Positions 1-64,000 of a DNA stretch of 64,000 nt are shown one piece after another. The notes beneath the pieces were generated by a model that had not been told where the DNA came from, ran no database searches, and worked only from the letters and a program-made list of their open reading frames with translations. The stretch covers positions 186,001 to 250,000 of the IMG/VR virus record IMGVR_UViG_3300037086_000360, one strand, 5' to 3'. The position numbers and the translations under genes are program-made. The number at the start of each line of letters is the position of its first letter. Within the stretch, counting starts at the first letter, position 1. The stretch comes from a virus.

Positions 1-2
1 AG

Positions 3-389
3 CAAGTGATAGTTGTAAGAAAAGATCTCAATATGAGAAAGGGCAAGATGGTAGCTCAAAGTTGTCATGCTTCAATGAAAGTGTTCTTCGATAGAATAAA
101 ATTTGTAACTGATCATGATGGTAGAAAATACTACGAGATTCCATTTATCTCTTCTCAAGTAGATGAATGGATAGGCGGTCTTTTTACTAAGATTGTTGTT
201 TCTGTTGATTCTGAGGAAGAAGTTCTTCAGCTTCAAAAGAAAGCGGATGAAGCAGGTATCATAAACGCAGTAGTGACTGATGCCGGACTCACAGAATTCC
301 ATGGAATTCCAACCATCACTTGTATTTCAATTGGACCAGATGATCCAGAAAAAATTGACAAGATTACTGGAGAACTACCTCTTCTATGA
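3..389 (+). CDS. pth2: Peptidyl-tRNA hydrolase, Pth2 family (5' end outside window)
   Basis: Releases peptides from stalled peptidyl-tRNA in the cytoplasm. The frame is already open at the window edge (codon CAA before GTG at 6), so the true start lies upstream. Family landmarks are in order: VIVVRKDLNMRKGKM at the N-terminus, AQSCHAS with the family's active-site region, KIVVSVDSEEE, VTDAGLTEF and a C-terminal ISIGP plus ITGELPLL. About 127 residues is normal for Pth2. It overlaps the next gene by ATGA and lies just upstream of two permuted tRNA genes. A second, more diverged copy is at 6647. Known: Pth2 is the archaeal/eukaryotic-type enzyme and also occurs in phages. Inferred: it recycles tRNA during infection. 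Confidence 0.85.
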   Translation, partial: QVIVVRKDLNMRKGKMVAQSCHASMKVFFDRIKFVTDHDGRKYYEIPFISSQVDEWIGGLFTKIVVSVDSEEEVLQLQKKADEAGIINAVVTDAGLTEFHGIPTITCISIGPDDPEKIDKITGELPLL

Positions 390-610
390 TAGAAGAAGGG
401 TTGGAATGGCTGTCGCAGACAGATGAAGAAATTGTCGAAGAAGCCAAACGACTTTTATGTCCGTTGCCATTTACTCATTTTAACAATGTAACCGTACTTG
501 ATAAGAAGCACTTTCTTTTTTCTTTTGCCGACAATACATGCCAAATTGCAATTCTCGTAGGGGACATTGTTACGCTTGGACCAAGAATTCCGTTTGCTGA
601 ACGTACATGA
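386..610 (+). CDS. Hypothetical protein, 74 aa
   Basis: Not recognised. It starts with ATG overlapping the stop of the pth2 gene (ATGA), which suggests translational coupling. The N-terminus is acidic and helical (EEGLEWLSQTDEEIVEEAKR) and the C-terminus is beta-rich. No motif, signal peptide or membrane segment is visible. It ends about 20 nt before the conserved leader of the first permuted tRNA. Confidence 0.6.
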   Translation: MIEEGLEWLSQTDEEIVEEAKRLLCPLPFTHFNNVTVLDKKHFLFSFADNTCQIAILVGDIVTLGPRIPFAERT

Positions 611-633
611 AAAAAGAAAATTAAGAAGGGAGA

Positions 634-661
634 TATGCAGCGGTAGATAGAGTTTCATCAA
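634..661 (+). promoter_or_regulatory. Conserved leader of permuted tRNA 1
   Basis: The block TATGCAGCGG (634-643) then AGAGTTTCATCAA (649-661) recurs at 1059-1085 before the second permuted tRNA, with 4-5 nt between the two parts. AGAGTTT can pair with AGACTTT (756-762) downstream of the 5' half, and ATATGC with GCATAT (776-781). It ends directly at the first anticodon base. Inferred to be a processing signal. Confidence 0.6.
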
Positions 662-751
662 CCCAAACCGGAAGTTGCCAGTTCGAATCTGGTCAAGTGA
701 ATGCATCAATAAGTGGTTCACTTGTAGTTCAATTGGATAGAACGCCAGTCG
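662..751 (+). tRNA. Circularly permuted tRNA gene 1 (3' half before 5' half; anticodon CCC, Gly-like)
   Basis: The 3' half (662-701) lies upstream of the 5' half (718-751), separated by 16 nt. Acceptor strands TCACTTG (718-724) and CAAGTGA (694-700) pair perfectly. The T-arm is GCCAG-TTCGAAT-CTGGT (677-693), the D-arm GTTC/GAAC (727-743) with GG in the loop, and the anticodon stem CCAGT/ACCGG with one A-C mismatch. The 3' half is exactly 40 nt, i.e. canonical positions 34-73 of a class I tRNA, and the 5' half supplies positions 1-33. This puts the break at 33/34 and the anticodon at CCC (662-664). Position 33 is then G, not U. No CCA is encoded. A ligation step would be needed to make a mature tRNA; no BHB motif or group I intron is visible. 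Confidence 0.8.
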
Positions 752-775
752 TATTAGACTTTATTTAAAAAATTC

Positions 776-782
776 GCATATT
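776..782 (+). promoter_or_regulatory. GCATANT element for gene 791
   Basis: GCATATT, 8 nt before the AUG at 791, with no Shine-Dalgarno between them, so the transcript is probably leaderless. The same bases can pair with the leader of permuted tRNA 1. Confidence 0.55.
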
Positions 783-790
783 TTCTTTTA

Positions 791-1027
791 ATGGACGAAG
801 CCCTTTGTGCTAAGAATCTAATGCTCGAAAGAGATTGTGCAAAATGTCGCATTGCGAGAGACACTTATCTCGATTTTGTCGATAATTGGAAACAAATCAA
901 TGAAGAGCTTCAGAAGCAAGGATGCATTGGTTCATTTAAATTGAAATCAGATGGGACCGAATATGAGTTTTGGGGTCCGCAAGTTGGAGTTTGTGATCAC
1001 TACATCCCTTTCAAAGGGAAAGAATAA
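791..1027 (+). CDS. Hypothetical Cys-containing protein, 78 aa
   Basis: Not recognised. It has CAKC at residues 17-20 plus Cys6, Cys45 and a C-terminal VCDHY, so metal binding is possible but unproven. It lies between the two permuted tRNA genes. No ribosome binding site precedes the ATG; the GCATATT element 8 nt upstream suggests leaderless expression. No signal peptide or membrane segment is visible. Confidence 0.55.
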   Translation: MDEALCAKNLMLERDCAKCRIARDTYLDFVDNWKQINEELQKQGCIGSFKLKSDGTEYEFWGPQVGVCDHYIPFKGKE

Positions 1028-1058
1028 GTGATTTCGACATAGAATAAAGATAATACAG

Positions 1059-1085
1059 TATGCAGCGGGGTTAGAGTTACATCAA
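1059..1085 (+). promoter_or_regulatory. Conserved leader of permuted tRNA 2
   Basis: TATGCAGCGG (1059-1068) followed by AGAGTTACATCAA (1073-1085), matching the leader at 634-661. AGAGTT pairs with AACTCT (1180-1185), and AGTATGC (1057-1063) pairs with GCATACT (1197-1203). The A-T pair at the variable position of copy 1 is G-C here, a compensatory change. Confidence 0.6.
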
Positions 1086-1172
1086 TAGGAACCGGCGCCG
1101 TAAGGCATGTTGGTTCGAGACCAACCTCACTCAGTAATGGGTGAGTGGTGAAATTGGCAGACACACTGGTAA
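1086..1172 (+). tRNA. Circularly permuted tRNA-Leu(UAG) gene 2
   Basis: The 3' half (1086-1133) precedes the 5' half (1139-1172); only GTAAT separates them. Acceptor GGGTGAG (1139-1145) pairs with CTCACTC (1126-1132) with one G-U pair; the discriminator is A1133. The D-arm GTG-AAATTGGCAGA-CAC is the classic tRNA-Leu pattern. The variable arm is long (CGCC-GTAA-GGCAT), as in class II tRNAs. The T-arm is GTTGG-TTCGAGA-CCAAC and the anticodon stem CTGGT/ACCGG. Splitting at 33/34 gives the loop AATAGGA, anticodon UAG with G37, as expected for Leu; position 33 is A rather than U. CCA is not encoded. The layout matches permuted tRNA 1. Confidence 0.85.
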
Positions 1173-1196
1173 AAGAAAAAACTCTTTCTAGAATTC

Positions 1197-1203
1197 GCAT
1201 ACT
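1197..1203 (+). promoter_or_regulatory. GCATANT element upstream of gene 1243
   Basis: GCATACT, 39 nt before the AUG at 1243. A small GCGG-GAAA-CCGC hairpin and the SD AAAGGAGA lie between, so this transcript has a leader, unlike the close-spaced cases. Confidence 0.45.
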
Positions 1204-1242
1204 ATTTTATAAAGTCGCGGGAAACCGCAAAAGGAGAACAAA

Positions 1243-1509
1243 ATGTTTGACATCGTATTGGCTGCCATTTCAGCAGTCATCGCCGTCGGAGTAATCCAGT
1301 TCCTCAAGAACGTTTGGAAGACGGCTCCTCGCTGGGTATGGCAAGTCGCTCTACCAGTCCTAGTCGTTGCACTAGTATTGGTTCTGTCACTCATTCCGGC
1401 ATGGCTAGTGGTTATGCTTCTTGCTTTGGCTATTGCCCAGCTTGGGTATGAGACCATTGTCAAGTTGCTCATTAGCGTCTACCAGAAGTTTTTCCCACCA
1501 AAGGCCTAA
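1243..1509 (+). CDS. Small integral membrane protein, holin-like
   Basis: 88 residues with a hydrophobic N-terminus (residues 1-22), a short basic/aromatic stretch (KNVWKTAPRWVW) and a long hydrophobic segment (about 33-75) that can form two membrane helices, then a basic C-terminal tail. SD AAAGGAGA precedes the ATG. A strong terminator follows directly, so it is probably a single-gene unit. Size and topology would suit a phage holin, but no family signature is recognised and other small membrane proteins look alike. Confidence 0.65.
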   Translation: MFDIVLAAISAVIAVGVIQFLKNVWKTAPRWVWQVALPVLVVALVLVLSLIPAWLVVMLLALAIAQLGYETIVKLLISVYQKFFPPKA

Positions 1510-1519
1510 ATGATCATTT

Positions 1520-1550
1520 GAACTGGCTCCACACGGAGCCAGTTCTTTTC
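1520..1550 (+). terminator. Rho-independent terminator
   Basis: 11-bp perfect stem GAACTGGCTCC / GGAGCCAGTTC with loop ACAC, followed by TTTTCTCT. It closes the unit of the membrane protein at 1243. Confidence 0.85.
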
Positions 1551-1624
1551 TCTAATAATAGTGCCCTTCAATAAGGTTGTTGAAGGCTCGTTTTATCTCC
1601 AACGTATATCGAAGGAGGTATTAC

Positions 1625-2065
1625 GTGAAAAAAATGTTTTTGTTTTTATTGCTTTTGGTAGCATCTTTTTCTTTACTGATAATGGCCTGTCCAACGACAG
1701 CCACATTAATTTCTGGATTCGTTGTCAGCGGAGCTGCCACGACGAATGGTTTCAGCATAGATTCAACTATTCCAGCCACTATATCCATAGTGGGCCCCCC
1801 AAATCTTTCTTTAAACATTCCATCTCCACCATCAACTTCAGTCTCTTATTCAGTTCCAAATGTTCCGGCCGGAACCTATTCATTCTCCATAAATCTTTCC
1901 ACCGTTGGTACGGTTGGAACTATTGGAGTTAATGAAACCATAGGTGGAGTGCCACAGAGTTATTTTACCGTTTCTCCTGGATCTCCAAATCTTACACTCA
2001 TGTTATCTAGTTTAGTAATAAATTCAAACGAAACAATAAATATAAGTCTGACAAACGCGAGTTAG
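1625..2065 (+). CDS. Putative lipoprotein with repeated Ser/Thr-rich beta segments
   Basis: Start is GTG at 1625, chosen because it sits 5-6 nt after a perfect SD (AAGGAGGT) and gives a clean signal peptide: MKK, a hydrophobic core, then a lipobox-like IMAC. The mature part is low in charge and rich in Ser, Thr, Pro, Gly and Asn, with beta-sandwich-like stretches (NVPAGTYSFSINLS). Inferred to be exported and lipid-anchored, and so to act in or on the host envelope. It has no enzyme motif. A longer reading frame from 1561 in another phase lacks these signals. Confidence 0.7.
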   Translation: MKKMFLFLLLLVASFSLLIMACPTTATLISGFVVSGAATTNGFSIDSTIPATISIVGPPNLSLNIPSPPSTSVSYSVPNVPAGTYSFSINLSTVGTVGTIGVNETIGGVPQSYFTVSPGSPNLTLMLSSLVINSNETINISLTNAS

Positions 2066-2082
2066 GAGACCATAGGCGATTC

Positions 2083-2089
2083 GCATATT
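2083..2089 (+). promoter_or_regulatory. GCATANT element upstream of the HMA-like gene
   Basis: TTCGCATATTTATTTAG; the SD AGGAGG lies about 13 nt further on and the AUG is at 2113, giving a short leader. Confidence 0.5.
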
Positions 2090-2112
2090 TATTTAGTAAA
2101 TAGGAGGCACCT

Positions 2113-2313
2113 ATGAAAAGAGTCCTTATCAACAATATGATGTGCGATAATTGTGTGCATTTTGTCAAAAAGTCTTTGACGAAAGCTGGTGGAAACGTAA
2201 CTGGTGCAGTAGTTGGAGAAGTTTTTGTCGATCGGCTTTCTGATGACCAAATAAGAAAGGCTGTAGAAGAGGACGACATCTACAAGGTCAGGGAGATTCG
2301 TGAGGTCAAGTAA
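2113..2313 (+). CDS. Heavy-metal-associated (HMA/CopZ-like) domain protein
   Basis: 66 residues with the HMA signature near the N-terminus: MMCDNCVHFVKKSL, i.e. MxCxxC followed by a helix, then two beta stretches (VTGAVVGEVFVDRL) and a helix-strand ending. Known: such domains bind soft metals such as Cu(I) or Zn(II) through the two cysteines and act as chaperones. SD AGGAGG precedes the ATG. The phage role is unknown; metal delivery and a purely structural or redox role both remain possible. Confidence 0.65.
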   Translation: MKRVLINNMMCDNCVHFVKKSLTKAGGNVTGAVVGEVFVDRLSDDQIRKAVEEDDIYKVREIREVK

Positions 2314-2327
2314 AGAAAGATAACTAC

Positions 2328-2837
2328 ATGCCATTCAATCGTAAGTGCTCATGGTGTGGGGATCCTCTCACAGAGGATCCCTCTCTTTATCCTGATCAAC
2401 ATATAACTTCACATGGCATTTGTGATAAATGTTCCTTTTATTTAGACGGCGAAAAAGCACGTCTTTCTGAATTTATTTCTTCTTTTGATCACCCAATCCT
2501 CGTAATGGATGCTGAAGTGAGGGCTGCTTTTGCGAACGATTCTCTTTTAAGCCTTCTTGCAAAGAGCTTAGAAAGCGTTGAAGGTAAGCTGGGTGGTGAA
2601 GTGATTGAATGTCAACATTCTCGTTCTCCAGAAAAATGTGGTAGAACTGATCATTGTTCTGGATGTGCGTTGAGAATGGCAGTTACACACACGATGAATA
2701 CTGGTGAACCCCACGAGCATGTTAAATCATTTCATATCATAATGAATTCCGACAATACCACCAAGAAAGTAAATCTTTTCTTTTCTACAGAGAAAATAAA
2801 CAACTATGTTTTGGTAACGATTGAAAAGATAGAATAG
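2328..2837 (+). CDS. Cys-rich zinc-finger / PAS-like sensor protein
   Basis: 169 residues. The N-terminus carries two CxxC pairs (CSWC at 7-10, CDKC at 32-35), a zinc-finger-like arrangement. The rest resembles a PAS fold (HPILVMDAEVRAAFAND) with an inserted Cys cluster, EKCGRTDHCSGCALRMAV, followed by a T-rich helix. This Cys-insert PAS pattern is familiar from delta-proteobacterial signalling proteins, where it may bind a metal or sense redox state. No kinase or output domain is attached. It ends in TAG shortly before the next SD. Confidence 0.55.
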   Translation: MPFNRKCSWCGDPLTEDPSLYPDQHITSHGICDKCSFYLDGEKARLSEFISSFDHPILVMDAEVRAAFANDSLLSLLAKSLESVEGKLGGEVIECQHSRSPEKCGRTDHCSGCALRMAVTHTMNTGEPHEHVKSFHIIMNSDNTTKKVNLFFSTEKINNYVLVTIEKIE

Positions 2838-2848
2838 AAGGAGAAAAT

Positions 2849-3202
2849 ATGAGCACACTTGCGACGAATAATGTTGTGGAGTATCTTGAAAACATTGATG
2901 ATTATGAAGAAATGGAAACCTTGGACTATGCAGATCCAAACAATAATCGAGGGGTTCCATTTCTAGTTGAGCGACACATGTCGATTCCTTGGGCCAAGGC
3001 AGCAAATGCCAAAGAAGGATGGGTTGATGTTTATGTGGCTCTTGGAATTGATACTGGTGGTAGTTTCTTTGTTCCAGCAATCGATGCTGAGAAGAGAGAG
3101 GCGATAATCCATAGAGTCTATGGCAACATCAAGATTTTGAAAGTAGAAGTTCAAGGGCCTCAAACTGCTGGATATGTCAAAAAGACAGCCGCTGTTGCAT
3201 AG
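2849..3202 (+). CDS. Hypothetical protein, 117 aa, ending in amber
   Basis: Not recognised. SD AAGGAGAAAAT precedes the ATG. The N-terminus is acidic (EYLENIDDYEEMETLDY) and the C-terminal half mixes strands and helices. The stop is TAG at 3200-3202, and the next membrane gene (3212) is in the same frame with no other stop between. Amber suppression would therefore append a membrane segment. The final GCA-TAG-T also forms a GCATAGT element. Confidence 0.6.
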   Translation: MSTLATNNVVEYLENIDDYEEMETLDYADPNNNRGVPFLVERHMSIPWAKAANAKEGWVDVYVALGIDTGGSFFVPAIDAEKREAIIHRVYGNIKILKVEVQGPQTAGYVKKTAAVA

Positions 3203-3203
3203 T
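3197..3203 (+). promoter_or_regulatory. GCATANT element for gene 3212
   Basis: GCATAGT overlapping the last Ala codon and amber stop of the upstream gene; 8 nt before AUG 3212, which lacks an SD. Confidence 0.45.
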
Positions 3204-3211
3204 TTTTATTG

Positions 3212-3397
3212 ATGAAGAAAACATTTCTCATTTTGTCGTATGTTGGCGTCCTTGCTTCTCTAGCTCTTTTTATCAGAGCTATGGAAATACATATTGGTCT
3301 TTGGTGGATTCTCGGAGCTGTTCTTGTTTATTCATTATCAGCATCTTATTTGGTAAATCGAATCGCCAAACACTTCATAAAACTGGACTATCAGTAA
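3212..3397 (+). CDS. Small membrane protein
   Basis: 61 residues: basic start (MKK), hydrophobic helix of about 20 residues (TFLILSYVGVLASLALF), short loop, second hydrophobic helix (LWWILGAVLVYSLSASYLV) and a basic tail. ATG at 3212 is preferred over the TTG at 3209. There is no SD; expression is probably leaderless or by readthrough of the upstream amber codon. The stop overlaps the next start (TAATG). Confidence 0.55.
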   Translation: MKKTFLILSYVGVLASLALFIRAMEIHIGLWWILGAVLVYSLSASYLVNRIAKHFIKLDYQ

Positions 3398-3594
3398 TGA
3401 AGAAAAGAAAATCTCGCTACACAGATGCTCCTCCAGACGTCGCTGAAGAGATCAAAAATTCTGTTCCAATTGAAAACGATGGACCAACCCCAAATAAGAT
3501 GAAGGCGATTGTTTGCACCCCTTTTGTCCATTTTCACAAAGATGGGACTGTCACATCGGGGATCCATTTGGGTTATCTGAAGGATGAAAAGTGA
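3397..3594 (+). CDS. Hypothetical protein, 65 aa
   Basis: Not recognised. It starts at ATG 3397 in a TAATG overlap with the upstream membrane gene. The N-terminus is very basic (KKRKSRYTD), followed by a Pro-rich middle and a C-terminal HFHKDGTV stretch. It overlaps the next small gene by GTGA. The arrangement indicates one translationally coupled string from 3212 to 3987. Confidence 0.5.
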   Translation: MKKRKSRYTDAPPDVAEEIKNSVPIENDGPTPNKMKAIVCTPFVHFHKDGTVTSGIHLGYLKDEK

Positions 3595-3749
3595 GTGATA
3601 CAATAAACTGGGAAAAAGAATATAACGATCTTCTAGAAGGTGTTAGAACAACTCTTTCAGCTCTGTGTAGAGATTATCGAAAAAGAGAACCAGAGAAGGG
3701 CTGTAATTATCCAATGTGTCCCTTGTGCCAAAGTTTGAAAAACAAATGA
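3591..3749 (+). CDS. Small zinc-ribbon-like protein, 52 aa
   Basis: GTG start at 3591 overlaps the upstream stop (GTGA). The N-terminal helix (NWEKEYNDLLEGVRTTLSAL) is followed by a Cys-rich tail, GCNYPMCPLCQSL, with a CxxC pair plus two further cysteines, suggesting metal binding. Confidence 0.5.
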   Translation: MSDTINWEKEYNDLLEGVRTTLSALCRDYRKREPEKGCNYPMCPLCQSLKNK

Positions 3750-3756
3750 GGTTTGA

Positions 3757-3987
3757 ATGAAGTGTCCAATCTGTGGGACGAAATTAGTGATTGAAAGATT
3801 CAGTCCGCATGGTCTTAGTTGGGCATATTGTCCGCCGTGGAACTATAGTCATGCCGTTGTTGAATCTAGATTTCGAATCATTGCTGTTTTTTTGCTTTAC
3901 TTGGATTGTCTAGTTCATAGACAGCACCACGTAGATCACATGTTAAAACGCTCTAGAGATTTACTTGAAGGTAAGGAGCATATTTGA
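3757..3987 (+). CDS. Zinc-ribbon-like small protein
   Basis: 76 residues starting MKCPICGTKL, a standard CxxC zinc-ribbon knuckle, with later Cys25 and Cys51. The middle is hydrophobic (FRIIAVFLLYLDCLV). A C-terminal HRQHHVDHM run could add metal ligands. SD GAGGTTTGA lies upstream. Function unknown. It ends just before tRNA-Asn. Confidence 0.5.
   Translation: MKCPICGTKLVIERFSPHGLSWAYCPPWNYSHAVVESRFRIIAVFLLYLDCLVHRQHHVDHMLKRSRDLLEGKEHI
3978..3984 (+). promoter_or_regulatory. GCATANT element before tRNA-Asn
   Basis: GCATATT inside the end of gene 3757, 16 nt before the 5' end of tRNA-Asn. Confidence 0.4.
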
Positions 3988-4000
3988 ATGTGTTTACCAT

Positions 4001-4076
4001 TCCCCTGTAGCTCAGTTGGTAGAGCGGCGCACTGTTAATGCGCATGTTCGGTGTTCGAGTCACCGCCGGGGAGCCA
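4001..4076 (+). tRNA. tRNA-Asn(GUU), CCA encoded
   Basis: Full cloverleaf: acceptor TCCCCTG / CCGGGGA with one T-C mismatch, D-arm GCTC/GAGC, anticodon stem GCGCA/TGCGC with loop CTGTTAA (anticodon GTT, normal U33), T-arm CGGTG-TTCGAGT-CACCG, discriminator G and encoded CCA (4074-4076). It is the only tRNA here with encoded CCA and with a fully standard anticodon loop and T-loop together, perhaps a more recent acquisition. Confidence 0.93.
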
Positions 4077-4095
4077 CTTTCATTTTAAGGATCCT

Positions 4096-4332
4096 ATGAT
4101 GAAAATAAACAAAGCCCTAAATCAGGCCTCCACTAGATCTTCCAAGGCTATTAAAATCAAAGAAATCACAAACTATGTCTACGACAAAATGATGGAAGGT
4201 GAGACGGAACATGATGGAGACTTCTGGGATCAAATCAATACCATCGTAAAAGAAAATTACAACGAAAAGCTAACCAAGAGAGCCTATGTCAGTATAGTAA
4301 AATCAGAGGGCTTTTTCGGAGATGATTTTTGA
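4096..4332 (+). CDS. Hypothetical protein, 78 aa
   Basis: Not recognised. The start at 4096 follows an AAGGA SD; an upstream in-frame start would lie inside tRNA-Asn and is rejected. It is mostly helical and charged (KIKEITNYVYDKMMEGE). The stop overlaps the next start as TTGA, indicating coupled translation. Confidence 0.55.
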   Translation: MMKINKALNQASTRSSKAIKIKEITNYVYDKMMEGETEHDGDFWDQINTIVKENYNEKLTKRAYVSIVKSEGFFGDDF

Positions 4333-4685
4333 AAAAGTTGTCGAAAAGAGAACTTAAATACAGAAGAAATATGAAGAAGGCCGGTTGGAAACTCGATTAT
4401 GATTCCAAGGGAAGCACCACTTGGAGTAAGCCTGTTTCCAGAGCTAATCGCAATGCCATGGCAAAAGCTAGCCTCGAAGGTGAAAAAATCAGAGCCAAGT
4501 TGGCCAAGGAATGGCTTATAAGCTTTTTGGTTTATGTCGGATTTGTCGTTATTTTGAACTTCGTTGTTGCAGACGGAGTTTTTGGAAAGATTCCACTTAG
4601 TTGGCAAATATTTATTGGAGGCCTTTCATTGATCAGCATTATAGGCCAAATCTTTGATCGAAAGAATAAGATTGGACTTTTATAG
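4329..4685 (+). CDS. Basic N-terminus, two-helix membrane protein
   Basis: 118 residues with a TTG start in a TTGA overlap. The first 60 residues are strongly basic (KKLSKRELKYRRNMKK), then come two hydrophobic segments (about 67-86 and 93-108) and a basic tail. This suggests an inner-membrane protein with a nucleic-acid- or lipid-facing cytoplasmic region. No family recognised. Confidence 0.55.
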   Translation: MKKLSKRELKYRRNMKKAGWKLDYDSKGSTTWSKPVSRANRNAMAKASLEGEKIRAKLAKEWLISFLVYVGFVVILNFVVADGVFGKIPLSWQIFIGGLSLISIIGQIFDRKNKIGLL

Positions 4686-4702
4686 TCCTTGAGGAGAAGA
4701 AG

Positions 4703-5068
4703 ATGAAGATAAGAACTGGGTTCGTGTCTAATAGTTCCACTAGTTCATTTATTGCAGTTGGTTTTAAGTTTCCTGAAAAGCCCGCCAAGATTCCAAAGAA
4801 ATACAACGAAATGGTCAGAGTCGATAGAGAGAATGAAGAATATTTCTTCATTTCAGAGATCATCGGCTGGGAATATGGTGAAGAGCATAAGCTTGATGAT
4901 TACCAAAAGAAGTTCGATAAGGCAAAGACTTCTGCTGAAAGGGCCATGGCAGACTTTGATGTCGAGGCCAAGATTGCAGTCTATACAAACATGACTGATA
5001 TGGGTGGAGAATCATGGCTTCAGTATATGGACGAAGAAGACGAGGAAGAGGAAGATGAGATTTCCTAA
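4703..5068 (+). CDS. Phage protein with N-terminal SNSS motif
   Basis: 121 residues opening MKIRTGFVSNSSTSSF. This opening recurs in many small phage proteins of unknown function. The body is helical and charged and the tail very acidic (DEEDEEEEDE). SD GAGGAGAAG precedes the ATG. The C-terminus overlaps the start of the DUF192 gene. Confidence 0.6.
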   Translation: MKIRTGFVSNSSTSSFIAVGFKFPEKPAKIPKKYNEMVRVDRENEEYFFISEIIGWEYGEEHKLDDYQKKFDKAKTSAERAMADFDVEAKIAVYTNMTDMGGESWLQYMDEEDEEEEDEIS

Positions 5069-5450
5069 AAAGGTTGCCTCTCTAGAGAAAATCACCCTCC
5101 TCATCAATGGTCATAAGATTCGCACAGAAGTTGCGCGAACAGACGAAGAAAAAGAACATGGTTTAATGGGAAGAAAAGACTTGGGTCCTCGAGACGCTAT
5201 GCTTTTCATCGAAGATAGTCGTCCGTCTCTCTGGATGAAAGACACTCCCACAGCTCTTTCTGCTGCTTGGGTGTCTGCTAAGGGAAAGATCCTTGGCATT
5301 GTTGATATGGAGCCCCTTTCAGAAGAAATCTATGTTTCACCACTTCATACTCACTTTGCAATTGAAATGCGCCAAGGCGCTTTTGCAGCCCTTGGAATTG
5401 AAAGGGGTGCGATGGTTATTTTTCCACTCGGATTTCAGGTAAAGAAGTAA
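5055..5450 (+). CDS. DUF192 / COG1430 family protein
   Basis: 131 residues. Family landmarks: HGLMGRKDLGPRDAMLFI, the SLWMKDT motif, GKILGIVDMEPL and a C-terminal LGIERGAMVIF. The start at 5055 is preferred because the family core begins soon after and the GAGGAAGAG before it serves as SD; it overlaps the previous gene by 14 nt. Known members are small beta-barrel proteins, often exported in bacteria, without an assigned reaction. There is no signal peptide here, so it acts in the cytoplasm. Confidence 0.75.
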   Translation: MRFPKKVASLEKITLLINGHKIRTEVARTDEEKEHGLMGRKDLGPRDAMLFIEDSRPSLWMKDTPTALSAAWVSAKGKILGIVDMEPLSEEIYVSPLHTHFAIEMRQGAFAALGIERGAMVIFPLGFQVKK

Positions 5451-5662
5451 TGTGCATAGATGGCAAGAAACATTCTTTAATCGAAATCTATAGCTCTGGC
5501 AGTGACGCAGAGGCAGACGTCATAAGATGGTGTTACGAATGTGGAGCAATTGTGGTCGATACCGACTATGATGGAAGAACTAATGCTGGCGCTGTGTTTG
5601 CAATGAGACGCCCTAATAATTTTGTAAAAACGAAAAAGACGGAAACAGGCATTAATAGATAA
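5450..5662 (+). CDS. Hypothetical protein, 70 aa
   Basis: Not recognised. Starts in a TAATG overlap with the DUF192 gene. A short alpha/beta pattern (SLIEIYSSGSDAEADVIRWCYECG) includes a CYEC pair, then strands and a basic tail. Possibly a small metal-binding protein. Confidence 0.5.
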   Translation: MCIDGKKHSLIEIYSSGSDAEADVIRWCYECGAIVVDTDYDGRTNAGAVFAMRRPNNFVKTKKTETGINR

Positions 5663-5679
5663 AAAAGTAGGAGATAAAA

Positions 5680-5910
5680 ATGAGCACGCTTTCAACAGAC
5701 AACATCGAATTAGTAGAAAGATTTCAAAACATGGTTTCGACACAATTGGACCTTATTGAGAGATATTCTCGAAAAGGCAGCTCGGTCGCAGGTCTCAACA
5801 ATAAGCTTGACGTCCAGCTTGGAAATCTGATTGCTGGACTTGGTAGATTTACACGCCATTTCGAGCAGAGCCCCGTGGTTGATGAAAAGAAATCTGCAAA
5901 AAAGTCGTAG
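5680..5910 (+). CDS. Hypothetical helical protein, 76 aa
   Basis: SD AGGAG seven nt before ATG. The N-terminus MSTLSTDNIELVE resembles that of the gene at 2849 (MSTLATNNVVEYLE), hinting at a shared start region. The body is predicted helical and the tail basic. Function unknown. Confidence 0.55.
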   Translation: MSTLSTDNIELVERFQNMVSTQLDLIERYSRKGSSVAGLNNKLDVQLGNLIAGLGRFTRHFEQSPVVDEKKSAKKS

Positions 5911-5915
5911 ATCTT

Positions 5916-5922
5916 GCATACT
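5916..5922 (+). promoter_or_regulatory. GCATANT element for the 6118 gene leader
   Basis: TTGCATACTTCT, about 195 nt before the AUG at 6118. The transcript would carry a long untranslated leader that includes the hairpin at 6031-6069. Confidence 0.45.
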
Positions 5923-6030
5923 TCTATTCGAAAGGCAAAGATAAGAACGATGTCGTAGATTTCTTCTTCTACTACTAACTCTCGCCACTCAATTCTAAAT
6001 CACAACACAGAACCGATTTTCTCACAAACC

Positions 6031-6072
6031 AGGAGGTTATCTATGTCATAGACATTAATGCCACCTCCTTGA
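6031..6072 (+). promoter_or_regulatory. Leader hairpin sequestering an SD with a two-codon amber minigene
   Basis: SD AGGAGGT (6031-6037) pairs perfectly with ACCTCCT (6063-6069). In the loop, at good spacing, stands ATG-TCA-TAG (6043-6051). If the amber codon were read, the frame continues seven codons (T-L-M-P-P-P) to TGA at 6070-6072, so translation would run through the anti-SD strand. A regulatory role is inferred from this geometry only. Confidence 0.45.
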
Positions 6073-6117
6073 CGTTTGTCGTCGTCTGATCACAACACAA
6101 ACTAAAGGAGAAAAACA

Positions 6118-6645
6118 ATGGAAACCACCACTGTTGAAAAAAAGGTCTTCACCCCCAGGAATTACATTTGCAGCAAGGAGAAATACCTTGAGCTTAGGGC
6201 TCTTCAGAAAAAGACGATCGAAATTGGAAGACTCGATCGTCAGGCCAAGGCTGCATACATCGCTGCTCGTCGTAAGTTTTATCACGACAAGGGCATGACT
6301 GCTCCTAACCATTGGGGCTACGATGAAAAGAAAAACGTAGCGATTGATTATGACAAGGAAAACGGGTTCAAATACGATGGACTTCAGTCTGGATTTTCCG
6401 ACAAAGAGAAAGCCCGTTATTTGAACATCATTTACGGTATTGCCCGTGGAAAACCCTATGATAAAATTGAGCAAAGAATCACTGAGGGCAATGAGATCAG
6501 TGAATACCGTGTAGAGAAGTATTGTAAGCAGTTTGGAATCGATTTCTCCGCGGTAAAGGGTTTTATTTGGCCTTACAACACCGAGAAGGTTCTACCCAAA
6601 GATGGACTTGGCAAGACCACTCTCAAGATCACGAGGAAGGCATAA
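6118..6645 (+). CDS. Hypothetical protein, 175 aa
   Basis: Not recognised. SD AAAGGAG precedes the ATG. The N-terminal half is helical and basic (KYLELRALQKKTIEIGRLDRQ), followed by Lys/Tyr-rich stretches. No nuclease or binding motif is visible. It is the only gene here with a structured leader of about 190 nt, so its expression may be conditional. It ends GCA-TAA just before the second Pth2 gene. Confidence 0.6.
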   Translation: METTTVEKKVFTPRNYICSKEKYLELRALQKKTIEIGRLDRQAKAAYIAARRKFYHDKGMTAPNHWGYDEKKNVAIDYDKENGFKYDGLQSGFSDKEKARYLNIIYGIARGKPYDKIEQRITEGNEISEYRVEKYCKQFGIDFSAVKGFIWPYNTEKVLPKDGLGKTTLKITRKA

Positions 6646-6646
6646 A

Positions 6647-7009
6647 ATGGCAGATGAAGTCAAACAGGTGATTGTGGTAAATATGGCCGTTCCATTTCCT
6701 CTCGGAAGATTGATGGCTCAAATTGCTCATGCTTCCATGCTCAACATCGTTAATCGTGGAACTTGGAATGGAGACAAGTTTTCCATTGATGCGGACGATT
6801 TGGCCCTAAGATTTTGGCTTAAGGATCATTATACAAAAGTCGTATGCAAGGCTTGGGGCAAGGAGCAGATGATGAAGATCAAAGCTGAAGCTGAGAAAAG
6901 AAAACTTTACGTTGCGCTAATGGAGGAAGAGGGGTTTATTACAGCACTCGCTATTGGTCCTGCGGATGTGAAAGATCTTTCTTTCACTGACACTTTAGCA
7001 TTGGTATGA
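6647..7009 (+). CDS. Diverged Pth2-family peptidyl-tRNA hydrolase paralogue
   Basis: 120 residues. It keeps the Pth2 layout: VKQVIVVNMAVPFPLGRLMAQIAHASM at the start, a KVVCKAWGKEQM strand-helix, and a C-terminal LAIGP motif. Differences from the copy at 3-389: the RKDLxMxKGK segment has become NMAVPFPLGR and the DAGxTE segment is EEEGFIT. The catalytic state is therefore doubtful and a tRNA- or ribosome-binding role is possible. It lies directly upstream of the four-tRNA cluster, mirroring the first copy beside the permuted tRNAs. Confidence 0.65.
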   Translation: MADEVKQVIVVNMAVPFPLGRLMAQIAHASMLNIVNRGTWNGDKFSIDADDLALRFWLKDHYTKVVCKAWGKEQMMKIKAEAEKRKLYVALMEEEGFITALAIGPADVKDLSFTDTLALV

Positions 7010-7011
7010 AT

Positions 7012-7034
7012 GTGGCGGAGCTGGTCTCCGCCAC
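7012..7034 (+). terminator. Strong hairpin between the Pth2-like gene and the tRNAs
   Basis: 9-bp stem GTGGCGGAG / CTCCGCCAC with loop CTGGT, followed by GTTCTC rather than a T run. It could be a weak terminator or an RNA-processing hairpin for the tRNA transcript. Confidence 0.45.
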
Positions 7035-7037
7035 GTT

Positions 7038-7110
7038 CTCGCTGTAGCTCGAATCTTGGTAGAGCACCCGGTCAGCCGGGAGGTTGGAGGTCCGAATCCT
7101 TCTGGCGAGG
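7038..7110 (+). tRNA. tRNA-like gene with 4-nt anticodon loop
   Basis: Acceptor CTCGCTG/TGGCGAG (two G-U pairs), D-arm GCTC/GAGC, variable AGGTT and T-arm GGAGG-TCCGAAT-CCTTC are all in place. The anticodon arm, however, is CCCGG-TCAG-CCGGG (67-80 of 70xx), three nt shorter than normal. If only three pairs form, the 8-nt loop centres on TCA, which would read UGA. T-loop position 55 is C instead of T. No CCA. Either a degraded tRNA or one with a specialised role. Confidence 0.7.
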
Positions 7111-7117
7111 TTTTCTT

Positions 7118-7193
7118 TCCGCTGTAGCTCGAATTTGGCAGAGCGTCTAGTCGAAAGATTAGAAGGTTGGAGGTTCAAGTCCTTCCGGCGGAG
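7118..7193 (+). tRNA. tRNA-like gene with 8-nt anticodon loop (GAA centred)
   Basis: Acceptor TCCGCTG/CGGCGGA, D-arm GCTC/GAGC, T-arm GGAGG-TTCAAGT-CCTTC. Its D- and T-arms closely match the neighbour at 7038, so the two are duplicates. Anticodon stem TCTAG/TTAGA encloses TCGAAAGA, one nt longer than standard. A GAA (Phe) anticodon would put C at position 33. No CCA. Confidence 0.75.
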
Positions 7194-7200
7194 TTATTTT

Positions 7201-7207
7201 GCATATG
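7201..7207 (+). promoter_or_regulatory. GCATANT-like element between tRNAs
   Basis: TTTTGCATATGT, ending 9 nt before the 5' end of the next tRNA (7217). The seventh base is G instead of the usual T. Confidence 0.4.
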
Positions 7208-7216
7208 TCTTTATAT

Positions 7217-7288
7217 CTCTTCGTAGCTCAACGGTAGAGCAAGAATCCCTAAAATTCTAGGTCGCGGGCTCGACACCCGCCGGAGAGG
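7217..7288 (+). tRNA. Putative amber suppressor tRNA (CUA) with C33
   Basis: Acceptor CTCTTCG/CGGAGAG, D-arm GCTC/GAGC, perfect anticodon stem AGAAT/ATTCT, loop CCCTAAA giving anticodon CTA with C at position 33, T-arm GCGGG-CTCGACA-CCCGC with C54 in place of T54. A CUA anticodon reads UAG. The C33 and C54 substitutions are rare and may lower decoding efficiency or change nuclease sensitivity. No CCA. Confidence 0.75.
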
Positions 7289-7292
7289 CCTT

Positions 7293-7366
7293 GGTCCTGT
7301 AGCTCAGATGGTCAGAGCAACGGATTCTAACCCCGTCGGTCGAGGGTTCGAGCCCCTCCAGGATCT
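7293..7366 (+). tRNA. Amber suppressor tRNA (CUA)
   Basis: Acceptor GGTCCTG/CAGGATC, D-arm GCTC/GAGC, anticodon stem ACGGA/CCCGT (closing A-C mismatch), loop TTCTAAC: normal U33, anticodon CTA, A37. T-arm GAGGG-TTCGAGC-CCCTC is standard. No CCA is encoded. The anticodon predicts decoding of UAG; the charged amino acid cannot be told from sequence alone. About one fifth or more of genes here end in TAG, so wholesale recoding is not indicated. Confidence 0.85.
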
Positions 7367-7867
7367 CTAGATAGTTGGATCGTGAAGTTTTTTGATTGCG
7401 TATGAGAATGCGCTATAAAAGTCTTTTGAAGAAACCCACTTATTCCTTAGAATTACCCTTTCACTTTCTTCATCGAAGAAAACACGGATCAAATCTTTAG
7501 CATTTTTCAACATCCATTTATCATATCTATGAATTCGTTTTGCCAAGTATGTGTAAGCAATGTCGAACATTAGTTCATAATCTTTTTCAGTTTGTACTGG
7601 TGGTAAATCTTTTTTGACTCTATATGGTCTGAGATTTCTCCACTTACTCGTTGCACTTGGCCAATTTGTTTCAGCAGAATAGCCTCTAATCACACCCTGC
7701 GCAAATACCGTGATTTTGTCATCAGCTACATCAGGATTGCCACTGAAGTCAATGTTTCCATGACTGAGTTGGGCTGGAGTGGTAGTATCTCGCCAACCAA
7801 GAGAAATGATATCTTTATACGATGGCAACTGTTTGATTTTTTCATGGTCAAAATTGAAATGTTTCAT
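7367..7867 (-). CDS. Hypothetical protein, 166 aa, minus strand
   Basis: Not recognised. Start placed at 7867 (MKHFNFDHEK); the frame extends further upstream but there runs antisense to another gene. It contains W-rich segments (GWRDTTTP, NWPSATSKWRNLRPY) and a basic C-terminal half. It is the only minus-strand gene in the first 46 kb and abuts the tRNA cluster. No clear SD. A degenerate homing or DNA-binding protein is possible but unsupported. Confidence 0.5.
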   Translation of the reverse strand: MKHFNFDHEKIKQLPSYKDIISLGWRDTTTPAQLSHGNIDFSGNPDVADDKITVFAQGVIRGYSAETNWPSATSKWRNLRPYRVKKDLPPVQTEKDYELMFDIAYTYLAKRIHRYDKWMLKNAKDLIRVFFDEESERVILRNKWVSSKDFYSAFSYAIKKLHDPTI

Positions 7868-7904
7868 ATGATTTATCTTACTTACTTTGAGCATATATCT
7901 TATC

Positions 7905-8075
7905 GTGAAAGACCAGTTTTCTGACTTGATCAAGAACGCTCGTCGCCAAGCCCAGAGAAAGGCCAAAAAGGAAGGTGATAAAAGCCCCAATGATGGGGAA
8001 GTTGCCTCCTGGGCAAGCGGTTTCATCGAGGGTTTCGACTTCTTGGCAGAAAAACTAAACAAAGAGAAGGAGTAA
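7905..8075 (+). CDS. Small basic protein, 56 aa
   Basis: GTG start at 7905 (TTG at 7887 is the alternative). N-terminus is strongly basic and helical (DLIKNARRQAQRKAKKEG), C-terminus acidic-amphipathic. Immediately upstream of the next gene. Not recognised; could bind nucleic acid. Confidence 0.45.
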   Translation: MKDQFSDLIKNARRQAQRKAKKEGDKSPNDGEVASWASGFIEGFDFLAEKLNKEKE

Positions 8076-8078
8076 CTG

Positions 8079-8360
8079 ATGAGAGGTGTTCTAAAGACGC
8101 ATTGGACTCGCAATGGGGAAAAGTGGGAAAGGGAGATCTTGCTCGATGAATATGACAGGAAGTTTGTCATGTCTCACGGCAGCCAGGTCTATCTCGACGT
8201 GACCAACGACGTCCCAAAGTTCTATGATCGCGACGAGCAGAGAATGAAGTCTCTCGCGAGGGCAATCCTCGAAAACAGGGGTCGCTTCATTTCTCGTAGG
8301 AAGATCGGGAACGTCAATGGCAATCCCTACGATCTGCGCTTCAGCAACCTCAAGTTTTAG
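8079..8360 (+). CDS. Hypothetical protein with HNH-AP2-like C-terminal motif
   Basis: 93 residues. The C-terminus ISRRKIGNVNGNPYDLRFSNLKF is reminiscent of the DHINGNxxDNRxxNLR segment of HNH/AP2-type endonucleases, but the catalytic His is missing (GNVNGN). It may be a degenerate relative. The stop is TAG, and five codons later in the same frame comes the ATG of the small membrane protein at 8376, with no stop between. Confidence 0.5.
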   Translation: MRGVLKTHWTRNGEKWEREILLDEYDRKFVMSHGSQVYLDVTNDVPKFYDRDEQRMKSLARAILENRGRFISRRKIGNVNGNPYDLRFSNLKF

Positions 8361-8375
8361 AGGAAGGAGGAGAGC

Positions 8376-8489
8376 ATGAAGATTCTGGAATCGAAGATGA
8401 ATAGGGTTGTTCTGGGATGTCTGATTGGTTTTGCCCTCATCTCCCAGTTCGTGATCATCGGCGCCGCAATTCTTCGCGGCCATCTCTAA
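8376..8489 (+). CDS. 37-aa single-span membrane peptide
   Basis: ATG preceded by AGGAAGGAGG. Sequence: basic MKILESKMNR then one hydrophobic helix (VVLGCLIGFALISQFVIIG) and a short basic end. It lies in frame with the amber-terminated gene upstream, so it may also be made as a C-terminal extension. A terminator follows 28 nt later. Confidence 0.55.
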   Translation: MKILESKMNRVVLGCLIGFALISQFVIIGAAILRGHL

Positions 8490-8516
8490 GCCAATAACGG
8501 GAAAAGATTTGAAGAA

Positions 8517-8543
8517 AAGGCTCACTATTTAGTGAGCCTTTTT
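8517..8543 (+). terminator. Rho-independent terminator
   Basis: AAGGCTCACT-ATTT-AGTGAGCCTT followed by TTTA; long GC-containing stem and T run closing the 7905-8489 unit. Confidence 0.85.
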
Positions 8544-8596
8544 ATCTCAAGCACGAGCAGGCGAAGATAAACAAAACTAAATACTGGAGGTAGGAG

Positions 8597-8860
8597 ATGG
8601 AAGCAGATCTCCGTGCTCTGGGGGAAAAGTATCCCGGTCACGTCTTTACTTTAGATGGGAAGAATCTTTTATGTGATGGTCGTGTTATTACAATCATCAA
8701 CCCAATCGTTTCCGCTGAAAAAATCGTAGAGAATGGAATGACGGAACAAATGTTTTTTGACAGAATAGTTGAGTTTGGTGTTCATATGCTTGAGGATTCT
8801 CACTACTATGATTATGACGTCGTTCAAAAAAGAAAGAAACAGTGCTCAGAGCAACAATAA
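8597..8860 (+). CDS. Hypothetical protein, 87 aa
   Basis: Not recognised. SD GGAGGTAGGAG precedes the ATG. Compact alpha/beta pattern (KYPGHVFTLDGKNLLCDGRVITIIN) then helices. The C-terminus overlaps the GTG of the next small membrane gene. Confidence 0.6.
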   Translation: MEADLRALGEKYPGHVFTLDGKNLLCDGRVITIINPIVSAEKIVENGMTEQMFFDRIVEFGVHMLEDSHYYDYDVVQKRKKQCSEQQ

Positions 8861-9006
8861 AATACTTAATAGATAGATCTGGAATCACAAGAGATAACAT
8901 TAGAATGATTCTTGTTTTGTTTCTCATCGATGGTATTTTTTGTTTATTGATGATTGCACTAAACAGCGTCATCCCAATGCATCACATTCCAATAAAACTA
9001 CCATGA
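8842..9006 (+). CDS. 54-aa membrane protein
   Basis: GTG start in the end of the upstream gene. About 20 basic/polar residues, then a hydrophobic helix (MILVLFLIDGIFCLLMIAL) and a short His/Pro-rich tail. SD AAGAAAG is weak. It ends five nt before the structured RNA at 9011. Confidence 0.45.
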   Translation: MLRATIKYLIDRSGITRDNIRMILVLFLIDGIFCLLMIALNSVIPMHHIPIKLP

Positions 9007-9010
9007 TTTT

Positions 9011-9115
9011 GAGATTGGGTCTGCTCATTTGGTCCTCGGACTCCGTTTCCGAACTGGCGGGTATGGTTTAAAGTCATTACGGATGACAAGCAAGCCGCTT
9101 AGAGGACCCAATCTC
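9011..9115 (+). ncRNA. Structured RNA of unknown class, about 105 nt
   Basis: An 11-bp perfect helix GAGATTGGGTC (9011-9021) / GACCCAATCTC (9105-9115) closes the element. Inside are hairpins TCGGA/TCCGA (9037-9053) and GTCAT/ATGAC. GGTCCTC (9031-9037) can alternatively pair with GAGGACC (9102-9108), which would compete with the closing helix. No tRNA, SRP RNA or 6S landmark is present. No reading frame covers it. It lies just before the RNase P RNA and its element; a TTTT follows the last helix, so it may also act as a terminator. Confidence 0.6.
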
Positions 9116-9119
9116 TTTT

Positions 9120-9126
9120 GCATATT
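9120..9126 (+). promoter_or_regulatory. GCATANT element for the RNase P RNA
   Basis: TTTTGCATATTTC, ending 8 nt before the first base of helix P1 (9135). The spacing equals that seen before leaderless AUGs, supporting this element as a -10-type promoter. Confidence 0.6.
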
Positions 9127-9133
9127 TCAAATA

Positions 9134-9388
9134 AGAACAGTCGTATCGACTCCACGCTGATTCTTGGTCAGCAGCTGCGATCGAGAGTTAGAGGGAAGCT
9201 CACGACAACTCCGCTGACCGTGGGAGGTCGAAAGACCGTTATTACCACGTAGATGGTTGCAACTCAAACAGTCCTAGGGGGAAAGCGGCCCTACAATGGA
9301 CGGGTTGAGGCAGTCCGCAAGGACCAGTCGAAAGACTGAGACAGATGTGGAGATAAACCAGAATCGTGGCTACGGAGACGACTGTTCT
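9134..9388 (+). ncRNA. rnpB: Probable RNase P RNA (compact bacterial-type)
   Basis: Catalytic RNA that trims tRNA 5' leaders. P1: GAACAGTCGT (9135-9144) pairs with ACGACTGTTC (9378-9387). P2: CTCC/GGAG. P3 hairpin: GCTGA/TCAGC. The conserved 5' core GAGGGAAGCTCACG (9191-9204) matches the GAGGAAAGTCC type. P4 forms between AGC-T-CACG (9198-9204) and CGTGGCT (9365-9371) with the diagnostic bulged U at 9200. The 3' core reads CAGAATCGTGGCTA, like the ACAGAAnnnGGCUUA consensus. At about 255 nt it is shorter than the usual 350-400, so several peripheral helices are missing. The L15 GGU that binds tRNA CCA is not obvious, fitting the mostly CCA-less tRNAs. Confidence 0.72.
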
Positions 9389-9412
9389 CTTTTTAGAAAG
9401 GAGAGGTGGAAG

Positions 9413-9601
9413 GTGTATGGTGCATGGCAAGGCAGGAAGTTTTTTGCTGGTCTTCACTACCTCGGAATAGGAAGCGGATACACTAACAGCATTCATATTC
9501 TTCCAATGATCGAAATCTATCCTTCATGCAAAATAGTATTTTTTGGATGGCTTTTGTTCCGGTGGCGTTGGGGTTGGAATAAAGAAGACAAGAGAAGATG
9601 A
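9413..9601 (+). CDS. Hypothetical Trp-rich protein, 62 aa
   Basis: GTG start at 9413 after SD AAAGGAGAGG; a longer frame from 9296 would overlap the RNase P RNA and is rejected. Rich in Trp, Gly and aromatic residues (AWQGRKFFAGLHYLGIG; FFGWLLFRWRWGWN), with a basic end. Possibly membrane-associated. Not recognised. Confidence 0.5.
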   Translation: MYGAWQGRKFFAGLHYLGIGSGYTNSIHILPMIEIYPSCKIVFFGWLLFRWRWGWNKEDKRR

Positions 9602-9605
9602 GACC

Positions 9606-9815
9606 ATGGCAAATATTTCTTTGAATTATGGTGCCATTGATCCTCAAATCTCATTTCCAGAAACACCGGGTACTATAGGCCTTCTTTACATCAAGGATGG
9701 CCGCTTCTTTATAAAGATGCATCAAAAATCTATCTATGGCGAAATTGAAGACATAGAAATACCTACATCTGACGATCTTCTATCTATTTTCGCAAAGATT
9801 CTCCTCAATCAATAA
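9606..9815 (+). CDS. DGxL-IAK family small protein (isolated member)
   Basis: 69 residues, ATG at 9606. It shares the core PGTIGLLYIKDGRFFIKM, a following E/I-D strand (EIEDIEIPT) and a C-terminal IFAKILL with the tandem genes at 41675-43178; the match to the gene at 41675 (DTIGLLYIKDGKLMMM) is close. Function unknown. Its position 32 kb from the tandem block suggests transposition or a structural partner gene. Confidence 0.6.
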   Translation: MANISLNYGAIDPQISFPETPGTIGLLYIKDGRFFIKMHQKSIYGEIEDIEIPTSDDLLSIFAKILLNQ

Positions 9816-9843
9816 ACCACTGTTCTAAGTAAGATAATCTCAT

Positions 9844-10863
9844 ATGGGACACTCTATGGACTACAAGAAGTTTCTGTCTGGAATAAATCTCGAACTCAAC
9901 AAACAATTGAGGATACAAGAAGACTTCACTGATCAGCTTTCAACTGCCATGGCCAAGAAGCAATCTGTTTGGGATGCTGAAGAGGAGCAAGAGAAGGCCG
10001 CAAAAAACGCAGCTCAAACAGCTTCTCAATCACCAGATCAAACAACTTCTCAACAAAATTCAAAACCAGAAGATTCTGGCAGAACGACTACTCCGTTGAT
10101 CTTTTTCAAAGACAAAACTACTTATACTTTGCAACAATTTCTAAATGTAAGAAATTTGATTCTATATGATTTGGGAAGACCAAAGAAACTTCCGGAAATC
10201 AAATATACCCCACAACAAGACAAAGAACAACAGACAGCAGAACACAGATCGCGTCAAACTGCTGCAACTCTTAAGCCATTAGAGGTCAAATTTTTGGAAT
10301 GGATAAAAAGAGAGGCGAACAATGGTCCAAAGTCTGATATAGACAGCTTCTTACGAAAACAGGATGGTACTTTTAATGAAGATGGCATCAAGCAGCTTCG
10401 ACAAATGTTCCTTACATATGTAGGTAGTCAATATAACGCCAGAGTAGTTAAAAATCCAAAAAATGAAAATCCAGTTCTCGCTAAGGCTATAGAAACTTTT
10501 GGTCAAAAGTATGAACTGAACACTCCTCAAACAAAAGGACAAACAGTAGCAATTGGGCTTCATGCCCCTAGTCCAGGAACAGCTGACCAAATAAAGCAAA
10601 ATGTTTTGAATGGAATAGCTTTTGGAGGTGGATATGAGGGTAACACCCCGTTGAAAAATGGGCAAATCGCCCAGTGGTGGAAAGAAGTTCAGCCCTATCT
10701 AGATAGATTTACAGACACTAAAAAGGCCCTCAATTTTGGCATTCAATATGCTGGTTTCAAAAAGGGGATTGAAGGAGTAATCGATCCAACCATTGCTCTT
10801 CAACAAGAACAGTCCATTAACAACTCTTTCATTCAGAAACTTCGTTCTCAATTGTTAGCATAA
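9844..10863 (+). CDS. Hypothetical protein, 339 aa, Gln-rich
   Basis: Not recognised. The N-terminal 60 residues are helical and charged, followed by a Gln/Ser/Thr-rich stretch (about 50-80) and a mainly helical remainder with many KxxxQ repeats. No SD; a second ATG lies four codons in. It ends GCA-TAA, making the GCATAAT element for ftsH. Possible structural or internal virion protein. Confidence 0.55.
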   Translation: MGHSMDYKKFLSGINLELNKQLRIQEDFTDQLSTAMAKKQSVWDAEEEQEKAAKNAAQTASQSPDQTTSQQNSKPEDSGRTTTPLIFFKDKTTYTLQQFLNVRNLILYDLGRPKKLPEIKYTPQQDKEQQTAEHRSRQTAATLKPLEVKFLEWIKREANNGPKSDIDSFLRKQDGTFNEDGIKQLRQMFLTYVGSQYNARVVKNPKNENPVLAKAIETFGQKYELNTPQTKGQTVAIGLHAPSPGTADQIKQNVLNGIAFGGGYEGNTPLKNGQIAQWWKEVQPYLDRFTDTKKALNFGIQYAGFKKGIEGVIDPTIALQQEQSINNSFIQKLRSQLLA

Positions 10864-10864
10864 T
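10858..10864 (+). promoter_or_regulatory. GCATANT element for ftsH
   Basis: GCATAAT formed by the last codon and stop of the upstream gene, 8 nt before the ftsH AUG, which lacks an SD. Confidence 0.5.
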
Positions 10865-10872
10865 TCCTTTAT

Positions 10873-12705
10873 ATGAATCAACCAACTCCCAAAGCTCCCA
10901 ACATGCGTAAAAATATCGCTATTGTGGCCATACTGCTAATAGGCTATTTTGTTTTTCAGTTTTTTATTGGAGGTGGAACTACTCCAGAAATCAGCTATAG
11001 TACTTTTAAAAAGGCCCTAATTGACGGTAGGATCCAACAAGTTTCTGTTTCAACTACTGAGATCCGTGGAGTAATGAAAGATAAAGAAATTGAGAAGCAG
11101 TTTTCAACCATTCGCGTAGATGATCCAGAATTGACGAAATTACTCGAATCCAAAAATGTTCAATACTCTGGAAAAATCCAGAGCAACTTCTTATCCAATC
11201 TTTTATGGATCATAATTCCTTTTGCTCTTCTATATTTCTTTTTCATGCGACAAACTGGTGGAGCGGGCACTAATGTTCTCTCATTTGGAAAGAGTAGGGC
11301 GAAACTCAACCAACCTCTGATTGGAAAAAAGATCTCATTTAAAGATGTCGCTGGAGTTGATGAGGCGAAAGAAGAGCTTCAAGAGGTTGTAGATTTTCTG
11401 AAGACTCCCCAGCGCTTTCAGCAATTGGGTGGAAGAATCCCTCGTGGAATCCTTTTAATTGGAGCTCCTGGCACCGGCAAGACACTTCTTGCAAGGGCGG
11501 TCGCCGGAGAGGCTGGGGTTCCATTTTTCAGTATTTCTGGATCTGAGTTTGTTGAAATGTTTGTAGGAGTTGGAGCTGCGAGAGTAAGAGATCTCTTCGC
11601 TCAAGCGATGTCAAAAGCCCCTTGTATCGTTTTTATCGACGAACTTGATGCCCTGGGAAGAGCTCGAGGATTTTCTCCAGTTGGTGGATTTGATGAGAGA
11701 GAGCAAACTCTCAACCAACTCCTTACAGAGATGGATGGTTTTGATACTCGAGTTGGCATCATCATCATGGCTGCTACGAACAGACCGGAGATTCTTGACT
11801 CAGCTCTCATGAGACCTGGAAGATTTGACCGACAGGTTCTTGTTGATAGGCCAGATCTTGTTGGTCGAGAAGCCATTCTCAAGGTTCATTCAGAAGGGAT
11901 CAAGATGGCTGAGAACGTTGATCTCAAAACCATTGCTCAGAGAACTCCAGGATTTGTCGGAGCAGATCTCGCCAACATCATGAATGAGGCAGCCCTTCTT
12001 GCTGCAAGACGCAACAAGACTGAAGTTATGATGGATGAGTTTAGTGAGGCTATCGATCGTGTTGTTGCTGGTCTAGAAAAGAAAAAAAGGCTGATCAGTC
12101 CATCAGAGAAGAAAATTGTGGCTTATCACGAGGCTGGTCATGCCATTGTTTCCCATTTCTCTGGAAAGGGTGATGAAGTCCATAAGATTTCCATTATTCC
12201 TCGTGGAATTGCTGCTCTTGGCTACACAATCAATCTTCCTACAGAAGATCGTTACTTGATGACTCAGAAAGAGCTTGAAGCAAGGCTCGCTACTCTTCTT
12301 GGTGGAAGAGTCGCGGAAGAGCTCTTCATTCAGGACGTTTCCACTGGAGCCTCAAGTGACCTGATGAAGGCAACAGAGATTGCGAAAGCTATGGTCAAAG
12401 AATATGGAATGAGCTCTCTTGGACTTTCTTCTTATGAGAGACCATCAAATCCATTTCTCAAAGATAATTCTTTCTTCCCTTCTGAAAAAGATTATTCAGA
12501 AAAAGTAGCGGCACAAATTGATGAAGAAGTTAAAAACATGCTCATTAAAGCACACGATAAAGCTGTGGTTATCCTTAACACCAAGAAACAGCTTATGGAA
12601 GACTTGTCGAAACTTCTTCTTGAAAAAGAAGTCGTAGAGAAAGATGAGTTTATAAAACTCATGACAGAAGAGAAGCTGGAAGAATTGCCGCGCGCAGAAG
12701 CATAG
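10873..12705 (+). CDS. ftsH: ATP-dependent zinc metalloprotease FtsH
   Basis: Membrane-anchored AAA+ protease that extracts and degrades membrane and short-lived soluble proteins. 610 residues, close to the bacterial size. Order of parts: TM1 (about 13-32), periplasmic segment, TM2 (about 107-125), AAA domain with Walker A GAPGTGKT (197-204), Walker [15 protein letters not shown] (near 251), [24 protein letters not shown], and the zinc site HEAGH (419-423) with the later D of [13 protein letters not shown]. All key residues are intact, so it is probably active. There is no SD; the GCATAAT spacing predicts a leaderless transcript. FtsH is unusual in a phage; it could remodel the host envelope or compete with host FtsH. 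Confidence 0.93.
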
Positions 12706-12706
12706 T
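12700..12706 (+). promoter_or_regulatory. GCATANT element for gene 12714
   Basis: GCATAGT at the end of ftsH, 7 nt before the next AUG; it also forms a small inverted repeat GCATA-GTT-TATGC. Confidence 0.45.
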
Positions 12707-12713
12707 TTATGCT

Positions 12714-13097
12714 ATGCGTGATGAAAAACCGCATGGCGAATATGTCTCGATGAAGCTCAGAAAGGAGTATGAAACGGACTTTCAGTCCATGATCGATAAG
12801 TGGTATGAGGTCAATTTAAGCTCAAACCGCTTCCTTGTTTGTATTGAGGGATTTGAGTGGAATGATTGGCATAAAGACTATTTGCTTCATGGCCATATTA
12901 TCAACTACAATAACAATAAAGCAGCAATGGTAGTCAGTGATTTTGGTAGATACTACTCCGAAATTAGAGAATCGTTTCCACTATGGAAACGCAAAAAAGT
13001 AAAGGACAAGAAGCTTCTAAAAGCGATCAATGTCGCCTTTTATGCTCAAACAGCAAAAGCTCTCTTGGGTGAAAGACATGAGCGAGAAACCTATTAA
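12714..13097 (+). CDS. Hypothetical protein, 127 aa
   Basis: Not recognised. ATG 12714 fits the leaderless pattern; ATG 12750 is an alternative. Contains aromatic-rich strands (FLVCIEGFEWNDWHKDYLLHGHIINY) and a basic helical C-terminus. It overlaps the next gene by about 20 nt. Confidence 0.55.
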   Translation: MRDEKPHGEYVSMKLRKEYETDFQSMIDKWYEVNLSSNRFLVCIEGFEWNDWHKDYLLHGHIINYNNNKAAMVVSDFGRYYSEIRESFPLWKRKKVKDKKLLKAINVAFYAQTAKALLGERHERETY

Positions 13098-13767
13098 TCT
13101 TTTTGATGGAGCGTGGAAGAAGCGCCCAAATGGTTTCTTCGAACTTGATCATGATCGAGTAGAAGAAAATGAAAAAAAAGCTAAGGCTCAGAGAGGATCT
13201 CCTCTTCTCGAAAAAATATATGAGAGACATAAGAGTGAAATCTATCACGCCAAAAAGAACTTCAATTGGTTCAGAAAAATGAGAAGCAGGCTTGAGCGTC
13301 TCAATAATATGCACCCAAAACAAATCTATATTTGGGGCCACACTGATATTGAAGGAACTAAGGCTGAGGGTTGTAAATACGCTTGGGAAGACGTTGAAAT
13401 AGCTCTTCCAACTATTTTCAGACGTCTCCATATGAGATGGATCACAACCATTCTGGCTGAATCTTGTTTCAAATCTGATTTGGACGAAGCCATTCGTTTT
13501 GGAAGTGAGTGCCCAGTTCTTGAACCTGAATATCCTCAGGACAACTTTGACGTTATGTATGTCAAGGGAAAAGAAGAATTCAATGATGAGAATGACGTCA
13601 TCGAAGCTTTCAAGAAGTGGAGAGACTTCTTCCTTCCTAATCTCAAGAATGTTCCTATTGTTTGGAAGGAAATGAGTCCCAACTCGCTCACTTGGTCGAT
13701 CTTCAAGTCGAAGAGTTTTCCAAGAATACGAATGTTGCTTGCCAATCTAAAACGAAAAACTTCCTGA
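13078..13767 (+). CDS. Hypothetical protein, 229 aa
   Basis: Not recognised. Start at ATG 13078 (the frame is open from 13030, but that part overlaps the upstream gene). Helical, charged and rich in Trp and aromatics (NFNWFRKMRSRLERL; HPKQIYIWGHTDIEG). No catalytic motif stands out. It is followed by an 80-nt gap before the aminomutase. Confidence 0.55.
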   Translation: MSEKPINLFDGAWKKRPNGFFELDHDRVEENEKKAKAQRGSPLLEKIYERHKSEIYHAKKNFNWFRKMRSRLERLNNMHPKQIYIWGHTDIEGTKAEGCKYAWEDVEIALPTIFRRLHMRWITTILAESCFKSDLDEAIRFGSECPVLEPEYPQDNFDVMYVKGKEEFNDENDVIEAFKKWRDFFLPNLKNVPIVWKEMSPNSLTWSIFKSKSFPRIRMLLANLKRKTS

Positions 13768-13849
13768 AAAACAAAAATGAATTCGACACTCGTGCAAGAT
13801 ACTATCTATAAGACTATACACCACCCATGTGGGAGGAGAAAGCAACTAA

Positions 13850-14947
13850 ATGGATGAATCTGACAAACAAGACCAGGAGTTCCCTCCAGGTACAGTGCCA
13901 TCGGACCAGTGGAATGACTGGCGATGGCAAATGCGGAATCGAGTTAAAAACATTGAAGACATTAAGACATTGGGATTATGGAAAGATGACACATTGCCTA
14001 ATCCAAAGCGTCTTCCCTTCACGGTAACCCCTTATTATTTGAAAGTCGCTCTCAATTCGAAAGCTCTTCAAAAAACTTTCGTGCCGAACATGAGTGAAAA
14101 CATTGTGACATCTGACTGTACGGATGATCCTCTTGCAGAAGAACATGACTCTCCTGTCAAATGCATCGTACATCGATATCCAGACAGAGTTCTGTTCCTT
14201 GCAACAGATCTTTGTGCTACTTATTGTCGCTATTGTACAAGAAGCCGAGTGATAGAGCAAAATGGATTTACTAAGTCTGAGTGGGAAAAGGGATTCGAAT
14301 ACATCAGAGAACACGAAGAAGTTCGAGACGTTCTTATCTCTGGTGGAGACCCTCTCACATATGACGATGATAATCTTGAGTATTTGATTTCAAGCATTAG
14401 AGCAATTTCTCATGTCGAAATCATAAGAATTGGTACCAAAGTTCCAGTCGTTCTTCCCCAAAGAATAACCCCAGAACTGGTGGCAATGCTTAAGAAGTAT
14501 CATCCGTTATTCATGAGCATTCATTTCACCCATCCCGACGAACTCACAGAGGAATGTAAGACTGCATGCTTAATGCTTGCTGATGCAGGAATCCCTCTCG
14601 GAAGTCAAACAGTTTTGTTGAATGATGTGAATGATAATCTCTATATTCTGAAAGCTCTGTTCCAGGGTCTGTTAAAGATTAGAGTTCGCCCCTATTATCT
14701 CTATCAGTGTGATGTTGTTCAAGGAGCTGCCCATTTTAGAACTCCTTTGGACGTGGGCATCAGGATGATTGAGGGATTAAGAGGATGGACTTCTGGATAT
14801 GCTGTTCCACAATTTGTAATTGACTTACCGAATGGTGGTGGAAAAACACCGGTCATTCCAAATTATGTGGTTGGAACTGAAGGAAAGAACATTGTCTTCA
14901 GAAATTATGAGGGCCAATCCTATCTCTTTCCCGATATAGCATCATGA
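13850..14947 (+). CDS. kamA: Lysine 2,3-aminomutase-like radical SAM/PLP enzyme
   Basis: Catalyses migration of an amino group (L-lysine to beta-lysine in characterised KamA) using a 4Fe-4S cluster, SAM and PLP. 365 residues versus about 415 for KamA, so the C-terminal end is short. Visible: N-terminal DWRWQMRNRV, TPYYLKV, DPLAEE, HRYPDRVLF, the cluster motif CATYCRYC (about 122-129), ISGGDPL, RIGTKVPVVLPQRIT, HFTHP, RPYYLYQCD, HFRT and the PLP-lysine region NGGGKTPVIPNYV. These favour KamA over EpmB, which lacks the WxW and HRYPDR blocks. SD GGGAGGAGAAAG. Beta-lysine might serve as an osmolyte or in EF-P modification; glutamate 2,3-aminomutase activity is an alternative. Confidence 0.85.
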   Translation: MDESDKQDQEFPPGTVPSDQWNDWRWQMRNRVKNIEDIKTLGLWKDDTLPNPKRLPFTVTPYYLKVALNSKALQKTFVPNMSENIVTSDCTDDPLAEEHDSPVKCIVHRYPDRVLFLATDLCATYCRYCTRSRVIEQNGFTKSEWEKGFEYIREHEEVRDVLISGGDPLTYDDDNLEYLISSIRAISHVEIIRIGTKVPVVLPQRITPELVAMLKKYHPLFMSIHFTHPDELTEECKTACLMLADAGIPLGSQTVLLNDVNDNLYILKALFQGLLKIRVRPYYLYQCDVVQGAAHFRTPLDVGIRMIEGLRGWTSGYAVPQFVIDLPNGGGKTPVIPNYVVGTEGKNIVFRNYEGQSYLFPDIAS

Positions 14948-14966
14948 AATATGGTGGTAGTATAAC

Positions 14967-15004
14967 GGAACATGTCATAGCATAGTGGAACATGCCGTAG
15001 CATA
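14967..15004 (+). repeat. Tandem direct repeat with two ATG-NNN-TAG minigenes
   Basis: GGAACATGTCATAGCATA (14967-14984) and GGAACATGCCGTAGCATA (14987-15004) differ by two bases. Each contains ATG, one codon, then TAG (ATG-TCA-TAG at 14972, ATG-CCG-TAG at 14992). The second copy supplies the GCATAAT element of the next gene. The 9-mer ATGTCATAG is the same as in the leader at 6043. Confidence 0.6.
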
Positions 15005-15006
15005 AT
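15000..15006 (+). promoter_or_regulatory. GCATANT element for gene 15016
   Basis: GCATAAT, 9 nt before AUG 15016; no SD present. Confidence 0.5.
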
Positions 15007-15015
15007 TTATTCATA

Positions 15016-15174
15016 ATGATTTACACCTATGAACTCTATTGTAAAAGATGTGATAGGATAGTTATCCTTGAGACTGATGTACGGGTAGGAAAAAAACCAA
15101 ATTGTCCGAGTTGCAATCATAAGTTGCACGAGAAGAAAGATAATTTGGTTGCCTCTACAGGAGAAAACGAATGA
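15016..15174 (+). CDS. FmdB-like zinc-ribbon protein, 52 aa
   Basis: MIYTYELYCKRCDRIV followed by CPSCNHKL: two CxxC knuckles in the layout of FmdB/small zinc-ribbon regulators, which typically begin MPxYEYxCxxC. No SD, so probably leaderless. Its stop overlaps the next ATG (ATGA), coupling it to the outer-membrane-type gene. Confidence 0.65.
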   Translation: MIYTYELYCKRCDRIVILETDVRVGKKPNCPSCNHKLHEKKDNLVASTGENE

Positions 15175-15707
15175 AAAAATTCATTGTTATATTGTTGGCT
15201 CTTTTGTTTATTGCGCCATTTGCAATGGCTGATTTTAAGATTGGAATTTCGGGAAATTTTGAATTTACGACAAATTCCCAATTGCAGTCATTGCAGTCGG
15301 GAGATCTCACCAAACTCATCAGACCTGGAATATATTTGGAACTATATGACCCAATGGGTTTTGGAATCGATTTAACGGCAGTTACCACACTCCCAGATTC
15401 AAGCAACAACATTGTATGGTTTGCCACTATTGATCCAACATTCCATTTTCTGAATCTCAAGATCATTGATTTATCAATTTTTGCAGGACTTGGAGTAACT
15501 GGAGAAAATGCCACGGACTTTAGTAAGATAAATGCAGCAGCGTGGTTTTTTCAAATTGGTGGTGGTCCCTCGCTTCTGTTAGGACCACTATTTGTTCAAG
15601 CAAGAGCAGCAGTTAGATTTCAAATTGGAAATGGACAATTGGGATCTATAGCACCACTAAGTTTCGATGATATTGAATTAGCGCTTATAGCGGGCCTCAA
15701 ACTGTAA
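15171..15707 (+). CDS. Secreted beta-barrel-like outer membrane protein
   Basis: 178 residues with a clear signal peptide (MKKFIVILLALLFIAPFAMA, cleavage after AMA). The mature part alternates hydrophobic strands with Gly-rich turns (GISGNFEFTT, GIYLELYDPMGFGIDLTAV, AGLGVTG, FVQARAAVRFQI) and ends AGLKL, as small 8-strand barrels do. Inferred to insert in the host outer membrane, perhaps for superinfection exclusion. A terminator follows. Confidence 0.65.
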   Translation: MKKFIVILLALLFIAPFAMADFKIGISGNFEFTTNSQLQSLQSGDLTKLIRPGIYLELYDPMGFGIDLTAVTTLPDSSNNIVWFATIDPTFHFLNLKIIDLSIFAGLGVTGENATDFSKINAAAWFFQIGGGPSLLLGPLFVQARAAVRFQIGNGQLGSIAPLSFDDIELALIAGLKL

Positions 15708-15713
15708 AGAACA

Positions 15714-15735
15714 GGGGGCTTACGCCCCCTTTTTT
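15714..15735 (+). terminator. Rho-independent terminator
   Basis: GGGGGC-TTAC-GCCCCC followed by six T, right after the outer-membrane-type gene. Confidence 0.92.
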
Positions 15736-15750
15736 ATTACTGGAGCCACT

Positions 15751-16017
15751 ATGAAAAAAGTAATTATTAACTTTAGAAAGAAGAAAATTGATATTTCGTT
15801 TGGTAGATGGGATCCAAAATTGAACTACTATGATCTCAAACGTACTGATGGTGATAATGAATATGAGGTCAAACCACCTCGACATTGTTTCTTCTACCAC
15901 AAGTATGAATGGGGTGAAAAGGAAGTGTATATTGAATTTTTAAGATTTCACTTATCAATTAGCATACTTGATAACGATAGTGCCAAGTCTCAAATAGGCA
16001 GGAAAAAGGATTCTTAA
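15751..16017 (+). CDS. Hypothetical protein, 88 aa
   Basis: Not recognised. Basic N-terminus (MKKVIINFRKKK), beta-rich with many Tyr/Trp. SD is weak (CTGGAGCC). Stands alone between a terminator and tRNA-Ser. Confidence 0.5.
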   Translation: MKKVIINFRKKKIDISFGRWDPKLNYYDLKRTDGDNEYEVKPPRHCFFYHKYEWGEKEVYIEFLRFHLSISILDNDSAKSQIGRKKDS

Positions 16018-16033
16018 AAAAATCCAAATTTAT

Positions 16034-16120
16034 GGAGTCCGGGCAGGCCGGTAATGCAGCAGATTGCTAATCTGTACAACCCTTCATCGGGTTGACCGAG
16101 TTCGATTCTCGGGGGCTCCG
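16034..16120 (+). tRNA. tRNA-Ser(GCU)
   Basis: Class II tRNA: acceptor GGAGTCC/GGGCTCC, anticodon stem GCAGA/TCTGT with loop TTGCTAA (anticodon GCT, normal U33), long variable arm ACAACCC-TTCATC-GGGTTGA, T-arm CCGAG-TTCGATT-CTCGG. CCA is not encoded. It precedes an HNH nuclease gene by about 45 nt. Confidence 0.92.
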
Positions 16121-16164
16121 CTCAATTGGAAGGATTGTGGAGACCTTCCGGAAAGGATTTTATC

Positions 16165-16809
16165 ATGGAGGACGTGCTCTCTCTCAATGTTCTTGTCTTG
16201 AACAGGTCTTACAAGCCTATCAAGATCATCTCAGCCAAGAAGGCTCTTATTCTGCTCTACAAAACAGTGGCAGAAGTTATTCAGGTCGAGGATGGTAATT
16301 ATTCCAACTACGACTTTAATAGCTGGGCTGAGGTGTCTGCTTATAGGAGAGCATATGAAGACAATCCAGAGATGGACTGGATTTTCACGCCGCAGCTGAC
16401 GATCAATGTTCCTCGCGTCATCAGAGTTTTGACGTTCGACAAGTTTGTCAAGTACAACGTCAAGTTGAACCGCAGAAACATCTATGCTCGTGATGGAGAC
16501 ACTTGTCAGTACTGTGGTAAGAAGCACCAGAAGAAGCACTTGAACATCGACCACGTTGTGCCAAAGGTGGCGGGTGGTAAGACGATTTGGGAAAACCTCG
16601 TTGTCTCTTGTTTCAAGTGCAACACCAAAAAGGGTGGTAGGACTCCTAAGGAAGCGGGCATGACCTTGCTCAAGTCACCTAAGAAGCCAGACTTCACTCC
16701 ATCCCTCAGGATCCACATCGGAAACAAGAAATATGAAAGTTGGCGTCAGTTTGTAAACGATGCATATTGGTTGGTCTCTATCGAGGATGAGAAGATTGAA
16801 GAGGAATAA
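16165..16809 (+). CDS. HNH endonuclease
   Basis: 214 residues from ATG 16165 (SD GGAAAGGA). The opening LNVLVLNRSYKPIKI is the signature start of a widespread HNH family. A zinc-supported HNH core follows: CQYCGKKHQKKHLNIDHVVPKVAGG, then WENLVVSCFKCNTKKG. The family cuts DNA; free-standing phage copies may act as homing or packaging-associated nucleases. Adjacent to tRNA-Ser, a common insertion site. Overlaps the next gene by TAATG. Confidence 0.88.
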   Translation: MEDVLSLNVLVLNRSYKPIKIISAKKALILLYKTVAEVIQVEDGNYSNYDFNSWAEVSAYRRAYEDNPEMDWIFTPQLTINVPRVIRVLTFDKFVKYNVKLNRRNIYARDGDTCQYCGKKHQKKHLNIDHVVPKVAGGKTIWENLVVSCFKCNTKKGGRTPKEAGMTLLKSPKKPDFTPSLRIHIGNKKYESWRQFVNDAYWLVSIEDEKIEEE

Positions 16810-17228
16810 TGCGACGATGGCTTACAGCATGGACACCTGAGTTAGCAAGAAAAGAAATGATAGCCAGGGAGCTTAGAAGAACTAGGCCCCTGGTTTCTTT
16901 TCCGCTTCTCAAAAAAGTGTACGACAAATTTGGAATCTTTTGGGTGACAATGCACCATGTTGAAGATATGGATGAACATCTCTGGAGTAAAATGCATGAT
17001 CTAAATAGACATGGACTCTTAGAGCTTTCTGAGTGGAAAAAAGAAATCAATCCAACTCCCTCAAGAGGTCAAAAACTTGCAAACTATTGGAGAGTAACTC
17101 CACTTGGTTTGATAGCCCTTACAAAATTTTATAGTGTCAAAGATGAAGACGTACACAAAGTTAGCAAATATTTGTTGGACCCAGAAGGAGATAAGAATGA
17201 GGCGACTGTCTTGGCAAAACGATATTGA
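16809..17228 (+). CDS. Hypothetical protein with winged-helix-like pattern
   Basis: 139 residues. Helix-turn segments (LLKKVYDKFGIFWVTMHHVEDM, HDLNRHGLLELSEW) followed by a strand pair (NYWRVTPLGLIALTKF) resemble a winged helix, where the Y-WRVTPLG element is the typical end of such domains. Start in TAATG overlap with the HNH gene. A DNA-binding role is inferred; the end overlaps the ClpP start by 32 nt. Confidence 0.5.
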   Translation: MRRWLTAWTPELARKEMIARELRRTRPLVSFPLLKKVYDKFGIFWVTMHHVEDMDEHLWSKMHDLNRHGLLELSEWKKEINPTPSRGQKLANYWRVTPLGLIALTKFYSVKDEDVHKVSKYLLDPEGDKNEATVLAKRY

Positions 17229-17808
17229 ACCCGAGATTCCAGACAGAAAATTACCGATAAACAACAATAAAAAAGATGATGATCAACAATTGGTCGAACA
17301 CATTGATGGTCACATTTACTTTTATTCAGATGTGACTTCCCTATCAGTAATTAAACTCAACAAAGTAATAAGAGAAATCACAAACAATATGCTTCCATAT
17401 AAAGAAGATGGATTGGTGTTGAAGCTTCATATCAACAGTGATGGTGGAGTTCTTCTTGATGGACTTGCCGCTCTCGATTCAATTATTTCTAATGCACTTC
17501 CCATCCATACCTATGTAGAAGGTGGAGCTGCCTCAGCCGCCACTCTTATTTCAGTCGCAGGTAAAAAAAGATTCATGCACAGACACTCTTTCATGCTTAT
17601 CCACCAAATGTCAAGCAGACTGTGGGGCAAGTATGAGGAGATAAAAGACGACAAAGAAAACTGTGATCGATTCATGAAAATGATCAAGGATATTTACAAG
17701 GAATATACAAAAGTTCCTATGAAAAAGATAGATGAAATTCTCAAACATGATTTGTGGTTTGACGCAGATCAATGTCTTGAATATGGGATGATAGATGAGA
17801 TAGTCTAG
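17197..17808 (+). CDS. clpP: ClpP-like serine protease
   Basis: 203 residues. The start at 17197 is chosen for its SD (GAAGGAG, 6 nt away). Landmarks: LKLHINSDGGVLLDGLAALDSI (substrate-binding strand), the nucleophile loop EGGAASAATLIS with Ser near residue 113, catalytic His in MLIHQM (near 136), and DLWFDADQCLEYGMIDEIV carrying the family's C-terminal Asp region. Works with an unfoldase such as ClpX or ClpA in the host, or may act as a phage prohead-type protease. The phage tmRNA tag ends in LAA, a classical ClpXP/ClpAP signal. Confidence 0.88.
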   Translation: MRRLSWQNDIEPEIPDRKLPINNNKKDDDQQLVEHIDGHIYFYSDVTSLSVIKLNKVIREITNNMLPYKEDGLVLKLHINSDGGVLLDGLAALDSIISNALPIHTYVEGGAASAATLISVAGKKRFMHRHSFMLIHQMSSRLWGKYEEIKDDKENCDRFMKMIKDIYKEYTKVPMKKIDEILKHDLWFDADQCLEYGMIDEIV

Positions 17809-17845
17809 AGATTTTATGCGACAGACGGATAAGATAACTAACTCA

Positions 17846-17861
17846 GGCTTCACGTGAAGCC
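17846..17861 (+). promoter_or_regulatory. Perfect 16-bp palindrome before the pilus operon
   Basis: GGCTTCACGTGAAGCC, two uninterrupted 8-nt arms, centred 17 nt upstream of the GCATATT element at 17870. Without a loop it is better suited to binding a dimeric regulator than to termination, though it could also end the clpP transcript. Confidence 0.5.
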
Positions 17862-17869
17862 AAAATTAA

Positions 17870-17876
17870 GCATATT
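17870..17876 (+). promoter_or_regulatory. GCATANT element of the pilus operon
   Basis: AAGCATATTTC, followed after about 15 nt by SD AGGAGG and AUG 17902. Confidence 0.55.
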
Positions 17877-17901
17877 TCTATTTACCTTATAGGAGGAATG
17901 A

Positions 17902-18390
17902 ATGAAACGTCTATTTCTTATCTTGGCCCTTGCCTTGATTGGCACATTGGCTTTCGCTGCAACAACGGGAACTATTACTCTCAATGGAATAGTTGCAGCC
18001 AGCACAAACATTACAGTTACACCACAGGCTGGGTTCAATACTCTTGATCTCACCACAACTGCAACTAATGTCTTGGTGGCAATAATCAATGAACAGACCA
18101 ACGACCATAGTGGATATACGGTTACAGTTGCCTCGGCCAACTTGGCAGGAGCCGGAACTGCGCCTTTCTTAAAAGATGTTGCTAGTGGAAATACTTGGCT
18201 TTATACACTTCAATATAATGCAGTCGCCGTAGTGTTTGCAAGTGGAGTATCAACAATATCAAATACTGTCGCAATGACTGTACCAGCGGGAGTTAATAAG
18301 AACCTCAACATATCATATGTTGGAACCAATACCCTTGCTGCGAGCAACGCTTACGCCGATACTCTTACGTTTACAATTGCAGGAAAATAA
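17902..18390 (+). CDS. Putative major pilin of a sigma/archaic chaperone-usher pilus
   Basis: 162 residues: signal peptide MKRLFLILALALIGTLAFA, then an Ig-like, all-beta, Thr/Asn/Ala-rich domain (GTITLNGIVAASTNITVTP ... SGYTVTVASANLAG) ending DTLTFTIAGK. First gene of four overlapping genes with chaperone and usher, which defines it as the subunit. No cysteine pair. Subunits of this kind receive a donor strand from the chaperone and then polymerise through the usher. Strong SD AGGAGG suggests high expression, as expected for a major subunit. Confidence 0.75.
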   Translation: MKRLFLILALALIGTLAFAATTGTITLNGIVAASTNITVTPQAGFNTLDLTTTATNVLVAIINEQTNDHSGYTVTVASANLAGAGTAPFLKDVASGNTWLYTLQYNAVAVVFASGVSTISNTVAMTVPAGVNKNLNISYVGTNTLAASNAYADTLTFTIAGK

Positions 18391-19124
18391 TGAAACTCAA
18401 TAGAAATAGCCAGGCTGGTTTGACTAGTCTGGCATTTTTGTTCTTCTTTTTGGTGAGTGTTGGTGTAGCCTCTGCCTTCAGTTTTTCACCAATCAGTTTA
18501 AGTTTCTCTCCATCTGGTGAAAACACAATCCAAAGTTTCAAGCTTACCAATACCTCAGATGTCACAGTAGCAATCAAAGTTACCATGGTATCTCGTGAAA
18601 TGGCTGTCGATGGAACTGAGACTTTGAAACCAACCGATTTATTTGCCATCTATCCATCAAGAATTATTCTCGACGCAAGCTCGGTCCAAATTGTAAAGGT
18701 TCAGTGGAAGGGACCATTTGATGTTTCAATGGAACAAAACTTCAGGATCATTGCTGAACAAGTTCCTGTTGATTTCAATGGCCCAAAGCCAGTAAATATT
18801 AGAATCCTTATCCGCTATATGGGAGCCATTTATATTACTCCCTCAAATGCCGTTCCAAACGTTGTCCTAGACTCAGTCAAACACGACACACAGAACCTTG
18901 CTATTACACTCTACAATAAAGGAAATGCCCATGTTCTTATGAGCAACTTGACACTTCAAGTCAAGACAAGTGAGTCCTTTAAAATTTATTCTCCCGAGGA
19001 ACTAAAGGGCTTCAATGGAGAGAATATGCTTGCAGGTTTGAAGAGAACCTTTGTTGTCCCTCTCCCTCCAGACATGAAGGGCGAAGATTTTAGTGTCACG
19101 TTTAAGTTTGATTCGATTCGTTAG
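18390..19124 (+). CDS. Periplasmic pilus chaperone (PapD-like, archaic type)
   Basis: 244 residues, start in TAATG overlap with the pilin. Signal sequence, then mature FSFSPISLSFSPSGENTIQSF, the typical first strand of COG3121 chaperones. Next are LTNTSDVTVAIKVTM, AIYPSRIILDASSVQIVKVQWKG (donor G1-type region) and FRIIAEQVPV, the conserved FRI/LxxxExP element. The second domain ends in a DFSVTFKFD strand. It would hold pilin subunits in the periplasm and hand them to the usher. Confidence 0.85.
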   Translation: MKLNRNSQAGLTSLAFLFFFLVSVGVASAFSFSPISLSFSPSGENTIQSFKLTNTSDVTVAIKVTMVSREMAVDGTETLKPTDLFAIYPSRIILDASSVQIVKVQWKGPFDVSMEQNFRIIAEQVPVDFNGPKPVNIRILIRYMGAIYITPSNAVPNVVLDSVKHDTQNLAITLYNKGNAHVLMSNLTLQVKTSESFKIYSPEELKGFNGENMLAGLKRTFVVPLPPDMKGEDFSVTFKFDSIR

Positions 19125-21417
19125 AATCATATTCTTTCTTCTCACAATCTCATCTTTTTCAGCCCAAAGCTCGAATATTGTTCCTCTTGATTTTACTATT
19201 AATGAACAATCTCAAAAAACAATCAACTGCATCATTGTTGATAACCAACTATTGTCTATAGATAGAACAAAGTTGATTGAAGTTGTTCGTCCCATTCTAG
19301 ATGAATCAACCTTCTTTAAGCTTCAAAATGAAATAGCAAACAAAGATTTCGTGCCTCCAAAAGATTTAGAGAAATATGGTATTATATCAAAATATGATTC
19401 CAATTTGTTGAAGCTGGAACTAAATATTCCTATTCAAGAACAAAGGGTTCAAGTCCTTAGAATGCCTGGCAGCTCGATTCCAAACTATGTTGCCGCAACT
19501 CCAGCAGATTTCAGTGTCTACCTTAATATGAGAACAACCATGAATCTGCAGACAGCATATGATATCCAAAACTCTATAACCTTGCCCACTCAGCTTATCC
19601 TTCAACCTGTGATTAACTACAAAGGATGGGTTCTTGATACCAGCGTGACAAGTAGTGTCATTGAGTACCCTAGCATCAGCCTCGATTACGCTAGAGTTGT
19701 TCATGATTTTCCAGACAACTCACAACGACTCACTATTGGTTCCGTCTTTTTCCCAACTACTGCTTTTATGGCACCATTTCCTGCTTATGGAGTTGAGTTC
19801 ACGCGCAATCCAATCATGACTCAAGCTCTTCGAAGTCCATATCTCATTCGACAAAGCTTTGAACTTTCTCAGCCATCTGCAGTAAGTATCATACTCAACG
19901 ATAGAACTCTGGAGTCCTATCAATTGAATTCAGGCAAATATGTCCTTCCAGATATTCCTTTCATTGGAGGGTTAAATGACTTAGTCATAAATACAAATGG
20001 CCAAATAACCCATACTGAAGTTTCGTATGATGCGAGACTTCTCGTTGAAAATGACATGTCGTATTCTGTGAACGTAGCAATTCCACAATGGGAGCTACAA
20101 GTTCCAATATTTTCAGGCTATTTCCTGTATGGAATCCTTCCATTTCTAACTGTTGGTGTCAATATGCAGGCAGGACTTGGCCGTCAAATGGAAGGAGTTG
20201 AGGCTGTTTATTCTACTCCATATGGAAGTGTTCATGGACAGTTTGGATTGAGTGAAAGTCCAATCGATTTTGCGGCAGAAATCGACTATCGACTTGTATT
20301 TGCATATGGAAATCTCCGTCCTACCGTGACCTTCAGCGCCCAATACACTGGACAAAACTTCTTACTCCCAGGTTTTGATTACAACAGCAACATTTACGCC
20401 TGGCTTTTTTCTGCAAGCTACGGTCAATCTCTTCCATATGGCATTGGGCTTAGCTTGGGGGTTGGATACCAAGTGGGATTGAGTCCAAACCCCGATCAAG
20501 CAAGTGCGAATATTACTCTCACAAAACAAATCTTCAAAGATACAAACATAAGTTTGATGTTCACAGTTGCCTACCAAGCAGGCAATCCATTGAAGTTTGA
20601 AGGATATTTTGGTCTAGCTTCTGTTGCACTTGGAGGTAAAGAGACCACCAACTTCAACTCCCAGCTTGATGGGCAATCAGCCTCAGTAAATGCCACCTAT
20701 CAGCCAAATCAGAGTCTTCCGATGTTTTCAACTTTCTTGGCAAAGAGTCCAGATTTGAATGGGGCTATTTCGGCGAACTATAATGTGCCATTCACTGAAA
20801 GTTCATTGACAGAATCTTTTTCACCAACAACAAACAGTCTCGTTCTCTCTGCCGGTGTGGCGATTGTAATGGTCGAAGGTCATTTTGGAATCACAAGACC
20901 AATCTCAGATAGTTTTGCTCTCATTATTCCTCAAGACAATATGGCTGGTCAAACTGTCGTTGCAAACAAGCAGGCTGAAACCTATGATGGCATGGCTATG
21001 AAAAACTTCAACATTGGTCTTTCACAGTTGCCATCCTATACCTTAGATCTAGTGACCCTTAGTTCTCCTACCGCCCCTATAGATACGAACGTGGGAGACA
21101 GTATAAGAGTCATGAAGCCAACTTACAAGAGTGGAATCGCTCTATTTGTTGGAACAAAGGCAGCAATTTCCATAAAAGGAAAGCTCACATTTAATGGACA
21201 GCCTTTCACTTATCAATCAGGACAAATCAAAGGAAATACTAGTGTCACCTTTTTCACAGATGAAAATGGAGATTTCGAAGCCTACGGTTTGAGTCCAGGA
21301 GATTATCAACTCACCATCAATGATCTTGAGGGATACAGTCAGAAAATTACAATCCCAATAGCAGCCCCGGCTTCTTATAATATAGGAACGATTGTTGTTC
21401 AGGAGAAAAAGCAATGA
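19093..21417 (+). CDS. Outer membrane usher of the chaperone-usher pilus
   Basis: 774 residues. Signal peptide (FVRIIFFLLTISSFSA), N-terminal domain with NEQSQKTINCIIVDNQLLSID, then a long barrel of alternating strands with usher-like blocks (VLPDIPFIGGLNDLVI near the plug; YGVEFTRNPIMTQ; PYGIGLSLGVGYQVGL). The C-terminal domain has ITIKGKLTFNG-type strands and an ENGDFEAYGLSPGDYQLTI element, the conserved C-terminal usher sandwich. The GTG start overlaps the chaperone gene by 32 nt; TTG 19108 is an alternative. Forms the secretion pore that assembles the pilus on the cell surface. Full length, no interruption. Confidence 0.85.
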   Translation: MSRLSLIRFVRIIFFLLTISSFSAQSSNIVPLDFTINEQSQKTINCIIVDNQLLSIDRTKLIEVVRPILDESTFFKLQNEIANKDFVPPKDLEKYGIISKYDSNLLKLELNIPIQEQRVQVLRMPGSSIPNYVAATPADFSVYLNMRTTMNLQTAYDIQNSITLPTQLILQPVINYKGWVLDTSVTSSVIEYPSISLDYARVVHDFPDNSQRLTIGSVFFPTTAFMAPFPAYGVEFTRNPIMTQALRSPYLIRQSFELSQPSAVSIILNDRTLESYQLNSGKYVLPDIPFIGGLNDLVINTNGQITHTEVSYDARLLVENDMSYSVNVAIPQWELQVPIFSGYFLYGILPFLTVGVNMQAGLGRQMEGVEAVYSTPYGSVHGQFGLSESPIDFAAEIDYRLVFAYGNLRPTVTFSAQYTGQNFLLPGFDYNSNIYAWLFSASYGQSLPYGIGLSLGVGYQVGLSPNPDQASANITLTKQIFKDTNISLMFTVAYQAGNPLKFEGYFGLASVALGGKETTNFNSQLDGQSASVNATYQPNQSLPMFSTFLAKSPDLNGAISANYNVPFTESSLTESFSPTTNSLVLSAGVAIVMVEGHFGITRPISDSFALIIPQDNMAGQTVVANKQAETYDGMAMKNFNIGLSQLPSYTLDLVTLSSPTAPIDTNVGDSIRVMKPTYKSGIALFVGTKAAISIKGKLTFNGQPFTYQSGQIKGNTSVTFFTDENGDFEAYGLSPGDYQLTINDLEGYSQKITIPIAAPASYNIGTIVVQEKKQ

Positions 21418-22325
21418 AATCACGAATCATTTTAATCTTGTTGATGTTTATGTCTCTTTCAATTGGAGCCCAGACATTAACTTTTTCAGTTCCTCCAGGA
21501 AATCCTACTGGAACCTATTCTCCTGATACTGGTGTTACTATAGTTAGCACAATGACTATTCGGCATACTGGAGCCGCTTGTAGCTATTTTATCACTTTTG
21601 CTTCTGGATCATCTGGAACCTTCACATCAAGAACAGCAAAAAGTGGTGCCAACATTCTCAACTATCAAATCTATGACAACATAACCAATAAAAATGTTCT
21701 CGAGGATTTGACAGCGAGTCCAACATCTGCAAATGTGTTGAGTGGTTCTTTCGCAGCAGGAACTGCGACTCAGGTCCAAACATTCACAAGCTATGTTGCA
21801 ACAACACAACTTCCTCCGGTTGGAACCTACACAGATGCTATAAGAATGGACATTTATATTGGAACAATAGCCGCTCACGGGGCATCTGTCAGAAATCGTA
21901 CCTTCACAGAAACCATGACTGTTCCAACTCTTCTCGACATATGCCTCGTTCCAACCGGTTCGTCCTTCAATGTTGCAAGCACTTCTACCACTTTCAACTT
22001 TGGAACTCTTTCAACTGGACAAAATCTTGGTGATGATTTCATGGTGAGATCTAATGGATTAAACACAGTGAAGGTCACTTCTACAAATGGACAAGTGTTA
22101 AAGAATGCTATTAGTGGAGATATTAGTTCAGTTCCATATATCTTTGCTGTTAATGCTGTTGCATACACACTACCAGCCGCCACTGCTGTAACCATCATAG
22201 CGAGTCAACCAGCAACTGTAGCGACTGGAAAGCGATACCCAATTCTAGTAACCATAGGCACCATAGGGTGGGTCAGTGCGGCCACATATACAGACACGAT
22301 CACTTTTACCGCAACTGCAAACTAG
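21414..22325 (+). CDS. Spore-coat-U (SCPU) domain protein, probable pilus tip/adhesin
   Basis: 303 residues; ATGA overlap with the usher. Signal peptide (IILILLMFMSLSIGA), then two beta domains. The second has the SCPU pattern: STSTTFNFGTLSTGQNL followed by about 70 residues and a final YTDTITFTATAN. Tip adhesins of Csu-type pili carry this domain in a tandem arrangement. There are only two cysteines in the mature part. Inferred to cap the pilus and contact a surface. Confidence 0.78.
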   Translation: MKSRIILILLMFMSLSIGAQTLTFSVPPGNPTGTYSPDTGVTIVSTMTIRHTGAACSYFITFASGSSGTFTSRTAKSGANILNYQIYDNITNKNVLEDLTASPTSANVLSGSFAAGTATQVQTFTSYVATTQLPPVGTYTDAIRMDIYIGTIAAHGASVRNRTFTETMTVPTLLDICLVPTGSSFNVASTSTTFNFGTLSTGQNLGDDFMVRSNGLNTVKVTSTNGQVLKNAISGDISSVPYIFAVNAVAYTLPAATAVTIIASQPATVATGKRYPILVTIGTIGWVSAATYTDTITFTATAN

Positions 22326-22331
22326 CATACT
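22325..22331 (+). promoter_or_regulatory. GCATANT element before gene 22360
   Basis: GCATACT overlapping the stop of the tip gene, 28 nt before the AUG, with a weak SD-like GAAAGAA between. Confidence 0.4.
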
Positions 22332-22359
22332 TTAGATAAATTCATAGAAAGAATTGTTG

Positions 22360-22683
22360 ATGACTAAGAAAACTCTCGAAAGATATGCATCCCAGATTAA
22401 TGCTCCACAATTAGACGATGATAAAGATTTGGTAGAAGAAGCCAAAATGCTTCTCGGCGACACAACATTCAGAATGTTGCCCAGGAGCAGTAGAATTTAT
22501 TACATGCGACTCTTCGTAAAACATCGCTTTTTCAAAGTTAGATGTCACAAATGCAGAAAAAGAGTCAATGATTTATATGATTTCATTCAATTCAAAAATC
22601 CTACATGGTGTATGGACTGTATGAGAAATGAGAGTCCAAATACTCTCTTTGAAATCAAGGAAAGCGTAGAGGAATTCATTTAG
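22360..22683 (+). CDS. Zinc-finger-like protein, 107 aa
   Basis: Helical N-terminal half, then CHKC (in VRCHKCRKRVNDLYDFIQF) and CMDC (TWCMDCMRNE), a treble-clef-like CxxC...CxxC pair about 25 residues apart. ATG 22360 preferred over TTG 22354. Function unknown; a nucleic-acid or protein adaptor is possible. Confidence 0.6.
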   Translation: MTKKTLERYASQINAPQLDDDKDLVEEAKMLLGDTTFRMLPRSSRIYYMRLFVKHRFFKVRCHKCRKRVNDLYDFIQFKNPTWCMDCMRNESPNTLFEIKESVEEFI

Positions 22684-22688
22684 ATTTT

Positions 22689-22695
22689 GCATATT
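22689..22695 (+). promoter_or_regulatory. GCATANT element of the VWA gene
   Basis: TTTTGCATATTTC, about 73 nt before AUG 22769, with SD ATAGGAG preceding the start. Confidence 0.5.
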
Positions 22696-22768
22696 TCTAA
22701 ACACATGAATATTCGGAAGTGAATGATATTTCTAAGAGAATGTTGAAAAAGAAAATAGGAGAAAATAA

Positions 22769-23611
22769 ATGGGAATAATTCGCACACACTGCGCACTCAT
22801 CCTCGATAAAAGCGGGTCGATGGGCGGTATCAAGGATTCTGCTCTCAACAATTTTAACGAGCAGATCCAGACTCTAAAAACAGAGTCAAATTCACCAGAT
22901 GCCATTGCCAAGAAGATGTTGATAAGTGGTGGAAATCCAACGGGAGTTGAGACATATGTCACTCTCGTAGCATTCAACGACAATGTCGAATTTTTGAACT
23001 TTGATCAGAACATTAATGACATTGAAGAGTTTCCAGCTGAAAAATACGCACCAAACGGCTCAACAGCACTCTTTGATGCCATTGGAATGACGATTGACCG
23101 TTTTACCAGCGAGATCCAAGGACTTGATGATCCAGATACTGGAATGTTGTTCATCATTATCACTGATGGACAGGAAAATGCCTCTAAGTCCTGGGGACAG
23201 GAAGATGGAAGAAAGAAGCTGAAGTCAAGAATAGAAGAGCTTCAAAACTCAAAGAAATGGACTTTCACATTCATTGGTTCTGAAAAGGTCATGGAGACCG
23301 CCGTTGATCATCTGGGTCTCTATGCTGGAAACACCGCTTCCTTTGCAGCTACCGCTGGTGGGATCAGGGGCGCTTCAGTTCAAATGTCTGCTGGAACTAG
23401 AAGCTACATGTCAGCAAGAATGCTACATAAGACCTCTATAGATTCATATTACAGTGGCGATGATGACGCTACTGGTCCTACAGTTGTTCCACCAGTTGAT
23501 CCTCTCACCGGAATTGACGTAGCAAAGATCAAGTTGATGGAAGAAGCCATCAAAAAGAGTGCACTGAAGAAACAAACAACAGTTTCCGAAGAAGATAAAG
23601 AAGAAGCATAA
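22769..23611 (+). CDS. von Willebrand factor A domain protein
   Basis: 280 residues. MIDAS motif DKSGSMGG (about 13-20), then the Thr loop NGSTALFDAIG and the distal Asp in FIIITDGQENAS: all metal-site residues are present. The C-terminal 60 residues are Pro/Asp-rich then helical and basic-acidic (IDVAKIKLMEEAIKKSALKK). VWA domains of this type work with MoxR ATPases, one of which lies 2.6 kb downstream. Own promoter and good SD. It precedes tmRNA. Confidence 0.82.
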   Translation: MGIIRTHCALILDKSGSMGGIKDSALNNFNEQIQTLKTESNSPDAIAKKMLISGGNPTGVETYVTLVAFNDNVEFLNFDQNINDIEEFPAEKYAPNGSTALFDAIGMTIDRFTSEIQGLDDPDTGMLFIIITDGQENASKSWGQEDGRKKLKSRIEELQNSKKWTFTFIGSEKVMETAVDHLGLYAGNTASFAATAGGIRGASVQMSAGTRSYMSARMLHKTSIDSYYSGDDDATGPTVVPPVDPLTGIDVAKIKLMEEAIKKSALKKQTTVSEEDKEEA

Positions 23612-23614
23612 AAT

Positions 23615-23803
23615 ATGACTCTGATTGAAATGAGAGAAGTTCGAAAGCGAAGAATGCAGAGAACTCGTATTTTTCGTAGAGGACCTAGCATATATAAAAG
23701 CGTTGAGAACAATAGTGAAGTGAATTCACCAGGGGAGGCGATAGATAATGATTCACTTCACCAGCACAACAACGCTGCTGCATGTGTAGCAGCGGTACTT
23801 TGA
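23615..23803 (+). CDS. Possible small basic protein upstream of tmRNA
   Basis: 62 codons, start ATG without an SD. N-terminus very basic (EMREVRKRRMQRTRIFRR). The 3' part overlaps a stem-loop CGCTGCT/AGCAGCG (23773-23794) directly before tmRNA, so the C-terminal part may not be constrained as protein. Real coding is uncertain. Confidence 0.35.
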   Translation: MTLIEMREVRKRRMQRTRIFRRGPSIYKSVENNSEVNSPGEAIDNDSLHQHNNAAACVAAVL

Positions 23804-23804
23804 A

Positions 23805-24079
23805 GGGGCCGTAAAGGTTTCGACTGAACAGTGTTGGGCTTAGCCGAAGTTTTTCTACAAAATAGACGCGAATAACTTCGCTCTCGCGGCATAGCCGCTC
23901 ACCTAACGGCATTTAGTTTTTTGCTTCTAGCTGTTGGGTAACAAAAAGCAAAGAACGGGTTCATTCAATGAAACTCCCGTAAAAAAGCGAATTGTGGTAT
24001 TTAGAATCCACCACTCTACGGTTCTACGGCAGGCGAAGGTCCTTTGTTCAGGACGGGATTTCGATTATCCCCGGCTCCA
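23805..24079 (+). ncRNA. ssrA: tmRNA, tag peptide ANNFALAA
   Basis: Rescues stalled ribosomes and tags the nascent chain. The ends form a tRNA-like domain: GGGGCCG (23805-23811) pairs with CGGCTCC (24072-24078), discriminator A24079, T-arm GGGAT-TTCGATT-ATCCC; the 5' part has the conserved TTTCGAC. The resume codon follows AATAGAC: GCG AAT AAC TTC GCT CTC GCG GCA TAG (23868-23894), tag ANNFALAA. The LAA end is the classical signal for ClpXP/ClpAP; FtsH and ClpP are both encoded here. CCA is not encoded. About 275 nt, somewhat shorter than the usual 350-400, so some pseudoknots may be lost. Confidence 0.93.
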
Positions 24080-24089
24080 TTTCCAGACA

Positions 24090-24121
24090 CCTCCAGCACA
24101 TAGTATGTTGGAGGTTTTTTT
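24090..24121 (+). terminator. Rho-independent terminator of tmRNA
   Basis: CCTCCAGCA / TGTTGGAGG, nine pairs with one G-U, loop of seven, followed by seven T. Confidence 0.9.
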
Positions 24122-24184
24122 GATCATTTTCACGGAAATGATTGATAAGATAGTTGAAGTTATACTTTTCTAGAGGAGTCTGAT

Positions 24185-24352
24185 TTGACGCGCACTAAAA
24201 CCTTGAAGAGATATGTTGTTATCTACAAAAAATCGCAAAAAACAGATGACCCCACAGAACAGGAAGATCTTCTAGCTAAACTTGATGATCTATATTATGA
24301 GCTGAGCGACGAAGATATGGAGTACGTTGAAAGACACGAAATGCTGCCTTAG
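24185..24352 (+). CDS. Small acidic protein, 55 aa
   Basis: TTG start at 24185, supported by AGAGGAG nine nt upstream. Basic start (TRTKTLKRYVVIYKKSQK) then an acidic helix (EDLLAKLDDLYYELSDEDMEYVE). Not recognised. Confidence 0.55.
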   Translation: MTRTKTLKRYVVIYKKSQKTDDPTEQEDLLAKLDDLYYELSDEDMEYVERHEMLP

Positions 24353-24386
24353 TGTAAGATAAATATAAAACTGTGGGAGAAAAAGA

Positions 24387-24815
24387 TTGCAGCTCAATGA
24401 AAGTGTTTTCGATGTCATCGGCAGAGATTCGCTGAATCTTGTCATTTTTAGATACCAACTGACAGATACTCCCACTGTTCAATGGACTGCTATTTTTAAT
24501 CGTTGGGGTGAACCATTTAGGGTTCATTCTTTCAAAAACACCAAATACATTGTAATTAAAGTGACTTCCAACCAGGCTAAAACCTTAGATGCCAAAGGGC
24601 TTGTCAAGAAATTAATTGCCAATGCCAGTCAAGACTATGAGCGGGAAGTCCAAAAAAGTGCTACATTATTAAAAATTGCCACAAGATCAACACATCCCTT
24701 ACCCAGAGGGCTAGTCATTGTTCATAACAACTTATCACATTCTATAGGTCCAAACGGTATTTCTGAATACGAGGACTATTTGAACAAAGTGATAACGAGA
24801 GTGAGCAACCTATAA
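24387..24815 (+). CDS. Hypothetical protein, 142 aa
   Basis: TTG start after SD GGGAG. Mixed alpha/beta (VFDVIGRDSLNLVIFRYQL; KYIVIKVTSNQAKTLDAKGLVKKLI). No motif recognised. Lies between tmRNA and the MoxR module. Confidence 0.55.
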   Translation: MQLNESVFDVIGRDSLNLVIFRYQLTDTPTVQWTAIFNRWGEPFRVHSFKNTKYIVIKVTSNQAKTLDAKGLVKKLIANASQDYEREVQKSATLLKIATRSTHPLPRGLVIVHNNLSHSIGPNGISEYEDYLNKVITRVSNL

Positions 24816-24865
24816 AGATATAGATGTAATTTCTTTTTACTATTCAAAAAGGAGAGGTAAAAACT

Positions 24866-25372
24866 ATGAGTATGGATTTCAATAAGTTTGTTGAAAACCT
24901 TGAGAAGAAAGCTGGTGGAGCTCTGTTTGAGCAGGGTCCAGGAGCAGGAGCTGGTCGTATTATTCCAGCTGACCAAGTCATTTCTGACGGAGCTGGTGGA
25001 TGGTTCTATGTTCCAAAGCAGACCTTTCTAAGCAAGTCAATGAAAGTAGCTGTCCATGAGATCGACAAAGACAAGTGGCAGATTTTCTATATGGCACCAC
25101 TATCTGGAGCTTCTGAAAAGGCAAGATCCGGAGCTGCCAAGTTGGCTTCTAGAGGCGCTGCTAAGGCTGAGGAACCAGAAACTGCAACTGAAGAGATCAT
25201 GAGATATACGAGAATGCTCAATGAAAACATCGAAGGCGATTCAAAGTCACTTCCAAATTGGTTTGTGAAGGTAAAGTCTCCTGAAATGTCTTTCGAAGAT
25301 TGCATTAAGACTTGCGTGGATTTGGTAAAGGGAAAGGCTGACGCAATTCCAACTGCATTCAAGAGAGCATAA
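24866..25372 (+). CDS. Hypothetical protein linked to the MoxR module, 168 aa
   Basis: SD AAAGGAGAGG precedes the ATG. Gly/Ala-rich middle (GPGAGAGRIIPADQ; AKLASRGAAKAEE) and helical C-terminus. The second methionine may be used. Ends GCA-TAA 26 nt before the large ATPase, so probably part of the same unit. Not recognised. Confidence 0.6.
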   Translation: MSMDFNKFVENLEKKAGGALFEQGPGAGAGRIIPADQVISDGAGGWFYVPKQTFLSKSMKVAVHEIDKDKWQIFYMAPLSGASEKARSGAAKLASRGAAKAEEPETATEEIMRYTRMLNENIEGDSKSLPNWFVKVKSPEMSFEDCIKTCVDLVKGKADAIPTAFKRA

Positions 25373-25398
25373 CTCTACACTAGAAAAGGTGGTCTCAA

Positions 25399-27798
25399 AT
25401 GGACGTCCTCTTAGAAAAGCTCAGATCTGAGATACTAAAAGAGGGACTGCCCCATGATGAGGTTAGCTTGGAGTATCTGCTCGAGAATTACGAAAGTCTC
25501 GATGAGGATATGAAAAAGTTTGCAGCTTGGGGAAGAATTGCCTTAAAAAAGGTTTCACAGTTCCTCGGCAAAGTGAAGATCTTCTTCCAAACGGTTGGAG
25601 ATAAGACTTTTGCCATGTATAGAAAGGGAAATGAAGAGGGAATCATTGACCCAGTGACGATGAAAGTCGCCATTAAGTGGGGTAGTGGTACTCCACACTC
25701 AATGACAATTCTTTTAAATCCCGATGTATATGGTGTCCCACCAACGCATGCCCCAATACCAGAGGGTAAGACAAAAAAAGTATCATTAGAAACTTTACTC
25801 GAGGATGAAACTCAAGCTGATTTTCAAAAGGCTTTGGGTAAGAGGACTTCTGAACTCGACATTCCATTAGACACGGGTGAATTAGATCAAGACGAAGCAT
25901 CTAAACAACTTTCTTCACATAAAGATGTTGAAGAGATTGTCAAACTTCTAAAGCGATTTGCACGACAAGCTCTTGACAGAAAATCAATTAATGAAAGAGT
26001 ACCTTCCATCTTGATTCAGGGACCTCCGGGTGGAGGCAAGACAACCATAGCAAAACAATTTGTTGAAACTATGGCAACTGAATGGCATTATAGTATTCTA
26101 GAGATTGCTTCTCTCTACAAAGAAATCTTGGGTGGATTCCCTGTTGTCACGAGATCACTTAGTCCAAATGATGAGAGCATTAGAGATCTTATGAAGAAAA
26201 AACTCTCTTCTCTTACATCTGAAGAGAGAAAAACAATCGAAGAATTCCAAAAAGAAATGCAGAGATTTGAAGAAGTTGTATTGAAGCCAGCAAACATTCT
26301 TCCACCAAGTGGAGCTCCAGGAAATTATGTTCTTTTCCTTGATGAGTTCAACAGGGAAGAAGAAAAGATGGCTGCAGCTATGAACCTCTGTCTCTCAGGA
26401 AGTATTGGAAATACATATACACTTCCAGTTCATTCACTAGTCATTGCTGCTGGAAACGTTGGAAAGCCAGTCGATACTGTTGATGTTGCAAAGATGGATA
26501 GTGCAACCTTCTCAAGGTTTGGTGCAACAGTATATCTTGGATATGACTGGTTAGCTTGGGTCGATTATGCTAACACTAGAGAGTTTGCCGATAAACATAT
26601 TGGAAAGGCCCCGGCAATTGTAACCAATTGGGTATTGGAAAAAACCGCACAAGAAAAGACAAGAGACTGGACAGTTCCTCTGAAGCAATTTACTACAAAG
26701 GGAGAAGGCCAGTTTAATCCAAGAATGATGTCAAACGTTGTTGCTCAGATGATCTCTGCGGCGGCGACACACTGGGAAGACAACACCCTGCTTGGCAAGA
26801 AACCAAAAGACTACTATGAGAAAGGTTTCAAATCTGCCGGTTACCCCAATGCATTGGCGTATTATTTACACTACAATCAAAAACAATTATTTGCAGAAAT
26901 CGCTGGGACTTCTCTCGGCGCGGCTCCAGAAGCAGTAGCTCATGAGATTTTGGGATCATTCGAGAACGCCCAACAGCAAAAGCGTACATTGGCACCTGAA
27001 GACATCTTGCTAACTTGGGTTTCAATGTCCGAGAAAAAGAGAAAAGCAGCAAATGCTGGAATGGCTAAATTGTTTGTAGTAAAAATTCCATTCTTCATTC
27101 AAGATCACGAAACCATGGCATCTATTCAGAAGTACATTAAAGAACACGATTTGAAAATACCTGAGGAAGACCTCAAGGAAGTAAATGGTGATCTCGCAAT
27201 GTATATTGCAGCCAACATCGCAGGCTTTACTGATTATGTTGGTATGAGAGCTGATGATGCTGGTGGATTGTTTAAAGCATTGTCGGAAATCAGAGCTGGT
27301 CGAGCATTGGAAGCGGATGAAGAGGAAGAGGAAGATGATTCCAAGCCTGCAAAGGGAAAGAAGAAAGCCGCTCCTAAGCAGAAGGCTGCTAAATACACTT
27401 CTGAAGTTGGAAAAGAAGCAATTGCTAACGAATTCGCAGATAGAATCATGACTCGTTTGATTGAGGTTTCTGAAACCTATAGCAATATCCAAAATGTGGC
27501 TATTGAGCATGCAAAGAAAACTGAAGGAAAGACTAGCAAATTCATTCAAGCATTTTCTCATGCACAAAGAGGCGAACTTATTGATGGTGGCGAACCACCT
27601 TCATATGCTGTTCATCACTTGAAGGGAAAAAACCTGACGAATTATTTGACTATTTTGAACATGCAAATGCTTGGACGAAACATCATCAACCCAATTCTCA
27701 AGAAAGCTCCAAAAGTAACAGAACTTGGTGCTGAAGAGCCACCGAGAGAAAATCCAGTTGAAGAGGGACTAAGAAGACTATTCTCAAGGATGCTATAA
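25399..27798 (+). CDS. MoxR-type AAA+ ATPase, 799 aa (module 1)
   Basis: N-terminal 180 residues with no recognised domain. The AAA core follows: SILIQGPPGGGKTTIAKQF (Walker A near 210), YVLFLDEFNREE (Walker B near 309, with the MoxR-type ExNR), and the sensor-like VIAAGNVG and DSATFSRFG with arginine finger. The C-terminal half is long and helical, with an acidic/Lys-Ala-rich linker (about 635-660). It is much longer than ordinary MoxR (about 330 aa). Next to HExxH and VWA genes, it probably forms a MoxR-VWA chaperone-like machine. Weak SD (AAAGGTGG). Confidence 0.82.
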   Translation: MDVLLEKLRSEILKEGLPHDEVSLEYLLENYESLDEDMKKFAAWGRIALKKVSQFLGKVKIFFQTVGDKTFAMYRKGNEEGIIDPVTMKVAIKWGSGTPHSMTILLNPDVYGVPPTHAPIPEGKTKKVSLETLLEDETQADFQKALGKRTSELDIPLDTGELDQDEASKQLSSHKDVEEIVKLLKRFARQALDRKSINERVPSILIQGPPGGGKTTIAKQFVETMATEWHYSILEIASLYKEILGGFPVVTRSLSPNDESIRDLMKKKLSSLTSEERKTIEEFQKEMQRFEEVVLKPANILPPSGAPGNYVLFLDEFNREEEKMAAAMNLCLSGSIGNTYTLPVHSLVIAAGNVGKPVDTVDVAKMDSATFSRFGATVYLGYDWLAWVDYANTREFADKHIGKAPAIVTNWVLEKTAQEKTRDWTVPLKQFTTKGEGQFNPRMMSNVVAQMISAAATHWEDNTLLGKKPKDYYEKGFKSAGYPNALAYYLHYNQKQLFAEIAGTSLGAAPEAVAHEILGSFENAQQQKRTLAPEDILLTWVSMSEKKRKAANAGMAKLFVVKIPFFIQDHETMASIQKYIKEHDLKIPEEDLKEVNGDLAMYIAANIAGFTDYVGMRADDAGGLFKALSEIRAGRALEADEEEEEDDSKPAKGKKKAAPKQKAAKYTSEVGKEAIANEFADRIMTRLIEVSETYSNIQNVAIEHAKKTEGKTSKFIQAFSHAQRGELIDGGEPPSYAVHHLKGKNLTNYLTILNMQMLGRNIINPILKKAPKVTELGAEEPPRENPVEEGLRRLFSRML

Positions 27799-27799
27799 A

Positions 27800-28687
27800 A
27801 TGAAGAGTTTGAAGCAACTGAATGAGAAGCTTCTTCAAAAGAGAGTCCTTTTGGAAGATGGTGATGCTCCTCCTAAGATTATTCAAGAGCTCTTGTTCAA
27901 AATCTCTTATGTAAATCCATTTATTTCAAATCTTCTCAGTAGTTCCCATACTGATTGGTATGAAGAACCTGGTATAGAAACTGCTGGAGTCACTGTCAGA
28001 TTTGGCAAGATCCATTTCTTCTACAATCCTGAATTTATAGCTTCACTGTCTGAACCAGAACTCGTTTTTTTGTTGTTGCATGAACTCTATCACATTTTTA
28101 AGCAACACACCATCAGAGGAAAAATGGCTGGTGGTGATCCAGAAAAGGCCCACTTATTCAATGTTGCAGCCGACGCGATCATCAACGATGAAGTTGAAAA
28201 AGATGGTGGTCCAGGTGGAAGACCAATAAAAGTAATTGATCACGCTTGGTTCATCAAACCTCGTGGTACTTCTGGACAATATGGAAGTGTAGAAAAAGAA
28301 TTTCAAAACGATCCAAAAGATGACTATAAGGGACAGGAACTTACTGAAGAACTTTACAAATGGATGTTGGATCGAAAGAAAAACTATGCACCACCTCCAC
28401 CTAAGCCTGGTAGTGGAAAGGGCAATCCTTATGTTCCAAAAGTTGGTGATGTGGTTTGGAACGAAAAAACTCAAGAATATGGAAAAGTATCTTCAATCGC
28501 TGGCAAGAAGATTTCTGTAGAGACCATGACAGAAAAAGAAGCTGAAGCCGCATTGAAGGCCAAACAAGGAACGCAAACTTCTAGTCCTGTTGGACAAACA
28601 ACTTCATTTTCTCAAAATCCTGCTCAACTGAGCCATCTTGAACAAGAAATGGCCAAAATGCAGCAATCAAAAGCTGGAAAGAAATAA
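27800..28687 (+). CDS. Putative metallopeptidase, DUF2201 N-terminal type
   Basis: 295 residues. Central motif LVFLLLHELYHIFKQHTIRG contains HExxH (HELYH), followed by NVAADAIINDEVEK, the usual partner segment of this family. The C-terminal 90 residues are Pro/Gly- and Lys-rich with a small beta domain (GDVVWNEKTQEYGKVSSI). Starts 2 nt after the ATPase stop. In the second module the same domain is fused to the VWA domain; here they are separate genes. Protease activity is predicted, not shown. Confidence 0.75.
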   Translation: MKSLKQLNEKLLQKRVLLEDGDAPPKIIQELLFKISYVNPFISNLLSSSHTDWYEEPGIETAGVTVRFGKIHFFYNPEFIASLSEPELVFLLLHELYHIFKQHTIRGKMAGGDPEKAHLFNVAADAIINDEVEKDGGPGGRPIKVIDHAWFIKPRGTSGQYGSVEKEFQNDPKDDYKGQELTEELYKWMLDRKKNYAPPPPKPGSGKGNPYVPKVGDVVWNEKTQEYGKVSSIAGKKISVETMTEKEAEAALKAKQGTQTSSPVGQTTSFSQNPAQLSHLEQEMAKMQQSKAGKK

Positions 28688-28688
28688 T

Positions 28689-30212
28689 ATGGGCCTAGAG
28701 TTTTTAGACCGTCTTTCAAAAGAAATTGTCGAACAAGTAAAGACAGCAACCTGGGATCAGCCCGATGTTCTTCCTGTTGGACTACCCCCACCATCTGGCG
28801 GTCAGCCTGGAAAACCAGGCGGTCAAAAAGGAAAAATAATAGGCAAGCAACCACCCCCTCCTCCAGGTGGAAAACCAGGACAACCTCAACCATCACAACC
28901 GCCTCAACCAGGTGGAAAACCACCAAAGGGCGGAGAACCTCAGGGTTCTCCATCTCCAGGAGATAAAAAGGGCGGAGAACTTACTAAGGGCAAAGATGCT
29001 ATTGGAGATTTTGAGAATAAGGGAAAAGAAGGCAAGAAACCAGTTGCTGGAAAAGAGGGTGAGAGCACGAAGGGAAAAGAGAAGATGGAAACTGGTGAGG
29101 GAGAAGATGAGGGGAATAAAAAAGACTCTGATAAAAACAATGGAAAAGAGTGGATGGATGATCATTCCAAGTTGGCAGACAGTGATGGAAGTGCTAAGGG
29201 TTTGATTGAGAGAGCTTATAGAGAAGTCGAAGCAGATATGAAGAAAATAGAGGCTCGTTCTACTATGGCTGGAAAAGAATCTGGTGGTTTTTTTGCTCGT
29301 CTGAAAGAGTTCATGAAAGAAGAGTTTGACATCTCTCAAATCTTAGATAGACTTAGAGAGTATAAGATCGAAATCAACAAGCATATCAAAAAGAGAGAAA
29401 CCTATCAAGCTGGAGTTTTTAATCCAGTAACTCATAGTGGAAGCATTCTCGCTCCAGGATCTCCTAAGCTCCCTATTTATGAGAAAAATGCTGCTATTTT
29501 GATTTTTGCTCTTGACACATCAGGATCTATCACCGCTGAAGATTGGTCTTCAGCACTTGGATATATGAACAGCATCGCTCGCCAATTTGAAGAACAAGAA
29601 CATGGAATCAAGGGCAAAGTCTATTACATAAACTGGGACACTGAAGTCCATCCACCAATCAGAAAGTGGAACTATATGACTGAGTTGAAGCCTAAAAAAG
29701 AAATGACACCAGAAGAAAGAGAACAAATGGCAGTCATGGGAATGGGTGGAACCGACATTCAGTCTCTCTTTGATTTCCTTGATGAACACTTTGTCAGAGT
29801 GGTTGATGGAAAGCCATATTTCGTTTGGTCCGAGAAGATGGCACCGTTCATTTCAGATCCAAAAGAAAGATCGAAGGCGGCCAAAGAAAAAACTCTTCCG
29901 GACGATTCAGTTCAAGTAGAAATCGAACCACCAGATCCAAAGAACTATAAATATCGTGTTGGTGAGTATAAGAAGGAAATGTCGGATAAGGCAAAGCAGG
30001 GAAAACTTCAATTGGATGTTGGCGGAGTTCAACCGGTTCCATATCTTCTTATCTATACTGATGGTTTCTTTGGAAAACCAGATGTAGCAAAAAGCAAACT
30101 CTTCGGCAGAGAGCCTGGAAACATTCTCTATATCATTACAAGCAGGGCTGGAATCGCCAACATCAATCCACCAAACTACGTGTATCACAACCTCCATAAC
30201 GATAAACTCTAG
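28689..30212 (+). CDS. VWA-domain protein with Pro/Gly/Lys linker, 507 aa
   Basis: ATG 28689, 2 nt after the upstream stop. Residues about 25-165 are low complexity (PPPPPGGKPG repeats, then acidic-basic KGKE segments). The VWA-like domain starts near 275: ILIFALDTSGSITAEDW (MIDAS), YYINWDTEV, GMGGTDIQSLFDF and LLIYTDGFFGKP. Some metal-site spacing is DUF2201-like. Partner of the adjacent metallopeptidase and MoxR genes. Confidence 0.78.
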   Translation: MGLEFLDRLSKEIVEQVKTATWDQPDVLPVGLPPPSGGQPGKPGGQKGKIIGKQPPPPPGGKPGQPQPSQPPQPGGKPPKGGEPQGSPSPGDKKGGELTKGKDAIGDFENKGKEGKKPVAGKEGESTKGKEKMETGEGEDEGNKKDSDKNNGKEWMDDHSKLADSDGSAKGLIERAYREVEADMKKIEARSTMAGKESGGFFARLKEFMKEEFDISQILDRLREYKIEINKHIKKRETYQAGVFNPVTHSGSILAPGSPKLPIYEKNAAILIFALDTSGSITAEDWSSALGYMNSIARQFEEQEHGIKGKVYYINWDTEVHPPIRKWNYMTELKPKKEMTPEEREQMAVMGMGGTDIQSLFDFLDEHFVRVVDGKPYFVWSEKMAPFISDPKERSKAAKEKTLPDDSVQVEIEPPDPKNYKYRVGEYKKEMSDKAKQGKLQLDVGGVQPVPYLLIYTDGFFGKPDVAKSKLFGREPGNILYIITSRAGIANINPPNYVYHNLHNDKL

Positions 30213-30220
30213 GAGTTGGG

Positions 30221-30622
30221 ATGGCTGAGAAGATCTATGCCCATGAATACATGCTTTTAGATCTCGCCCGCGCATCTCAGTGGCACTGGTCCCTTTTTAG
30301 CACACTTGCTAGTGGTTCTCTCACCGCAAAATCGTACATCTATAAATGCAGGGGTCTTCTTCAAATTCAAAGAGCATCGTCTGTCATGCATTTCCTGCAT
30401 GGATCCGATATTAATTCAAATGCAGCTGGTTTAAGACTTGAAGGATTCAAATTTCTTCTCAAACATTTTCCAAAGGATCCAGTGATTCAGAAAATGAAAC
30501 TAGAATTGTTTGACTCCATCTTTGGTGATGGATCAACTTATCGAATGGTTCTCGCTCGAGCCAAGGGGTATGGTGGAAGAAACAAGAGTGTCTTTGACAG
30601 CTCTGAGTTTGACCTAGCATAA
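30221..30622 (+). CDS. Hypothetical helical protein, 133 aa
   Basis: SD TAGGAG before ATG. Mostly helical, with Trp/His-rich start (LARASQWHWSLFSTLAS). Not recognised. Probably the last gene of the MoxR module 1 unit; its end (GCA-TAA) forms the next promoter-like element. Confidence 0.55.
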   Translation: MAEKIYAHEYMLLDLARASQWHWSLFSTLASGSLTAKSYIYKCRGLLQIQRASSVMHFLHGSDINSNAAGLRLEGFKFLLKHFPKDPVIQKMKLELFDSIFGDGSTYRMVLARAKGYGGRNKSVFDSSEFDLA

Positions 30623-30623
30623 T
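30617..30623 (+). promoter_or_regulatory. GCATANT element for gene 30631
   Basis: GCATAAT, 7 nt before AUG 30631; no SD. Confidence 0.45.
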
Positions 30624-30630
30624 TTTTAGT

Positions 30631-30807
30631 ATGAGATGTCTCGAACCTGCATGTAAAACCCCAGCCAGAAAAGACAGCAACTATTGTGATCAACATCATC
30701 CCACCAGATGGGTTCGTAATAAAAGAACTGGTGAACTCACCAGACCTTGGCACAAGAAACAGTTGATTTTAGAGGTGATAGAGGGAAGAGGTATAATTGA
30801 TTCATGA
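30631..30807 (+). CDS. Small zinc-finger-like protein, 58 aa
   Basis: MRCLEPACKTPARKDSNYCDQHH: Cys3, Cys8, Cys19 and His22/23 form a possible CCCH zinc site, then a basic Trp-containing tail. Leaderless arrangement. Stop overlaps the next ATG (ATGA). Confidence 0.55.
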   Translation: MRCLEPACKTPARKDSNYCDQHHPTRWVRNKRTGELTRPWHKKQLILEVIEGRGIIDS

Positions 30808-31049
30808 TAGTAAAAGATGCTCTCAGGTCCTATAAGCACATTCAAGGACTCTTCACTCAGGATGTTGGAGTGAGACGCGAAGATCTTCCCAAGGAAATCA
30901 ATGGCGTCAAAGTGGAAACACTCAATCCGGTGGAATTTCCTGATGAATCCCTTCAAACTCGGATTCAGATGGTGGCCAAGGAAACCGTTCACAGTCCGGT
31001 CCAGTTCGACAAGAACTTAGGAACTAAAATCAACATTCTCGTTCAGTAA
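30804..31049 (+). CDS. Hypothetical protein, 81 aa
   Basis: Starts in an ATGA overlap. Helix then beta segments (REDLPKEINGVKVETLNPVEF). Not recognised. Confidence 0.5.
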   Translation: MIVKDALRSYKHIQGLFTQDVGVRREDLPKEINGVKVETLNPVEFPDESLQTRIQMVAKETVHSPVQFDKNLGTKINILVQ

Positions 31050-31056
31050 GCATAGT
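31050..31056 (+). promoter_or_regulatory. GCATANT element for gene 31064
   Basis: GCATAGT, 7 nt before AUG 31064, which has no SD. Confidence 0.45.
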
Positions 31057-31063
31057 TCTCTAT

Positions 31064-31360
31064 ATGGACAACACCCAAAAGCAGGCATTGCTGGCGAAGT
31101 ACCACTTGATGTTCGATAGGCCTTCTATCGACGGGTTCTTGCTTTTTTCCATGGCACAAGCCAAGGAAGAAAATGGAAAGTTGAAAGTGTATTTGCCTCG
31201 AGCAAAAAAGCTTTTCATGGTGATGGTGAGATACTTTCCAACCGATAAGTTGAAGAAGTATTTTCCACGGTCTTGGAAAAACTCCAAGAGTAATCGATCC
31301 ATCTTCCTCGAGAGATGTGAACAGTATTTTGAAGCCAAAACTATAAGGAGACGTCGTTGA
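31064..31360 (+). CDS. Hypothetical basic protein, 98 aa
   Basis: Leaderless arrangement. Helical and very basic, ending KTIRRRR. Overlaps the receiver-like gene by 4 nt. Not recognised; nucleic-acid contact possible. Confidence 0.5.
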   Translation: MDNTQKQALLAKYHLMFDRPSIDGFLLFSMAQAKEENGKLKVYLPRAKKLFMVMVRYFPTDKLKKYFPRSWKNSKSNRSIFLERCEQYFEAKTIRRRR

Positions 31361-31710
31361 AAGTTTTGATCTTCGAGGATGATGCTGAGAGGATAAAAAC
31401 CTTTCAGAGAATTCTCAAAAATCACGACCTTTACTTTTTCGACAAAGTAGATGAGGCCAAGAAAGCATTTGATCTTCTTGGCCCCTTTGATTTTATTTTC
31501 CTCGATCATGATATGGACGGAAAAGTCTTTGTCCCATCAGAGGAAGAGAACACTGGCTATCAGCTCGCCAAACACATTGCTAAAATGGGAACGAAGGCAG
31601 AGATTGTTGTCCATAGTATGAACATGCCCGGAGTTGAGAAAATATTGGGCGTCTTGCCACAGGCAAAGAATGTCTCATTTCCTATTCTCATCCAACATCT
31701 CAAAGGATGA
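31357..31710 (+). CDS. Receiver-fold protein, cyclic-phosphate-processing (cREC) type
   Basis: 117 residues. N-terminus KVLIFEDDAERIKTF looks like a response-regulator receiver, but the phospho-acceptor loop reads FIFLDHDMDG, followed by ENTGYQLAKHI and VVHSMNMPGV. The LDHD, TGY and HSMN triplet fits receiver-derived domains annotated as cyclic-phosphate processing rather than a signalling receiver. If right, it may act on RNA 2',3'-cyclic phosphate ends. No output domain. TTG start with SD AAGGAG. Confidence 0.6.
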   Translation: MKVLIFEDDAERIKTFQRILKNHDLYFFDKVDEAKKAFDLLGPFDFIFLDHDMDGKVFVPSEEENTGYQLAKHIAKMGTKAEIVVHSMNMPGVEKILGVLPQAKNVSFPILIQHLKG

Positions 31711-32090
31711 AAATGGAACCCGATAAAAAGGCAAAAATACTTCTGGAATACGGAAGTATGATTGTATATCTCAGAGAAAAACTCATTGATGTTGGAATCG
31801 ACGATTCAGAAGTTGAAGAACGCCTTACGACTTCTTTCTTTGATTTCATAGAACCAGAACAGGTGAGAGAGTCATACGATTCTGAAGAGCTTTCAGGTGA
31901 TCCAGAAGAAGCCACCTATGAAACATGGCATGATGCCTGGGAAGATAACAGTGATCCTCTTTGTCATAGACTTGCTGAAGAATACTCTCTAATGGTTTTC
32001 GACAGTGATGGAGACATGGAAGATGAATTAGTAAAATACATCATGAAGGTGGCTGTTGGTATTTCTGTGGATGGTGGTCCAAATGAATGA
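31707..32090 (+). CDS. Hypothetical acidic protein, 127 aa
   Basis: TGATG overlap with the receiver gene. Strongly acidic throughout (DDSEVEERL; EELSGDPEEATYETWHDAWEDN). Not recognised; may mimic nucleic acid or be structural. Confidence 0.55.
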   Translation: MKMEPDKKAKILLEYGSMIVYLREKLIDVGIDDSEVEERLTTSFFDFIEPEQVRESYDSEELSGDPEEATYETWHDAWEDNSDPLCHRLAEEYSLMVFDSDGDMEDELVKYIMKVAVGISVDGGPNE

Positions 32091-32794
32091 AGATAACTCT
32101 ACAAGACCTCATCAATCACGCAAAATCCTCTGACATAAAATGGCTCTATGAGATCAAGACTGTAAGTTGGCTCAAGGGGCTTCTCAACAATAAACTTGAC
32201 GAAGTCACAATCAGATTTCTTTGGAACAGAAATGACATTCATTGGGACATCGTCAGATACCAAAAGATTCCTTCTGACATGGTAAAAGATTTATTTGAAG
32301 ATTATATGGGCATGAGAAAGAAGAAGGGTGTCAATGCTGCCACTTTCAAACAAGCTATAGTCAGTCAAAATATAACTCCAGAGATTGTCAAGCTGACCGA
32401 AGACGTCAATAATTTTCCCAATGAAGCCTACTTCATGTTATGGAGTACTATTCCTGAAAAAATGGTTAAGATGGCCGACATCACAACTTTCATCAATAAC
32501 ATCAGTGATGTCACATATAAGGATTTTGGTTTCTATGTAAAGGAATCTCTCATAGCTCTTGTGAGAGAAGTTCCAGAGACCATGGTCACTGTGATGGAAA
32601 AGGTACTGGTTTCGAAAGATTTGTGTGAAGAAATCATTCCAACTCTTGGTAAGTTAGTGTTCTTCGATGATGAGACTATAGAACTCATTCGTCAAACAGT
32701 TGGAGTCATGACGTTTTATACATTCATGGAGCATCTCATTAGCAGAGACCATTGTTCTGTGAGTGCAAAAGCAAAATATCTTCTGAGTAAATAG
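32087..32794 (+). CDS. Hypothetical helical protein, 235 aa
   Basis: ATGA overlap with the upstream gene. Repeated helix pairs containing PxEMVxxMxxV-like elements (IPEKMVKMADITTF; VPETMVTVMEKVL) suggest an alpha-solenoid. Stops at TAG, followed at once by the in-frame ATG of the next gene. Confidence 0.55.
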   Translation: MKITLQDLINHAKSSDIKWLYEIKTVSWLKGLLNNKLDEVTIRFLWNRNDIHWDIVRYQKIPSDMVKDLFEDYMGMRKKKGVNAATFKQAIVSQNITPEIVKLTEDVNNFPNEAYFMLWSTIPEKMVKMADITTFINNISDVTYKDFGFYVKESLIALVREVPETMVTVMEKVLVSKDLCEEIIPTLGKLVFFDDETIELIRQTVGVMTFYTFMEHLISRDHCSVSAKAKYLLSK

Positions 32795-33085
32795 ATGAGT
32801 GTATTGAAAGTTATTGGTGAAGCATTGGAAAATAGATGGTTTGAAGTTCCTGAAAAAGATGGAATAGTATATGTTCGTCTTTCTGTAATCAACGACTATC
32901 TTGGAAGAGAAAAAATCACCTATTTCAGTGTTGCGTTTGATAAAGATCATAAGTTGTTTATGCCTCTGTTTTATAGAGGTCATGATTTTGAATACTTCGC
33001 ACAATTCAACGAAGTAGAAGATCAAGAGTTAGTTGTACAATTCACAGCCTTTGAAGCCAAATATTTACTTGGAGGAAAAGAATGA
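32795..33085 (+). CDS. Hypothetical protein, paralogue A of a pair, 96 aa
   Basis: Shares with the next gene an IGEALENRWF / IYEALKDKWF start and an FTAFEAKYLL / LTAIEALYAL end, with a beta-rich middle. No SD; it follows a TAG-ATG junction. Confidence 0.55.
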   Translation: MSVLKVIGEALENRWFEVPEKDGIVYVRLSVINDYLGREKITYFSVAFDKDHKLFMPLFYRGHDFEYFAQFNEVEDQELVVQFTAFEAKYLLGGKE

Positions 33086-33423
33086 CCACCGCTTTGGATC
33101 TAATATATGAAGCATTAAAAGACAAGTGGTTTGCTTCTAGGGCAGTTGATTTCTATTATGACATCTATCATGATCCAAAAAAAACTAAGATCTACCAAAG
33201 AGTTGAAATGGATTCAGACAAGAGTCTTCGATGGGTCTTTATCGTTGTAAATAAAACTGGACTAAACTCAGAAGTCTCGTCTTCATATGAAGATTTTACT
33301 TCTGATGAAACAGCCGATAAGCTTAGAGAAGTGAAAGATGACAGAATGATTAGAAAGCTTACAGCAATAGAAGCTCTTTATGCACTGAGTGAAGAAGATG
33401 AAGACGATGATGACTGCGTGTAG
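33082..33423 (+). CDS. Hypothetical protein, paralogue B of a pair, 113 aa
   Basis: ATGA overlap with paralogue A. Same EALxxKWF opening and TAIEALYALS ending, then an acidic tail (EEDEDDDDC). Local tandem duplication; function unknown. Confidence 0.55.
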   Translation: MTTALDLIYEALKDKWFASRAVDFYYDIYHDPKKTKIYQRVEMDSDKSLRWVFIVVNKTGLNSEVSSSYEDFTSDETADKLREVKDDRMIRKLTAIEALYALSEEDEDDDDCV

Positions 33424-33474
33424 TCATTTTAGAGAGTATATTTTTTGTAGTACAATGATTATGGAGGAAGAACC

Positions 33475-33816
33475 ATGCGAATACTCGGTTCTGACAACGA
33501 CGGAGTGACCGACATCAGCCTAGAAGCTCTCGAAGCATTTCATGAAAAGGGCAAGGAGCTTGTGGCAGTTGGAATCCATAGCGATTCAACAAGTGAAGTA
33601 GTTTGTACTTTCTATTTCAAGAATGATGAGATCTATAACGCTTCTGGATTTTCCATCGGCTACAGTGGAACTGGACCTCATGGACTCTACAAAGCTATCA
33701 AGATGTGGGACCCAAAAATTGGTCCTTTCGAAGACACCAAAATTTCTTCAATGGATACCAACAAGAGTTGGATGTGGTTTCCTATTGGTGGATTCAGAGA
33801 AGCCGAATTCAAGTAG
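33475..33816 (+). CDS. Hypothetical protein, 113 aa
   Basis: SD GGAGGAAG before ATG. Beta-rich with Gly-rich loop (GFSIGYSGTGPHGLYKAI). Not recognised. Stands between a short gap and the second MoxR gene. Confidence 0.55.
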   Translation: MRILGSDNDGVTDISLEALEAFHEKGKELVAVGIHSDSTSEVVCTFYFKNDEIYNASGFSIGYSGTGPHGLYKAIKMWDPKIGPFEDTKISSMDTNKSWMWFPIGGFREAEFK

Positions 33817-33830
33817 GGAGAAAAGAACGT

Positions 33831-33849
33831 GCATACTTATTTGCATAGT
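33831..33849 (+). promoter_or_regulatory. Two GCATANT elements before MoxR module 2
   Basis: GCATACT (33831-33837) and GCATAGT (33843-33849), 39-57 nt before AUG 33888; SD AGGAAGGAGAGG lies next to the start. Confidence 0.5.
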
Positions 33850-33887
33850 CTTCCAAAACACATTGTTACATTAGGAAGGAGAGGTAA

Positions 33888-34994
33888 ATGCCGATTACGA
33901 TCAAGGAACTAAAAGTCAATCTCAAGCTCGTCCTCAAAAAGGGAACGAAACAGCCTATCACCCCATATATTTGGGGAAAGCCGGGTATCGGAAAGTCGCA
34001 AGCTGTCAAGCAGATCGCCGATGAAATGGGAATTGGTTTCATCGACCTTCGTCTTTCACAGCTTGAATCTTCGGACCTTCGTGGTATCCCTGTTCCTGAT
34101 ATGGTGGCGGGTATCGCTCGTTGGCTTCCGCCCGAATTCATCCCCTTTCAGGGTGTAAAGGTTTACCAAAATACTTCCGGCATTCTCCTTCTCGACGAAT
34201 TGAACCGTGCAAGAACCGACGTTCTTCAGGCCGCCTTCCAGCTTGTTCTCGACCGCCAGGTCGGTATGCACAAGCTCATGGATTCCTGGTACATCGTTGC
34301 CGCCGGCAACCTCGGTATGGAAGACAAGACTGACGTCAATGAGTTCGACTCTGCCCTCAAGAACAGGTTCATCCACTTCACAGTGGATGTCAATCTCGAC
34401 ACTTGGGTGACATGGGCCCAGAAGGCGAATGTTCATCCTGATGTCATCAACTATCTCCAGGGAAAGCCCAATCACCTTTTCTACACGGTGAAGGAAGATG
34501 ACAATGTGTTCGTCACTCCTCGTTCTTGGGAAAAGTTTTCCGACATTCTCAAGCAGAATCCGGATGTCGATCCCAAGGAAATCACCCAGGCCATCGGTTC
34601 CGCAATCATCAATGGTTGTGCCGGCCACTTCATCAAGTACCTCGAGTCCAAGGAGATCATCTCTCCGAAAGACATCATCGACAAATATGACGAGGTGAAA
34701 AACAAGATCAAAGCACTTCAGCGTGATCAGGTTTACCAGCTCAACACCGAGTTGGCTTCCTACATCGTGAAGAGTTTGAATAAGGACGCCAACAAACCTC
34801 GCAGGACCAAGGCCCTCGAGTCCGTCCATCAGTACTGTCATGATCACCTGGAGAAGGACATCTACATCGCGTTCCTCCAGTCTCTCACCAAGTCGTGCAA
34901 TGGAGCTTCTCCGGTGAATGACTTCATGGACCTCTACCTGAAGAAATACATCGAGGATTCCAAACTGGTCATCAGCATCCTCAAGAAGAACTAA
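33888..34994 (+). CDS. MoxR-type AAA+ ATPase, 368 aa (module 2)
   Basis: IWGKPGIGKSQAVKQIADEM (Walker A near 31), SQLESSDLRGIPVPD (MoxR signature), ILLLDELNRARTDVLQAAFQLVLDR (Walker B and sensor region), IVAAGNLG and ALKNRFIHF. The last 120 residues are helical and are repeated as the separate gene at 35058. Local GC content is visibly higher than in most neighbours. Strong promoter, SD and own terminator indicate high independent expression. Expected partner: the fused metallopeptidase-VWA protein at 35443. Confidence 0.87.
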   Translation: MPITIKELKVNLKLVLKKGTKQPITPYIWGKPGIGKSQAVKQIADEMGIGFIDLRLSQLESSDLRGIPVPDMVAGIARWLPPEFIPFQGVKVYQNTSGILLLDELNRARTDVLQAAFQLVLDRQVGMHKLMDSWYIVAAGNLGMEDKTDVNEFDSALKNRFIHFTVDVNLDTWVTWAQKANVHPDVINYLQGKPNHLFYTVKEDDNVFVTPRSWEKFSDILKQNPDVDPKEITQAIGSAIINGCAGHFIKYLESKEIISPKDIIDKYDEVKNKIKALQRDQVYQLNTELASYIVKSLNKDANKPRRTKALESVHQYCHDHLEKDIYIAFLQSLTKSCNGASPVNDFMDLYLKKYIEDSKLVISILKKN

Positions 34995-35003
34995 CCTCAA
35001 GCC

Positions 35004-35036
35004 GGGAGGGAGTTTAGAGACTCCCTCCCTTGTTGT
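35004..35036 (+). terminator. Rho-independent terminator
   Basis: GGGAGGGAGT / ACTCCCTCCC, ten pairs, loop TTAGAG, then TTGTTGT. Confidence 0.85.
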
Positions 35037-35057
35037 ATAATCTACATAGAGGTATTC

Positions 35058-35423
35058 ATGAAGCCGACAAAGAGATTTTCTCCAACCGATTTTTTCGAGA
35101 CGTATATTGTTGGAGATTCTGCCGACCAAGCAAAAATACTTCTTCTTCTGACAGCGATGAATGAGGAAGAACTTGCAAAGTTTGCTACTAGGATTTCTTC
35201 TTATGTCGTCAAAAGCAAAGATATTGAAGAAACTGAACACGAGAAGTATTCTCTTGTTCTCCATCGATTTTGTGAGGATCTGAACGATTTTTACTTTAAC
35301 AAGCTTTTGCGAGCGCTTATCCAAGCATGTCATTCGTCAAATCCTGTAAATCCATTTGTAGAGCATTATCTTAGCAAGTTTTCTGACGATGCAAAACGAG
35401 TTGTAATGACTCTCAAGGCATAG
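35058..35423 (+). CDS. Stand-alone copy of the MoxR-2 C-terminal domain
   Basis: 121 residues aligning with the last 120 residues of the ATPase at 33888: ISSYVVKSKD vs LASYIVKSLN, LHRFCEDLN vs VHQYCHDHL, ACHSSNPVNPFVEHYLSKF vs SCNGASPVNDFMDLYLKKY, and matching ends. It lacks any ATPase part. It may modulate the ATPase assembly by replacing the domain in hexamers. SD AGAGGT. Confidence 0.7.
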   Translation: MKPTKRFSPTDFFETYIVGDSADQAKILLLLTAMNEEELAKFATRISSYVVKSKDIEETEHEKYSLVLHRFCEDLNDFYFNKLLRALIQACHSSNPVNPFVEHYLSKFSDDAKRVVMTLKA

Positions 35424-35442
35424 TTGATATAAAGAGGAAATA

Positions 35443-37254
35443 ATGGCAGTCACCAAAGAACAAATCAAAGAAAACGCCAAGAAGATGATTTCAGTCATCG
35501 ACAAGCTGACTAAGGTCAAGAGGGTCCGTCTCCCGGCTCGCGTTGAAGCAGTGTCGGTGAAGTGGGTTCGTGATGCTCCTTTCTTCTCGGAGTTCTTGAT
35601 GAGGTTCAACTACTTTGAGACTGAAGCAATTCCTACAATGGGAGTTAATTGCGTCAAGGGACGTATCAACCTCTATATCAACACTACGTTTATGAATGGT
35701 GGTGGTGAGTTCTACAAGTTTGACAAAGAAGGCAAACCCATTCTCAAGATGAAGGGTGGAAAACCACTTCTTGACGATCAGGGAAATGTCATCTACGAGA
35801 TGGAGCCTTGGAAGGGTCTCAATGATGACCAGCTTGAGGCAGTTCTTCTTCACGAAATCATGCATCTCATTCGTTGTCACCATGAGAGGACGCTTGAAGA
35901 CCCTTATGTTTTCAACGTCGCTGGGGACATGCTTATCAATGACGATTTGAAAACAATGCAGATCGGAAATCGTAAACCAACACTTCCTGACGGCGCCGTC
36001 TATCTCGACATGGCAAAGAAGGAAGGGTATAAGGATGAGCCCATCACTGAAAAGGTGTATGTGTGGCTCATTGATCAGCGTCAGAAATACATGAATGCAA
36101 TGCAGGACCTGATGAAACAGCAGGGAAAGCAGAGCGGCCAAAAACAGCAGTGTTCTCATTGTGGTGGTTCAGGAAAAGTTGATCAGGAATGCTCTGAGTG
36201 CGGTGGAAAGGGAACTACGAAGCCGAAGTGCCCAACCTGTGGTGGAACTGGCCAGAAGCAACAAAACCAGGGAAATCAGAAGCAGGATGGAAAGGGAAAG
36301 GGCAAAGATCAGAAAGATAAGGGCGACGGAAACCAACAGGGAGAAGGCCAAGGTCAGGGTGATCAGAAACAGGATCAGCAGGGTAGTGGTCAGGGACAGG
36401 GAGATCAGGAAGGTGATGGACAGGGAAGCTCTTGCCCCGACTGCCATGGAACTGGAAAAGACCAGAGCGGACAGGAAGTTCCTTGTCCAAGCTGCGGTGG
36501 AGGCGGTCACGAAGAAGGAAAATGCCCTCACTGTGGCGGAAGCGGCAATCAACGCGGTTCCGACTTGTTTGATGCAATGTACGGTTCCAAGATCGATGAC
36601 CACTCTTCAATGGAACAGAATGATGAACTGACTGAGGCAACTATTAGGGAAATCATCGAAACTGGAAAGATCCGCGGATGGGGCAACATTAGCGGAGAAG
36701 CGGTCGAGAAACTCGAAGAACTGACAAAACCATCCAAGATCTCTTGGAAGCAGATTCTCCGAAGGTATCTCACTGCGGCCATCCATGACGTTGGAAACAT
36801 CTACGAAAACTCTTGGTCCAAGAGAAACAGAAGGCAGCTTCCACTTCCTGGAATCAAGAAGCTCAACAACCGTGTCATCATCGGAATTGATACGTCTGGA
36901 TCCATTGGTAAGAAGGAATTTCAGATGTTCTTCACCGAAGTCGAGAGGATTGTCAAAGACACGTCCAACATCATTCTTCTCCAGTGGGATACGGAAATCA
37001 AAGATGTGAAACTTGGCTACAAGAAGGGCGACTGGAAGAAAATCGCAATCAAGGGCAGAGGAGGCACGGACGTCCAGAAGACTTTCGACTGGATGGTCGA
37101 AGAGAAATACACCACGTATCCACTCATCATGTTTACGGACGGTTATTTTGACCACAACTTCGACACTCGTGCTGTCAAGGTCGTATGGTGTGTCACCCAG
37201 AGCGAGAATAAGATCCCCGGGGGAGACAATATCTACATCGACATAGATGAATAG
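35443..37254 (+). CDS. Fused metallopeptidase - zinc finger - VWA protein, 603 aa (DUF2201-like)
   Basis: Three parts: (1) N-terminal metallopeptidase-like domain with AVLLHEIMHLIRCHHERT (HExxH near 137) and NVAGDMLINDDL; (2) about 235-370, a DnaJ-like CxxCxGxG array (CSHCGGSG, CSECGGKG, CPTCGGTG, CPDCHGTG, CPSCGGGG, CPHCGGSG) interrupted by a Gln/Gly/Lys/Asp-rich low-complexity linker; (3) C-terminal VWA with VIIGIDTSGSIGKKEF, LLQWDTEI, GRGGTDVQKTF and LIMFTDGYFDH. Corresponds to genes 27800 plus 28689 joined. SD AGAGGAAA. Likely works with the ATPase at 33888. Confidence 0.82.
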   Translation: MAVTKEQIKENAKKMISVIDKLTKVKRVRLPARVEAVSVKWVRDAPFFSEFLMRFNYFETEAIPTMGVNCVKGRINLYINTTFMNGGGEFYKFDKEGKPILKMKGGKPLLDDQGNVIYEMEPWKGLNDDQLEAVLLHEIMHLIRCHHERTLEDPYVFNVAGDMLINDDLKTMQIGNRKPTLPDGAVYLDMAKKEGYKDEPITEKVYVWLIDQRQKYMNAMQDLMKQQGKQSGQKQQCSHCGGSGKVDQECSECGGKGTTKPKCPTCGGTGQKQQNQGNQKQDGKGKGKDQKDKGDGNQQGEGQGQGDQKQDQQGSGQGQGDQEGDGQGSSCPDCHGTGKDQSGQEVPCPSCGGGGHEEGKCPHCGGSGNQRGSDLFDAMYGSKIDDHSSMEQNDELTEATIREIIETGKIRGWGNISGEAVEKLEELTKPSKISWKQILRRYLTAAIHDVGNIYENSWSKRNRRQLPLPGIKKLNNRVIIGIDTSGSIGKKEFQMFFTEVERIVKDTSNIILLQWDTEIKDVKLGYKKGDWKKIAIKGRGGTDVQKTFDWMVEEKYTTYPLIMFTDGYFDHNFDTRAVKVVWCVTQSENKIPGGDNIYIDIDE

Positions 37255-37298
37255 AAGTTAGACTGCGTTGAAAGATAAGGGTATAGGAGAATGAACTC

Positions 37299-37826
37299 AT
37301 GTCATTCAATTCCGAATACTTCGACTCTTTCAATGCAGCCAAAAAAGACTTAGTCTTAACTGGAAATCACGCCAATGGTGATGATGTTTTAGTCATTATA
37401 GCTAATGGCATCATGGATACTTACAACTCACCAGACGCCTGTAAAGCAATCTTACAAACCGTTACATCAGATACAGGAAAAAACATTGTTCTTGATCTTG
37501 AACAGTTGACTTATGTCTCTTCTACAGGAGTTGGTACATTGGTAGAAATTTTGAAGACATCAACTATTCTTGACAAGAGCCTTTTTCTTTTAAACATGAA
37601 CACTAAAGTGAAGGAAGTCATGGATCTTCTTGGATTTTTGCAGATGTTCTTGGTAGTTTCAACTATAGAAGAGGTAAAAACTATTGGAAAATCCTCAATT
37701 TTTCCAATGAATATCAAGTGTCTCTCCTGTTCAGCCAAGTTGAGAATTCCAAAGGCCGGAAGATTCAAATGCTCTCAGTGTAAAAAAGTTATAGAAGCAA
37801 ATAAGGATGGAAAACTGACAATATGA
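37299..37826 (+). CDS. STAS-domain protein with C-terminal zinc ribbon
   Basis: 175 residues. Residues about 25-125 match anti-sigma-factor antagonists: DDVLVIIANGIMDTYNSPD, NIVLDLEQLTYVSSTGVGTLVEIL, where the SSTGVG serine is the usual phosphorylation site. The C-terminus is a CxxC...CxxC ribbon (CLSCSAKL, CSQCKKVI). Known STAS proteins bind anti-sigma kinases; here it may interfere with host partner switching. SD TAGGAG. Confidence 0.78.
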   Translation: MSFNSEYFDSFNAAKKDLVLTGNHANGDDVLVIIANGIMDTYNSPDACKAILQTVTSDTGKNIVLDLEQLTYVSSTGVGTLVEILKTSTILDKSLFLLNMNTKVKEVMDLLGFLQMFLVVSTIEEVKTIGKSSIFPMNIKCLSCSAKLRIPKAGRFKCSQCKKVIEANKDGKLTI

Positions 37827-38041
37827 AAATAGAAGATTTTTTCGATAATCTGAATGTGGTTTTTGGTGACAGTGAGGGCGAGTTTGCAGATGTTGTTTCA
37901 AACGTCTATAGAGATGAAGATGGTAAAATAACTGAGATTCGTGTTTTCAATAGGGAATACGATGAGTTTCTAGTTATTGAGAGAGATGGAACATCTTATG
38001 CGATTAGCGTACCTGGTGAAAAAGATTTAGCCAAAAAATAA
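37823..38041 (+). CDS. Hypothetical acidic protein, 72 aa
   Basis: ATGA overlap with the STAS gene. Beta-rich acidic protein (SNVYRDEDGKITEIRVFNREYDEFLVIERDG). Not recognised; coupling suggests a shared role. Confidence 0.55.
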   Translation: MKIEDFFDNLNVVFGDSEGEFADVVSNVYRDEDGKITEIRVFNREYDEFLVIERDGTSYAISVPGEKDLAKK

Positions 38042-38042
38042 T

Positions 38043-38729
38043 ATGACACGAAGAATTATTCCGATTTTCGCCATGATTTTGGGGATGTTGGGATTGGTTC
38101 TCTTTTTGTTAGCTGCTGAGATATTACCAGACACTACTAAAGAGATCGTGTCTGAAGCCTCAAATTGGTTTGATAAAGCCCGCTATGAAAAATCTCTAAC
38201 AGATACTAGTAAATACTATACTGGTTTTCAAATTAATGAACAAATAGCGCGATTGTATAATCAAGTCAATTTTGTAGATTTTTATAACCAATTTATTCCA
38301 GACAGAGAGTTGATAAAAGCAACACTGCAGTATGGATTGAAATATAATGCTCCAATTAACTCTGCCTTCGCGCTTTGTAAGGGAGAGAGCCAGTTTAATC
38401 CAATGGCTTTTAATCGTAATACTAATGGAACAGTAGATAGAAGCTACTGGCAACTAAACAATGGTCATAGAAGAAATTGGAAGGTGGCTGATTTTTACAA
38501 CGTTTGGAAAGCTACTCCAGAAGCTCTTCGCCAATTCAGAGATTCAATTAATTTTGCCAACGACATTACTTTTGCATGGTTGACGTATAATATGGGAATG
38601 GGAGGAGCCAGGCCGTGGATAGCGGTCAAACAAATACCAGAGTTCAGAAAAGATTACATCAATGAAATTTCGGATTTTGAAGACATGCTCAATAAGGCTT
38701 TTAACGACGGATTGAAGAGATGGAATTAG
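38043..38729 (+). CDS. Membrane-anchored lytic-transglycosylase-like protein
   Basis: 228 residues. N-terminal anchor (IIPIFAMILGMLGLVLFLLAA). The catalytic-type core NSAFALCKGESQFNPMAFNRN fits the SLT motif ALxxxESxxxP with Glu in GES; later SYWQLNNGHR and AWLTYNMGMG follow the usual order. Predicted to cleave peptidoglycan at the inner membrane face, so a lysis or entry role is plausible. Overlaps the next gene by 10 nt. Confidence 0.7.
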   Translation: MTRRIIPIFAMILGMLGLVLFLLAAEILPDTTKEIVSEASNWFDKARYEKSLTDTSKYYTGFQINEQIARLYNQVNFVDFYNQFIPDRELIKATLQYGLKYNAPINSAFALCKGESQFNPMAFNRNTNGTVDRSYWQLNNGHRRNWKVADFYNVWKATPEALRQFRDSINFANDITFAWLTYNMGMGGARPWIAVKQIPEFRKDYINEISDFEDMLNKAFNDGLKRWN

Positions 38730-38941
38730 CAGTTGGAGACGTGATAAAAATCTCTGGTGCTATCTATATGATCGCCGCCATAAATACGAAGAAATCGTTA
38801 AAGAACCCGACTGTCACTATAATGGGTTTAGATGGTCAATATGAGGCGCACTATAAGTCTGTTTTGTCTGATGTCAGGGCTCGACACGTTATAGGAGAAA
38901 ACAATATAGCTAAGTGCTTGTTGATGTTTCGTAAAAAATGA
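38720..38941 (+). CDS. Hypothetical protein, 73 aa
   Basis: Starts inside the end of the transglycosylase gene. Small beta protein (VGDVIKISGAIYMIAAINTKK) with a basic end. Not recognised. Confidence 0.5.
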   Translation: MELAVGDVIKISGAIYMIAAINTKKSLKNPTVTIMGLDGQYEAHYKSVLSDVRARHVIGENNIAKCLLMFRKK

Positions 38942-38947
38942 CAAGAA

Positions 38948-38954
38948 GCATATT
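38948..38954 (+). promoter_or_regulatory. GCATANT element of the split tmk locus
   Basis: GCATATT, 35 nt before the ATG of the tmk fragment, which has SD AGGAGTAAGGA. Confidence 0.5.
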
Positions 38955-38989
38955 TATGTGTAGTAATAATGTCCGCACAGGAGTAAGGA

Positions 38990-39070
38990 ATGCTTCTAAA
39001 CAAGTTTAAGGGTCGCTTAGTGATCTTCGAAGGAGAAGATCATTGCGGATTGAATAATTCTGATTCCTGA
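38990..39070 (+). pseudogene. 5' fragment of thymidylate kinase, cut at the P-loop
   Basis: The first 20 codons (38990-39049) encode MLLNKFKGRLVIFEGEDHCG, homologous to MLLNKFKGKLICLEGQDHCG of the intact tmk at 40024. Homology ends exactly at the glycine before the Walker A lysine; six unrelated codons and a stop follow. It keeps the locus promoter and SD. Interpreted as the left remnant of the old gene after insertion of the homing endonuclease. Confidence 0.8.
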
Positions 39071-39097
39071 GCAAGATAATATCATGAGGAGATTCCA

Positions 39098-40033
39098 ATG
39101 ATATTATCTGAGTTGAAAAAAGTAAATTCAAAATACAAACCCCAACTTAAAGACAAAATTCAAATCACCCAATTCGTAAAAATAAAATGTGACAATAAAG
39201 AGTGCGGAAAGGAATGGGAAATATCATACTCTTACGTCTTGAAGGGACGAGAAACATATGGTAGAGATCTTTGCTATTCTTGTAAATTGAAAGAACAATA
39301 TAAAAGGGGTTTGAGAGAAGAGCAGAGAATAAAGTTAGCAGAAAGAAATGTTGAAAACTCTGGAAAAACATACGAAGAAATTTATGGTACAAAGAAGGCT
39401 GAAAAATTCAAGAAAAAATTATCGAATTCAAATTCTGGAGAAAATAATCCTAATTTTGGTGGTCTTTATTCACATGGGTTTAGAGATAGGCCCCTCAACA
39501 TAAAAGGTAAATCATTCGAAGAAATATATGGTGATGAAAGAGCTGGTGAATATAAGAAAAAACTTTCAAAAGCTTCTTCGGGTGAGAACAATGGAATGTA
39601 TGGAAAACCATCTCCACAAGGTTCTGGAAATGGTTGGTCTGGGTGGTACAAAGCAAAGTATTTCAGAAGTCTTTTAGAGCTTTCATTTATAGTCAATGTG
39701 TTAGAAAAACAGAAATTACTATGGGACACTGGAGAAATAGCTAAATACAATATTCCATATGTAGATTACAAAGGAACTAATAGGAGTTATTATCCAGATT
39801 TTGTAATAGAGAATAGTGTTGTTGTTGAAATAAAACCCCACAATCTGAGAAATAGTAAAGATATATTGTTGAAGGAAGAGGCTGCAAAAAAGTGGTGTAA
39901 AAAGCATAATTTTGAATATAGAATCATAGACGAAGTGGAACGCCTTTCTGATGAAGAAATTAGAACACTTCATGATAATGAGTTAGTTAGATTCATAGAT
40001 CGATATGAGGAGAAATTCAAAAGATGCTATTAA
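39098..40033 (+). CDS. Homing endonuclease, NUMOD3 plus PD-(D/E)XK-like
   Basis: 311 residues. N-terminal CxxCG-type zinc segment (CDNKECGKEW ... CYSCK), two copies of an FEEIYG..KKLSxxxSGENN element (NUMOD3-type DNA-binding repeats), then YYPDFVIENSVVVEIKPH, a PD-x-ExK nuclease core. SD GAGGAG. The last 10 nt overlap the start of the intact tmk. Cuts DNA at a conserved site to spread; the flanks point to the P-loop codons of tmk as the target. Confidence 0.8.
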   Translation: MILSELKKVNSKYKPQLKDKIQITQFVKIKCDNKECGKEWEISYSYVLKGRETYGRDLCYSCKLKEQYKRGLREEQRIKLAERNVENSGKTYEEIYGTKKAEKFKKKLSNSNSGENNPNFGGLYSHGFRDRPLNIKGKSFEEIYGDERAGEYKKKLSKASSGENNGMYGKPSPQGSGNGWSGWYKAKYFRSLLELSFIVNVLEKQKLLWDTGEIAKYNIPYVDYKGTNRSYYPDFVIENSVVVEIKPHNLRNSKDILLKEEAAKKWCKKHNFEYRIIDEVERLSDEEIRTLHDNELVRFIDRYEEKFKRCY

Positions 40034-40671
40034 ACAAGTTCAAGGGTAAATTAATTTGTCTAGAGGGTCAAGATCACTGTGGGAAAACTACCGTAGGAAA
40101 GCTCTTGAATCAAGCTTTGAATGATGCCGGTATCAAATCCATCTTTACATTTCAGCCAGGAGATCCAGCTTATGGTTCTCATGCAGAACTGATTGATAAG
40201 TTTTGCACCAAGAAAGAGTATCCATTAGATCCACTGTCAAATCTCTTTGCATTTTTGTTGGATAGATCTGAACACACTTCTAAGATCGTAATTCCAGCTT
40301 TGAAAAATGGCATCACTGTTATTTCTGATAGATGGTGGTATTCAACAATTGCTTACCAATTCTATGGTAAACAGCTTTTAGAAAAGTACTTCCTAGATAA
40401 GAAATTTGCAGGGTGGATGAATATTCTTGCATCTCACTATATGCAACCTGATATTTCATTTTATTTTCAAAGGCAGCAACAATTAATTGATAACGACAAA
40501 AACGATGAATCAGATCAATTTGAAACTGCTGATGAAGCATTCAAAAGAAGAGTCAAGAATGCTTATTTGGATATGGTCAACGACAAAATCTTTGTTAAGA
40601 TTGATGTATCGAGCGATCCAAATGAGACTCTTCAAAGAGTTTTAAACGCTGATTTTTATGTAGATCAATAA
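40024..40671 (+). CDS. tmk: Thymidylate (dTMP) kinase
   Basis: Phosphorylates dTMP to dTDP for phage DNA synthesis. 215 residues. Walker A GQDHCGKT (15-22), FTFQPGDPAYG (the DR/P-loop partner region), the catalytic DRWWYSTIAYQ block, and PDISFYF followed by a lid with R-rich segment. Size is typical. It starts within the end of the homing endonuclease gene, with GAGGAG as SD upstream. The first 20 codons differ at many positions from the fragment at 38990, consistent with a resistant, recoded copy. Confidence 0.88.
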   Translation: MLLNKFKGKLICLEGQDHCGKTTVGKLLNQALNDAGIKSIFTFQPGDPAYGSHAELIDKFCTKKEYPLDPLSNLFAFLLDRSEHTSKIVIPALKNGITVISDRWWYSTIAYQFYGKQLLEKYFLDKKFAGWMNILASHYMQPDISFYFQRQQQLIDNDKNDESDQFETADEAFKRRVKNAYLDMVNDKIFVKIDVSSDPNETLQRVLNADFYVDQ

Positions 40672-40980
40672 ATGAACTTGGACGAAAAAGACATTCTAGA
40701 ATCTAAGAATGATTTTGATAAATGGCTCGAGGAAATGCGTCAAGAAAGTGTTGATAGAGTTGAAAAGAATCGTCTTGAATACGAGGCCTATCTCGCTGCT
40801 GGTGGTTGTGCTCATAGCAAATGCATACCAATTTATGACAGTGAGAGAGTTAGAAAAAAAATTATGAGTGCTGAAGAGGTGAGAAGACTTTATCCTCGTT
40901 TTTTTGGCAATTGTCCAGACTGCGGACAACAACTCATTCAATATGCTTCATTTGAACACTATTTGGCTGGTGATTGGTGA
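40672..40980 (+). CDS. Zinc-ribbon-like protein, 102 aa
   Basis: Abuts tmk with no gap. Helical charged N-terminal half (FDKWLEEMRQESVDRVEKNRL), GGCAHSKC, then NCPDCGQQL near the end: two Cys pairs. TGATG overlap with the next gene. Not recognised. Confidence 0.55.
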   Translation: MNLDEKDILESKNDFDKWLEEMRQESVDRVEKNRLEYEAYLAAGGCAHSKCIPIYDSERVRKKIMSAEEVRRLYPRFFGNCPDCGQQLIQYASFEHYLAGDW

Positions 40981-41267
40981 TGTTCGATTGCAGGCAGAAG
41001 GACTGTCCAAATCATCCTGAATATGTTTCGGAACCAGCAAATCTTGAAAATGAAACGAATTTCAAACATAAATTCAGAGAAGCTGCATTGAAAAACCATT
41101 ATAGTAATCAAACATTGAGTTGGGAAAATCTATCAGAAGCTGCTGGATGGATTAAGTTGGATGGGATCAGAATCTCCACCGAATGTTTGATTTGTGTGCA
41201 TTGTCCAAAAATAGATGTTCGTGAAATCAAAATCGCAGCATTAGCAAAAGATTATCTAAGAAAATGA
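40980..41267 (+). CDS. Cys-rich tandem family protein, 95 aa (a)
   Basis: Starts in TGATG. DCRQKDCPNHPEYV at the N-terminus, then a C-terminal block GIRISTECLICVHCPKIDVREIKIAALAKDYL. Both blocks recur in the next gene. Cys/His content suggests a small metal site. The last helix resembles the IAK helix of the following family. Confidence 0.6.
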   Translation: MFDCRQKDCPNHPEYVSEPANLENETNFKHKFREAALKNHYSNQTLSWENLSEAAGWIKLDGIRISTECLICVHCPKIDVREIKIAALAKDYLRK

Positions 41268-41656
41268 AAATACTAGAATGTGATAAAATGGACTGTCCAG
41301 CTCATTCAAAATATGTAAATCCTGAACCACCGGTAGTTCCAACTGGAATCTATTCGAGTACTACTGGAACATATTCTGCTGCGGTTGGTGGCGGAGGTGC
41401 AGGTTCAGGTGGTTTGATGGGCGTGGTCGTTGGTGGAGGTGGGGGTGCTGGAGTCATGACAATTAATGGTGTTCCATCATACGTCAGTAGCTTATCTTGG
41501 CCACAAATATCCGCAGTTCCACAAGAAAAACAAATATATCTCTGTTTTGGAGAAATCAGAGTCCATCCTGCCTGTCTTATGTGTTCCAATCTTCCAAAAA
41601 TGGATATGAGAGAGGTTCAAATAGCCGAAAAAGCTAAGACAATGTTGGAGAGATGA
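41264..41656 (+). CDS. C-terminal-IAK family protein with Gly-rich insert, 130 aa (b)
   Basis: ATGA overlap. Same ends as its neighbour (CDKMDCPAHSKYV; EIRVHPACLMCSNLPKMDMREVQIAEKAK), but with an inserted Gly-rich stretch (GGGGAGSGG ... GGGGGAG) of about 40 residues. Such flexible inserts are common in virion attachment or collagen-like parts; here the role is unknown. Confidence 0.6.
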   Translation: MKILECDKMDCPAHSKYVNPEPPVVPTGIYSSTTGTYSAAVGGGGAGSGGLMGVVVGGGGGAGVMTINGVPSYVSSLSWPQISAVPQEKQIYLCFGEIRVHPACLMCSNLPKMDMREVQIAEKAKTMLER

Positions 41657-41674
41657 CCTCTTGGAGAAAATAAA

Positions 41675-42184
41675 ATGTCGAATACAAATAGTAATACGCC
41701 TTCCTATTCTGTTTCTATTGGTGCTTCCATACTTGGTGGTGTTACAAACAGTGCTTCTTCTTCACTCAATGTTGGAGTCGATTATGCCTCCGGTAGTAGT
41801 CAATCTGACTATACGACATACACGACTACGACTACTAATACCACCAATGTAATTTATGGTCAACAGGTTGGTGGTGGATGGCAGTGGCAACAGACTGGTT
41901 CAACAATATGGCCGTACAATCCTTCAACCACTCAACCAATTATCACAATAACTCCAGGAGTCATTTCAATTCCTTCTGTTTGGCCTCTACCTCCAAAATG
42001 GCCTGAAAATCTTCCTGATACAATTGGTCTCCTTTACATAAAAGATGGAAAGCTAATGATGATGACGGAAGAGGGTGTGGAAGTAGAACTTCTTGACCTA
42101 TCTACTGCAGAAGGTGAAACTGCTCAAATTCTCATAGCCATTGCAGCCAAGAAAAAACTTTCCGAAGGAACTCCAGCAAAATAA
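41675..42184 (+). CDS. DGxL-IAK family protein with Ser/Thr-rich N-terminus, 169 aa
   Basis: N-terminal 110 residues are Ser/Thr/Asn-rich and low in charge, like a shaft or adhesive segment. The C-terminal 60 residues are the family core DTIGLLYIKDGKLMMM ... ILIAIAAKKKL. SD TTGGAG. TAATG overlap with the next gene. Confidence 0.6.
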   Translation: MSNTNSNTPSYSVSIGASILGGVTNSASSSLNVGVDYASGSSQSDYTTYTTTTTNTTNVIYGQQVGGGWQWQQTGSTIWPYNPSTTQPIITITPGVISIPSVWPLPPKWPENLPDTIGLLYIKDGKLMMMTEEGVEVELLDLSTAEGETAQILIAIAAKKKLSEGTPAK

Positions 42185-42426
42185 TGAGCTATAAGGATAA
42201 TTGGCCGAAGGACGCCATTGCCTGGGGAGACATCAATTCAGACGACAACTCCTACAACGTAAGGGTTCATTATTTGCCAAGTAGAAATATTTTTGTGATT
42301 TCTCCAGATCCTATGTATGCTGTGCCAATTATTGATTTAAACAAGGATCCTGACAACGAAGTGGCAAAAAGACTATTGGCCCTCATAGCAAAAAGAGTGA
42401 TCAATCAATCAAATGAGAAGACATAA
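42184..42426 (+). CDS. DGxL-IAK family protein, 80 aa
   Basis: Family core with VRVHYLPSRNIFVISPDP, DLNKDPDN and LLALIAKRVI. Overlaps both neighbours (TAATG before, 14 nt after). Confidence 0.6.
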   Translation: MSYKDNWPKDAIAWGDINSDDNSYNVRVHYLPSRNIFVISPDPMYAVPIIDLNKDPDNEVAKRLLALIAKRVINQSNEKT

Positions 42427-42646
42427 AGTTCACTGGTATGAATCAAATTCTTGGTGGTACGCCGAAGTTAAAGGCAGACTCCAAAAAAATCTAATTGGTG
42501 AGATTTTCTTTGAAAATGGTTATGTTGTACTATATCACGACAATCCTCGACAGAAAATAGTCCTTGGCAAGATAGAAAATGATAGTGGGATTGCAAAGAA
42601 GCTTACCACTCACATCGCAAAAACGATGTTGGAAAAAAACGAATGA
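42413..42646 (+). CDS. DGxL-IAK family protein, 77 aa
   Basis: Core IGEIFFENGYVVLYHDNPRQKIVLGKIEND then LTTHIAKTML. Starts within the previous gene; ATGA overlap with the next. Trp-rich N-terminus. Confidence 0.6.
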   Translation: MRRHKVHWYESNSWWYAEVKGRLQKNLIGEIFFENGYVVLYHDNPRQKIVLGKIENDSGIAKKLTTHIAKTMLEKNE

Positions 42647-42879
42647 AACTAAAAGAGTATGTCAAATCGCTTCAAAAGGATCCGTCTAGTGATATACCTA
42701 CGATGGGTGATCCTTCTCCAGAAGGATTGGGCTCTATATTCACAATAGCAGGAAAGTTGTGTATGATCAATCATGATGAGGTAACTGAAATAGGTGATAT
42801 AGAAGACATAGATGAAACGATAGAAAATTTGACCGTGTATATTGCGAAAGAGCTACTGAAGGGAAAGAAAAGAAATTGA
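42643..42879 (+). CDS. DGxL-IAK family protein, 78 aa
   Basis: Core GSIFTIAGKLCMINHDEVTEIGDIEDID then LTVYIAKELL. ATGA overlap before, TTGA after. Confidence 0.6.
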   Translation: MKLKEYVKSLQKDPSSDIPTMGDPSPEGLGSIFTIAGKLCMINHDEVTEIGDIEDIDETIENLTVYIAKELLKGKKRN

Positions 42880-43178
42880 GCAGAAAATTACCACAGCCAC
42901 TGCCTGGAGGCATAAGGAAACCAACACCTCCACCTGCCCCTCCAAGAACTGTAACTCCAAAGAACATGAAAAAGAACCCATGGCTGCTCAAATTTAATGA
43001 ATTACATGATCCAAGCTATTTAGGAGAGCTCCATTTTGAAAATGGACATCTTATTCTGCATCAACCGGATCACCCATACGCAGAAGAAGTAAAAATAGAT
43101 TTAGGTGATCTTAATAATTCTGAGGGCATGCAACAGGTCCTCACTACTGTTATAGCAAAAAGACTGTTGATAAAGTAA
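42876..43178 (+). CDS. DGxL-IAK family protein with Pro-rich N-terminus, 100 aa
   Basis: TTG start overlapping the previous stop. Pro-rich first 35 residues, then YLGELHFENGHLILHQPDH, DLGDLNNSEG and LTTVIAKRLL. Last gene of the tandem block. Confidence 0.6.
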   Translation: MSRKLPQPLPGGIRKPTPPPAPPRTVTPKNMKKNPWLLKFNELHDPSYLGELHFENGHLILHQPDHPYAEEVKIDLGDLNNSEGMQQVLTTVIAKRLLIK

Positions 43179-43205
43179 TCATATAAAAAATCACAGGAGA
43201 GAGTA

Positions 43206-43433
43206 ATGAATAATGAACAAATCAGGTTAGCGATACGCGACCTGTCTAAAGCCCTTCAGGAAGACGAGGGAGACATAGAGTTTTTAGGAGCAACAGAGAA
43301 TGGAATTGTCAATATACGACTTATCGGACAATGCGCTGGCTGTTCATCAAGATTAATGGTAAAGAACTTCATTGAGTTGAATTTGAAAAGAAAGTTTCCA
43401 GAAGTCGAAAGAGTTGTTGCGGTCCGAGCATAA
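43206..43433 (+). CDS. NifU C-terminal-like Fe-S scaffold protein
   Basis: 75 residues: full NifU/Nfu domain. GIVNIRLIGQCAGCSSRLMVKNFIEL contains the cluster motif CxxC (CAGC), and PEVERVVAV is the usual ending. Known: binds a 4Fe-4S cluster at a dimer interface and passes it to target proteins. Possible clients here are the radical SAM aminomutase and the Cas4-like nuclease. SD AGGAGAG. Confidence 0.82.
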   Translation: MNNEQIRLAIRDLSKALQEDEGDIEFLGATENGIVNIRLIGQCAGCSSRLMVKNFIELNLKRKFPEVERVVAVRA

Positions 43434-43465
43434 TTCTTTCCATAATAGAGTTCAAGGAGAAAAAG

Positions 43466-43726
43466 ATGGCCGACCTTTCCTTCAATAAAGAAGCAATTGC
43501 TGATATTAAGAAAACCTTCAAATCCCTGAAGATGCTTCAGGAACAAAAGAAATCAATTTCAGAAGACATCCGCGAAGAAAAGCTCGAATGCTCAAAGAAA
43601 ACTGGTATGGCAATCAAGGATATCAACAACATCATGAAGGTCCTGCACGCCCGTGAGAAGGGCGACTATTCCGAGGACTACACGAAAATTGCCAAGGCGG
43701 TAGAAGGTATTCTAGACGCAGAGTAA
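43466..43726 (+). CDS. Small helical protein, possibly DsbA-like dsDNA-binding
   Basis: 86 residues, SD CAAGGAG. Layout of two helices and ISEDIREEKLECSKKTGMAIKDINNIMKVLHARE resembles the T4 DsbA dsDNA-binding protein (short basic helical phage protein), but the resemblance is weak. Followed by a terminator, so expressed as the end of a unit. Confidence 0.5.
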   Translation: MADLSFNKEAIADIKKTFKSLKMLQEQKKSISEDIREEKLECSKKTGMAIKDINNIMKVLHAREKGDYSEDYTKIAKAVEGILDAE

Positions 43727-43794
43727 TGGGCTACGGGGGGCGTCGTTGACGTCTGAAATGGTCCATAAATAATACTCCTCCATTTCCTCCATTT

Positions 43795-43820
43795 AGCGCT
43801 CGGAAACGAGCGCTTTTTTT
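43795..43820 (+). terminator. Rho-independent terminator
   Basis: AGCGCTCG-GAAA-CGAGCGCT followed by seven T. Confidence 0.92.
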
Positions 43821-43854
43821 ATCCCTGAGGCCCATCTTCTGTAAGATAATAGAA

Positions 43855-44166
43855 ATGAGCAAGTTCTACAAGTGGCTGAAGAGCGATACCTTGTATAATT
43901 CTAAGGGCAGGATCGATCAGCCTATTTGGTGGTATCTGATAGGAACAGGGATACAGTCAAATACTGGTTGGGCAATAGCTGTTGGGTGGGTGTTTGGTGG
44001 AAGTAGGGGAGAGGGGCCACTAGGATTCGACAAGAAATTGCTCAAATTAAAAGTAGTACAACCAAAAGATCACCAACGATTTGAAAAAAGAATGATAACA
44101 GATGTCTTTGAGAGAGGCAAGACGTTGTGGCCTGAAGGCATAAGGAGCATAAAGTATGAGCGATAA
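43855..44166 (+). CDS. Hypothetical protein, 103 aa
   Basis: No clear SD. Trp-rich hydrophobic middle (WWYLIGTGIQSNTGWAIAVGWVFG), basic C-terminus. Overlaps the next gene by 11 nt. Not recognised. Confidence 0.5.
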   Translation: MSKFYKWLKSDTLYNSKGRIDQPIWWYLIGTGIQSNTGWAIAVGWVFGGSRGEGPLGFDKKLLKLKVVQPKDHQRFEKRMITDVFERGKTLWPEGIRSIKYER

Positions 44167-44824
44167 TCAAGATCTTACGAAATACCTCGTTCAAGGTAGA
44201 GTAGATGAAGAACTCGATAAAGAAGTTGATCAGGCTCTGGAGCCAGCAAAGAAACCAGAACCTCCAAAAACTACTCAGCCTGGTAAGATTGTACCAGCCG
44301 TCCTGGTAGATGAGAATCAATTGAAACTATCATTGGTCAAGAAGATGGTAGAAGCCCTGACTGAGCAAAGCATGTATGGACCAACTGGCACTGGCACTGA
44401 TGAAACGGACCCCAAGATCAAGGTTTCAAGAGCACTGACTCAAACTGTTTCAGATGCTCTTTGGAAGATCAGTGATTTCGATAGAAAGGGATCTGATATG
44501 GACGATCTCAATGCAGAGATTCAGAAAGAGTTGAAGATGAGTTACAACAAAGTTCTTCGCCTTGCTGTCAAGAAGCTCTATGACACGTGGTGGGGTGGAG
44601 ACAGTGAAGAAGAAAAGAAAGAACCAGAGAAGAAAGAACCAGAAAAAGAAGAGCCCAAACTTCAACTTCAGATAATTCCAAATGAACAAATCAAGTCTCC
44701 TACTGGAGAGACATTGAAGATTGAAGAGATCCTGGGTGATAAGGTTAAGCTTCAAAAGGCCAATGGAGAATTCGTTCTAGCAGATCTTGATTCAGTAAAG
44801 AAGTGGGCAGGATTAATTAAATAG
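44156..44824 (+). CDS. Hypothetical protein, 222 aa, Pro/Glu-rich linkers
   Basis: Helical central part between two Lys/Glu/Pro-rich linkers (KKEPEKKEPEKEEP), then a small C-terminal beta domain (IKSPTGETLKIEEILGDKVKL). Possible virion-internal or scaffold-type protein. Not recognised. Confidence 0.55.
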   Translation: MSDNQDLTKYLVQGRVDEELDKEVDQALEPAKKPEPPKTTQPGKIVPAVLVDENQLKLSLVKKMVEALTEQSMYGPTGTGTDETDPKIKVSRALTQTVSDALWKISDFDRKGSDMDDLNAEIQKELKMSYNKVLRLAVKKLYDTWWGGDSEEEKKEPEKKEPEKEEPKLQLQIIPNEQIKSPTGETLKIEEILGDKVKLQKANGEFVLADLDSVKKWAGLIK

Positions 44825-44840
44825 AACTAAGGAGTAAAAA

Positions 44841-45629
44841 ATGGCAAGTGAGTTTGCAAACAACTTTCTCGATAGAATGATACGTGAAACGTCTGACGAA
44901 CCACAAAAGGAAGCAACAAGGGCTGAGCTTATCAGAGTTACAAGAGATGTACCAGTCCAGAGAACACAGTCAAAGCCCAAGCCAAGACCAATACCACAAC
45001 CAAAAGAAGAGCCCGTAGAAGAGGAATTCGGCACAGTAGAGAAAAAAGTAGAAGAAGAACAGCTTGAAGAGGATTTTGTTGAAAAGGCCCTTAATTACGC
45101 TAGTGTTGTCATGAGAACTGTGAAGAAAACATTCGAATCGTCAAAAGAAAGAGAAATTGTCTTGGAAGCTCTTTATAGTACTCTAAAGCTTCATTTCAAG
45201 ACCAAAGGGAGAGAGCTTGTGGAAGAAACCACCACCCATAGGGCTGCTCCAGTTCATTCAGTTGGTGTTGCTTCTCAACTTTCTCCCCAATCCACCGCTC
45301 CTGTCAAACAAATCGACAAAACAAATCTGCATCCTGGTGGAACGATGTCAGAACGTGATTGGATGAAGATCCCAACCATTTCTTACACTGATTACGAAAC
45401 CTTTGATCCTGCTGCAGTTGAGGCCGAAGCTGGAAAAGAAGAGGCGAGAATAGTCGCACCACAACCAATTGCTCCCACCCCAGCAGTTCGCAAATCTAGT
45501 GAGACATATGATCCAAAGCAGGTTGCGGCGCCAATAGTAGTCAATAATGATGGATTACCAACTCTAGACGTTAATTCAATGAGTCAAGAATCCATACATG
45601 CTTTGAGAGTTTTAGCGGGGATAGAATAA
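44841..45629 (+). CDS. Hypothetical protein, 262 aa
   Basis: SD AAGGAG. Short helical core (about 75-125, EDFVEKALNYASVVMRTVKKTFE) flanked by long Pro/Lys/Glu- and Ala-rich segments. Together with the 44156 gene it may form a structural set; no domain recognised. Confidence 0.55.
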   Translation: MASEFANNFLDRMIRETSDEPQKEATRAELIRVTRDVPVQRTQSKPKPRPIPQPKEEPVEEEFGTVEKKVEEEQLEEDFVEKALNYASVVMRTVKKTFESSKEREIVLEALYSTLKLHFKTKGRELVEETTTHRAAPVHSVGVASQLSPQSTAPVKQIDKTNLHPGGTMSERDWMKIPTISYTDYETFDPAAVEAEAGKEEARIVAPQPIAPTPAVRKSSETYDPKQVAAPIVVNNDGLPTLDVNSMSQESIHALRVLAGIE

Positions 45630-45781
45630 TGGATGAACAAAGGCTTTTCAATTTACTAGAAGAAATGAACAAAACTCTCAAAGAGGTGGTTTCACAGTTA
45701 GAAGAAGTGAATTCAAGATTTGCAAGATACGAAAATGAACTTGCAGATTCTGATGAAATGAAGAGAATAAAAGAGGGATAA
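45629..45781 (+). CDS. Small coiled-coil protein, 50 aa
   Basis: TAATG overlap with the upstream gene. Single amphipathic helix (NLLEEMNKTLKEVVSQLEEV) with heptad spacing. Possibly a partner of the upstream protein. Confidence 0.5.
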   Translation: MDEQRLFNLLEEMNKTLKEVVSQLEEVNSRFARYENELADSDEMKRIKEG

Positions 45782-45819
45782 ATAGACCACTTGGAAAATT
45801 CAAATGAGAGTGGTGTTCC

Positions 45820-46140
45820 ATGATTTTCAGAGAACCTTTAGAACAATACGTCGGAAGTTGGTTGCATTTCATCGAAGATGAACATGTAAATTCGACTAGA
45901 GGTTTGATTGCTGGTCTAGAACGTCGCATCTATTTTCCAATCGTTTTCATCGACATAAAAAACCAACAGCTAAGATACCGTTATTTTAGAGTTATTCATG
46001 ATGATGGCAGCCCAATTCTCTATTCAGTAGAACAATACTTTCCAACTGATGACGAACTAGTTACATTATCTAAGCATTTACTAGCTTCTGCATATTTCTT
46101 TTCAGATGTGCAAAGCTACTGCGACGATAGAAACCGATAA
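45820..46140 (+). CDS. KYxG family small protein, 106 aa
   Basis: MIFREPLEQYVGSWLHFIEDEHVN matches the opening of the genes at 48971 (MKFEPPFEKYLGIFLTTHRT) and 49311 (MKFEEPYNKYIGKFFQTTHA). Alternating strands, then a C-terminal helix. Function unknown. Overlaps the next gene by 35 nt. Confidence 0.55.
   Translation: MIFREPLEQYVGSWLHFIEDEHVNSTRGLIAGLERRIYFPIVFIDIKNQQLRYRYFRVIHDDGSPILYSVEQYFPTDDELVTLSKHLLASAYFFSDVQSYCDDRNR
46090..46096 (+). promoter_or_regulatory. GCATANT element for gene 46106
   Basis: TCTGCATATTTCTTTTC inside the upstream gene, 9 nt before AUG 46106; no SD. Confidence 0.5.
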
Positions 46141-46534
46141 TAAAATCGACGGCAATACTCTCTATCAAACAATTCATATAGTCCCCTCAAAGCGAACGGA
46201 TCTCAAATACTTCATCCATGATAGATACAAGGCGGCTCGAGCAGTTGACGACATTTTGTCAAAGCTTTATTTTGGTGATGGTCAGACAATAGTGTTTCGA
46301 GAAAAACAGCGTTTTAGAAATCTCATCACAATCAAGTATGAGATGATGGAAGGCGCTAAGCCAGATATGACACCTAAGAAATTTCATATCTCTGCTGAGG
46401 TGCCCTGTTTTGATGGATGTGATTATTGTGTTCAATTGAGACAGTCTAAAAAAGGCATGGACAATTGCCTATATTACAAATGCTTCTTGCCGAGACATAA
46501 GAGAAGTTGTATTGATTTTTGCGAAAGGGATTAA
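46106..46534 (+). CDS. Hypothetical protein with Cys-rich C-terminus, 142 aa
   Basis: Beta-rich body, then a cluster of cysteines (PCFDGCDYCVQL, NCLYYKCFLP, SCIDFCERD): seven to eight Cys able to bind zinc or an Fe-S cluster. Leaderless arrangement. Not recognised. Confidence 0.55.
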   Translation: MCKATATIETDNKIDGNTLYQTIHIVPSKRTDLKYFIHDRYKAARAVDDILSKLYFGDGQTIVFREKQRFRNLITIKYEMMEGAKPDMTPKKFHISAEVPCFDGCDYCVQLRQSKKGMDNCLYYKCFLPRHKRSCIDFCERD

Positions 46535-46536
46535 GC

Positions 46537-46848
46537 ATGTTCGATAAAAAAATAGAAATCGCTTGGCGTCGGACTGGAAAGAAACAATACCCCTTACAGA
46601 GTCAAGTTTGTCTCATCTACTTCGCTCATACTGGATTCAGCGTTAGCGAGTATGAAGAACAACCTGATTCTATCGATTATGGAGATGGAAATAAATACAC
46701 AGTACATGTTTTTGTAGATCTGGGTGGTTGGCTGGGTGATGAAGATCTTCTTTGGATTCCGATCGCCGAGCTTCCAGCAGTAGGATCATTTCAACACATT
46801 GTGATACCGGAAGATTATTCGAGAGACTGTGCCCGTGAGAAGGATTAA
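46537..46848 (+). CDS. Hypothetical protein, 103 aa
   Basis: SD GAAAGGGA before ATG 46537. Beta-rich, Trp/Tyr-rich (VHVFVDLGGWLGDEDLLWIPIAEL). Not recognised. It converges with the minus-strand block that follows, with ends almost touching. Confidence 0.5.
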   Translation: MFDKKIEIAWRRTGKKQYPLQSQVCLIYFAHTGFSVSEYEEQPDSIDYGDGNKYTVHVFVDLGGWLGDEDLLWIPIAELPAVGSFQHIVIPEDYSRDCAREKD

Positions 46849-47111
46849 AAACCAAACAGCGTCTGGATTGCGAACTGCATATCTAAAGAAGTGATTTCAT
46901 TAGCATCAGAGTGAATTTGGTCCCAATTTGGCTTGTAAGAAAGATCCCTATTGACTCTAGTTTCTTCTTTAGATATGATGTAAAGATGGTATCGAACTAA
47001 ATGTGGTTCAACTGCTTTTATGAAATAAACAAACGCACTATAGCTTTCTTCTACTGTTTTATTGACGAAAAGATATAGTGTCATTCCTGGTTTGAGTTGT
47101 CCAAATTTCAT
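46845..47111 (-). CDS. LKPGM family small protein 1, 88 aa
   Basis: MKFGQLKPGMTLYLFVNKT, then YSAFVYFIKAVEPHLVRYHLYIISKEE and a final FAIQTLFG. The same plan (MKFxxLxPGM, YLxFIKxK, terminal F-D/G) recurs in the next three minus-strand genes. Barrel-like small beta proteins; function unknown. Confidence 0.6.
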   Translation of the reverse strand: MKFGQLKPGMTLYLFVNKTVEESYSAFVYFIKAVEPHLVRYHLYIISKEETRVNRDLSYKPNWDQIHSDANEITSLDMQFAIQTLFGF

Positions 47112-47117
47112 TTAATT

Positions 47118-47420
47118 CTATCCATTCTTATCGAATAATGATGTGATTACTACTCGCATTTGTCCAGTTTGGATTTCTTTTGCTGAACCATTCGTCAAAA
47201 TCCACCCCTTTACCCACGCTTTTTCATTGAAGGTTTGAGTTATTCTCTTAGGAGAGTCCACCTCATGCCCATTATTGATTATGATGCGATCATAGACTAC
47301 ATATTCTGAGGTCTTTTCTTTAATGAATTCGAGATAGAGAATGTAACCGCTCGTGATTGTTGAGTTATCAACTAGATCATAGAGAATCATTCCTGGGCTT
47401 AGATCTTTGAAGTTTATCAT
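47118..47420 (-). CDS. LKPGM family small protein 2, 100 aa
   Basis: MINFKDLSPGMILYDLVDNS, GYILYLEFIKEKTSEYVVYDRIIINNGHE, end RVVITSLFDKNG. Start overlaps the stop of copy 3. Confidence 0.6.
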   Translation of the reverse strand: MINFKDLSPGMILYDLVDNSTITSGYILYLEFIKEKTSEYVVYDRIIINNGHEVDSPKRITQTFNEKAWVKGWILTNGSAKEIQTGQMRVVITSLFDKNG

Positions 47421-47725
47421 GTGGTACTATCGAAAATTGCTTTCACTGCGAACCTACAGTCTCTATTATCAGCCTCTTCTGCTGTTCCATGATCTATGTT
47501 CCAATGCATGTGGTCTGCCATACTATTGGGATTTACCGTAATGTATTGAGGAAGATTGAAGCCTTTTCCAGTGACGCCATTGCTGACTATATATTGATTA
47601 TATGTGGCTATATCAACTGTTTTCTTTTTGATGAAATACAAATAGATCTTATAGCCGCCAGTAGTTGCAGCATGGTCTATTGTATCAATTAGTACCATTC
47701 TAGATTTCAATTCGTTAAATTTCAT
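47417..47725 (-). CDS. LKPGM family small protein 3, 102 aa
   Basis: MKFNELKSRMVLIDTIDHAATTGGYKIYLYFIKKKTVD, end FAVKAIFDST. ATG at 47725 is chosen by homology; a GTG five codons upstream is possible. Closest to copy 2. Confidence 0.6.
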   Translation of the reverse strand: MKFNELKSRMVLIDTIDHAATTGGYKIYLYFIKKKTVDIATYNQYIVSNGVTGKGFNLPQYITVNPNSMADHMHWNIDHGTAEEADNRDCRFAVKAIFDSTT

Positions 47726-48002
47726 AATCTCCAAAAACACCTTTGATTATGATTTTGTATTTTTCAGGAACAAGCGGCACTAATCGCAACATTCTGTCAT
47801 TCCATACTTTGATTTCTGATTCAGGTTCATCTGAGAGCGATTGTTCATGATAAATTGTTAGGAAATACCCCCAAACGAGATGCGCTTCTGAATGTTTTCT
47901 TTTCACGAAAAAAACATTAGCCCAAGCTAAAGTTTTAGTTTCTTTGTCTAAGTATTGTGAATACCAAAGAATCATTCCTGGTTTCACTTCTTTGAATTTC
48001 AT
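47715..48002 (-). CDS. LKPGM family small protein 4, 95 aa
   Basis: MKFKEVKPGMILWYSQYLD, NVFFVKRKHSEAHLVWGYFLTI, end IIIKGVFGDYEI. First of the family after the resolvase; start overlaps its stop. Confidence 0.6.
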   Translation of the reverse strand: MKFKEVKPGMILWYSQYLDKETKTLAWANVFFVKRKHSEAHLVWGYFLTIYHEQSLSDEPESEIKVWNDRMLRLVPLVPEKYKIIIKGVFGDYEI

Positions 48003-48544
48003 TATGGTTCATAAACCTCAATCTTGTTTCTAAATTTGTCGATTCCATTAATCTTCTGAACATAATCCCTCAAGAAACAAGTCAAAGCATAGGCATCTAC
48101 GCAGTTGTCATCGGGTAGGATAACTCCACCCTTATATTTCTTTGATGGGATGTCGAGATTCATCTGTACTGCTCTCGCAATCATCATATCCTTACCAGCA
48201 TTTCCCTTGCCAGTCCAATATTGTTTCACCACTGTTGGTGGAACAACCATAAAATTGATGGCTTCCTTGATAAACATTTCTCTAATCATGTATGCTAAAG
48301 CACCCAATTCAGCGATTCTGCCGTGAGAACCAAACGAAATTCCCTCCATGGCAGCCCAATTGACTCCAGATGTCTTGCAGAGATCTCTAATTTCGTCTCT
48401 AATCTCCATAAGTCTGAAAGTGTAGTCAATGCTTCTTTCTTCGTCTGGATCTTTTGATGTTGCAAAAATTGAAAAACGAGGTGGATCGGAATAAATGCAG
48501 CAGCCCGTTCCTGAAAGACTCTGATCGACGCCGAGAAGTATCAT
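48002..48544 (-). CDS. RuvC-like Holliday junction resolvase
   Basis: 180 residues from ATG 48544 (SD AAAGGTGA; upstream in-frame codons lack an SD). First acidic motif ILLGVDQSLSGTG, second WAAMEGISFGSHGR, third LPDDNCVDAYALTCF: the RuvC-fold D-E-D(D) set is complete. Resolves branched DNA before packaging. Leads the minus-strand block and is divergent from the gene at 48621. Confidence 0.8.
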   Translation of the reverse strand: MILLGVDQSLSGTGCCIYSDPPRFSIFATSKDPDEERSIDYTFRLMEIRDEIRDLCKTSGVNWAAMEGISFGSHGRIAELGALAYMIREMFIKEAINFMVVPPTVVKQYWTGKGNAGKDMMIARAVQMNLDIPSKKYKGGVILPDDNCVDAYALTCFLRDYVQKINGIDKFRNKIEVYEP

Positions 48545-48620
48545 GTTGTCACCTTTCTTTTGAGACATATAGATTACCTTTACCCGGTAAAGATAATAGA
48601 AGTAGGAAAGCAGAAACAAA

Positions 48621-48974
48621 ATGGAAAAACATGAAATTCCAAGAGCCAAAGTTGGTCAGTATTATGTGGAAATGAGATCAGGAGAAGTGGCTCGAGAGTT
48701 CTATGTAATAGACATGGACGGCAGTAGAATCTACGGAATTATGATAGCGCACGTTCCAACTCACGTTTTGAATGCTACCATTCAACCGCGGACTCTTATA
48801 GACTTCCACGATTCTATGGATTACGAGGGAGGCTGGAGGAAGGGCCAGACTGTTTTTACAGGTCAGCATGGTGAAAAGAGACCATTTCCAGAGGATTTCA
48901 ACCATAGAATAATCAGAGCAGTTTTTAATTACACCATCATCAATGGTGAGAATATTTCATTGGGGAACAAATGA
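48621..48974 (+). CDS. Hypothetical protein, 117 aa
   Basis: Start of a plus-strand unit divergent from the resolvase. PRAKVGQYYVEMRSGEVAREFYVIDMDG recalls the LKPGM family's opening (xxKxGxYYVEM), so it may be a distant member. ATGA overlap with the next gene. Confidence 0.55.
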   Translation: MEKHEIPRAKVGQYYVEMRSGEVAREFYVIDMDGSRIYGIMIAHVPTHVLNATIQPRTLIDFHDSMDYEGGWRKGQTVFTGQHGEKRPFPEDFNHRIIRAVFNYTIINGENISLGNK

Positions 48975-49309
48975 AGTTTGAACCGCCTTTTGAAAAATAC
49001 TTGGGAATTTTTTTGACGACCCATCGCACCATGGGAAAAGACACGGTGGTTTATTTGACACATAAAAAAATTGAAAAACAACGGAAATTTGGAACAGAAG
49101 CATATGAAAGCGAGTATACTATAGCGTTTATCTTCTATTTCAACGATCCCGACATATTCACCACAGATGAGATTTTTGATTTTGAAAATGAAAACACTAA
49201 CGTTGGTCAAAAATCCGAATGGCACGAAATGACTTCTTCTGAAATAAATCTCATAACTAAAAAAATGGTAGAAGCCTTATTTGAAAATCGATGGAAAGAG
49301 CACTTATAA
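48971..49309 (+). CDS. KYxG family small protein, 112 aa
   Basis: MKFEPPFEKYLGIFLTTHRTMGKDTVVYLTHKKIE; terminal helix ITKKMVEALFENRW. Close relative of the next gene and of 45820. Confidence 0.6.
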   Translation: MKFEPPFEKYLGIFLTTHRTMGKDTVVYLTHKKIEKQRKFGTEAYESEYTIAFIFYFNDPDIFTTDEIFDFENENTNVGQKSEWHEMTSSEINLITKKMVEALFENRWKEHL

Positions 49310-49310
49310 T

Positions 49311-49592
49311 ATGAAATTTGAAGAGCCCTACAATAAATATATAGGAAAGTTTTTCCAAACAACCCATGCTCCTGGTAAGAATGTAATGGTTACATTTATC
49401 CTAAAGATGCATGAATCAAAATCAGATACTGCTGATGCCACCATGCTTTGGGATGCCGAGGATGTGAGAGACGAAGTGAGTCTCACAACCTTCAATTTCA
49501 AGGTCGAAAGCAACACTGATCAGCCATGGATGGAAGTTGAACAGCCTCTTTCTTACCCAAAGAGAATGATAAAAGGACTGTTCAAAGCATAA
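49311..49592 (+). CDS. KYxG family small protein, 93 aa
   Basis: MKFEEPYNKYIGKFFQTTHAPGKNVMVTFILKMHESK; terminal PKRMIKGLFKA. Tandem paralogue of 48971. Its last codon and stop (GCA-TAA) form the next element. Confidence 0.6.
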   Translation: MKFEEPYNKYIGKFFQTTHAPGKNVMVTFILKMHESKSDTADATMLWDAEDVRDEVSLTTFNFKVESNTDQPWMEVEQPLSYPKRMIKGLFKA

Positions 49593-49593
49593 T
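49587..49593 (+). promoter_or_regulatory. GCATANT element for the Cas4-like gene
   Basis: GCATAAT, 9 nt before AUG 49603; no SD. Confidence 0.5.
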
Positions 49594-49602
49594 TTAAGTT
49601 AA

Positions 49603-50283
49603 ATGAATAGGTACTCAGCCTCCAAAATAAAAACGTTTGAGACATGTAGACTGCAATTCAAACTACACTATATTGAAAACATCGAAGTAGAAAAACCAGT
49701 CTCACCAGACACAGAATTTGGTTCTCTCATCCACAAAGCAGCAGAGATTTATAATGGATCCAATCTCACTGAAGTGGTAAAGCTTACAAGAGATTACCAT
49801 CTCAATGAAGCATACAAGAGAGAAATAGCCCACACATTAAGAAATCTTTTTGTGTTCAGTCAGAAATACAAACACGTCGATGAAAAAAGAGAGCTTGAAA
49901 TTGAATGGAAAACGGATGACATTTGGTTATATGGCTTTGCCGACAAGTTGATCGATAATAACCAACTCATTTGCATTGACTACAAAACAGCAAAATACGC
50001 CGACACTTCAAGATTCATGTTCCAAATGAGACTCTATAATCTCATCCTCTCTCACGTCTATCAAAAAGATCCCGACAAAATCAGATTTGTTGTCTATTTT
50101 CCAAGAATAGATACTGAAGAGAAGATTCTTTTTTCAAAGAAGGAAATCATTCTCTTTGAGAGTGACATAAGGAAAAAGATCACTACAATAGAATCTAACA
50201 CCGATTGGAACCCAGCTCCTGGATACCATTGTAGATGGTGTCAATACTGTAAAGGCACCAATTGTGATGTTGGAAAGTGTTAG
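49603..50283 (+). CDS. Cas4/RecB-family PD-(D/E)XK nuclease with Fe-S cysteines
   Basis: 226 residues. YSASKIKTFETCRLQF supplies the first Cys; GSLIHKAAE, WLYGFADKLI and LICIDYKTAK are nuclease motifs (H, D, D-x-K); the C-terminus HCRWCQYCKGTNC supplies the remaining Cys ligands of a 4Fe-4S cluster as in Cas4 and AddB. Cuts or degrades DNA ends. No cas genes or repeats lie nearby, so a recombination role is likelier. Confidence 0.83.
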   Translation: MNRYSASKIKTFETCRLQFKLHYIENIEVEKPVSPDTEFGSLIHKAAEIYNGSNLTEVVKLTRDYHLNEAYKREIAHTLRNLFVFSQKYKHVDEKRELEIEWKTDDIWLYGFADKLIDNNQLICIDYKTAKYADTSRFMFQMRLYNLILSHVYQKDPDKIRFVVYFPRIDTEEKILFSKKEIILFESDIRKKITTIESNTDWNPAPGYHCRWCQYCKGTNCDVGKC

Positions 50284-50292
50284 GAGAACAAA

Positions 50293-50976
50293 ATGACTCA
50301 GAATCCTATAACAACAGCGACACTTATTCGTAATAAACTTGCCTCGATGGATGAATCCACGATTCAATGGTTCCATGAAAAGGGGATTATGGTAAGTGGA
50401 GACGGAAATGGTGTTTTTTTTCTGAAAGCAGACGTTGGAGCCCACACTTCTGAACTTACTACTATTTGTGGAAAAGGGCTCGTATATTCTGTCCCTCATC
50501 TCGTTATCTTCTCAGGTACGAAACCGGCAAAATTGACCCTTGAAGAGGCAAAGGTTCTTCCATGGTTCATATGGAATGATAAGGTTATGTTCTTTCAGCA
50601 TATTCCAGGTCAGCCAGTATATATGGGATGGGATCCAATCAAAAAGGATTGGTTATTTTCTGACGACAAGTCGTATACGACGCCCTATGAATCCATAATC
50701 AAAGACTCTCTTTACAATCGACAAGCTGCTGAATATAACTTCACATTCTGTTTTAAACTAGCTGTGAATGGGCACATTTTTCTTGAGAGTGTCTATAATA
50801 ACAAGACTTGCAGGTCTATTCCACTAGATCAAACTCAATTCTATGCCTATAAGTTTAAGATTGAATACCCAAATATGTACGCATTTGAGGGTTTTGAAAA
50901 GCTTGAAGAAGGAGATTTTCCTCTTATTGCTAGAGATATGTCGGAAAATATGATCCATTTGACGAGTATGAAATGA
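50293..50976 (+). CDS. Hypothetical protein, possible degenerate RNA-ligase fold
   Basis: 227 residues, SD TTAGGAG. Order of segments resembles T4 Rnl1: ICGKGLVYSV (cf. ECRGIMFE), then a KFFNxxE-like AKLTLEEAK, then WLFSDDKSY (cf. LFKSKGS) and YNFTFCFKLAVNGHIFLESV (cf. FTANFEFVAPTNRIVLAY). The nucleophile KxDG is absent (QHIPGQ), so it cannot be an active ligase by the known mechanism. The resemblance is weak and may be chance. Confidence 0.5.
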   Translation: MTQNPITTATLIRNKLASMDESTIQWFHEKGIMVSGDGNGVFFLKADVGAHTSELTTICGKGLVYSVPHLVIFSGTKPAKLTLEEAKVLPWFIWNDKVMFFQHIPGQPVYMGWDPIKKDWLFSDDKSYTTPYESIIKDSLYNRQAAEYNFTFCFKLAVNGHIFLESVYNNKTCRSIPLDQTQFYAYKFKIEYPNMYAFEGFEKLEEGDFPLIARDMSENMIHLTSMK

Positions 50977-51725
50977 AATTTGTCAAAGCTTCAGACCAGC
51001 CTCTCCACGAACACTTGCCTCCAAAGCTGCTGAAGCAAATGAATGGTAGCATTAATAGTCTTATGGACATAAAGCTTTATCCAAATGTGGCTATATATCT
51101 CATGAAGCCTGGAACCAAGGGCTATTTCAAATATATTGCAACTTTAGCAAACAATGGAATTGAGGCCGCTAGCTGGTCAATTAGGGTGTTTTTTACAAAC
51201 AATTGTTGGACTTTGCAGGTAGCCCCACATCCAGAGATAGATCCTCATCAAATAACAATTAACCTTTATGAAATTTTAGAAAATGTTAAAGATGATACTG
51301 TAAAAACTTATGGTAATTTACATTTTGCCTCAATGACAACCACCACCAAATCAAAAATTGAAACAGTTGTTAATCTCTTCGTTGAAAAATTAGCGACTTG
51401 TAAAATACCTGGAGTTGAGTCCCAGCCAATCGATAAAAAATACTCAATGTCTTTTAGTAACTCTAAGTATCGAATACACTATAACCCTGTTGTTGTCAAC
51501 CCTTTCAATGAAAAAAATGTAGCTAAATATAATGCTATACTAAGGGCATTAAAAAATAAGGCTCTTGATGAAAACGAATTGAAGTTTATCAATCGAATTT
51601 CAAAGAAGTTGGAGAGTGGAAAACCGCTCATAAAAAAAGAGCATAGATTATTTAATGAGATGAGTCAAGATCATCTCTCCCAAAATGAGAAGATAAAGAT
51701 CGCATTAGCTTTTTTAACGGAGTAG
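50973..51725 (+). CDS. Hypothetical protein, 250 aa
   Basis: ATGA overlap. Mixed alpha/beta first half (TKGYFKYIATLANNGIEAASW), helical Lys-rich C-terminus (NAILRALKNKALDENELKFINRISKKL). Not recognised. Coupled to the gene before. Confidence 0.55.
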   Translation: MKFVKASDQPLHEHLPPKLLKQMNGSINSLMDIKLYPNVAIYLMKPGTKGYFKYIATLANNGIEAASWSIRVFFTNNCWTLQVAPHPEIDPHQITINLYEILENVKDDTVKTYGNLHFASMTTTTKSKIETVVNLFVEKLATCKIPGVESQPIDKKYSMSFSNSKYRIHYNPVVVNPFNEKNVAKYNAILRALKNKALDENELKFINRISKKLESGKPLIKKEHRLFNEMSQDHLSQNEKIKIALAFLTE

Positions 51726-51735
51726 AAGATACCCT

Positions 51736-52497
51736 ATGAAAGGGATTTATAAAATAACGAATCTGATCAACGGCAAGGTCTATATTGGTAAAAGTGAAGT
51801 ATCAATAGAAGATAGATGGAAATATGCCGGAACTACTAACGAACATTTTGCCAACGCTATAAAGAAATATGGGATCAATAATTTCAAGTTCGAAGTTCTG
51901 ATTGAAACTGATCAACACCTGAATGAATTAGAGACACAATATATTCTAGAATACAAGTCGAATGATCAGCATTTTGGTTACAATAAGACTCTTGGCGGTG
52001 ACGGCTGTCTAGCAACTGAAGAAACTAAGAAGAAAATGAGTGAGAATTGGACACCGAGAGAGCCTTGGAACAAAGGAAAGAAGACAAAGCCCCATTCTTC
52101 TGAAACAAAGCTAAGAATGAGTGCGTCTCACAAGGGAAAGACCACTGGCCCACATTCAGAAGAGAGAAAACGAAAGAATAGTGAATCACATATAGGCATA
52201 TTTCCATCAGTAGAGACCCGTGCTAAGCAAAGTGCTTCTATGAGGGGTAAAAATACTGGTCCTAAGTCACTGGAGCATAGAAAAAGGCTTAGTGAGTCAC
52301 ACAAAGGTATTCCGACTTGGAATAAGGGCTTAAAAGCCTCTGAAGAGTTGAGAAAAACACTTAGTGAGGCCCACATGGGAATAAAAAATGACTACGAAGA
52401 GAGAATCTGTCCCTATTGTGGTAAAAAAGGTAAGGGTGGGGTGATGGTGAGATGGCATTTTGATAATTGCAAGTTGAAGGGAGCCGTGAGTGACTAA
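51736..52497 (+). CDS. GIY-YIG homing endonuclease with NUMOD3 repeats
   Basis: 253 residues. GIYKITNLINGKVYIGKS (GIY...YIG), RWKYAGT arginine, NNFKFEVL and ELETQYI with catalytic Glu. Next come five or so short repeats (SHKGKTTGPHSEERKRK, SHIGI, SASMRGKNTGPKS, SHKGIPTWNKG), NUMOD3-type DNA-binding units, and a final zinc CPYCGKKG. It ends 8 nt inside the next gene's start. Free-standing homing gene. Confidence 0.9.
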   Translation: MKGIYKITNLINGKVYIGKSEVSIEDRWKYAGTTNEHFANAIKKYGINNFKFEVLIETDQHLNELETQYILEYKSNDQHFGYNKTLGGDGCLATEETKKKMSENWTPREPWNKGKKTKPHSSETKLRMSASHKGKTTGPHSEERKRKNSESHIGIFPSVETRAKQSASMRGKNTGPKSLEHRKRLSESHKGIPTWNKGLKASEELRKTLSEAHMGIKNDYEERICPYCGKKGKGGVMVRWHFDNCKLKGAVSD

Positions 52498-53422
52498 TCT
52501 AATCATCGACAGCAATAATGTTTCCAGCATTTCCTATTTCAAAGCCAAGAGTATGGCCCATATGCGTGGAAATCTGACTGAGGATGAGGCCGGAAGACAG
52601 CGATTGTCCAATTTTTCAACCTATCTCTATTTTCAAATGATTCATAGTTATATTAGCCAATTCAATCCTTCCAAAATGTACGTGGTGTGGGACGGCCCCT
52701 CTGGCAGCACATGGAGGAAGGCGGCTTACCCAGATTACAAGGCAGGAAGGGATCATTCTGGTGACAATTTCTACAGACAATTCCAGGGCTCATGTGAGCA
52801 AGAAAGGTTGATTTTATCAGCATATCCCATTTATCAGCTTCAAGTCGACGAGGCAGAAGCTGATGATTTGATATACTCGGTGTGTAAAATCTTATCCGCG
52901 GATGCTAAAAATGATCAAATTGTGGTATCTGGGGATGGAGACATGCTTCAGCTTCCTCAGCATTTTTCTAATACCAAGATATGGAATCCCCGCAACAAAC
53001 AATTCCAGGACACTCCAGCCTATGATGTTATTCTCTATAAGTCGATCACTGGAGACGGTAGCGATAGAATCACCGGCATTCCAGGCTTTGGAGCCAAAAG
53101 AGGCTTGAAACTAATGGAAGACATGAAGAATGGCTCTGCTAAGGTGACTGATGAACAACTTGCCATTATCGCCAAGTTTAGGAACCTTGTCGATCTCTCT
53201 GCCAACCCATTTGAAGAGAAAAACAGAAACTCCATTATCGAACTGTTGGACAAAACTAAGATAACACTAGATCAAGATAGAATCCAACAGCTTTTCGTGA
53301 GGTATGAACTTAACGGCTTCATGAAGAGGTGGGCGTATATAAGAAAATTGCTCACGCAACTAGAAACGGAGGCAGCAAATGGAGGGGCAACAGAAAGTGA
53401 ATCTGATCAATTTCGGTGCTGA
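52490..53422 (+). CDS. 5'-3' exonuclease / flap nuclease (RNase H-type of T4)
   Basis: 310 residues. LIIDSNNVSS (first Asp), MYVVWDGPSGSTWRKAAYPDYKAGR (the Lys/Arg helix of FEN family), VDEAEADDLIYS (acidic cluster), IVVSGDGDMLQL and the helix-hairpin-helix element DRITGIPGFGAKRGL. Removes RNA primers and 5' flaps during replication. The homing endonuclease overlaps its start, probably marking this gene as its target. Confidence 0.88.
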   Translation: MTNLIIDSNNVSSISYFKAKSMAHMRGNLTEDEAGRQRLSNFSTYLYFQMIHSYISQFNPSKMYVVWDGPSGSTWRKAAYPDYKAGRDHSGDNFYRQFQGSCEQERLILSAYPIYQLQVDEAEADDLIYSVCKILSADAKNDQIVVSGDGDMLQLPQHFSNTKIWNPRNKQFQDTPAYDVILYKSITGDGSDRITGIPGFGAKRGLKLMEDMKNGSAKVTDEQLAIIAKFRNLVDLSANPFEEKNRNSIIELLDKTKITLDQDRIQQLFVRYELNGFMKRWAYIRKLLTQLETEAANGGATESESDQFRC

Positions 53423-53819
53423 ATTACACGAAGATGTGATCAAGGAGATAGAAGAGAAGCATAATGTAAAACTTAAGATGGTGTCTATCAAAGCATCTTT
53501 GAATCTAAAGAAGCATAGTACATATATTCAAGCTCACGATATTATTGAAAAAAATAAAAATTATTTTTGTGAAAATGATTTCTCTATCATCAATCTACCA
53601 GGACTTCCAATCTTTGCGGCGTTCTTAATAACAGAAATCCATGCTCTGACAGGACGCTTTCCAATCATCGTGGAATGTCTAAAAGACTATTCACAAGATG
53701 GAATCTTCTCCCACTATAAATTCAAAAGACTCTATGATCTTGATAGAGAGCGAGTCCAATCACGTGAATATTTCAAGACGAGTTGCAAAGAACCTCGACA
53801 AGATTTAGAAGATAAATAA
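53379..53819 (+). CDS. Hypothetical protein with Csx15-like block
   Basis: 146 residues in overlap with the nuclease gene. Rossmann-like: VNLINFGAELHEDVIKEIEEKH and FSIINLPGLPIFAAFLITEI followed by HALTGRFPIIVEC, a pattern seen in Csx15-type and related proteins (PGLP ... TGRFP). The resemblance is short. The end is charged (DRERVQSREYF). Role unknown; could be a nucleotide-binding fold. Confidence 0.5.
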   Translation: MEGQQKVNLINFGAELHEDVIKEIEEKHNVKLKMVSIKASLNLKKHSTYIQAHDIIEKNKNYFCENDFSIINLPGLPIFAAFLITEIHALTGRFPIIVECLKDYSQDGIFSHYKFKRLYDLDRERVQSREYFKTSCKEPRQDLEDK

Positions 53820-54095
53820 ATGGACGTCTTAGAGTTTTTCGATAAGGTGCGAGCCAATGGCTGGCGCAATAATATAGAAGCCGAAATCTCATACAGCTTT
53901 GACAAGCTATTGGAGAAACTTTCTGCGTCCAAGACCGAAATCGTAGAGAAAACTGCCAAACAGCTCGAAATCTTGGATCAATTCAAGAAAGAAGAGAAAG
54001 AAGAAATGACTTATTCTATCTTCGAGAAATGGATTGAGAGATTTATACGCAACACGATCATTGAAAGATTCGACAATAAGGAAAACGAAGAGTGA
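53820..54095 (+). CDS. Hypothetical helical protein, 91 aa
   Basis: Directly follows the upstream stop. Acidic, helical (DKLLEKLSASKTEIVEKTAKQLEIL). GTGA overlap with the next gene. Confidence 0.5.
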   Translation: MDVLEFFDKVRANGWRNNIEAEISYSFDKLLEKLSASKTEIVEKTAKQLEILDQFKKEEKEEMTYSIFEKWIERFIRNTIIERFDNKENEE

Positions 54096-54334
54096 AAACG
54101 TTCAACGATTTTTCAAAAAAACTTGAAGAGACATCTGGTAGAGCTAAGGCTGCTTATGATAGAACTCATTGGAATATGGCGATTGGAGTAGTGACTCAGG
54201 TTGTTTTTGACGACAAGGATGACGAAGCTATTGAAAAAGTCGCCCAAGAATCTGGATACGATCCAACTATCACAAAACTCGCTAAAGAAGTTTATAAAGA
54301 ACTTAAGAACGATCTCAAAAATATGAGAAAGTAA
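54092..54334 (+). CDS. Hypothetical helical protein, 80 aa
   Basis: GTG start overlapping the previous stop. All-helical; ends TKLAKEVYKELKNDLKNM. Not recognised. Confidence 0.5.
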   Translation: MKTFNDFSKKLEETSGRAKAAYDRTHWNMAIGVVTQVVFDDKDDEAIEKVAQESGYDPTITKLAKEVYKELKNDLKNMRK

Positions 54335-54544
54335 ATGTTTTATTACATGACTCTCTATGACTATACAAAACCCAAACCATATCATCAACCAAAATTTGGA
54401 AAGAAAGAGGGGATAATTTGGATTGGTAAAAATCCAAACGAAGGATATAGGCCTGCTGGCCACGATGCTTTAAGTGAAGAACAGATGATTAAATCATATT
54501 TCAAATATATCTCACAAGGATATGTCTTTGAAATCAGAAAATAG
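54335..54544 (+). CDS. Hypothetical protein, 69 aa
   Basis: Directly adjacent to the upstream stop. Aromatic- and Lys-rich, Pro-rich start (YDYTKPKPYHQPKFG). Not recognised. Confidence 0.45.
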   Translation: MFYYMTLYDYTKPKPYHQPKFGKKEGIIWIGKNPNEGYRPAGHDALSEEQMIKSYFKYISQGYVFEIRK

Positions 54545-54557
54545 GGGGAATACAAAA

Positions 54558-54719
54558 ATGTGGAAAAAAGTATTAGGATGGATCTTGGCAGTTGTTCTTG
54601 GGCCACTACACATCGGTCTTTCATTTATCAGCAAGGCGGCTCAGAAGCTTTGGGGAGAATTGCTCCCTGAAATTCATGATGTTGAAGCTGCAATCAAGAA
54701 GTTTTTCAACCTTCCATAA
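54558..54719 (+). CDS. Small amphipathic/membrane protein, 53 aa
   Basis: SD GGGGGAA. MWKKVLGWILAVVLGPLHIG is a basic-hydrophobic helix, followed by an amphipathic helix. Resembles a small holin or antiholin by size only. Terminator 6 nt after the stop. Confidence 0.5.
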   Translation: MWKKVLGWILAVVLGPLHIGLSFISKAAQKLWGELLPEIHDVEAAIKKFFNLP

Positions 54720-54724
54720 GGAAT

Positions 54725-54745
54725 AGGGCCCTTGAGGGCCCTTTT
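54725..54745 (+). terminator. Rho-independent terminator
   Basis: AGGGCCC-TTGA-GGGCCCT then TTT; the next gene starts only 8 nt later. Confidence 0.8.
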
Positions 54746-54752
54746 AACTATA

Positions 54753-55550
54753 ATGAACTTCACAGATTACATCGCCAAAACAGTCATTCAAAAACAAATC
54801 ATCAAAAACAACCCTCAAGATTTAAAGCCTATGATACCGGTCATGCAAAAGACTCGATCATATAAAGAAGTTGAAACTGTAAAACCAAAACAAAAGCTTA
54901 ATCTTACTCTCATGAGACATCGATTCGGAGAAGAAAAGGGCGAATGGAAGATGAAGTGGTACGTCCAATGGCCGTTCTTCACTCCTATAGATAAGTCGCT
55001 TTCTGCTGAACAAGTTAAGGCTTTTGCTGAGGACTATCTTCATACGAGCAGCGAAAGAGGAGACGATAAATATATCCAAGTCGAATCTGCCGACAAAAAC
55101 TATGTAATTTATAAGTGGGACGTTGAAAGGTGGCTCAGTGATAACTTCAGATCTGTCGTTGTCAAATACCATCCACCGACCACTCTAGCCTACAAATTTA
55201 AAATCTCGGTCCCACTCTTCATTTTCAGTCATGCCTCTCCTTCCGATCTCTCTAGGTTTATCGGTGATAGATTCTCGAAATGGTTAGGCTCTCACAAATC
55301 AAAATTTGAAACTAAATGGTTCGCTTTTCTCAAGAAAGTAACTCCTGATCTGTTTGACTGGACAACAGATTTCCAAATGGGTGAAATCAGAGCCTCCCTC
55401 AAATACTCCATTATTCTTACCTCTCTCGCAGCCTACATGTTGTTCTTCCACAAGAAGAGTTTTGCTCCAAAGGAATTCAGCGGACTCAAAAAACAACTTA
55501 CCAAACTCAGTTCCGTTGATGATTTGGAGAAAAATCTGAAAAATCTCTAA
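54753..55550 (+). CDS. Hypothetical protein, 265 aa
   Basis: ATG 54753 lies right after a terminator and within TATAATG, so its own transcript would be leaderless. Basic, mixed fold with Trp-rich region (KWYVQWPFFTPID); one hydrophobic stretch near the C-terminus (SIILTSLAAYMLFF). Not recognised; possibly membrane-associated. Confidence 0.55.
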   Translation: MNFTDYIAKTVIQKQIIKNNPQDLKPMIPVMQKTRSYKEVETVKPKQKLNLTLMRHRFGEEKGEWKMKWYVQWPFFTPIDKSLSAEQVKAFAEDYLHTSSERGDDKYIQVESADKNYVIYKWDVERWLSDNFRSVVVKYHPPTTLAYKFKISVPLFIFSHASPSDLSRFIGDRFSKWLGSHKSKFETKWFAFLKKVTPDLFDWTTDFQMGEIRASLKYSIILTSLAAYMLFFHKKSFAPKEFSGLKKQLTKLSSVDDLEKNLKNL

Positions 55551-55613
55551 CAACACAATCCAATCGAGTCTGAAAGATAAACTAAACATAAGGAAAGGGG
55601 GTGAGTTATACCA

Positions 55614-56123
55614 CTGACGATCTACAAAGACAGTCGTTTTGTATACGCTAAGACATTCCATCCGAATGTCAAAAGGGACCGTCATAGGAAAGCACAAGAA
55701 CTGAAGAGAAAGCAGTTACTTTATACTGAGAATTGGGATGAGATTCGACATAAAGTCTATGAGCGCGACGGCCATCGTTGTGTGATTTGTGGGAAGAGGG
55801 GCAAGCTACATGCGCATCATATCGTTCCAGTCAAGTTGAGTCATGATAATAGCATGACCAACCTTGTGACCTTGTGCAATAAACACCACCTGAAATTGGA
55901 AAAGATTGGCTTTGCCATACTAGAAAGAGGCGGAGGAAGAACAGATGTAAGAAGGACAGAGCTTCAAATAATTATGGAAGCGAGAAAAGAACGCTTTCAA
56001 AAGCTGATCGAGAATCGTGATAAAATAGAGTCAAAGGAGAAAATACTTGAGCGACCAGTTGCAAATGAAAGCGATGCTTCAGATCATAAAGACGCTGAAG
56101 GAAATGTCGCAGAAAATGGATAA
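55614..56123 (+). CDS. HNH endonuclease, start uncertain
   Basis: HNH core HRCVICGKRGKLHAHHIVPVKLSHD ... NLVTLCNKHH with CxxC, HH and the final H. The frame is open from after TGA at 55602; no ATG, GTG or TTG gives the N-terminal helical part, so CTG 55614 (10 nt after AGGAAAGGGGGTGA) is proposed. GTG 55782 would lose the first zinc cysteine region. Possibly a non-standard start or a remnant. Overlaps the next gene. Confidence 0.7.
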   Translation: MTIYKDSRFVYAKTFHPNVKRDRHRKAQELKRKQLLYTENWDEIRHKVYERDGHRCVICGKRGKLHAHHIVPVKLSHDNSMTNLVTLCNKHHLKLEKIGFAILERGGGRTDVRRTELQIIMEARKERFQKLIENRDKIESKEKILERPVANESDASDHKDAEGNVAENG

Positions 56124-56196
56124 CATTGCGGAGGTCATGGATACTTTGCTTGATATTGAAGTCAAGAAGGTCGAGGCCGAAAAAAGAGGATTCTAA
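56047..56196 (+). CDS. Small helical protein, 49 aa
   Basis: TTG start after SD AAAGGAG, in another frame within the 3' end of the HNH gene. One long amphipathic helix (LQIIKTLKEMSQKMDNIAEV). TAATG overlap with the following gene. Confidence 0.5.
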   Translation: MSDQLQMKAMLQIIKTLKEMSQKMDNIAEVMDTLLDIEVKKVEAEKRGF

Positions 56197-56417
56197 TGAA
56201 AATAGAAAAACTTGTAAGCCATCTCGCTGAGAAAGAAGCGCTCGAACTCAAAAACATCGTCGATGACATTAGAGACGAAAAAACTCTTTTGAAGGTTGTG
56301 GCCGACGTTGCAAAAATTTACGATGATTGCTGCATGGCCAAAAATCGCAATTTGATAGAGTCGACGTGCGTGCATAATAGAGCTCGAAAGTATTTGGATG
56401 GGAATAAGGAGGACTAA
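56196..56417 (+). CDS. YDDCCMA family protein 1, 73 aa
   Basis: Shares IVDDIRDEKTLLKVVADVAKIYDDCCMA and C-terminal CVHNRARKYL with the gene at 56769 (about half identical). CC plus C-H-N pattern may bind metal. TAATG start. Confidence 0.6.
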   Translation: MKIEKLVSHLAEKEALELKNIVDDIRDEKTLLKVVADVAKIYDDCCMAKNRNLIESTCVHNRARKYLDGNKED

Positions 56418-56765
56418 ATGAATACTGAAGAAAATAGAGAGCTAAAAAATTTGGATGAGTATTTGAATGAACTCGAATACGTCGATTTTCAGGGAGATCC
56501 AGATCCAGCTAAACAAATGAAGGCTCAACTAATCAAGAATATTGGTCTCGAGGGACTCACGGTGAAGGAACTACCAGATGAACAGTATCAATTGACCTGG
56601 AAAGGAAAAACAGAAACCTACGATTTCGAAAATCTTTTGAAAAAATTGATTGAGCTTGCTAAAACCACTACTGCCGCTGAGCGCAAGGCACAAGCCCAGC
56701 CAACACCTCCGTCTCCAGCACCGGCTCCAGTAAAGGCGAACGTACCGGCTCAAGTTCAGGTATAA
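56418..56765 (+). CDS. Hypothetical protein with Pro/Ala tail, 115 aa
   Basis: Acidic helical-beta core, then a Pro/Ala/Gln-rich tail (PTPPSPAPAPVKANVPAQ). Sits between the two YDDCCMA paralogues, as if inserted or split by duplication. Confidence 0.55.
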   Translation: MNTEENRELKNLDEYLNELEYVDFQGDPDPAKQMKAQLIKNIGLEGLTVKELPDEQYQLTWKGKTETYDFENLLKKLIELAKTTTAAERKAQAQPTPPSPAPAPVKANVPAQVQV

Positions 56766-56768
56766 GAA

Positions 56769-56990
56769 ATGGAACTAGATAATTTGATCGAGAAGATAAA
56801 GGAACAACCCTTTATCACCTACAAAAAAATTGTTGGTGAGATCAAGGACGAAGCAACTCTCAAAAAGATTATCACAGATCTTTCTAAAATCTATGACGAT
56901 TGTTGCATGGCTGTTGCTTTGAGGCCAGTGAATCCTGATTGCATTCACATCAAAGCTCGCAAAGCTCTTGCTGAAGAGGAGGGCAAATAA
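56769..56990 (+). CDS. YDDCCMA family protein 2, 73 aa
   Basis: Paralogue of 56196: IVGEIKDEATLKKIITDLSKIYDDCCMA, CIHIKARKAL. SD weak (TATAAGA). Confidence 0.6.
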   Translation: MELDNLIEKIKEQPFITYKKIVGEIKDEATLKKIITDLSKIYDDCCMAVALRPVNPDCIHIKARKALAEEEGK

Positions 56991-56991
56991 G

Positions 56992-57411
56992 ATGGAATTA
57001 GATAGATTTTCCACTCATCTTGAAAAGATGGATGAGTTCATAGATCCAATGGTTGCCGGAGAACTTATAGGTACAGCCATAAGTCTACCTCTCTGTGCTT
57101 TGCTTGGTTTTGTTCTTGGGGCATATGGCCGCGCAAATCTATTAAAAAAAGATGATGTGACGGCTACAGCATATCTCAAAGATGCTATCAAGACATTTTT
57201 TCAAAAGGGAGATCTCAGAAAACACATGAAGAATGTAGATAAAGAGACTCTTACACAGATGACTAAAAAGCATAGGAAACTTGCTGACAGTATGCGAACA
57301 TATATTAAGAAGCCTAACGATTATGATCTGTACGAAATGGCTGGATATCTCCAGCGCATGAGCAAAGAAGATCGAGAAGAAGCGATGAATATGATTAAAG
57401 GAAAAAGCTAA
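56992..57411 (+). CDS. Membrane-segment protein, paralogue pair member 1, 139 aa
   Basis: Start ATG 56992 one nt after the upstream stop. Hydrophobic stretch GTAISLPLCALLGFVLGAYG, then LLKKDDVTATAYLKDAIKTFFQKG and a basic helical end. Next gene is a clear paralogue. Confidence 0.6.
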   Translation: MELDRFSTHLEKMDEFIDPMVAGELIGTAISLPLCALLGFVLGAYGRANLLKKDDVTATAYLKDAIKTFFQKGDLRKHMKNVDKETLTQMTKKHRKLADSMRTYIKKPNDYDLYEMAGYLQRMSKEDREEAMNMIKGKS

Positions 57412-57902
57412 TGAACCTTAGTTTGGATCAAATAGTAAATGGTGCTATTGATAAAAAGGCACTAGAAAGACAGAGAAAGATTATCGCTCGACACGATTAC
57501 ACCAACCCAAAGAAAGTTGTTGAACCTATCAACTCCAACATTTCAGAGGAATTGGTTGGTGCCCCAGTGGGATTGCCCATTGCAGCACTAATCGATTATG
57601 TAAATAAGTGGGTTAGTGAATCAGCACTTCGAAAGAAGGATGATGTGACTACTATGGCCTATCTCAAAGAACGAATTCAAACATTCTTTGAAGAGGAGAC
57701 ATTGAAGAAGTATATTAAGGAGCTTGATAAGGTTGCTATTATGAGAATAGCTGAGAAACATCAGAAACTTGGATCATCTATAAAATCGTATATTAAGGAA
57801 CAAAACGAGGACGCTCTGGAAGGAATGGTGAAATACTTTTTAAAAATGACTAAAGAAGAGCGTCGAGAAACTATGAAACTGATTAGAGGAGAAAGTAAAT
57901 GA
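57411..57902 (+). CDS. Membrane-segment protein, paralogue pair member 2, 163 aa
   Basis: TAATG overlap. LVGAPVGLPIAALIDYVNKW, ALRKKDDVTTMAYLKERIQTFFEEE, ending KMTKEERRETMKLIRGESK like its neighbour (RMSKEDREEAMNMIKGKS). Longer N-terminus. ATGA overlap next. Confidence 0.6.
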   Translation: MNLSLDQIVNGAIDKKALERQRKIIARHDYTNPKKVVEPINSNISEELVGAPVGLPIAALIDYVNKWVSESALRKKDDVTTMAYLKERIQTFFEEETLKKYIKELDKVAIMRIAEKHQKLGSSIKSYIKEQNEDALEGMVKYFLKMTKEERRETMKLIRGESK

Positions 57903-58048
57903 ACCTAGAAGAATTGTTGAACAGTGTTCTTGGCGAAGCTATGGGAAAGAAGGAGAAGAAGGGCAAGAAGGATCATTGTGAGTGTGGTGAGAAGATGGGA
58001 AAAGATGGAAAATGTCCAAAGTGTGACGGCGACGAAGACGAAAAGTAA
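57899..58048 (+). CDS. Small Cys-rich protein, 49 aa
   Basis: ATGA overlap with the upstream gene. MNLEELLNSVLGEAM start similar to 57411 (MNLSLDQIVNGAI), then a Lys-rich hinge and HCECGEKMGKDGKCPKCDGD zinc ribbon. Confidence 0.55.
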   Translation: MNLEELLNSVLGEAMGKKEKKGKKDHCECGEKMGKDGKCPKCDGDEDEK

Positions 58049-58072
58049 ATATATAACTAACGGAGAACTCTA

Positions 58073-58309
58073 ATGGCAGAAGACAACAAGGGCGTTGTCG
58101 CGCAGTACAATAAAAGTCCTGTCACTCAGCGTGATTATTACTATGATTACGAAACGACTGATAAGGAAGCAAAAGATAAGTATGCGGACAGTATGTTTAA
58201 TCTCAAGAAAACAAATGATGGACTCAAGAAAGAACTCGAGTCTGAGAAGGCTGCAAAGTGGAAAGAAGAAAAAGTTGAGGTAGAACAAAAGCCCATTACG
58301 AAAAAGTAG
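58073..58309 (+). CDS. Hypothetical charged protein, 78 aa
   Basis: SD CGGAG. Tyr-rich segment (RDYYYDYETTDKEAKDKYADS) and a coiled-coil-like Lys/Glu helix. Upstream of the tail genes; not recognised. Confidence 0.5.
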   Translation: MAEDNKGVVAQYNKSPVTQRDYYYDYETTDKEAKDKYADSMFNLKKTNDGLKKELESEKAAKWKEEKVEVEQKPITKK

Positions 58310-58312
58310 TAA

Positions 58313-58930
58313 ATGAATGTTTTATATAATGCTTTGGTACAAACCCTCAGAAAGCAATATGGCGCTAACTCGAGGGTTGTGCCGTTCGCTTTAGGAAGAG
58401 TCTATGAATGTGCCTACAGAAACTGGAAACACGATCCTAGCCCTCTTGTTTTTATAGTAGGCTCGGACGCATTTCACACAATAGGCATCAACATTCACTA
58501 TGTAAGGGGTTTTGAAACAAATCTGATACAGTTTATAATGTTGCTCAGAAACTCTCAAGCACTGATCAATGGTCTTACATTGTACCAGCTCCTAAAAACA
58601 AGAATTCCTATGATCCCCCAACTTGCATGCAGAATGTATTTTACTGCAATGTTGAGAGGAAGATTGGTTAGTGATGGAATTTCCCAGATTCCATCTCCCA
58701 ATGTAGCAACCTTTATAAGAGATCCTTGGGTGAGAAGATTAAATAATTTGATCAGACCAAGGATTTTTTCCTTTAGAAAAACTGAAGTGAATCCGCAGGA
58801 TGCAGCATCAATAAGAAGTCAAGCTATTCAAACTCAATATAATGCCGACGCGGCAAAACCTTTTGCAAATAGAAATCAAGGAAATATAGTTCAGTATCTG
58901 CCTCCTGAAGAAGGAGAGGGGAATAAGTAA
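58313..58930 (+). CDS. Putative phage structural protein, 205 aa
   Basis: SPLVFIVGSDAFHTIGINIHYVRG resembles a GLNLHY block seen in conserved tail/head-neck proteins of large myophages. Basic, helical middle; Gln/Asn-rich end. Directly precedes and overlaps the hub-like gene, supporting a virion role. Confidence 0.55.
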   Translation: MNVLYNALVQTLRKQYGANSRVVPFALGRVYECAYRNWKHDPSPLVFIVGSDAFHTIGINIHYVRGFETNLIQFIMLLRNSQALINGLTLYQLLKTRIPMIPQLACRMYFTAMLRGRLVSDGISQIPSPNVATFIRDPWVRRLNNLIRPRIFSFRKTEVNPQDAASIRSQAIQTQYNADAAKPFANRNQGNIVQYLPPEEGEGNK

Positions 58931-60663
58931 TGGCTCTCAAAGACCCAGCTCCATGTAATTGGCTTGATGAAGGTAGAATCACGGCGAATTCTTATCCATA
59001 TCTCGAGGTCACCTTTGGACAAAGTGAAGATATGGATAAGGATCCACCGAAGGGCGCCACCCGTTGGCCGCGCTTTACAATTTCTAGTGAATTTTACAAA
59101 AATGCAACTCAAAATGACAAAATGACTGGTGGCGCGGGCATCATCGATGCTGAAATTGAAGGATTCTCTCCAGGAGCAAGAAACGGTCACATCTCAATCA
59201 TCGATCCAACTGGAGCTTGGGCGAGCGCTATTCAGAAAATCACATCACAAGATTATTCTATGATGGGATATGCACCAGGAGCCAATATTCATCTAACCTA
59301 TGGATGGAAATATTTGGCTCTCGGACCAAATATGGAAGGAAAACAAGATCGAGATTATTTAGCACACTTAGATGCCCTGTATTTAGACTCTGCATTTGAT
59401 TTAACTGATGATGGTGTTATGACGGTTAAAATTAACTTTGTTGAATTCGCTTCTCGAATTGTTGATATGATCAAATTTTCAAGTCCAGATGATATGATGG
59501 TTGGAAACACCCATAGTCTTTTTGATGGTGGTAAAAGCGATATTAAAGATCATGTGCCCCAAAATCTAATGAAGTATTTGCTCAACACCGACAGCCAAAA
59601 TACTAGTGCCGCGAAAGCGTTATTCAAACATAATGTTGAGATTGTTTTTTTGGGGGCAAATGAAACAAAGGAAATGAACAAGGATAAGTGGCCAGACATC
59701 AGATTTTCCACCACGCTTACCAGTTGGATTAATGCTCTTACTTCGATAATGGAAAGAAAAGATGCACCAGCGAGCAGTTCTCCTGAGAAATTTACATATT
59801 CATATGAAAAATTTTTGACCATCAAGTGGTCAAAAAACTTAAAAAATTCATCCATGGATGCAATTGCTGGTAAAATAGGAGATCTCAATTTAAAAGAGGG
59901 CTTTAATTACGTTTTCTATGATTGGAGAGCTTCTCCAGAGGATGCAGGAGATACAAAAGATCAAAACTCTCCCATCATTCCAAATGCCATGATAATGTGG
60001 GCTGGCCCCACTCTCTTATATAAAGGGATGAGAAAAAAGGGAAGTGAAAAGGTATTGTTGGGGTGGACGTCTGATCTATCATCTTATCCAGCTATTCTCC
60101 AACTTCTAGGTACAACTCTAAATTCTACGATGAAAACTTATGTAGAAGATGATTGGAAGAATCTTGAATCAGCATTGAACAAGGGGTATATCGAGAATAA
60201 TACTAGCAAACATACAACTCCATATATTGCTTCCCAGACGGCGGCCTATGCAGTAGGCGATGGAGGTGCGGGTGAAGTAGATACTCAAGCTGCTCTGAAA
60301 ATGATAAATAGTTTGGGTTCATCTACAGATCAACAAAATGGTGCAATGTTATCTATGAATTCAAATGCACAGATCAGATCTGTTATTAGAAATAATCTTT
60401 TCAACGCTACGGCCACAATAATGGGTGATCCATCAATGGGGTATTTATTTATACCGATGAGTAGTGTTCTTGTTACAGACTTTAGTGCAGTGAGTGCTTT
60501 GGCTTCCGATTTTTTTAGTAGAGGATGGTATTTGGGAACTTCAACTCATAAGTTTGAAGCTGGAAAATATACAACCGAATTGAAAATTGTAGGATTCCCC
60601 AGTGTGAATTCGCCGGTAGGTGATAAGGATGCTGAGAAATTGTGGGAAATGCAACATACTTGA
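58930..60663 (+). CDS. Putative baseplate hub / tail protein, 577 aa
   Basis: TAATG start. Beta-rich N-terminal half with paired blocks (NGHISIIDPTGAWASAIQ; MTVKINFVEFASRIVDM) typical of hub-type tail proteins. The middle is acidic-helical and a Ser/Gly-rich linker follows (AVGDGGAGEVDTQAALKMINSLG). It ends with FEAGKYTTELKIVGFPS, a strand pattern common at hub C-termini. Position between a structural gene and the tape measure agrees. No enzyme motif. Confidence 0.6.
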   Translation: MALKDPAPCNWLDEGRITANSYPYLEVTFGQSEDMDKDPPKGATRWPRFTISSEFYKNATQNDKMTGGAGIIDAEIEGFSPGARNGHISIIDPTGAWASAIQKITSQDYSMMGYAPGANIHLTYGWKYLALGPNMEGKQDRDYLAHLDALYLDSAFDLTDDGVMTVKINFVEFASRIVDMIKFSSPDDMMVGNTHSLFDGGKSDIKDHVPQNLMKYLLNTDSQNTSAAKALFKHNVEIVFLGANETKEMNKDKWPDIRFSTTLTSWINALTSIMERKDAPASSSPEKFTYSYEKFLTIKWSKNLKNSSMDAIAGKIGDLNLKEGFNYVFYDWRASPEDAGDTKDQNSPIIPNAMIMWAGPTLLYKGMRKKGSEKVLLGWTSDLSSYPAILQLLGTTLNSTMKTYVEDDWKNLESALNKGYIENNTSKHTTPYIASQTAAYAVGDGGAGEVDTQAALKMINSLGSSTDQQNGAMLSMNSNAQIRSVIRNNLFNATATIMGDPSMGYLFIPMSSVLVTDFSAVSALASDFFSRGWYLGTSTHKFEAGKYTTELKIVGFPSVNSPVGDKDAEKLWEMQHT

Positions 60664-60672
60664 AGAAATTAA

Positions 60673-63600
60673 ATGCCTAAAATAGCTTTGGAATTCAATC
60701 TAGCTTTTAGAACCTCAACAAAAGAACTTCAAAAAGGTTTGAAGACTGCCTCTAGTATGATGAGTGATCTGACAAAGTCAGCAGGACAATTGATTAGTGA
60801 ATTTGGCGGTGGACTCGAGAAGAAAATTATTGATGAATTTGGTGCCCATGGTCCAATGATAGGCACCTTTAAGCAAAGTATTGCTGAAATAGGAAAGAAT
60901 TTAAAAGACACTGTCGCTTCTTCTACAAAAGGAATTAGTGCTGGAGCGACCGACATTTTACAGAAAGCTCAATTTATTCACGTTTCAGAGGGAATAGAAA
61001 GCATTAATAAGGCCATGGGAAGAATGGTCGAGGGATTTGGTGTTGCTGGAGCAGAGGGCCAAAAAATGATGGTTGAAATGACAGCCGCCATGGCAGGTTT
61101 GACATCTAAAGACAATATTCAATACTTCAATCAATTCGTAAAACAATCTGAAAATCTGCGACGGAATATGGACGACTTTACTCCACAGCGTTTTGGAAAA
61201 ATAGCCGGAAATTTTGAAAAAATACAAACAGCATCACATATAATTGCTGAACTTCAGAAGAAAATATCACTATCAACTGGAATAGAAAAGAAAAATCTCG
61301 AAGAGACTCTCACCGCCCAACAAAAATCCATTAAAAATCTCATAAGAGAGAATGATGCTTTGGCAAAACAGGGTGAGATGATTAATCGAATCAAAGAAAA
61401 AGCAAAAGATCTTTTTGGGAAACTAAAAATGCTCGCTGGAGTTGCCAGTCTTGCCGACATTGTGAAACGTGCGGCAGAGGCTCAAAACAATGCAGCTAGA
61501 ATAGCTTTCAAAACTGGAATCAATGGCATCGCAGCTGTAGATGATGCCATGGGTCAATTTGTCAAAACTAATCAGAATTACTCTGATCAAGTTGGTCGAG
61601 CATCATTATTAATGGGAAATGCCATGACTCAAGCCGCTGGGGAAGTGAGCGCCAATACTGCTGATATCGCTGAAAGTTGGGGCGAGTTGGCCTCTCTAAG
61701 AGTGAGAGGACCCATTAGTGAGATGAAGGATTTGACTGAAATCAGTTATCAAATGCAAAAAGCATTTGGTATTTCTTCTGGAGAAGCTGCTAATTTTATT
61801 CGTGACTTGAAGGTTATTGGAGGTCTTGGAACAAAAGAAATTAAATCTGCTGCCGAAGGTTTGCTCGGAGTTCAGAGAGAACTTGGTCTCATGCCTGGTG
61901 AGGCAAGAGAAGTTAGTGCTACTGTCGGTGTCGTGATGCGACAAATAAGAGCGTTTGGTGGATCTGCAAAAAACATTAGCGTAGTCACAAAGGAAATTGG
62001 AAAATTGGTGGCCACGTTTGGAGACGTGGGTCTTGAAGCCTCTGATGCTACGAAAATGATTGAACAGATGATGGACCCATCTAAGATTAATGACAATATT
62101 ATGCTGTGGCATGGATTAGGAATGACGGCTCAAGAGGGAATGCAAATGGCAATGGGTGAGGGTAAAAATATGGCTGGAATGACCACTAAAATGGTTGGTT
62201 TGGCTAAAAGTTTGAAAGCCCAGGCCGGTGGTAACTATATAGTGTTAGATTCTTTAGCCAAAATGTATGGAATGACATATCAACAGGTCATGGCATTGAC
62301 TCAAGCTGAGGTAAAAAGAACTGATAAACAAATAGCTGATGCGAAATTACAAGAAGCCGCCGCAGCGGCACAGAGAGGTATTCTCGATCAATTAAAGCGC
62401 GCGTGGAATAGTATCGCGGTCATAGTTGATAAAGCTGTACTTCCAGCCATAAGCGGTATCAGTTGGGTATTAGAAAAAGTATTGCCCCTTGTCACAAAAC
62501 TTGCCGGTGCCTTTGATACCACTAAAGAAAAAGCAGGATCATTCGGAATGATTTGGAAATGGATTGGAAAAATTGGAATTCCAGTAGTGGCATTTGGGAT
62601 GTTCAAGCTGATCAAAAATGGAAAACTTCTTGCTGGTGTTTTTGGTGAAAAGGGTCTTCTTAAATCTTTCGGAGCCTTGATCAAAAGAGCTCCAATCCTA
62701 AATAAGTTGTTCAAAAACATAAAGGTTCCTGAGGTACCGGGCGGAGCAGTTGGGACTAAGGGCGGAGGCATCTTCAAAGGCATCGCTGATGCACTCAAAG
62801 GTATTAAACCCGCTCAATTGCTAGCAATTGGTGCGGCCATCTTTTTCATAGCTGCCGGTATTGCACTTATCGTGTTTTCGGTTTCATTGTTGGCCAAAGC
62901 GCTTAAAGACTTGAATCTGGATCAATTGAATGCTCTTGTTCAAATCATGGCTATCACCATGGGTGGAATGATTGCAATCATGATTGTATTTGCAGTTGTT
63001 ATATTCTTGTTGGGATCAGCCGGATTGGCCGCCGCACCGGGTATTTTGGCCATTGGTGCCGCAATTTTCTTGATCGCAGCTGGTGTTGCTCTGATGATGT
63101 TTGCAATGGTTCTACTTATAAGAGAAATAGCTGGATTGGGTAAGAATATAATGCCTGCTGCTGTGGCTTTTGGAATGATGATTGTAATGTTGGCCGCCCT
63201 AACTATTGCTCTGTATTTCTTAATACCTGCAGTCATTGGACTAGGAGCTGCGGGATATGCATCAGCGGTAGGAATACTTGCTATTGGTGTTGCCATTTTT
63301 CTAATGGGAGCTGGGGCTGCTCTTGCTGGATTTGGTGTATTATTGATGGCTAAGGGTATGGTTCTGTTGGGACAGAATGCAGAAGCTGCGGTAAAAGGCG
63401 CCATGGCTCTCGTTGTTGCTCTTGCTGCCACTGCTCTTGCTTTATTTATTTTCATGAAAGCAGTGGGACCAGCGATTATAGCAATTGCTCTTTTGGCTGG
63501 CATGGCTTTGGTATTCTTCCTAGCAGGAAAGGCCGCACTTTGGCTTGCAGTTCCACTTGGAATAATTGCGCTATCATTAACCGCAATAGTTGGCATGACA

Positions 63601-64000
63601 GATTTGGCAGTTACGGCGTTAGGAAGGCTTGCCACCACTCTCAAGAGTCTTCCTAAAGGATTTGGTGTTAATTTTGCAGCTGAAATCAATATGATGACTA
63701 TGGCTCTTTTGAAATTTGCTGCTGTTGGAGCAATAGCTGCTCCAATTATGGCGATTACAGCTATTTTTGGAATTAAGGGAGCAGCTCCTGCAGGAGCTAC
63801 GACTGGAACAGCTGGTAGTAGTGGTGCCGTTGTAAGTGAATTACAAACCAGTAACCAGCATCTAGCTCTCATTGAAAAATACACTAGTATAACAAATGAT
63901 AAATTGGATGCAGTCGTAAATGCTCTTAAGACAACAGTGTCCAATACTCGACGCTCTAATATGTATGGTGTTGATAAGTCACTAGGAGCGACTGCTCCAG
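60673..64000 (+). CDS. Tail tape measure protein (3' end beyond window)
   Basis: Open frame of 1109 codons to the window end. N-terminal and middle parts are helical and coiled (KELQKGLKTASSMMSDL; FGTKxxxKSAAEGLL-type repeats), with phage-TMP blocks (GFGVAGAEGQKMMVEMTAAM). Around 62820-63600 several Gly/Ala/Ile/Val-rich membrane-helix-like segments occur, typical of TMPs that form a DNA channel. It sets tail length. The size so far implies a tail of at least about 160 nm by the usual rule; this is inference. Confidence 0.85.
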   Translation, partial: MPKIALEFNLAFRTSTKELQKGLKTASSMMSDLTKSAGQLISEFGGGLEKKIIDEFGAHGPMIGTFKQSIAEIGKNLKDTVASSTKGISAGATDILQKAQFIHVSEGIESINKAMGRMVEGFGVAGAEGQKMMVEMTAAMAGLTSKDNIQYFNQFVKQSENLRRNMDDFTPQRFGKIAGNFEKIQTASHIIAELQKKISLSTGIEKKNLEETLTAQQKSIKNLIRENDALAKQGEMINRIKEKAKDLFGKLKMLAGVASLADIVKRAAEAQNNAARIAFKTGINGIAAVDDAMGQFVKTNQNYSDQVGRASLLMGNAMTQAAGEVSANTADIAESWGELASLRVRGPISEMKDLTEISYQMQKAFGISSGEAANFIRDLKVIGGLGTKEIKSAAEGLLGVQRELGLMPGEAREVSATVGVVMRQIRAFGGSAKNISVVTKEIGKLVATFGDVGLEASDATKMIEQMMDPSKINDNIMLWHGLGMTAQEGMQMAMGEGKNMAGMTTKMVGLAKSLKAQAGGNYIVLDSLAKMYGMTYQQVMALTQAEVKRTDKQIADAKLQEAAAAAQRGILDQLKRAWNSIAVIVDKAVLPAISGISWVLEKVLPLVTKLAGAFDTTKEKAGSFGMIWKWIGKIGIPVVAFGMFKLIKNGKLLAGVFGEKGLLKSFGALIKRAPILNKLFKNIKVPEVPGGAVGTKGGGIFKGIADALKGIKPAQLLAIGAAIFFIAAGIALIVFSVSLLAKALKDLNLDQLNALVQIMAITMGGMIAIMIVFAVVIFLLGSAGLAAAPGILAIGAAIFLIAAGVALMMFAMVLLIREIAGLGKNIMPAAVAFGMMIVMLAALTIALYFLIPAVIGLGAAGYASAVGILAIGVAIFLMGAGAALAGFGVLLMAKGMVLLGQNAEAAVKGAMALVVALAATALALFIFMKAVGPAIIAIALLAGMALVFFLAGKAALWLAVPLGIIALSLTAIVGMTDLAVTALGRLATTLKSLPKGFGVNFAAEINMMTMALLKFAAVGAIAAPIMAITAIFGIKGAAPAGATTGTAGSSGAVVSELQTSNQHLALIEKYTSITNDKLDAVVNALKTTVSNTRRSNMYGVDKSLGATAP

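Follow-up and report, generated by a model that had tools for sequence, protein, structure and literature searches.

A chaperone–usher pilus operon of probable spirochaete origin on a jumbo-phage-type record

Described chaperone–usher systems and the layout of the operon

The closest described systems are the archaic or sigma pili of the SCPU family, such as Csu of Acinetobacter, which share with the locus studied here the gene order pilin-chaperone-usher-tip, a CsuC-like chaperone, a FimD-type usher fold and an SCPU domain in a two-domain tip protein. The locus lies in a stretch of 64,000 nucleotides (the window; positions 186,001 to 250,000 of IMG/VR record IMGVR_UViG_3300037086_000360). Unlike the Csu-type pili, its operon has a single pilin without cysteines and is located on a phage-type replicon. 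The branch to which it belongs is shared with Spirochaetota and, more distantly, with Bdellovibrionota, Cyanobacteriota, and Alphaproteobacteria. Spirochaetota chaperone–usher (CU) operons (L015, L113, L060, L011, L116, and L118) have the identical four genes in the identical order; as in the window, most Spirochaetota operons have a 4-nt usher/tip overlap and most lineages have a hairpin after the pilin gene. They differ from the window operon in sequence, the identity being only about 20–40%, and the neighbours of L015 and L060 are ordinary bacterial genes.

The carriage of CU genes by phages is rare but not unique. Escherichia phage PhiR41_1 (PV340561), whose circular 108-kb record was submitted as that of a complete phage, encodes a chaperone, an usher, and a possible pilin. 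The initial annotation knew of no characterised phage-borne example, a view that needs amending for this canonical cassette. We found no published account of a phage-borne CU pilus in the open-access literature. The PhiR41_1 cassette differs from the window operon in its canonical PapD-type chaperone and FimD-type usher, and in the AraC-family regulator and integrase that adjoin it; it is ordinary enterobacterial cargo, with a kinship to the window operon at the family level only. A sigma-fimbriae operon with SCPU pilins, chaperone, usher, and SCPU tip protein is also present in MW462191 (“Bacteriophage sp.”), which we rejected as a phage precedent because ccm, glnE, beta-lactamase, and a gene-transfer-agent-like cluster mark it as an apparent piece of bacterial chromosome. 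The remaining usher matches in phage records appear to be host DNA of bacterial origin, as judged on a minority of them.

All four ORFs of the window operon are intact, are encoded on the + strand, and follow the order of bacterial sigma/archaic CU operons (Table 1). Each has clear homologues in such operons, in agreement with the initial annotation, which had described a complete CU operon on a phage. Its description of full-length, overlapping genes that each encode a signal peptide also stands: successive ORFs overlap by 1 nt, up to 32 nt, and 4 nt, and inspection of the N-termini revealed a Sec-type signal sequence in all four proteins (basic start, hydrophobic core, A-x-A-like site). The start given there, 17846, is that of a leader hairpin and not of a gene. 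The 32-nt chaperone/usher overlap is shared with L015; given the uncertain start codons and the variation among overlaps, we do not count it as evidence.

Table 1. Features of the operon and its flanks in the window
Feature	Position	Strand	Remarks
ClpP-type protease	17134..17808	+	left flank, outside operon; PF00574 1.7e-26, phrog_94 4e-38
Leader hairpin GGCTTCACGTGAAGCC	17846..17861	+	between ClpP-type gene and pilin; fold z -2.2, modest
GCATATTT element, promoter-like	17870..17877	+	24 nt 5' of pilin start
Pilin	17902..18390	+	162 aa ORF
PapD/CsuC-like periplasmic chaperone	18390..19124	+	244 aa ORF
RNA hairpin directly 3' of pilin stop	18399..18442	+	within chaperone signal-peptide codons
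Outer-membrane usher	19093..21417	+	774 aa ORF; GTG start, or TTG at 19108, start uncertain
Two-domain SCPU tip protein	21414..22325	+	303 aa ORF; CsuE-like position and architecture
109-aa Cys-rich protein	22354..22683	+	right flank, outside operon; weak PHROG matches, no Pfam family
VWA-domain protein	22769..23611	+	right flank, phage family; phrog_7371 1.2e-32

Homology and predicted folds of the four proteins

Searches with Pfam and PHROGs alone missed the usher and the chaperone, neither of which reaches its Pfam cut-off (Usher and PapD_N, respectively) in the window; both were identified by tblastn on plasmids together with a genome scan. Among their relatives, the usher family was matched by 25 of 30 and PapD_N by 28 of 30. 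Seven diverse ushers, when aligned, differed too much from one another for the alignment to serve as a search query.

The chaperone is 34–39% identical to its relatives, which were found in 73 loci, and a profile built from 30 of these relatives matches CsuC (E 2.5e-10). Its AlphaFold model (pLDDT 91) matches CfaA/CsuC in Foldseek (E 1e-10) and predicts the two-domain fold of PapD-like periplasmic chaperones. For the usher, tblastn gave a match over 93% to an Indioceanicola usher (E 5e-43), and the profile of 30 relatives matches FimD (E 8e-15). The usher model (pLDDT 87.3) was aligned by Foldseek to FimD (3rfz) at full length over 812 columns (E 7.8e-36, TM 0.68), and the predicted structure contains the barrel, the plug, and the N- and C-terminal domains of an usher. 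A Foldseek search of viral structures with this model found no full-length usher.

The pilin, up to 46% identical to pilins of bacterial CU operons, combines a signal peptide and a donor-strand-like N-terminus (ATTGTITLNGIV) with a C-terminal strand (YADTLTFTIAGK), and it lacks cysteine. An alternating N-terminal strand and a C-terminal motif are conserved in the alignment; no match was found in Pfam or among solved pilins. A strong Shine-Dalgarno sequence, AGGAGG, precedes the gene at 17892..17897 (+). The tip protein is the sole operon product above a Pfam cut-off (SCPU, PF05229, 6.2e-7), and is 36% identical over 259 aa to its counterpart in a Spirochaetaceae operon.

Spirochaete relatives and residence on the record

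In a tree of concatenated chaperone, usher, and tip sequences, the window operon was grouped with nine Spirochaetota operons (support 100/100). The chaperone alone groups with L015 and L028 (99/93), and the tree of chaperone and usher with long rows dropped has a support of 96. These trees took in close relatives only, with no Csu, alpha, beta, gamma, kappa, or pi reference ushers. Their long branches (about 1.4–2.1 changes per site) leave the exact donor uncertain. The chaperone is present in 39 of 393 Spirochaetota genomes, and the operon was most likely captured from a spirochaete host, as the tree placement suggests. When spacer matches were sought at the DNA level in spirochaete genomes, the output was swamped by ftsH and is uninformative on the host.

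The record is linear and, at 250,111 bp, lies above the 200-kb size of jumbo phages; it is either a fragment or very divergent. Along 244 kb, coding is dense and unidirectional on the + strand and GC is uniform. The replication genes comprise a phage-type primase, a DnaB-like helicase, and a DnaE-type DNA polymerase. At the end of the record, a gene that probably encodes the tape measure runs off the window beside the contig end. Family searches of the 250-kb record found no TerL (PF03237, phrog_2), HK97 capsid, or sheath, and the best portal match (E 0.003) was below the cut-off and not significant. The record is taken to be a probable phage from its replication genes, its layout, and the probable tape-measure gene, and not from capsid or terminase genes. 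It also encodes histidine kinases, response regulators, a substrate-binding protein, DnaK, and lipoprotein-like tandem genes, which, along with the missing terminase, capsid, sheath, and portal matches, would suit a non-lytic large extrachromosomal element of a spirochaete (a phage-plasmid or mobile megaelement) whose pilus benefits the host. We consider such an element improbable in view of the single coding direction, the uniform GC, the phage-type replication genes, and the tape-measure candidate, as well as the homing endonucleases, tRNAs, and tmRNA present in the record, its IMG/VR classification, and the failure to find an integrase in it. TAG recoding, prompted by two CTA-anticodon tRNAs, was rejected for the window, where TAG terminates many genes and the standard code keeps a long ORF at 60673 open.

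The phage-style promoter element proposed by the initial annotation corresponds to GCATATTT, a record-wide, intergenic motif of the coding strand with a putative promoter function. It occurs 24 times on the + strand and once on the - strand in 144 kb, and 53 times on the coding strand against 3 on the other in 244 kb; 17 of 24 copies are intergenic (p 5e-10). Beyond the operon, the VWA gene has its own copy at 22689. This gene has homologues in 222 phage records, with 56% identity in IMG/VR contigs L009/L010, and the ClpP-type gene on the left has homologues in 30 IMG/VR contigs. The codon usage of the operon is close to that of other window genes (z 0.1–0.4). Judged by codon usage, the element, and the phage-family flanks close by on both sides, the operon does not look like an obvious chimera, and its residence on this record is supported. 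A fusion of bacterial DNA to a phage contig during assembly might be suspected in a metagenome-derived record whose four operon genes are all of bacterial origin. It is, however, very hard to reconcile with a phage-type element at most 62 nt from the left border, since a bacterial fragment would lack the element at the right place, with codon usage identical to that of the neighbours, or with GC and motif that are uniform along the record, and we regard it as extremely unlikely.

The hairpin after the pilin gene folds at -22.9 kcal/mol (z -4.65, 0/200 shuffles) and has counterparts at the corresponding position in most Spirochaetota and Bdellovibrionota operons, including those of Bacteriovorax. 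It is a probable pilin-excess element, acting as an attenuator or stabiliser.

No relatives of the operon were found among viral contigs with single proteins or with chaperone, pilin, and tip alignments, in searches where close records were possibly masked and which had no positive control; with no related viral contig carrying the operon, nothing points to selection across phages. This result, and the cargo-like position of the canonical PhiR41_1 genes next to an integrase, would fit a captured host operon that at present brings the phage no advantage and is perhaps heading for loss. The four intact ORFs, the window-like codon usage, the element at the head of the operon, and the retained regulatory hairpin instead indicate long residence under constraint, and a mere passenger seems distinctly unlikely. 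We consider it probable that an intact sigma/archaic-like CU operon, derived from a spirochaete (most likely the host group of the phage), has been retained by a jumbo phage as a working module in its genome.

Proposed function and meaning

During infection, the phage's own GCATATTT element would drive transcription of this module from upstream of the pilin gene, and the hairpin would hold pilin in excess over chaperone and usher. After export via Sec, pilin and tip protein would be bound by the chaperone, and the usher would thread the subunits across the host outer membrane to form a thin fibre tipped by the SCPU protein. The benefit may be, as a first guess, that the infected cell adheres or aggregates differently and, as a second, that its receptors are masked from other phages.

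The second possibility can be taken further: the pilus, or the usher in the outer membrane, might serve superinfection exclusion by blocking or hiding receptors from other phages. Phages commonly make use of genes that alter the cell surface, and the UDP-glucose dehydrogenase and nucleotide-sugar epimerase encoded in the record fit a general remodelling of the surface. Yet the sequence does not separate exclusion from adhesion, and the tip protein, needless for a simple shield, has been kept at 36% identity to a chromosomal one; exclusion as the main role is rather unlikely. As regards the working-module reading itself, a slow-building organelle is of little use to a virulent phage unless infection is long, which counts against it.

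Changes to the sugars of the host surface, and the carriage of single surface proteins, are known from phages. A full assembly line placed behind the element's own control signal and comprising chaperone, outer-membrane secretion pore, fibre subunit, and tip would extend this repertoire. We suggest tentatively, at somewhat less than an even chance, that a jumbo phage uses its own promoter to build a pilus on the spirochaetes it infects, holding the cells in place or together or excluding rivals; this would be the first complete bacterial surface organelle to be assembled through the host outer membrane under phage control. The operon also suggests a large phage of spirochaetes, to our knowledge a phylum with few known phages. 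It suggests that this virus can give the infected cell a new surface organelle, and offers a clear test case for virus-altered adhesion.

Gene content, folds and origin of the operon

The four ORFs of the operon are intact on a linear virus record of 250,111 bp (IMG/VR), of which the window covers bases 186001-250000. Although Pfam names only the tip gene among them (SCPU, E 6.2e-7), the identity of the usher is clear from sequence comparison; in tblastn searches of plasmids, it matched Indioceanicola (E 5e-43, 93% of the usher length covered) and a Leptolyngbya protein annotated as usher (E 5e-36). PHROGs also includes an unnamed usher family, phrog_7543. A genome scan with the chaperone alignment yielded 67 loci from Spirochaetota, Cyanobacteriota, Alphaproteobacteria, Bdellovibrionota, and others. 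Among all loci collected, 73 had a match to the chaperone, 66 to the usher, 26 to the pilin (identity up to 46%), and 17 to the tip protein (up to 36%); the gene order recurs in many of them.

Against solved structures, a 30-usher profile matched FimD (8e-15) and a 30-chaperone profile matched CsuC (2.5e-10). The AlphaFold models of the window's usher (pLDDT 87) and chaperone (pLDDT 91) were compared by Foldseek, which aligned the usher with FimD along its full length (E 7.8e-36, TM 0.68) and the chaperone with CfaA and CsuC. A signal peptide is visible in the pilin and tip alignments; the tip alignment has two domains, while that of the pilin contains an N-terminal strand with alternating hydrophobic residues and a C-terminal strand, YxDTxTxTI. 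The pilin profile had no match among solved pilins, and its fold is therefore a predicted one.

In a chaperone, usher, and tip tree of 36 operons, the phage operon grouped with nine Spirochaetota operons (100/100), a grouping kept at 96 in the chaperone and usher tree with the longest rows left out. The chaperone-only tree placed the phage copy with a Spirochaetaceae and a Treponema MAG (99/93). Because the branches are long, the donor can at most be assigned to a phylum. The chaperone is present in 39 of 393 sampled Spirochaetota genomes, and two of the examined operons of this phylum sit among ordinary bacterial genes.

Coordinates of features in the window, in other pieces of the virus record (L079, L080, L168, L169, L172), and in bacterial operon loci (remaining L-handles)
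Feature	Position	Strand	Remark
Pilin ORF	17902-18390	+	intact
Chaperone ORF	18390-19124	+	intact
Usher ORF	19093-21417	+	intact
SCPU tip ORF	21414-22325	+	intact
GCATATTT copy	17870	+	24 nt upstream of pilin
GCATATTT copy	22689	+	upstream of VWA gene
GCATATTT, further copies	2083; L080:2812; L079:14617		record-wide
tRNA cluster	7117-7367		contains two predicted CTA-anticodon tRNAs, resembling amber suppressors
FtsH, with its extracytoplasmic domain	10873-12705
Radical SAM protein	13850-14947		similar to lysine-2,3-aminomutase
ClpP-type protease	17134-17808
phrog_405 ORFs (front; rear)	L079:1171-3474; L079:11660-13708		~8 kb apart
Host-like cargo	L172:10787-19522; L168:1095-2072, 12153-15260; L169:13154-15043
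Strong post-pilin hairpins	L060, L089/L118, L028, L012/L021/L025, L090 and L047, L052, L059, L070		spirochaete and Bacteriovorax operons

Genomic setting

Four independent sequence-based checks agree in assigning the operon to the phage-type genome: codon usage, the GCATATTT element, the flanks, and GC and direction. In their choice of synonymous codons, the four genes do not differ from the other genes of the window (z 0.1 to 0.4), and GC and coding direction are uniform throughout the record. Directly upstream lies the gene for the ClpP-type protease, homologues of which occur in 30 viral contigs; downstream, a 109-aa ORF without assigned function precedes the gene for a VWA protein that has homologues in 222 phage records. 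FtsH and this protease, both phage-borne, are envelope quality-control genes sharing one neighbourhood with the operon.

Among intergenic 7-mers of the first 144 kb analysed, CATATTT is the most over-represented. Within these 144 kb it is present, in the form GCATATTT, in 24 copies on the coding strand versus one on the opposite strand, and 17 of the 24 lie between ORFs (p 5e-10). Over 244 kb, the counts are 53 versus 3; this strand bias was absent in the related virus contigs checked. The phage-style element that the initial annotation saw ahead of the operon is thus upheld as a motif, and it probably serves this phage as a promoter or as a signal for RNA processing, the promoter role being predicted.

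The record carries a primase, a DnaB-like helicase, a DnaE-type polymerase, homing endonucleases, tRNAs, a tmRNA, and a probable tape-measure gene extending to the contig end. Searches of the record found no terminase, HK97 capsid, sheath, or integrase, and one non-significant portal match. Our reading is that the record represents a jumbo-phage genome that is not complete. Its sensor kinases, substrate-binding protein, DnaK, and lipoprotein-like genes leave some chance that it is a large element of a different type. This host-like cargo, unusual for a virus, also includes response regulators, and its lipoprotein-like genes are in tandem. The polymerase gene is split, two ORFs matching the front and rear of one DnaE-type family. 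Numerous paralogous zinc-finger proteins of ~280 aa, with starts like MYKCKICxKEF (L168-L172), are probably HNH-type homing endonucleases. TAG is a common stop in this genome, and occasional read-through via the CTA-anticodon tRNAs is possible.

Precedents among phages

A search for ushers in 50,697 phage records, a check that the initial annotation suggested for jumbo phages, revealed one credible carrier, Escherichia phage PhiR41_1 (PV340561). It has canonical PapD/FimD-type chaperone and usher genes beside an integrase, together with an AraC-type regulator; most of these genes are annotated as hypothetical. The remaining matches, judged by their titles, sizes, and annotation to be host DNA, were records titled as Salmonella assemblies, contigs from an Acinetobacter 'phage' that consists of several contigs, and short contigs lacking annotation. 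MW462191 ('Bacteriophage sp.') was rejected as a phage precedent, as it appears to be a piece of bacterial chromosome that includes a cluster resembling a gene-transfer agent. The earlier statement that no characterised phage-borne example is known is thus qualified by PhiR41_1. A search of open-access papers yielded no account of a phage-borne chaperone-usher pilus. As far as could be tested, the novelty lies not in the machinery, which is of a familiar type, but in its spirochaete origin and in its presence in complete form on a phage-type jumbo genome, with that genome's own regulation.

Proposed expression and role of the pilus

A hairpin lies directly after the pilin stop, inside the chaperone signal-peptide codons (-22.9 kcal/mol, z -4.65, 0 of 200 shuffles). 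Most Spirochaetota and Bdellovibrionota operons have a strong hairpin of other sequence at the same place; alphaproteobacterial operons are mostly without it. In the pap and daa operons, such elements maintain an excess of the major pilin, and we infer a similar role here.

In the chain we propose, GCATATTT would drive transcription of the operon and the hairpin would provide the pilin excess; the products would be exported by Sec, the chaperone would then hold the subunits, and the usher would build a thin fibre on the infected cell with the SCPU protein at its tip. Our first guess is that the pilus may benefit the phage through adhesion or aggregation of infected cells; alternatively, the fibre may mask receptors against rivals, or the operon may be passenger DNA.
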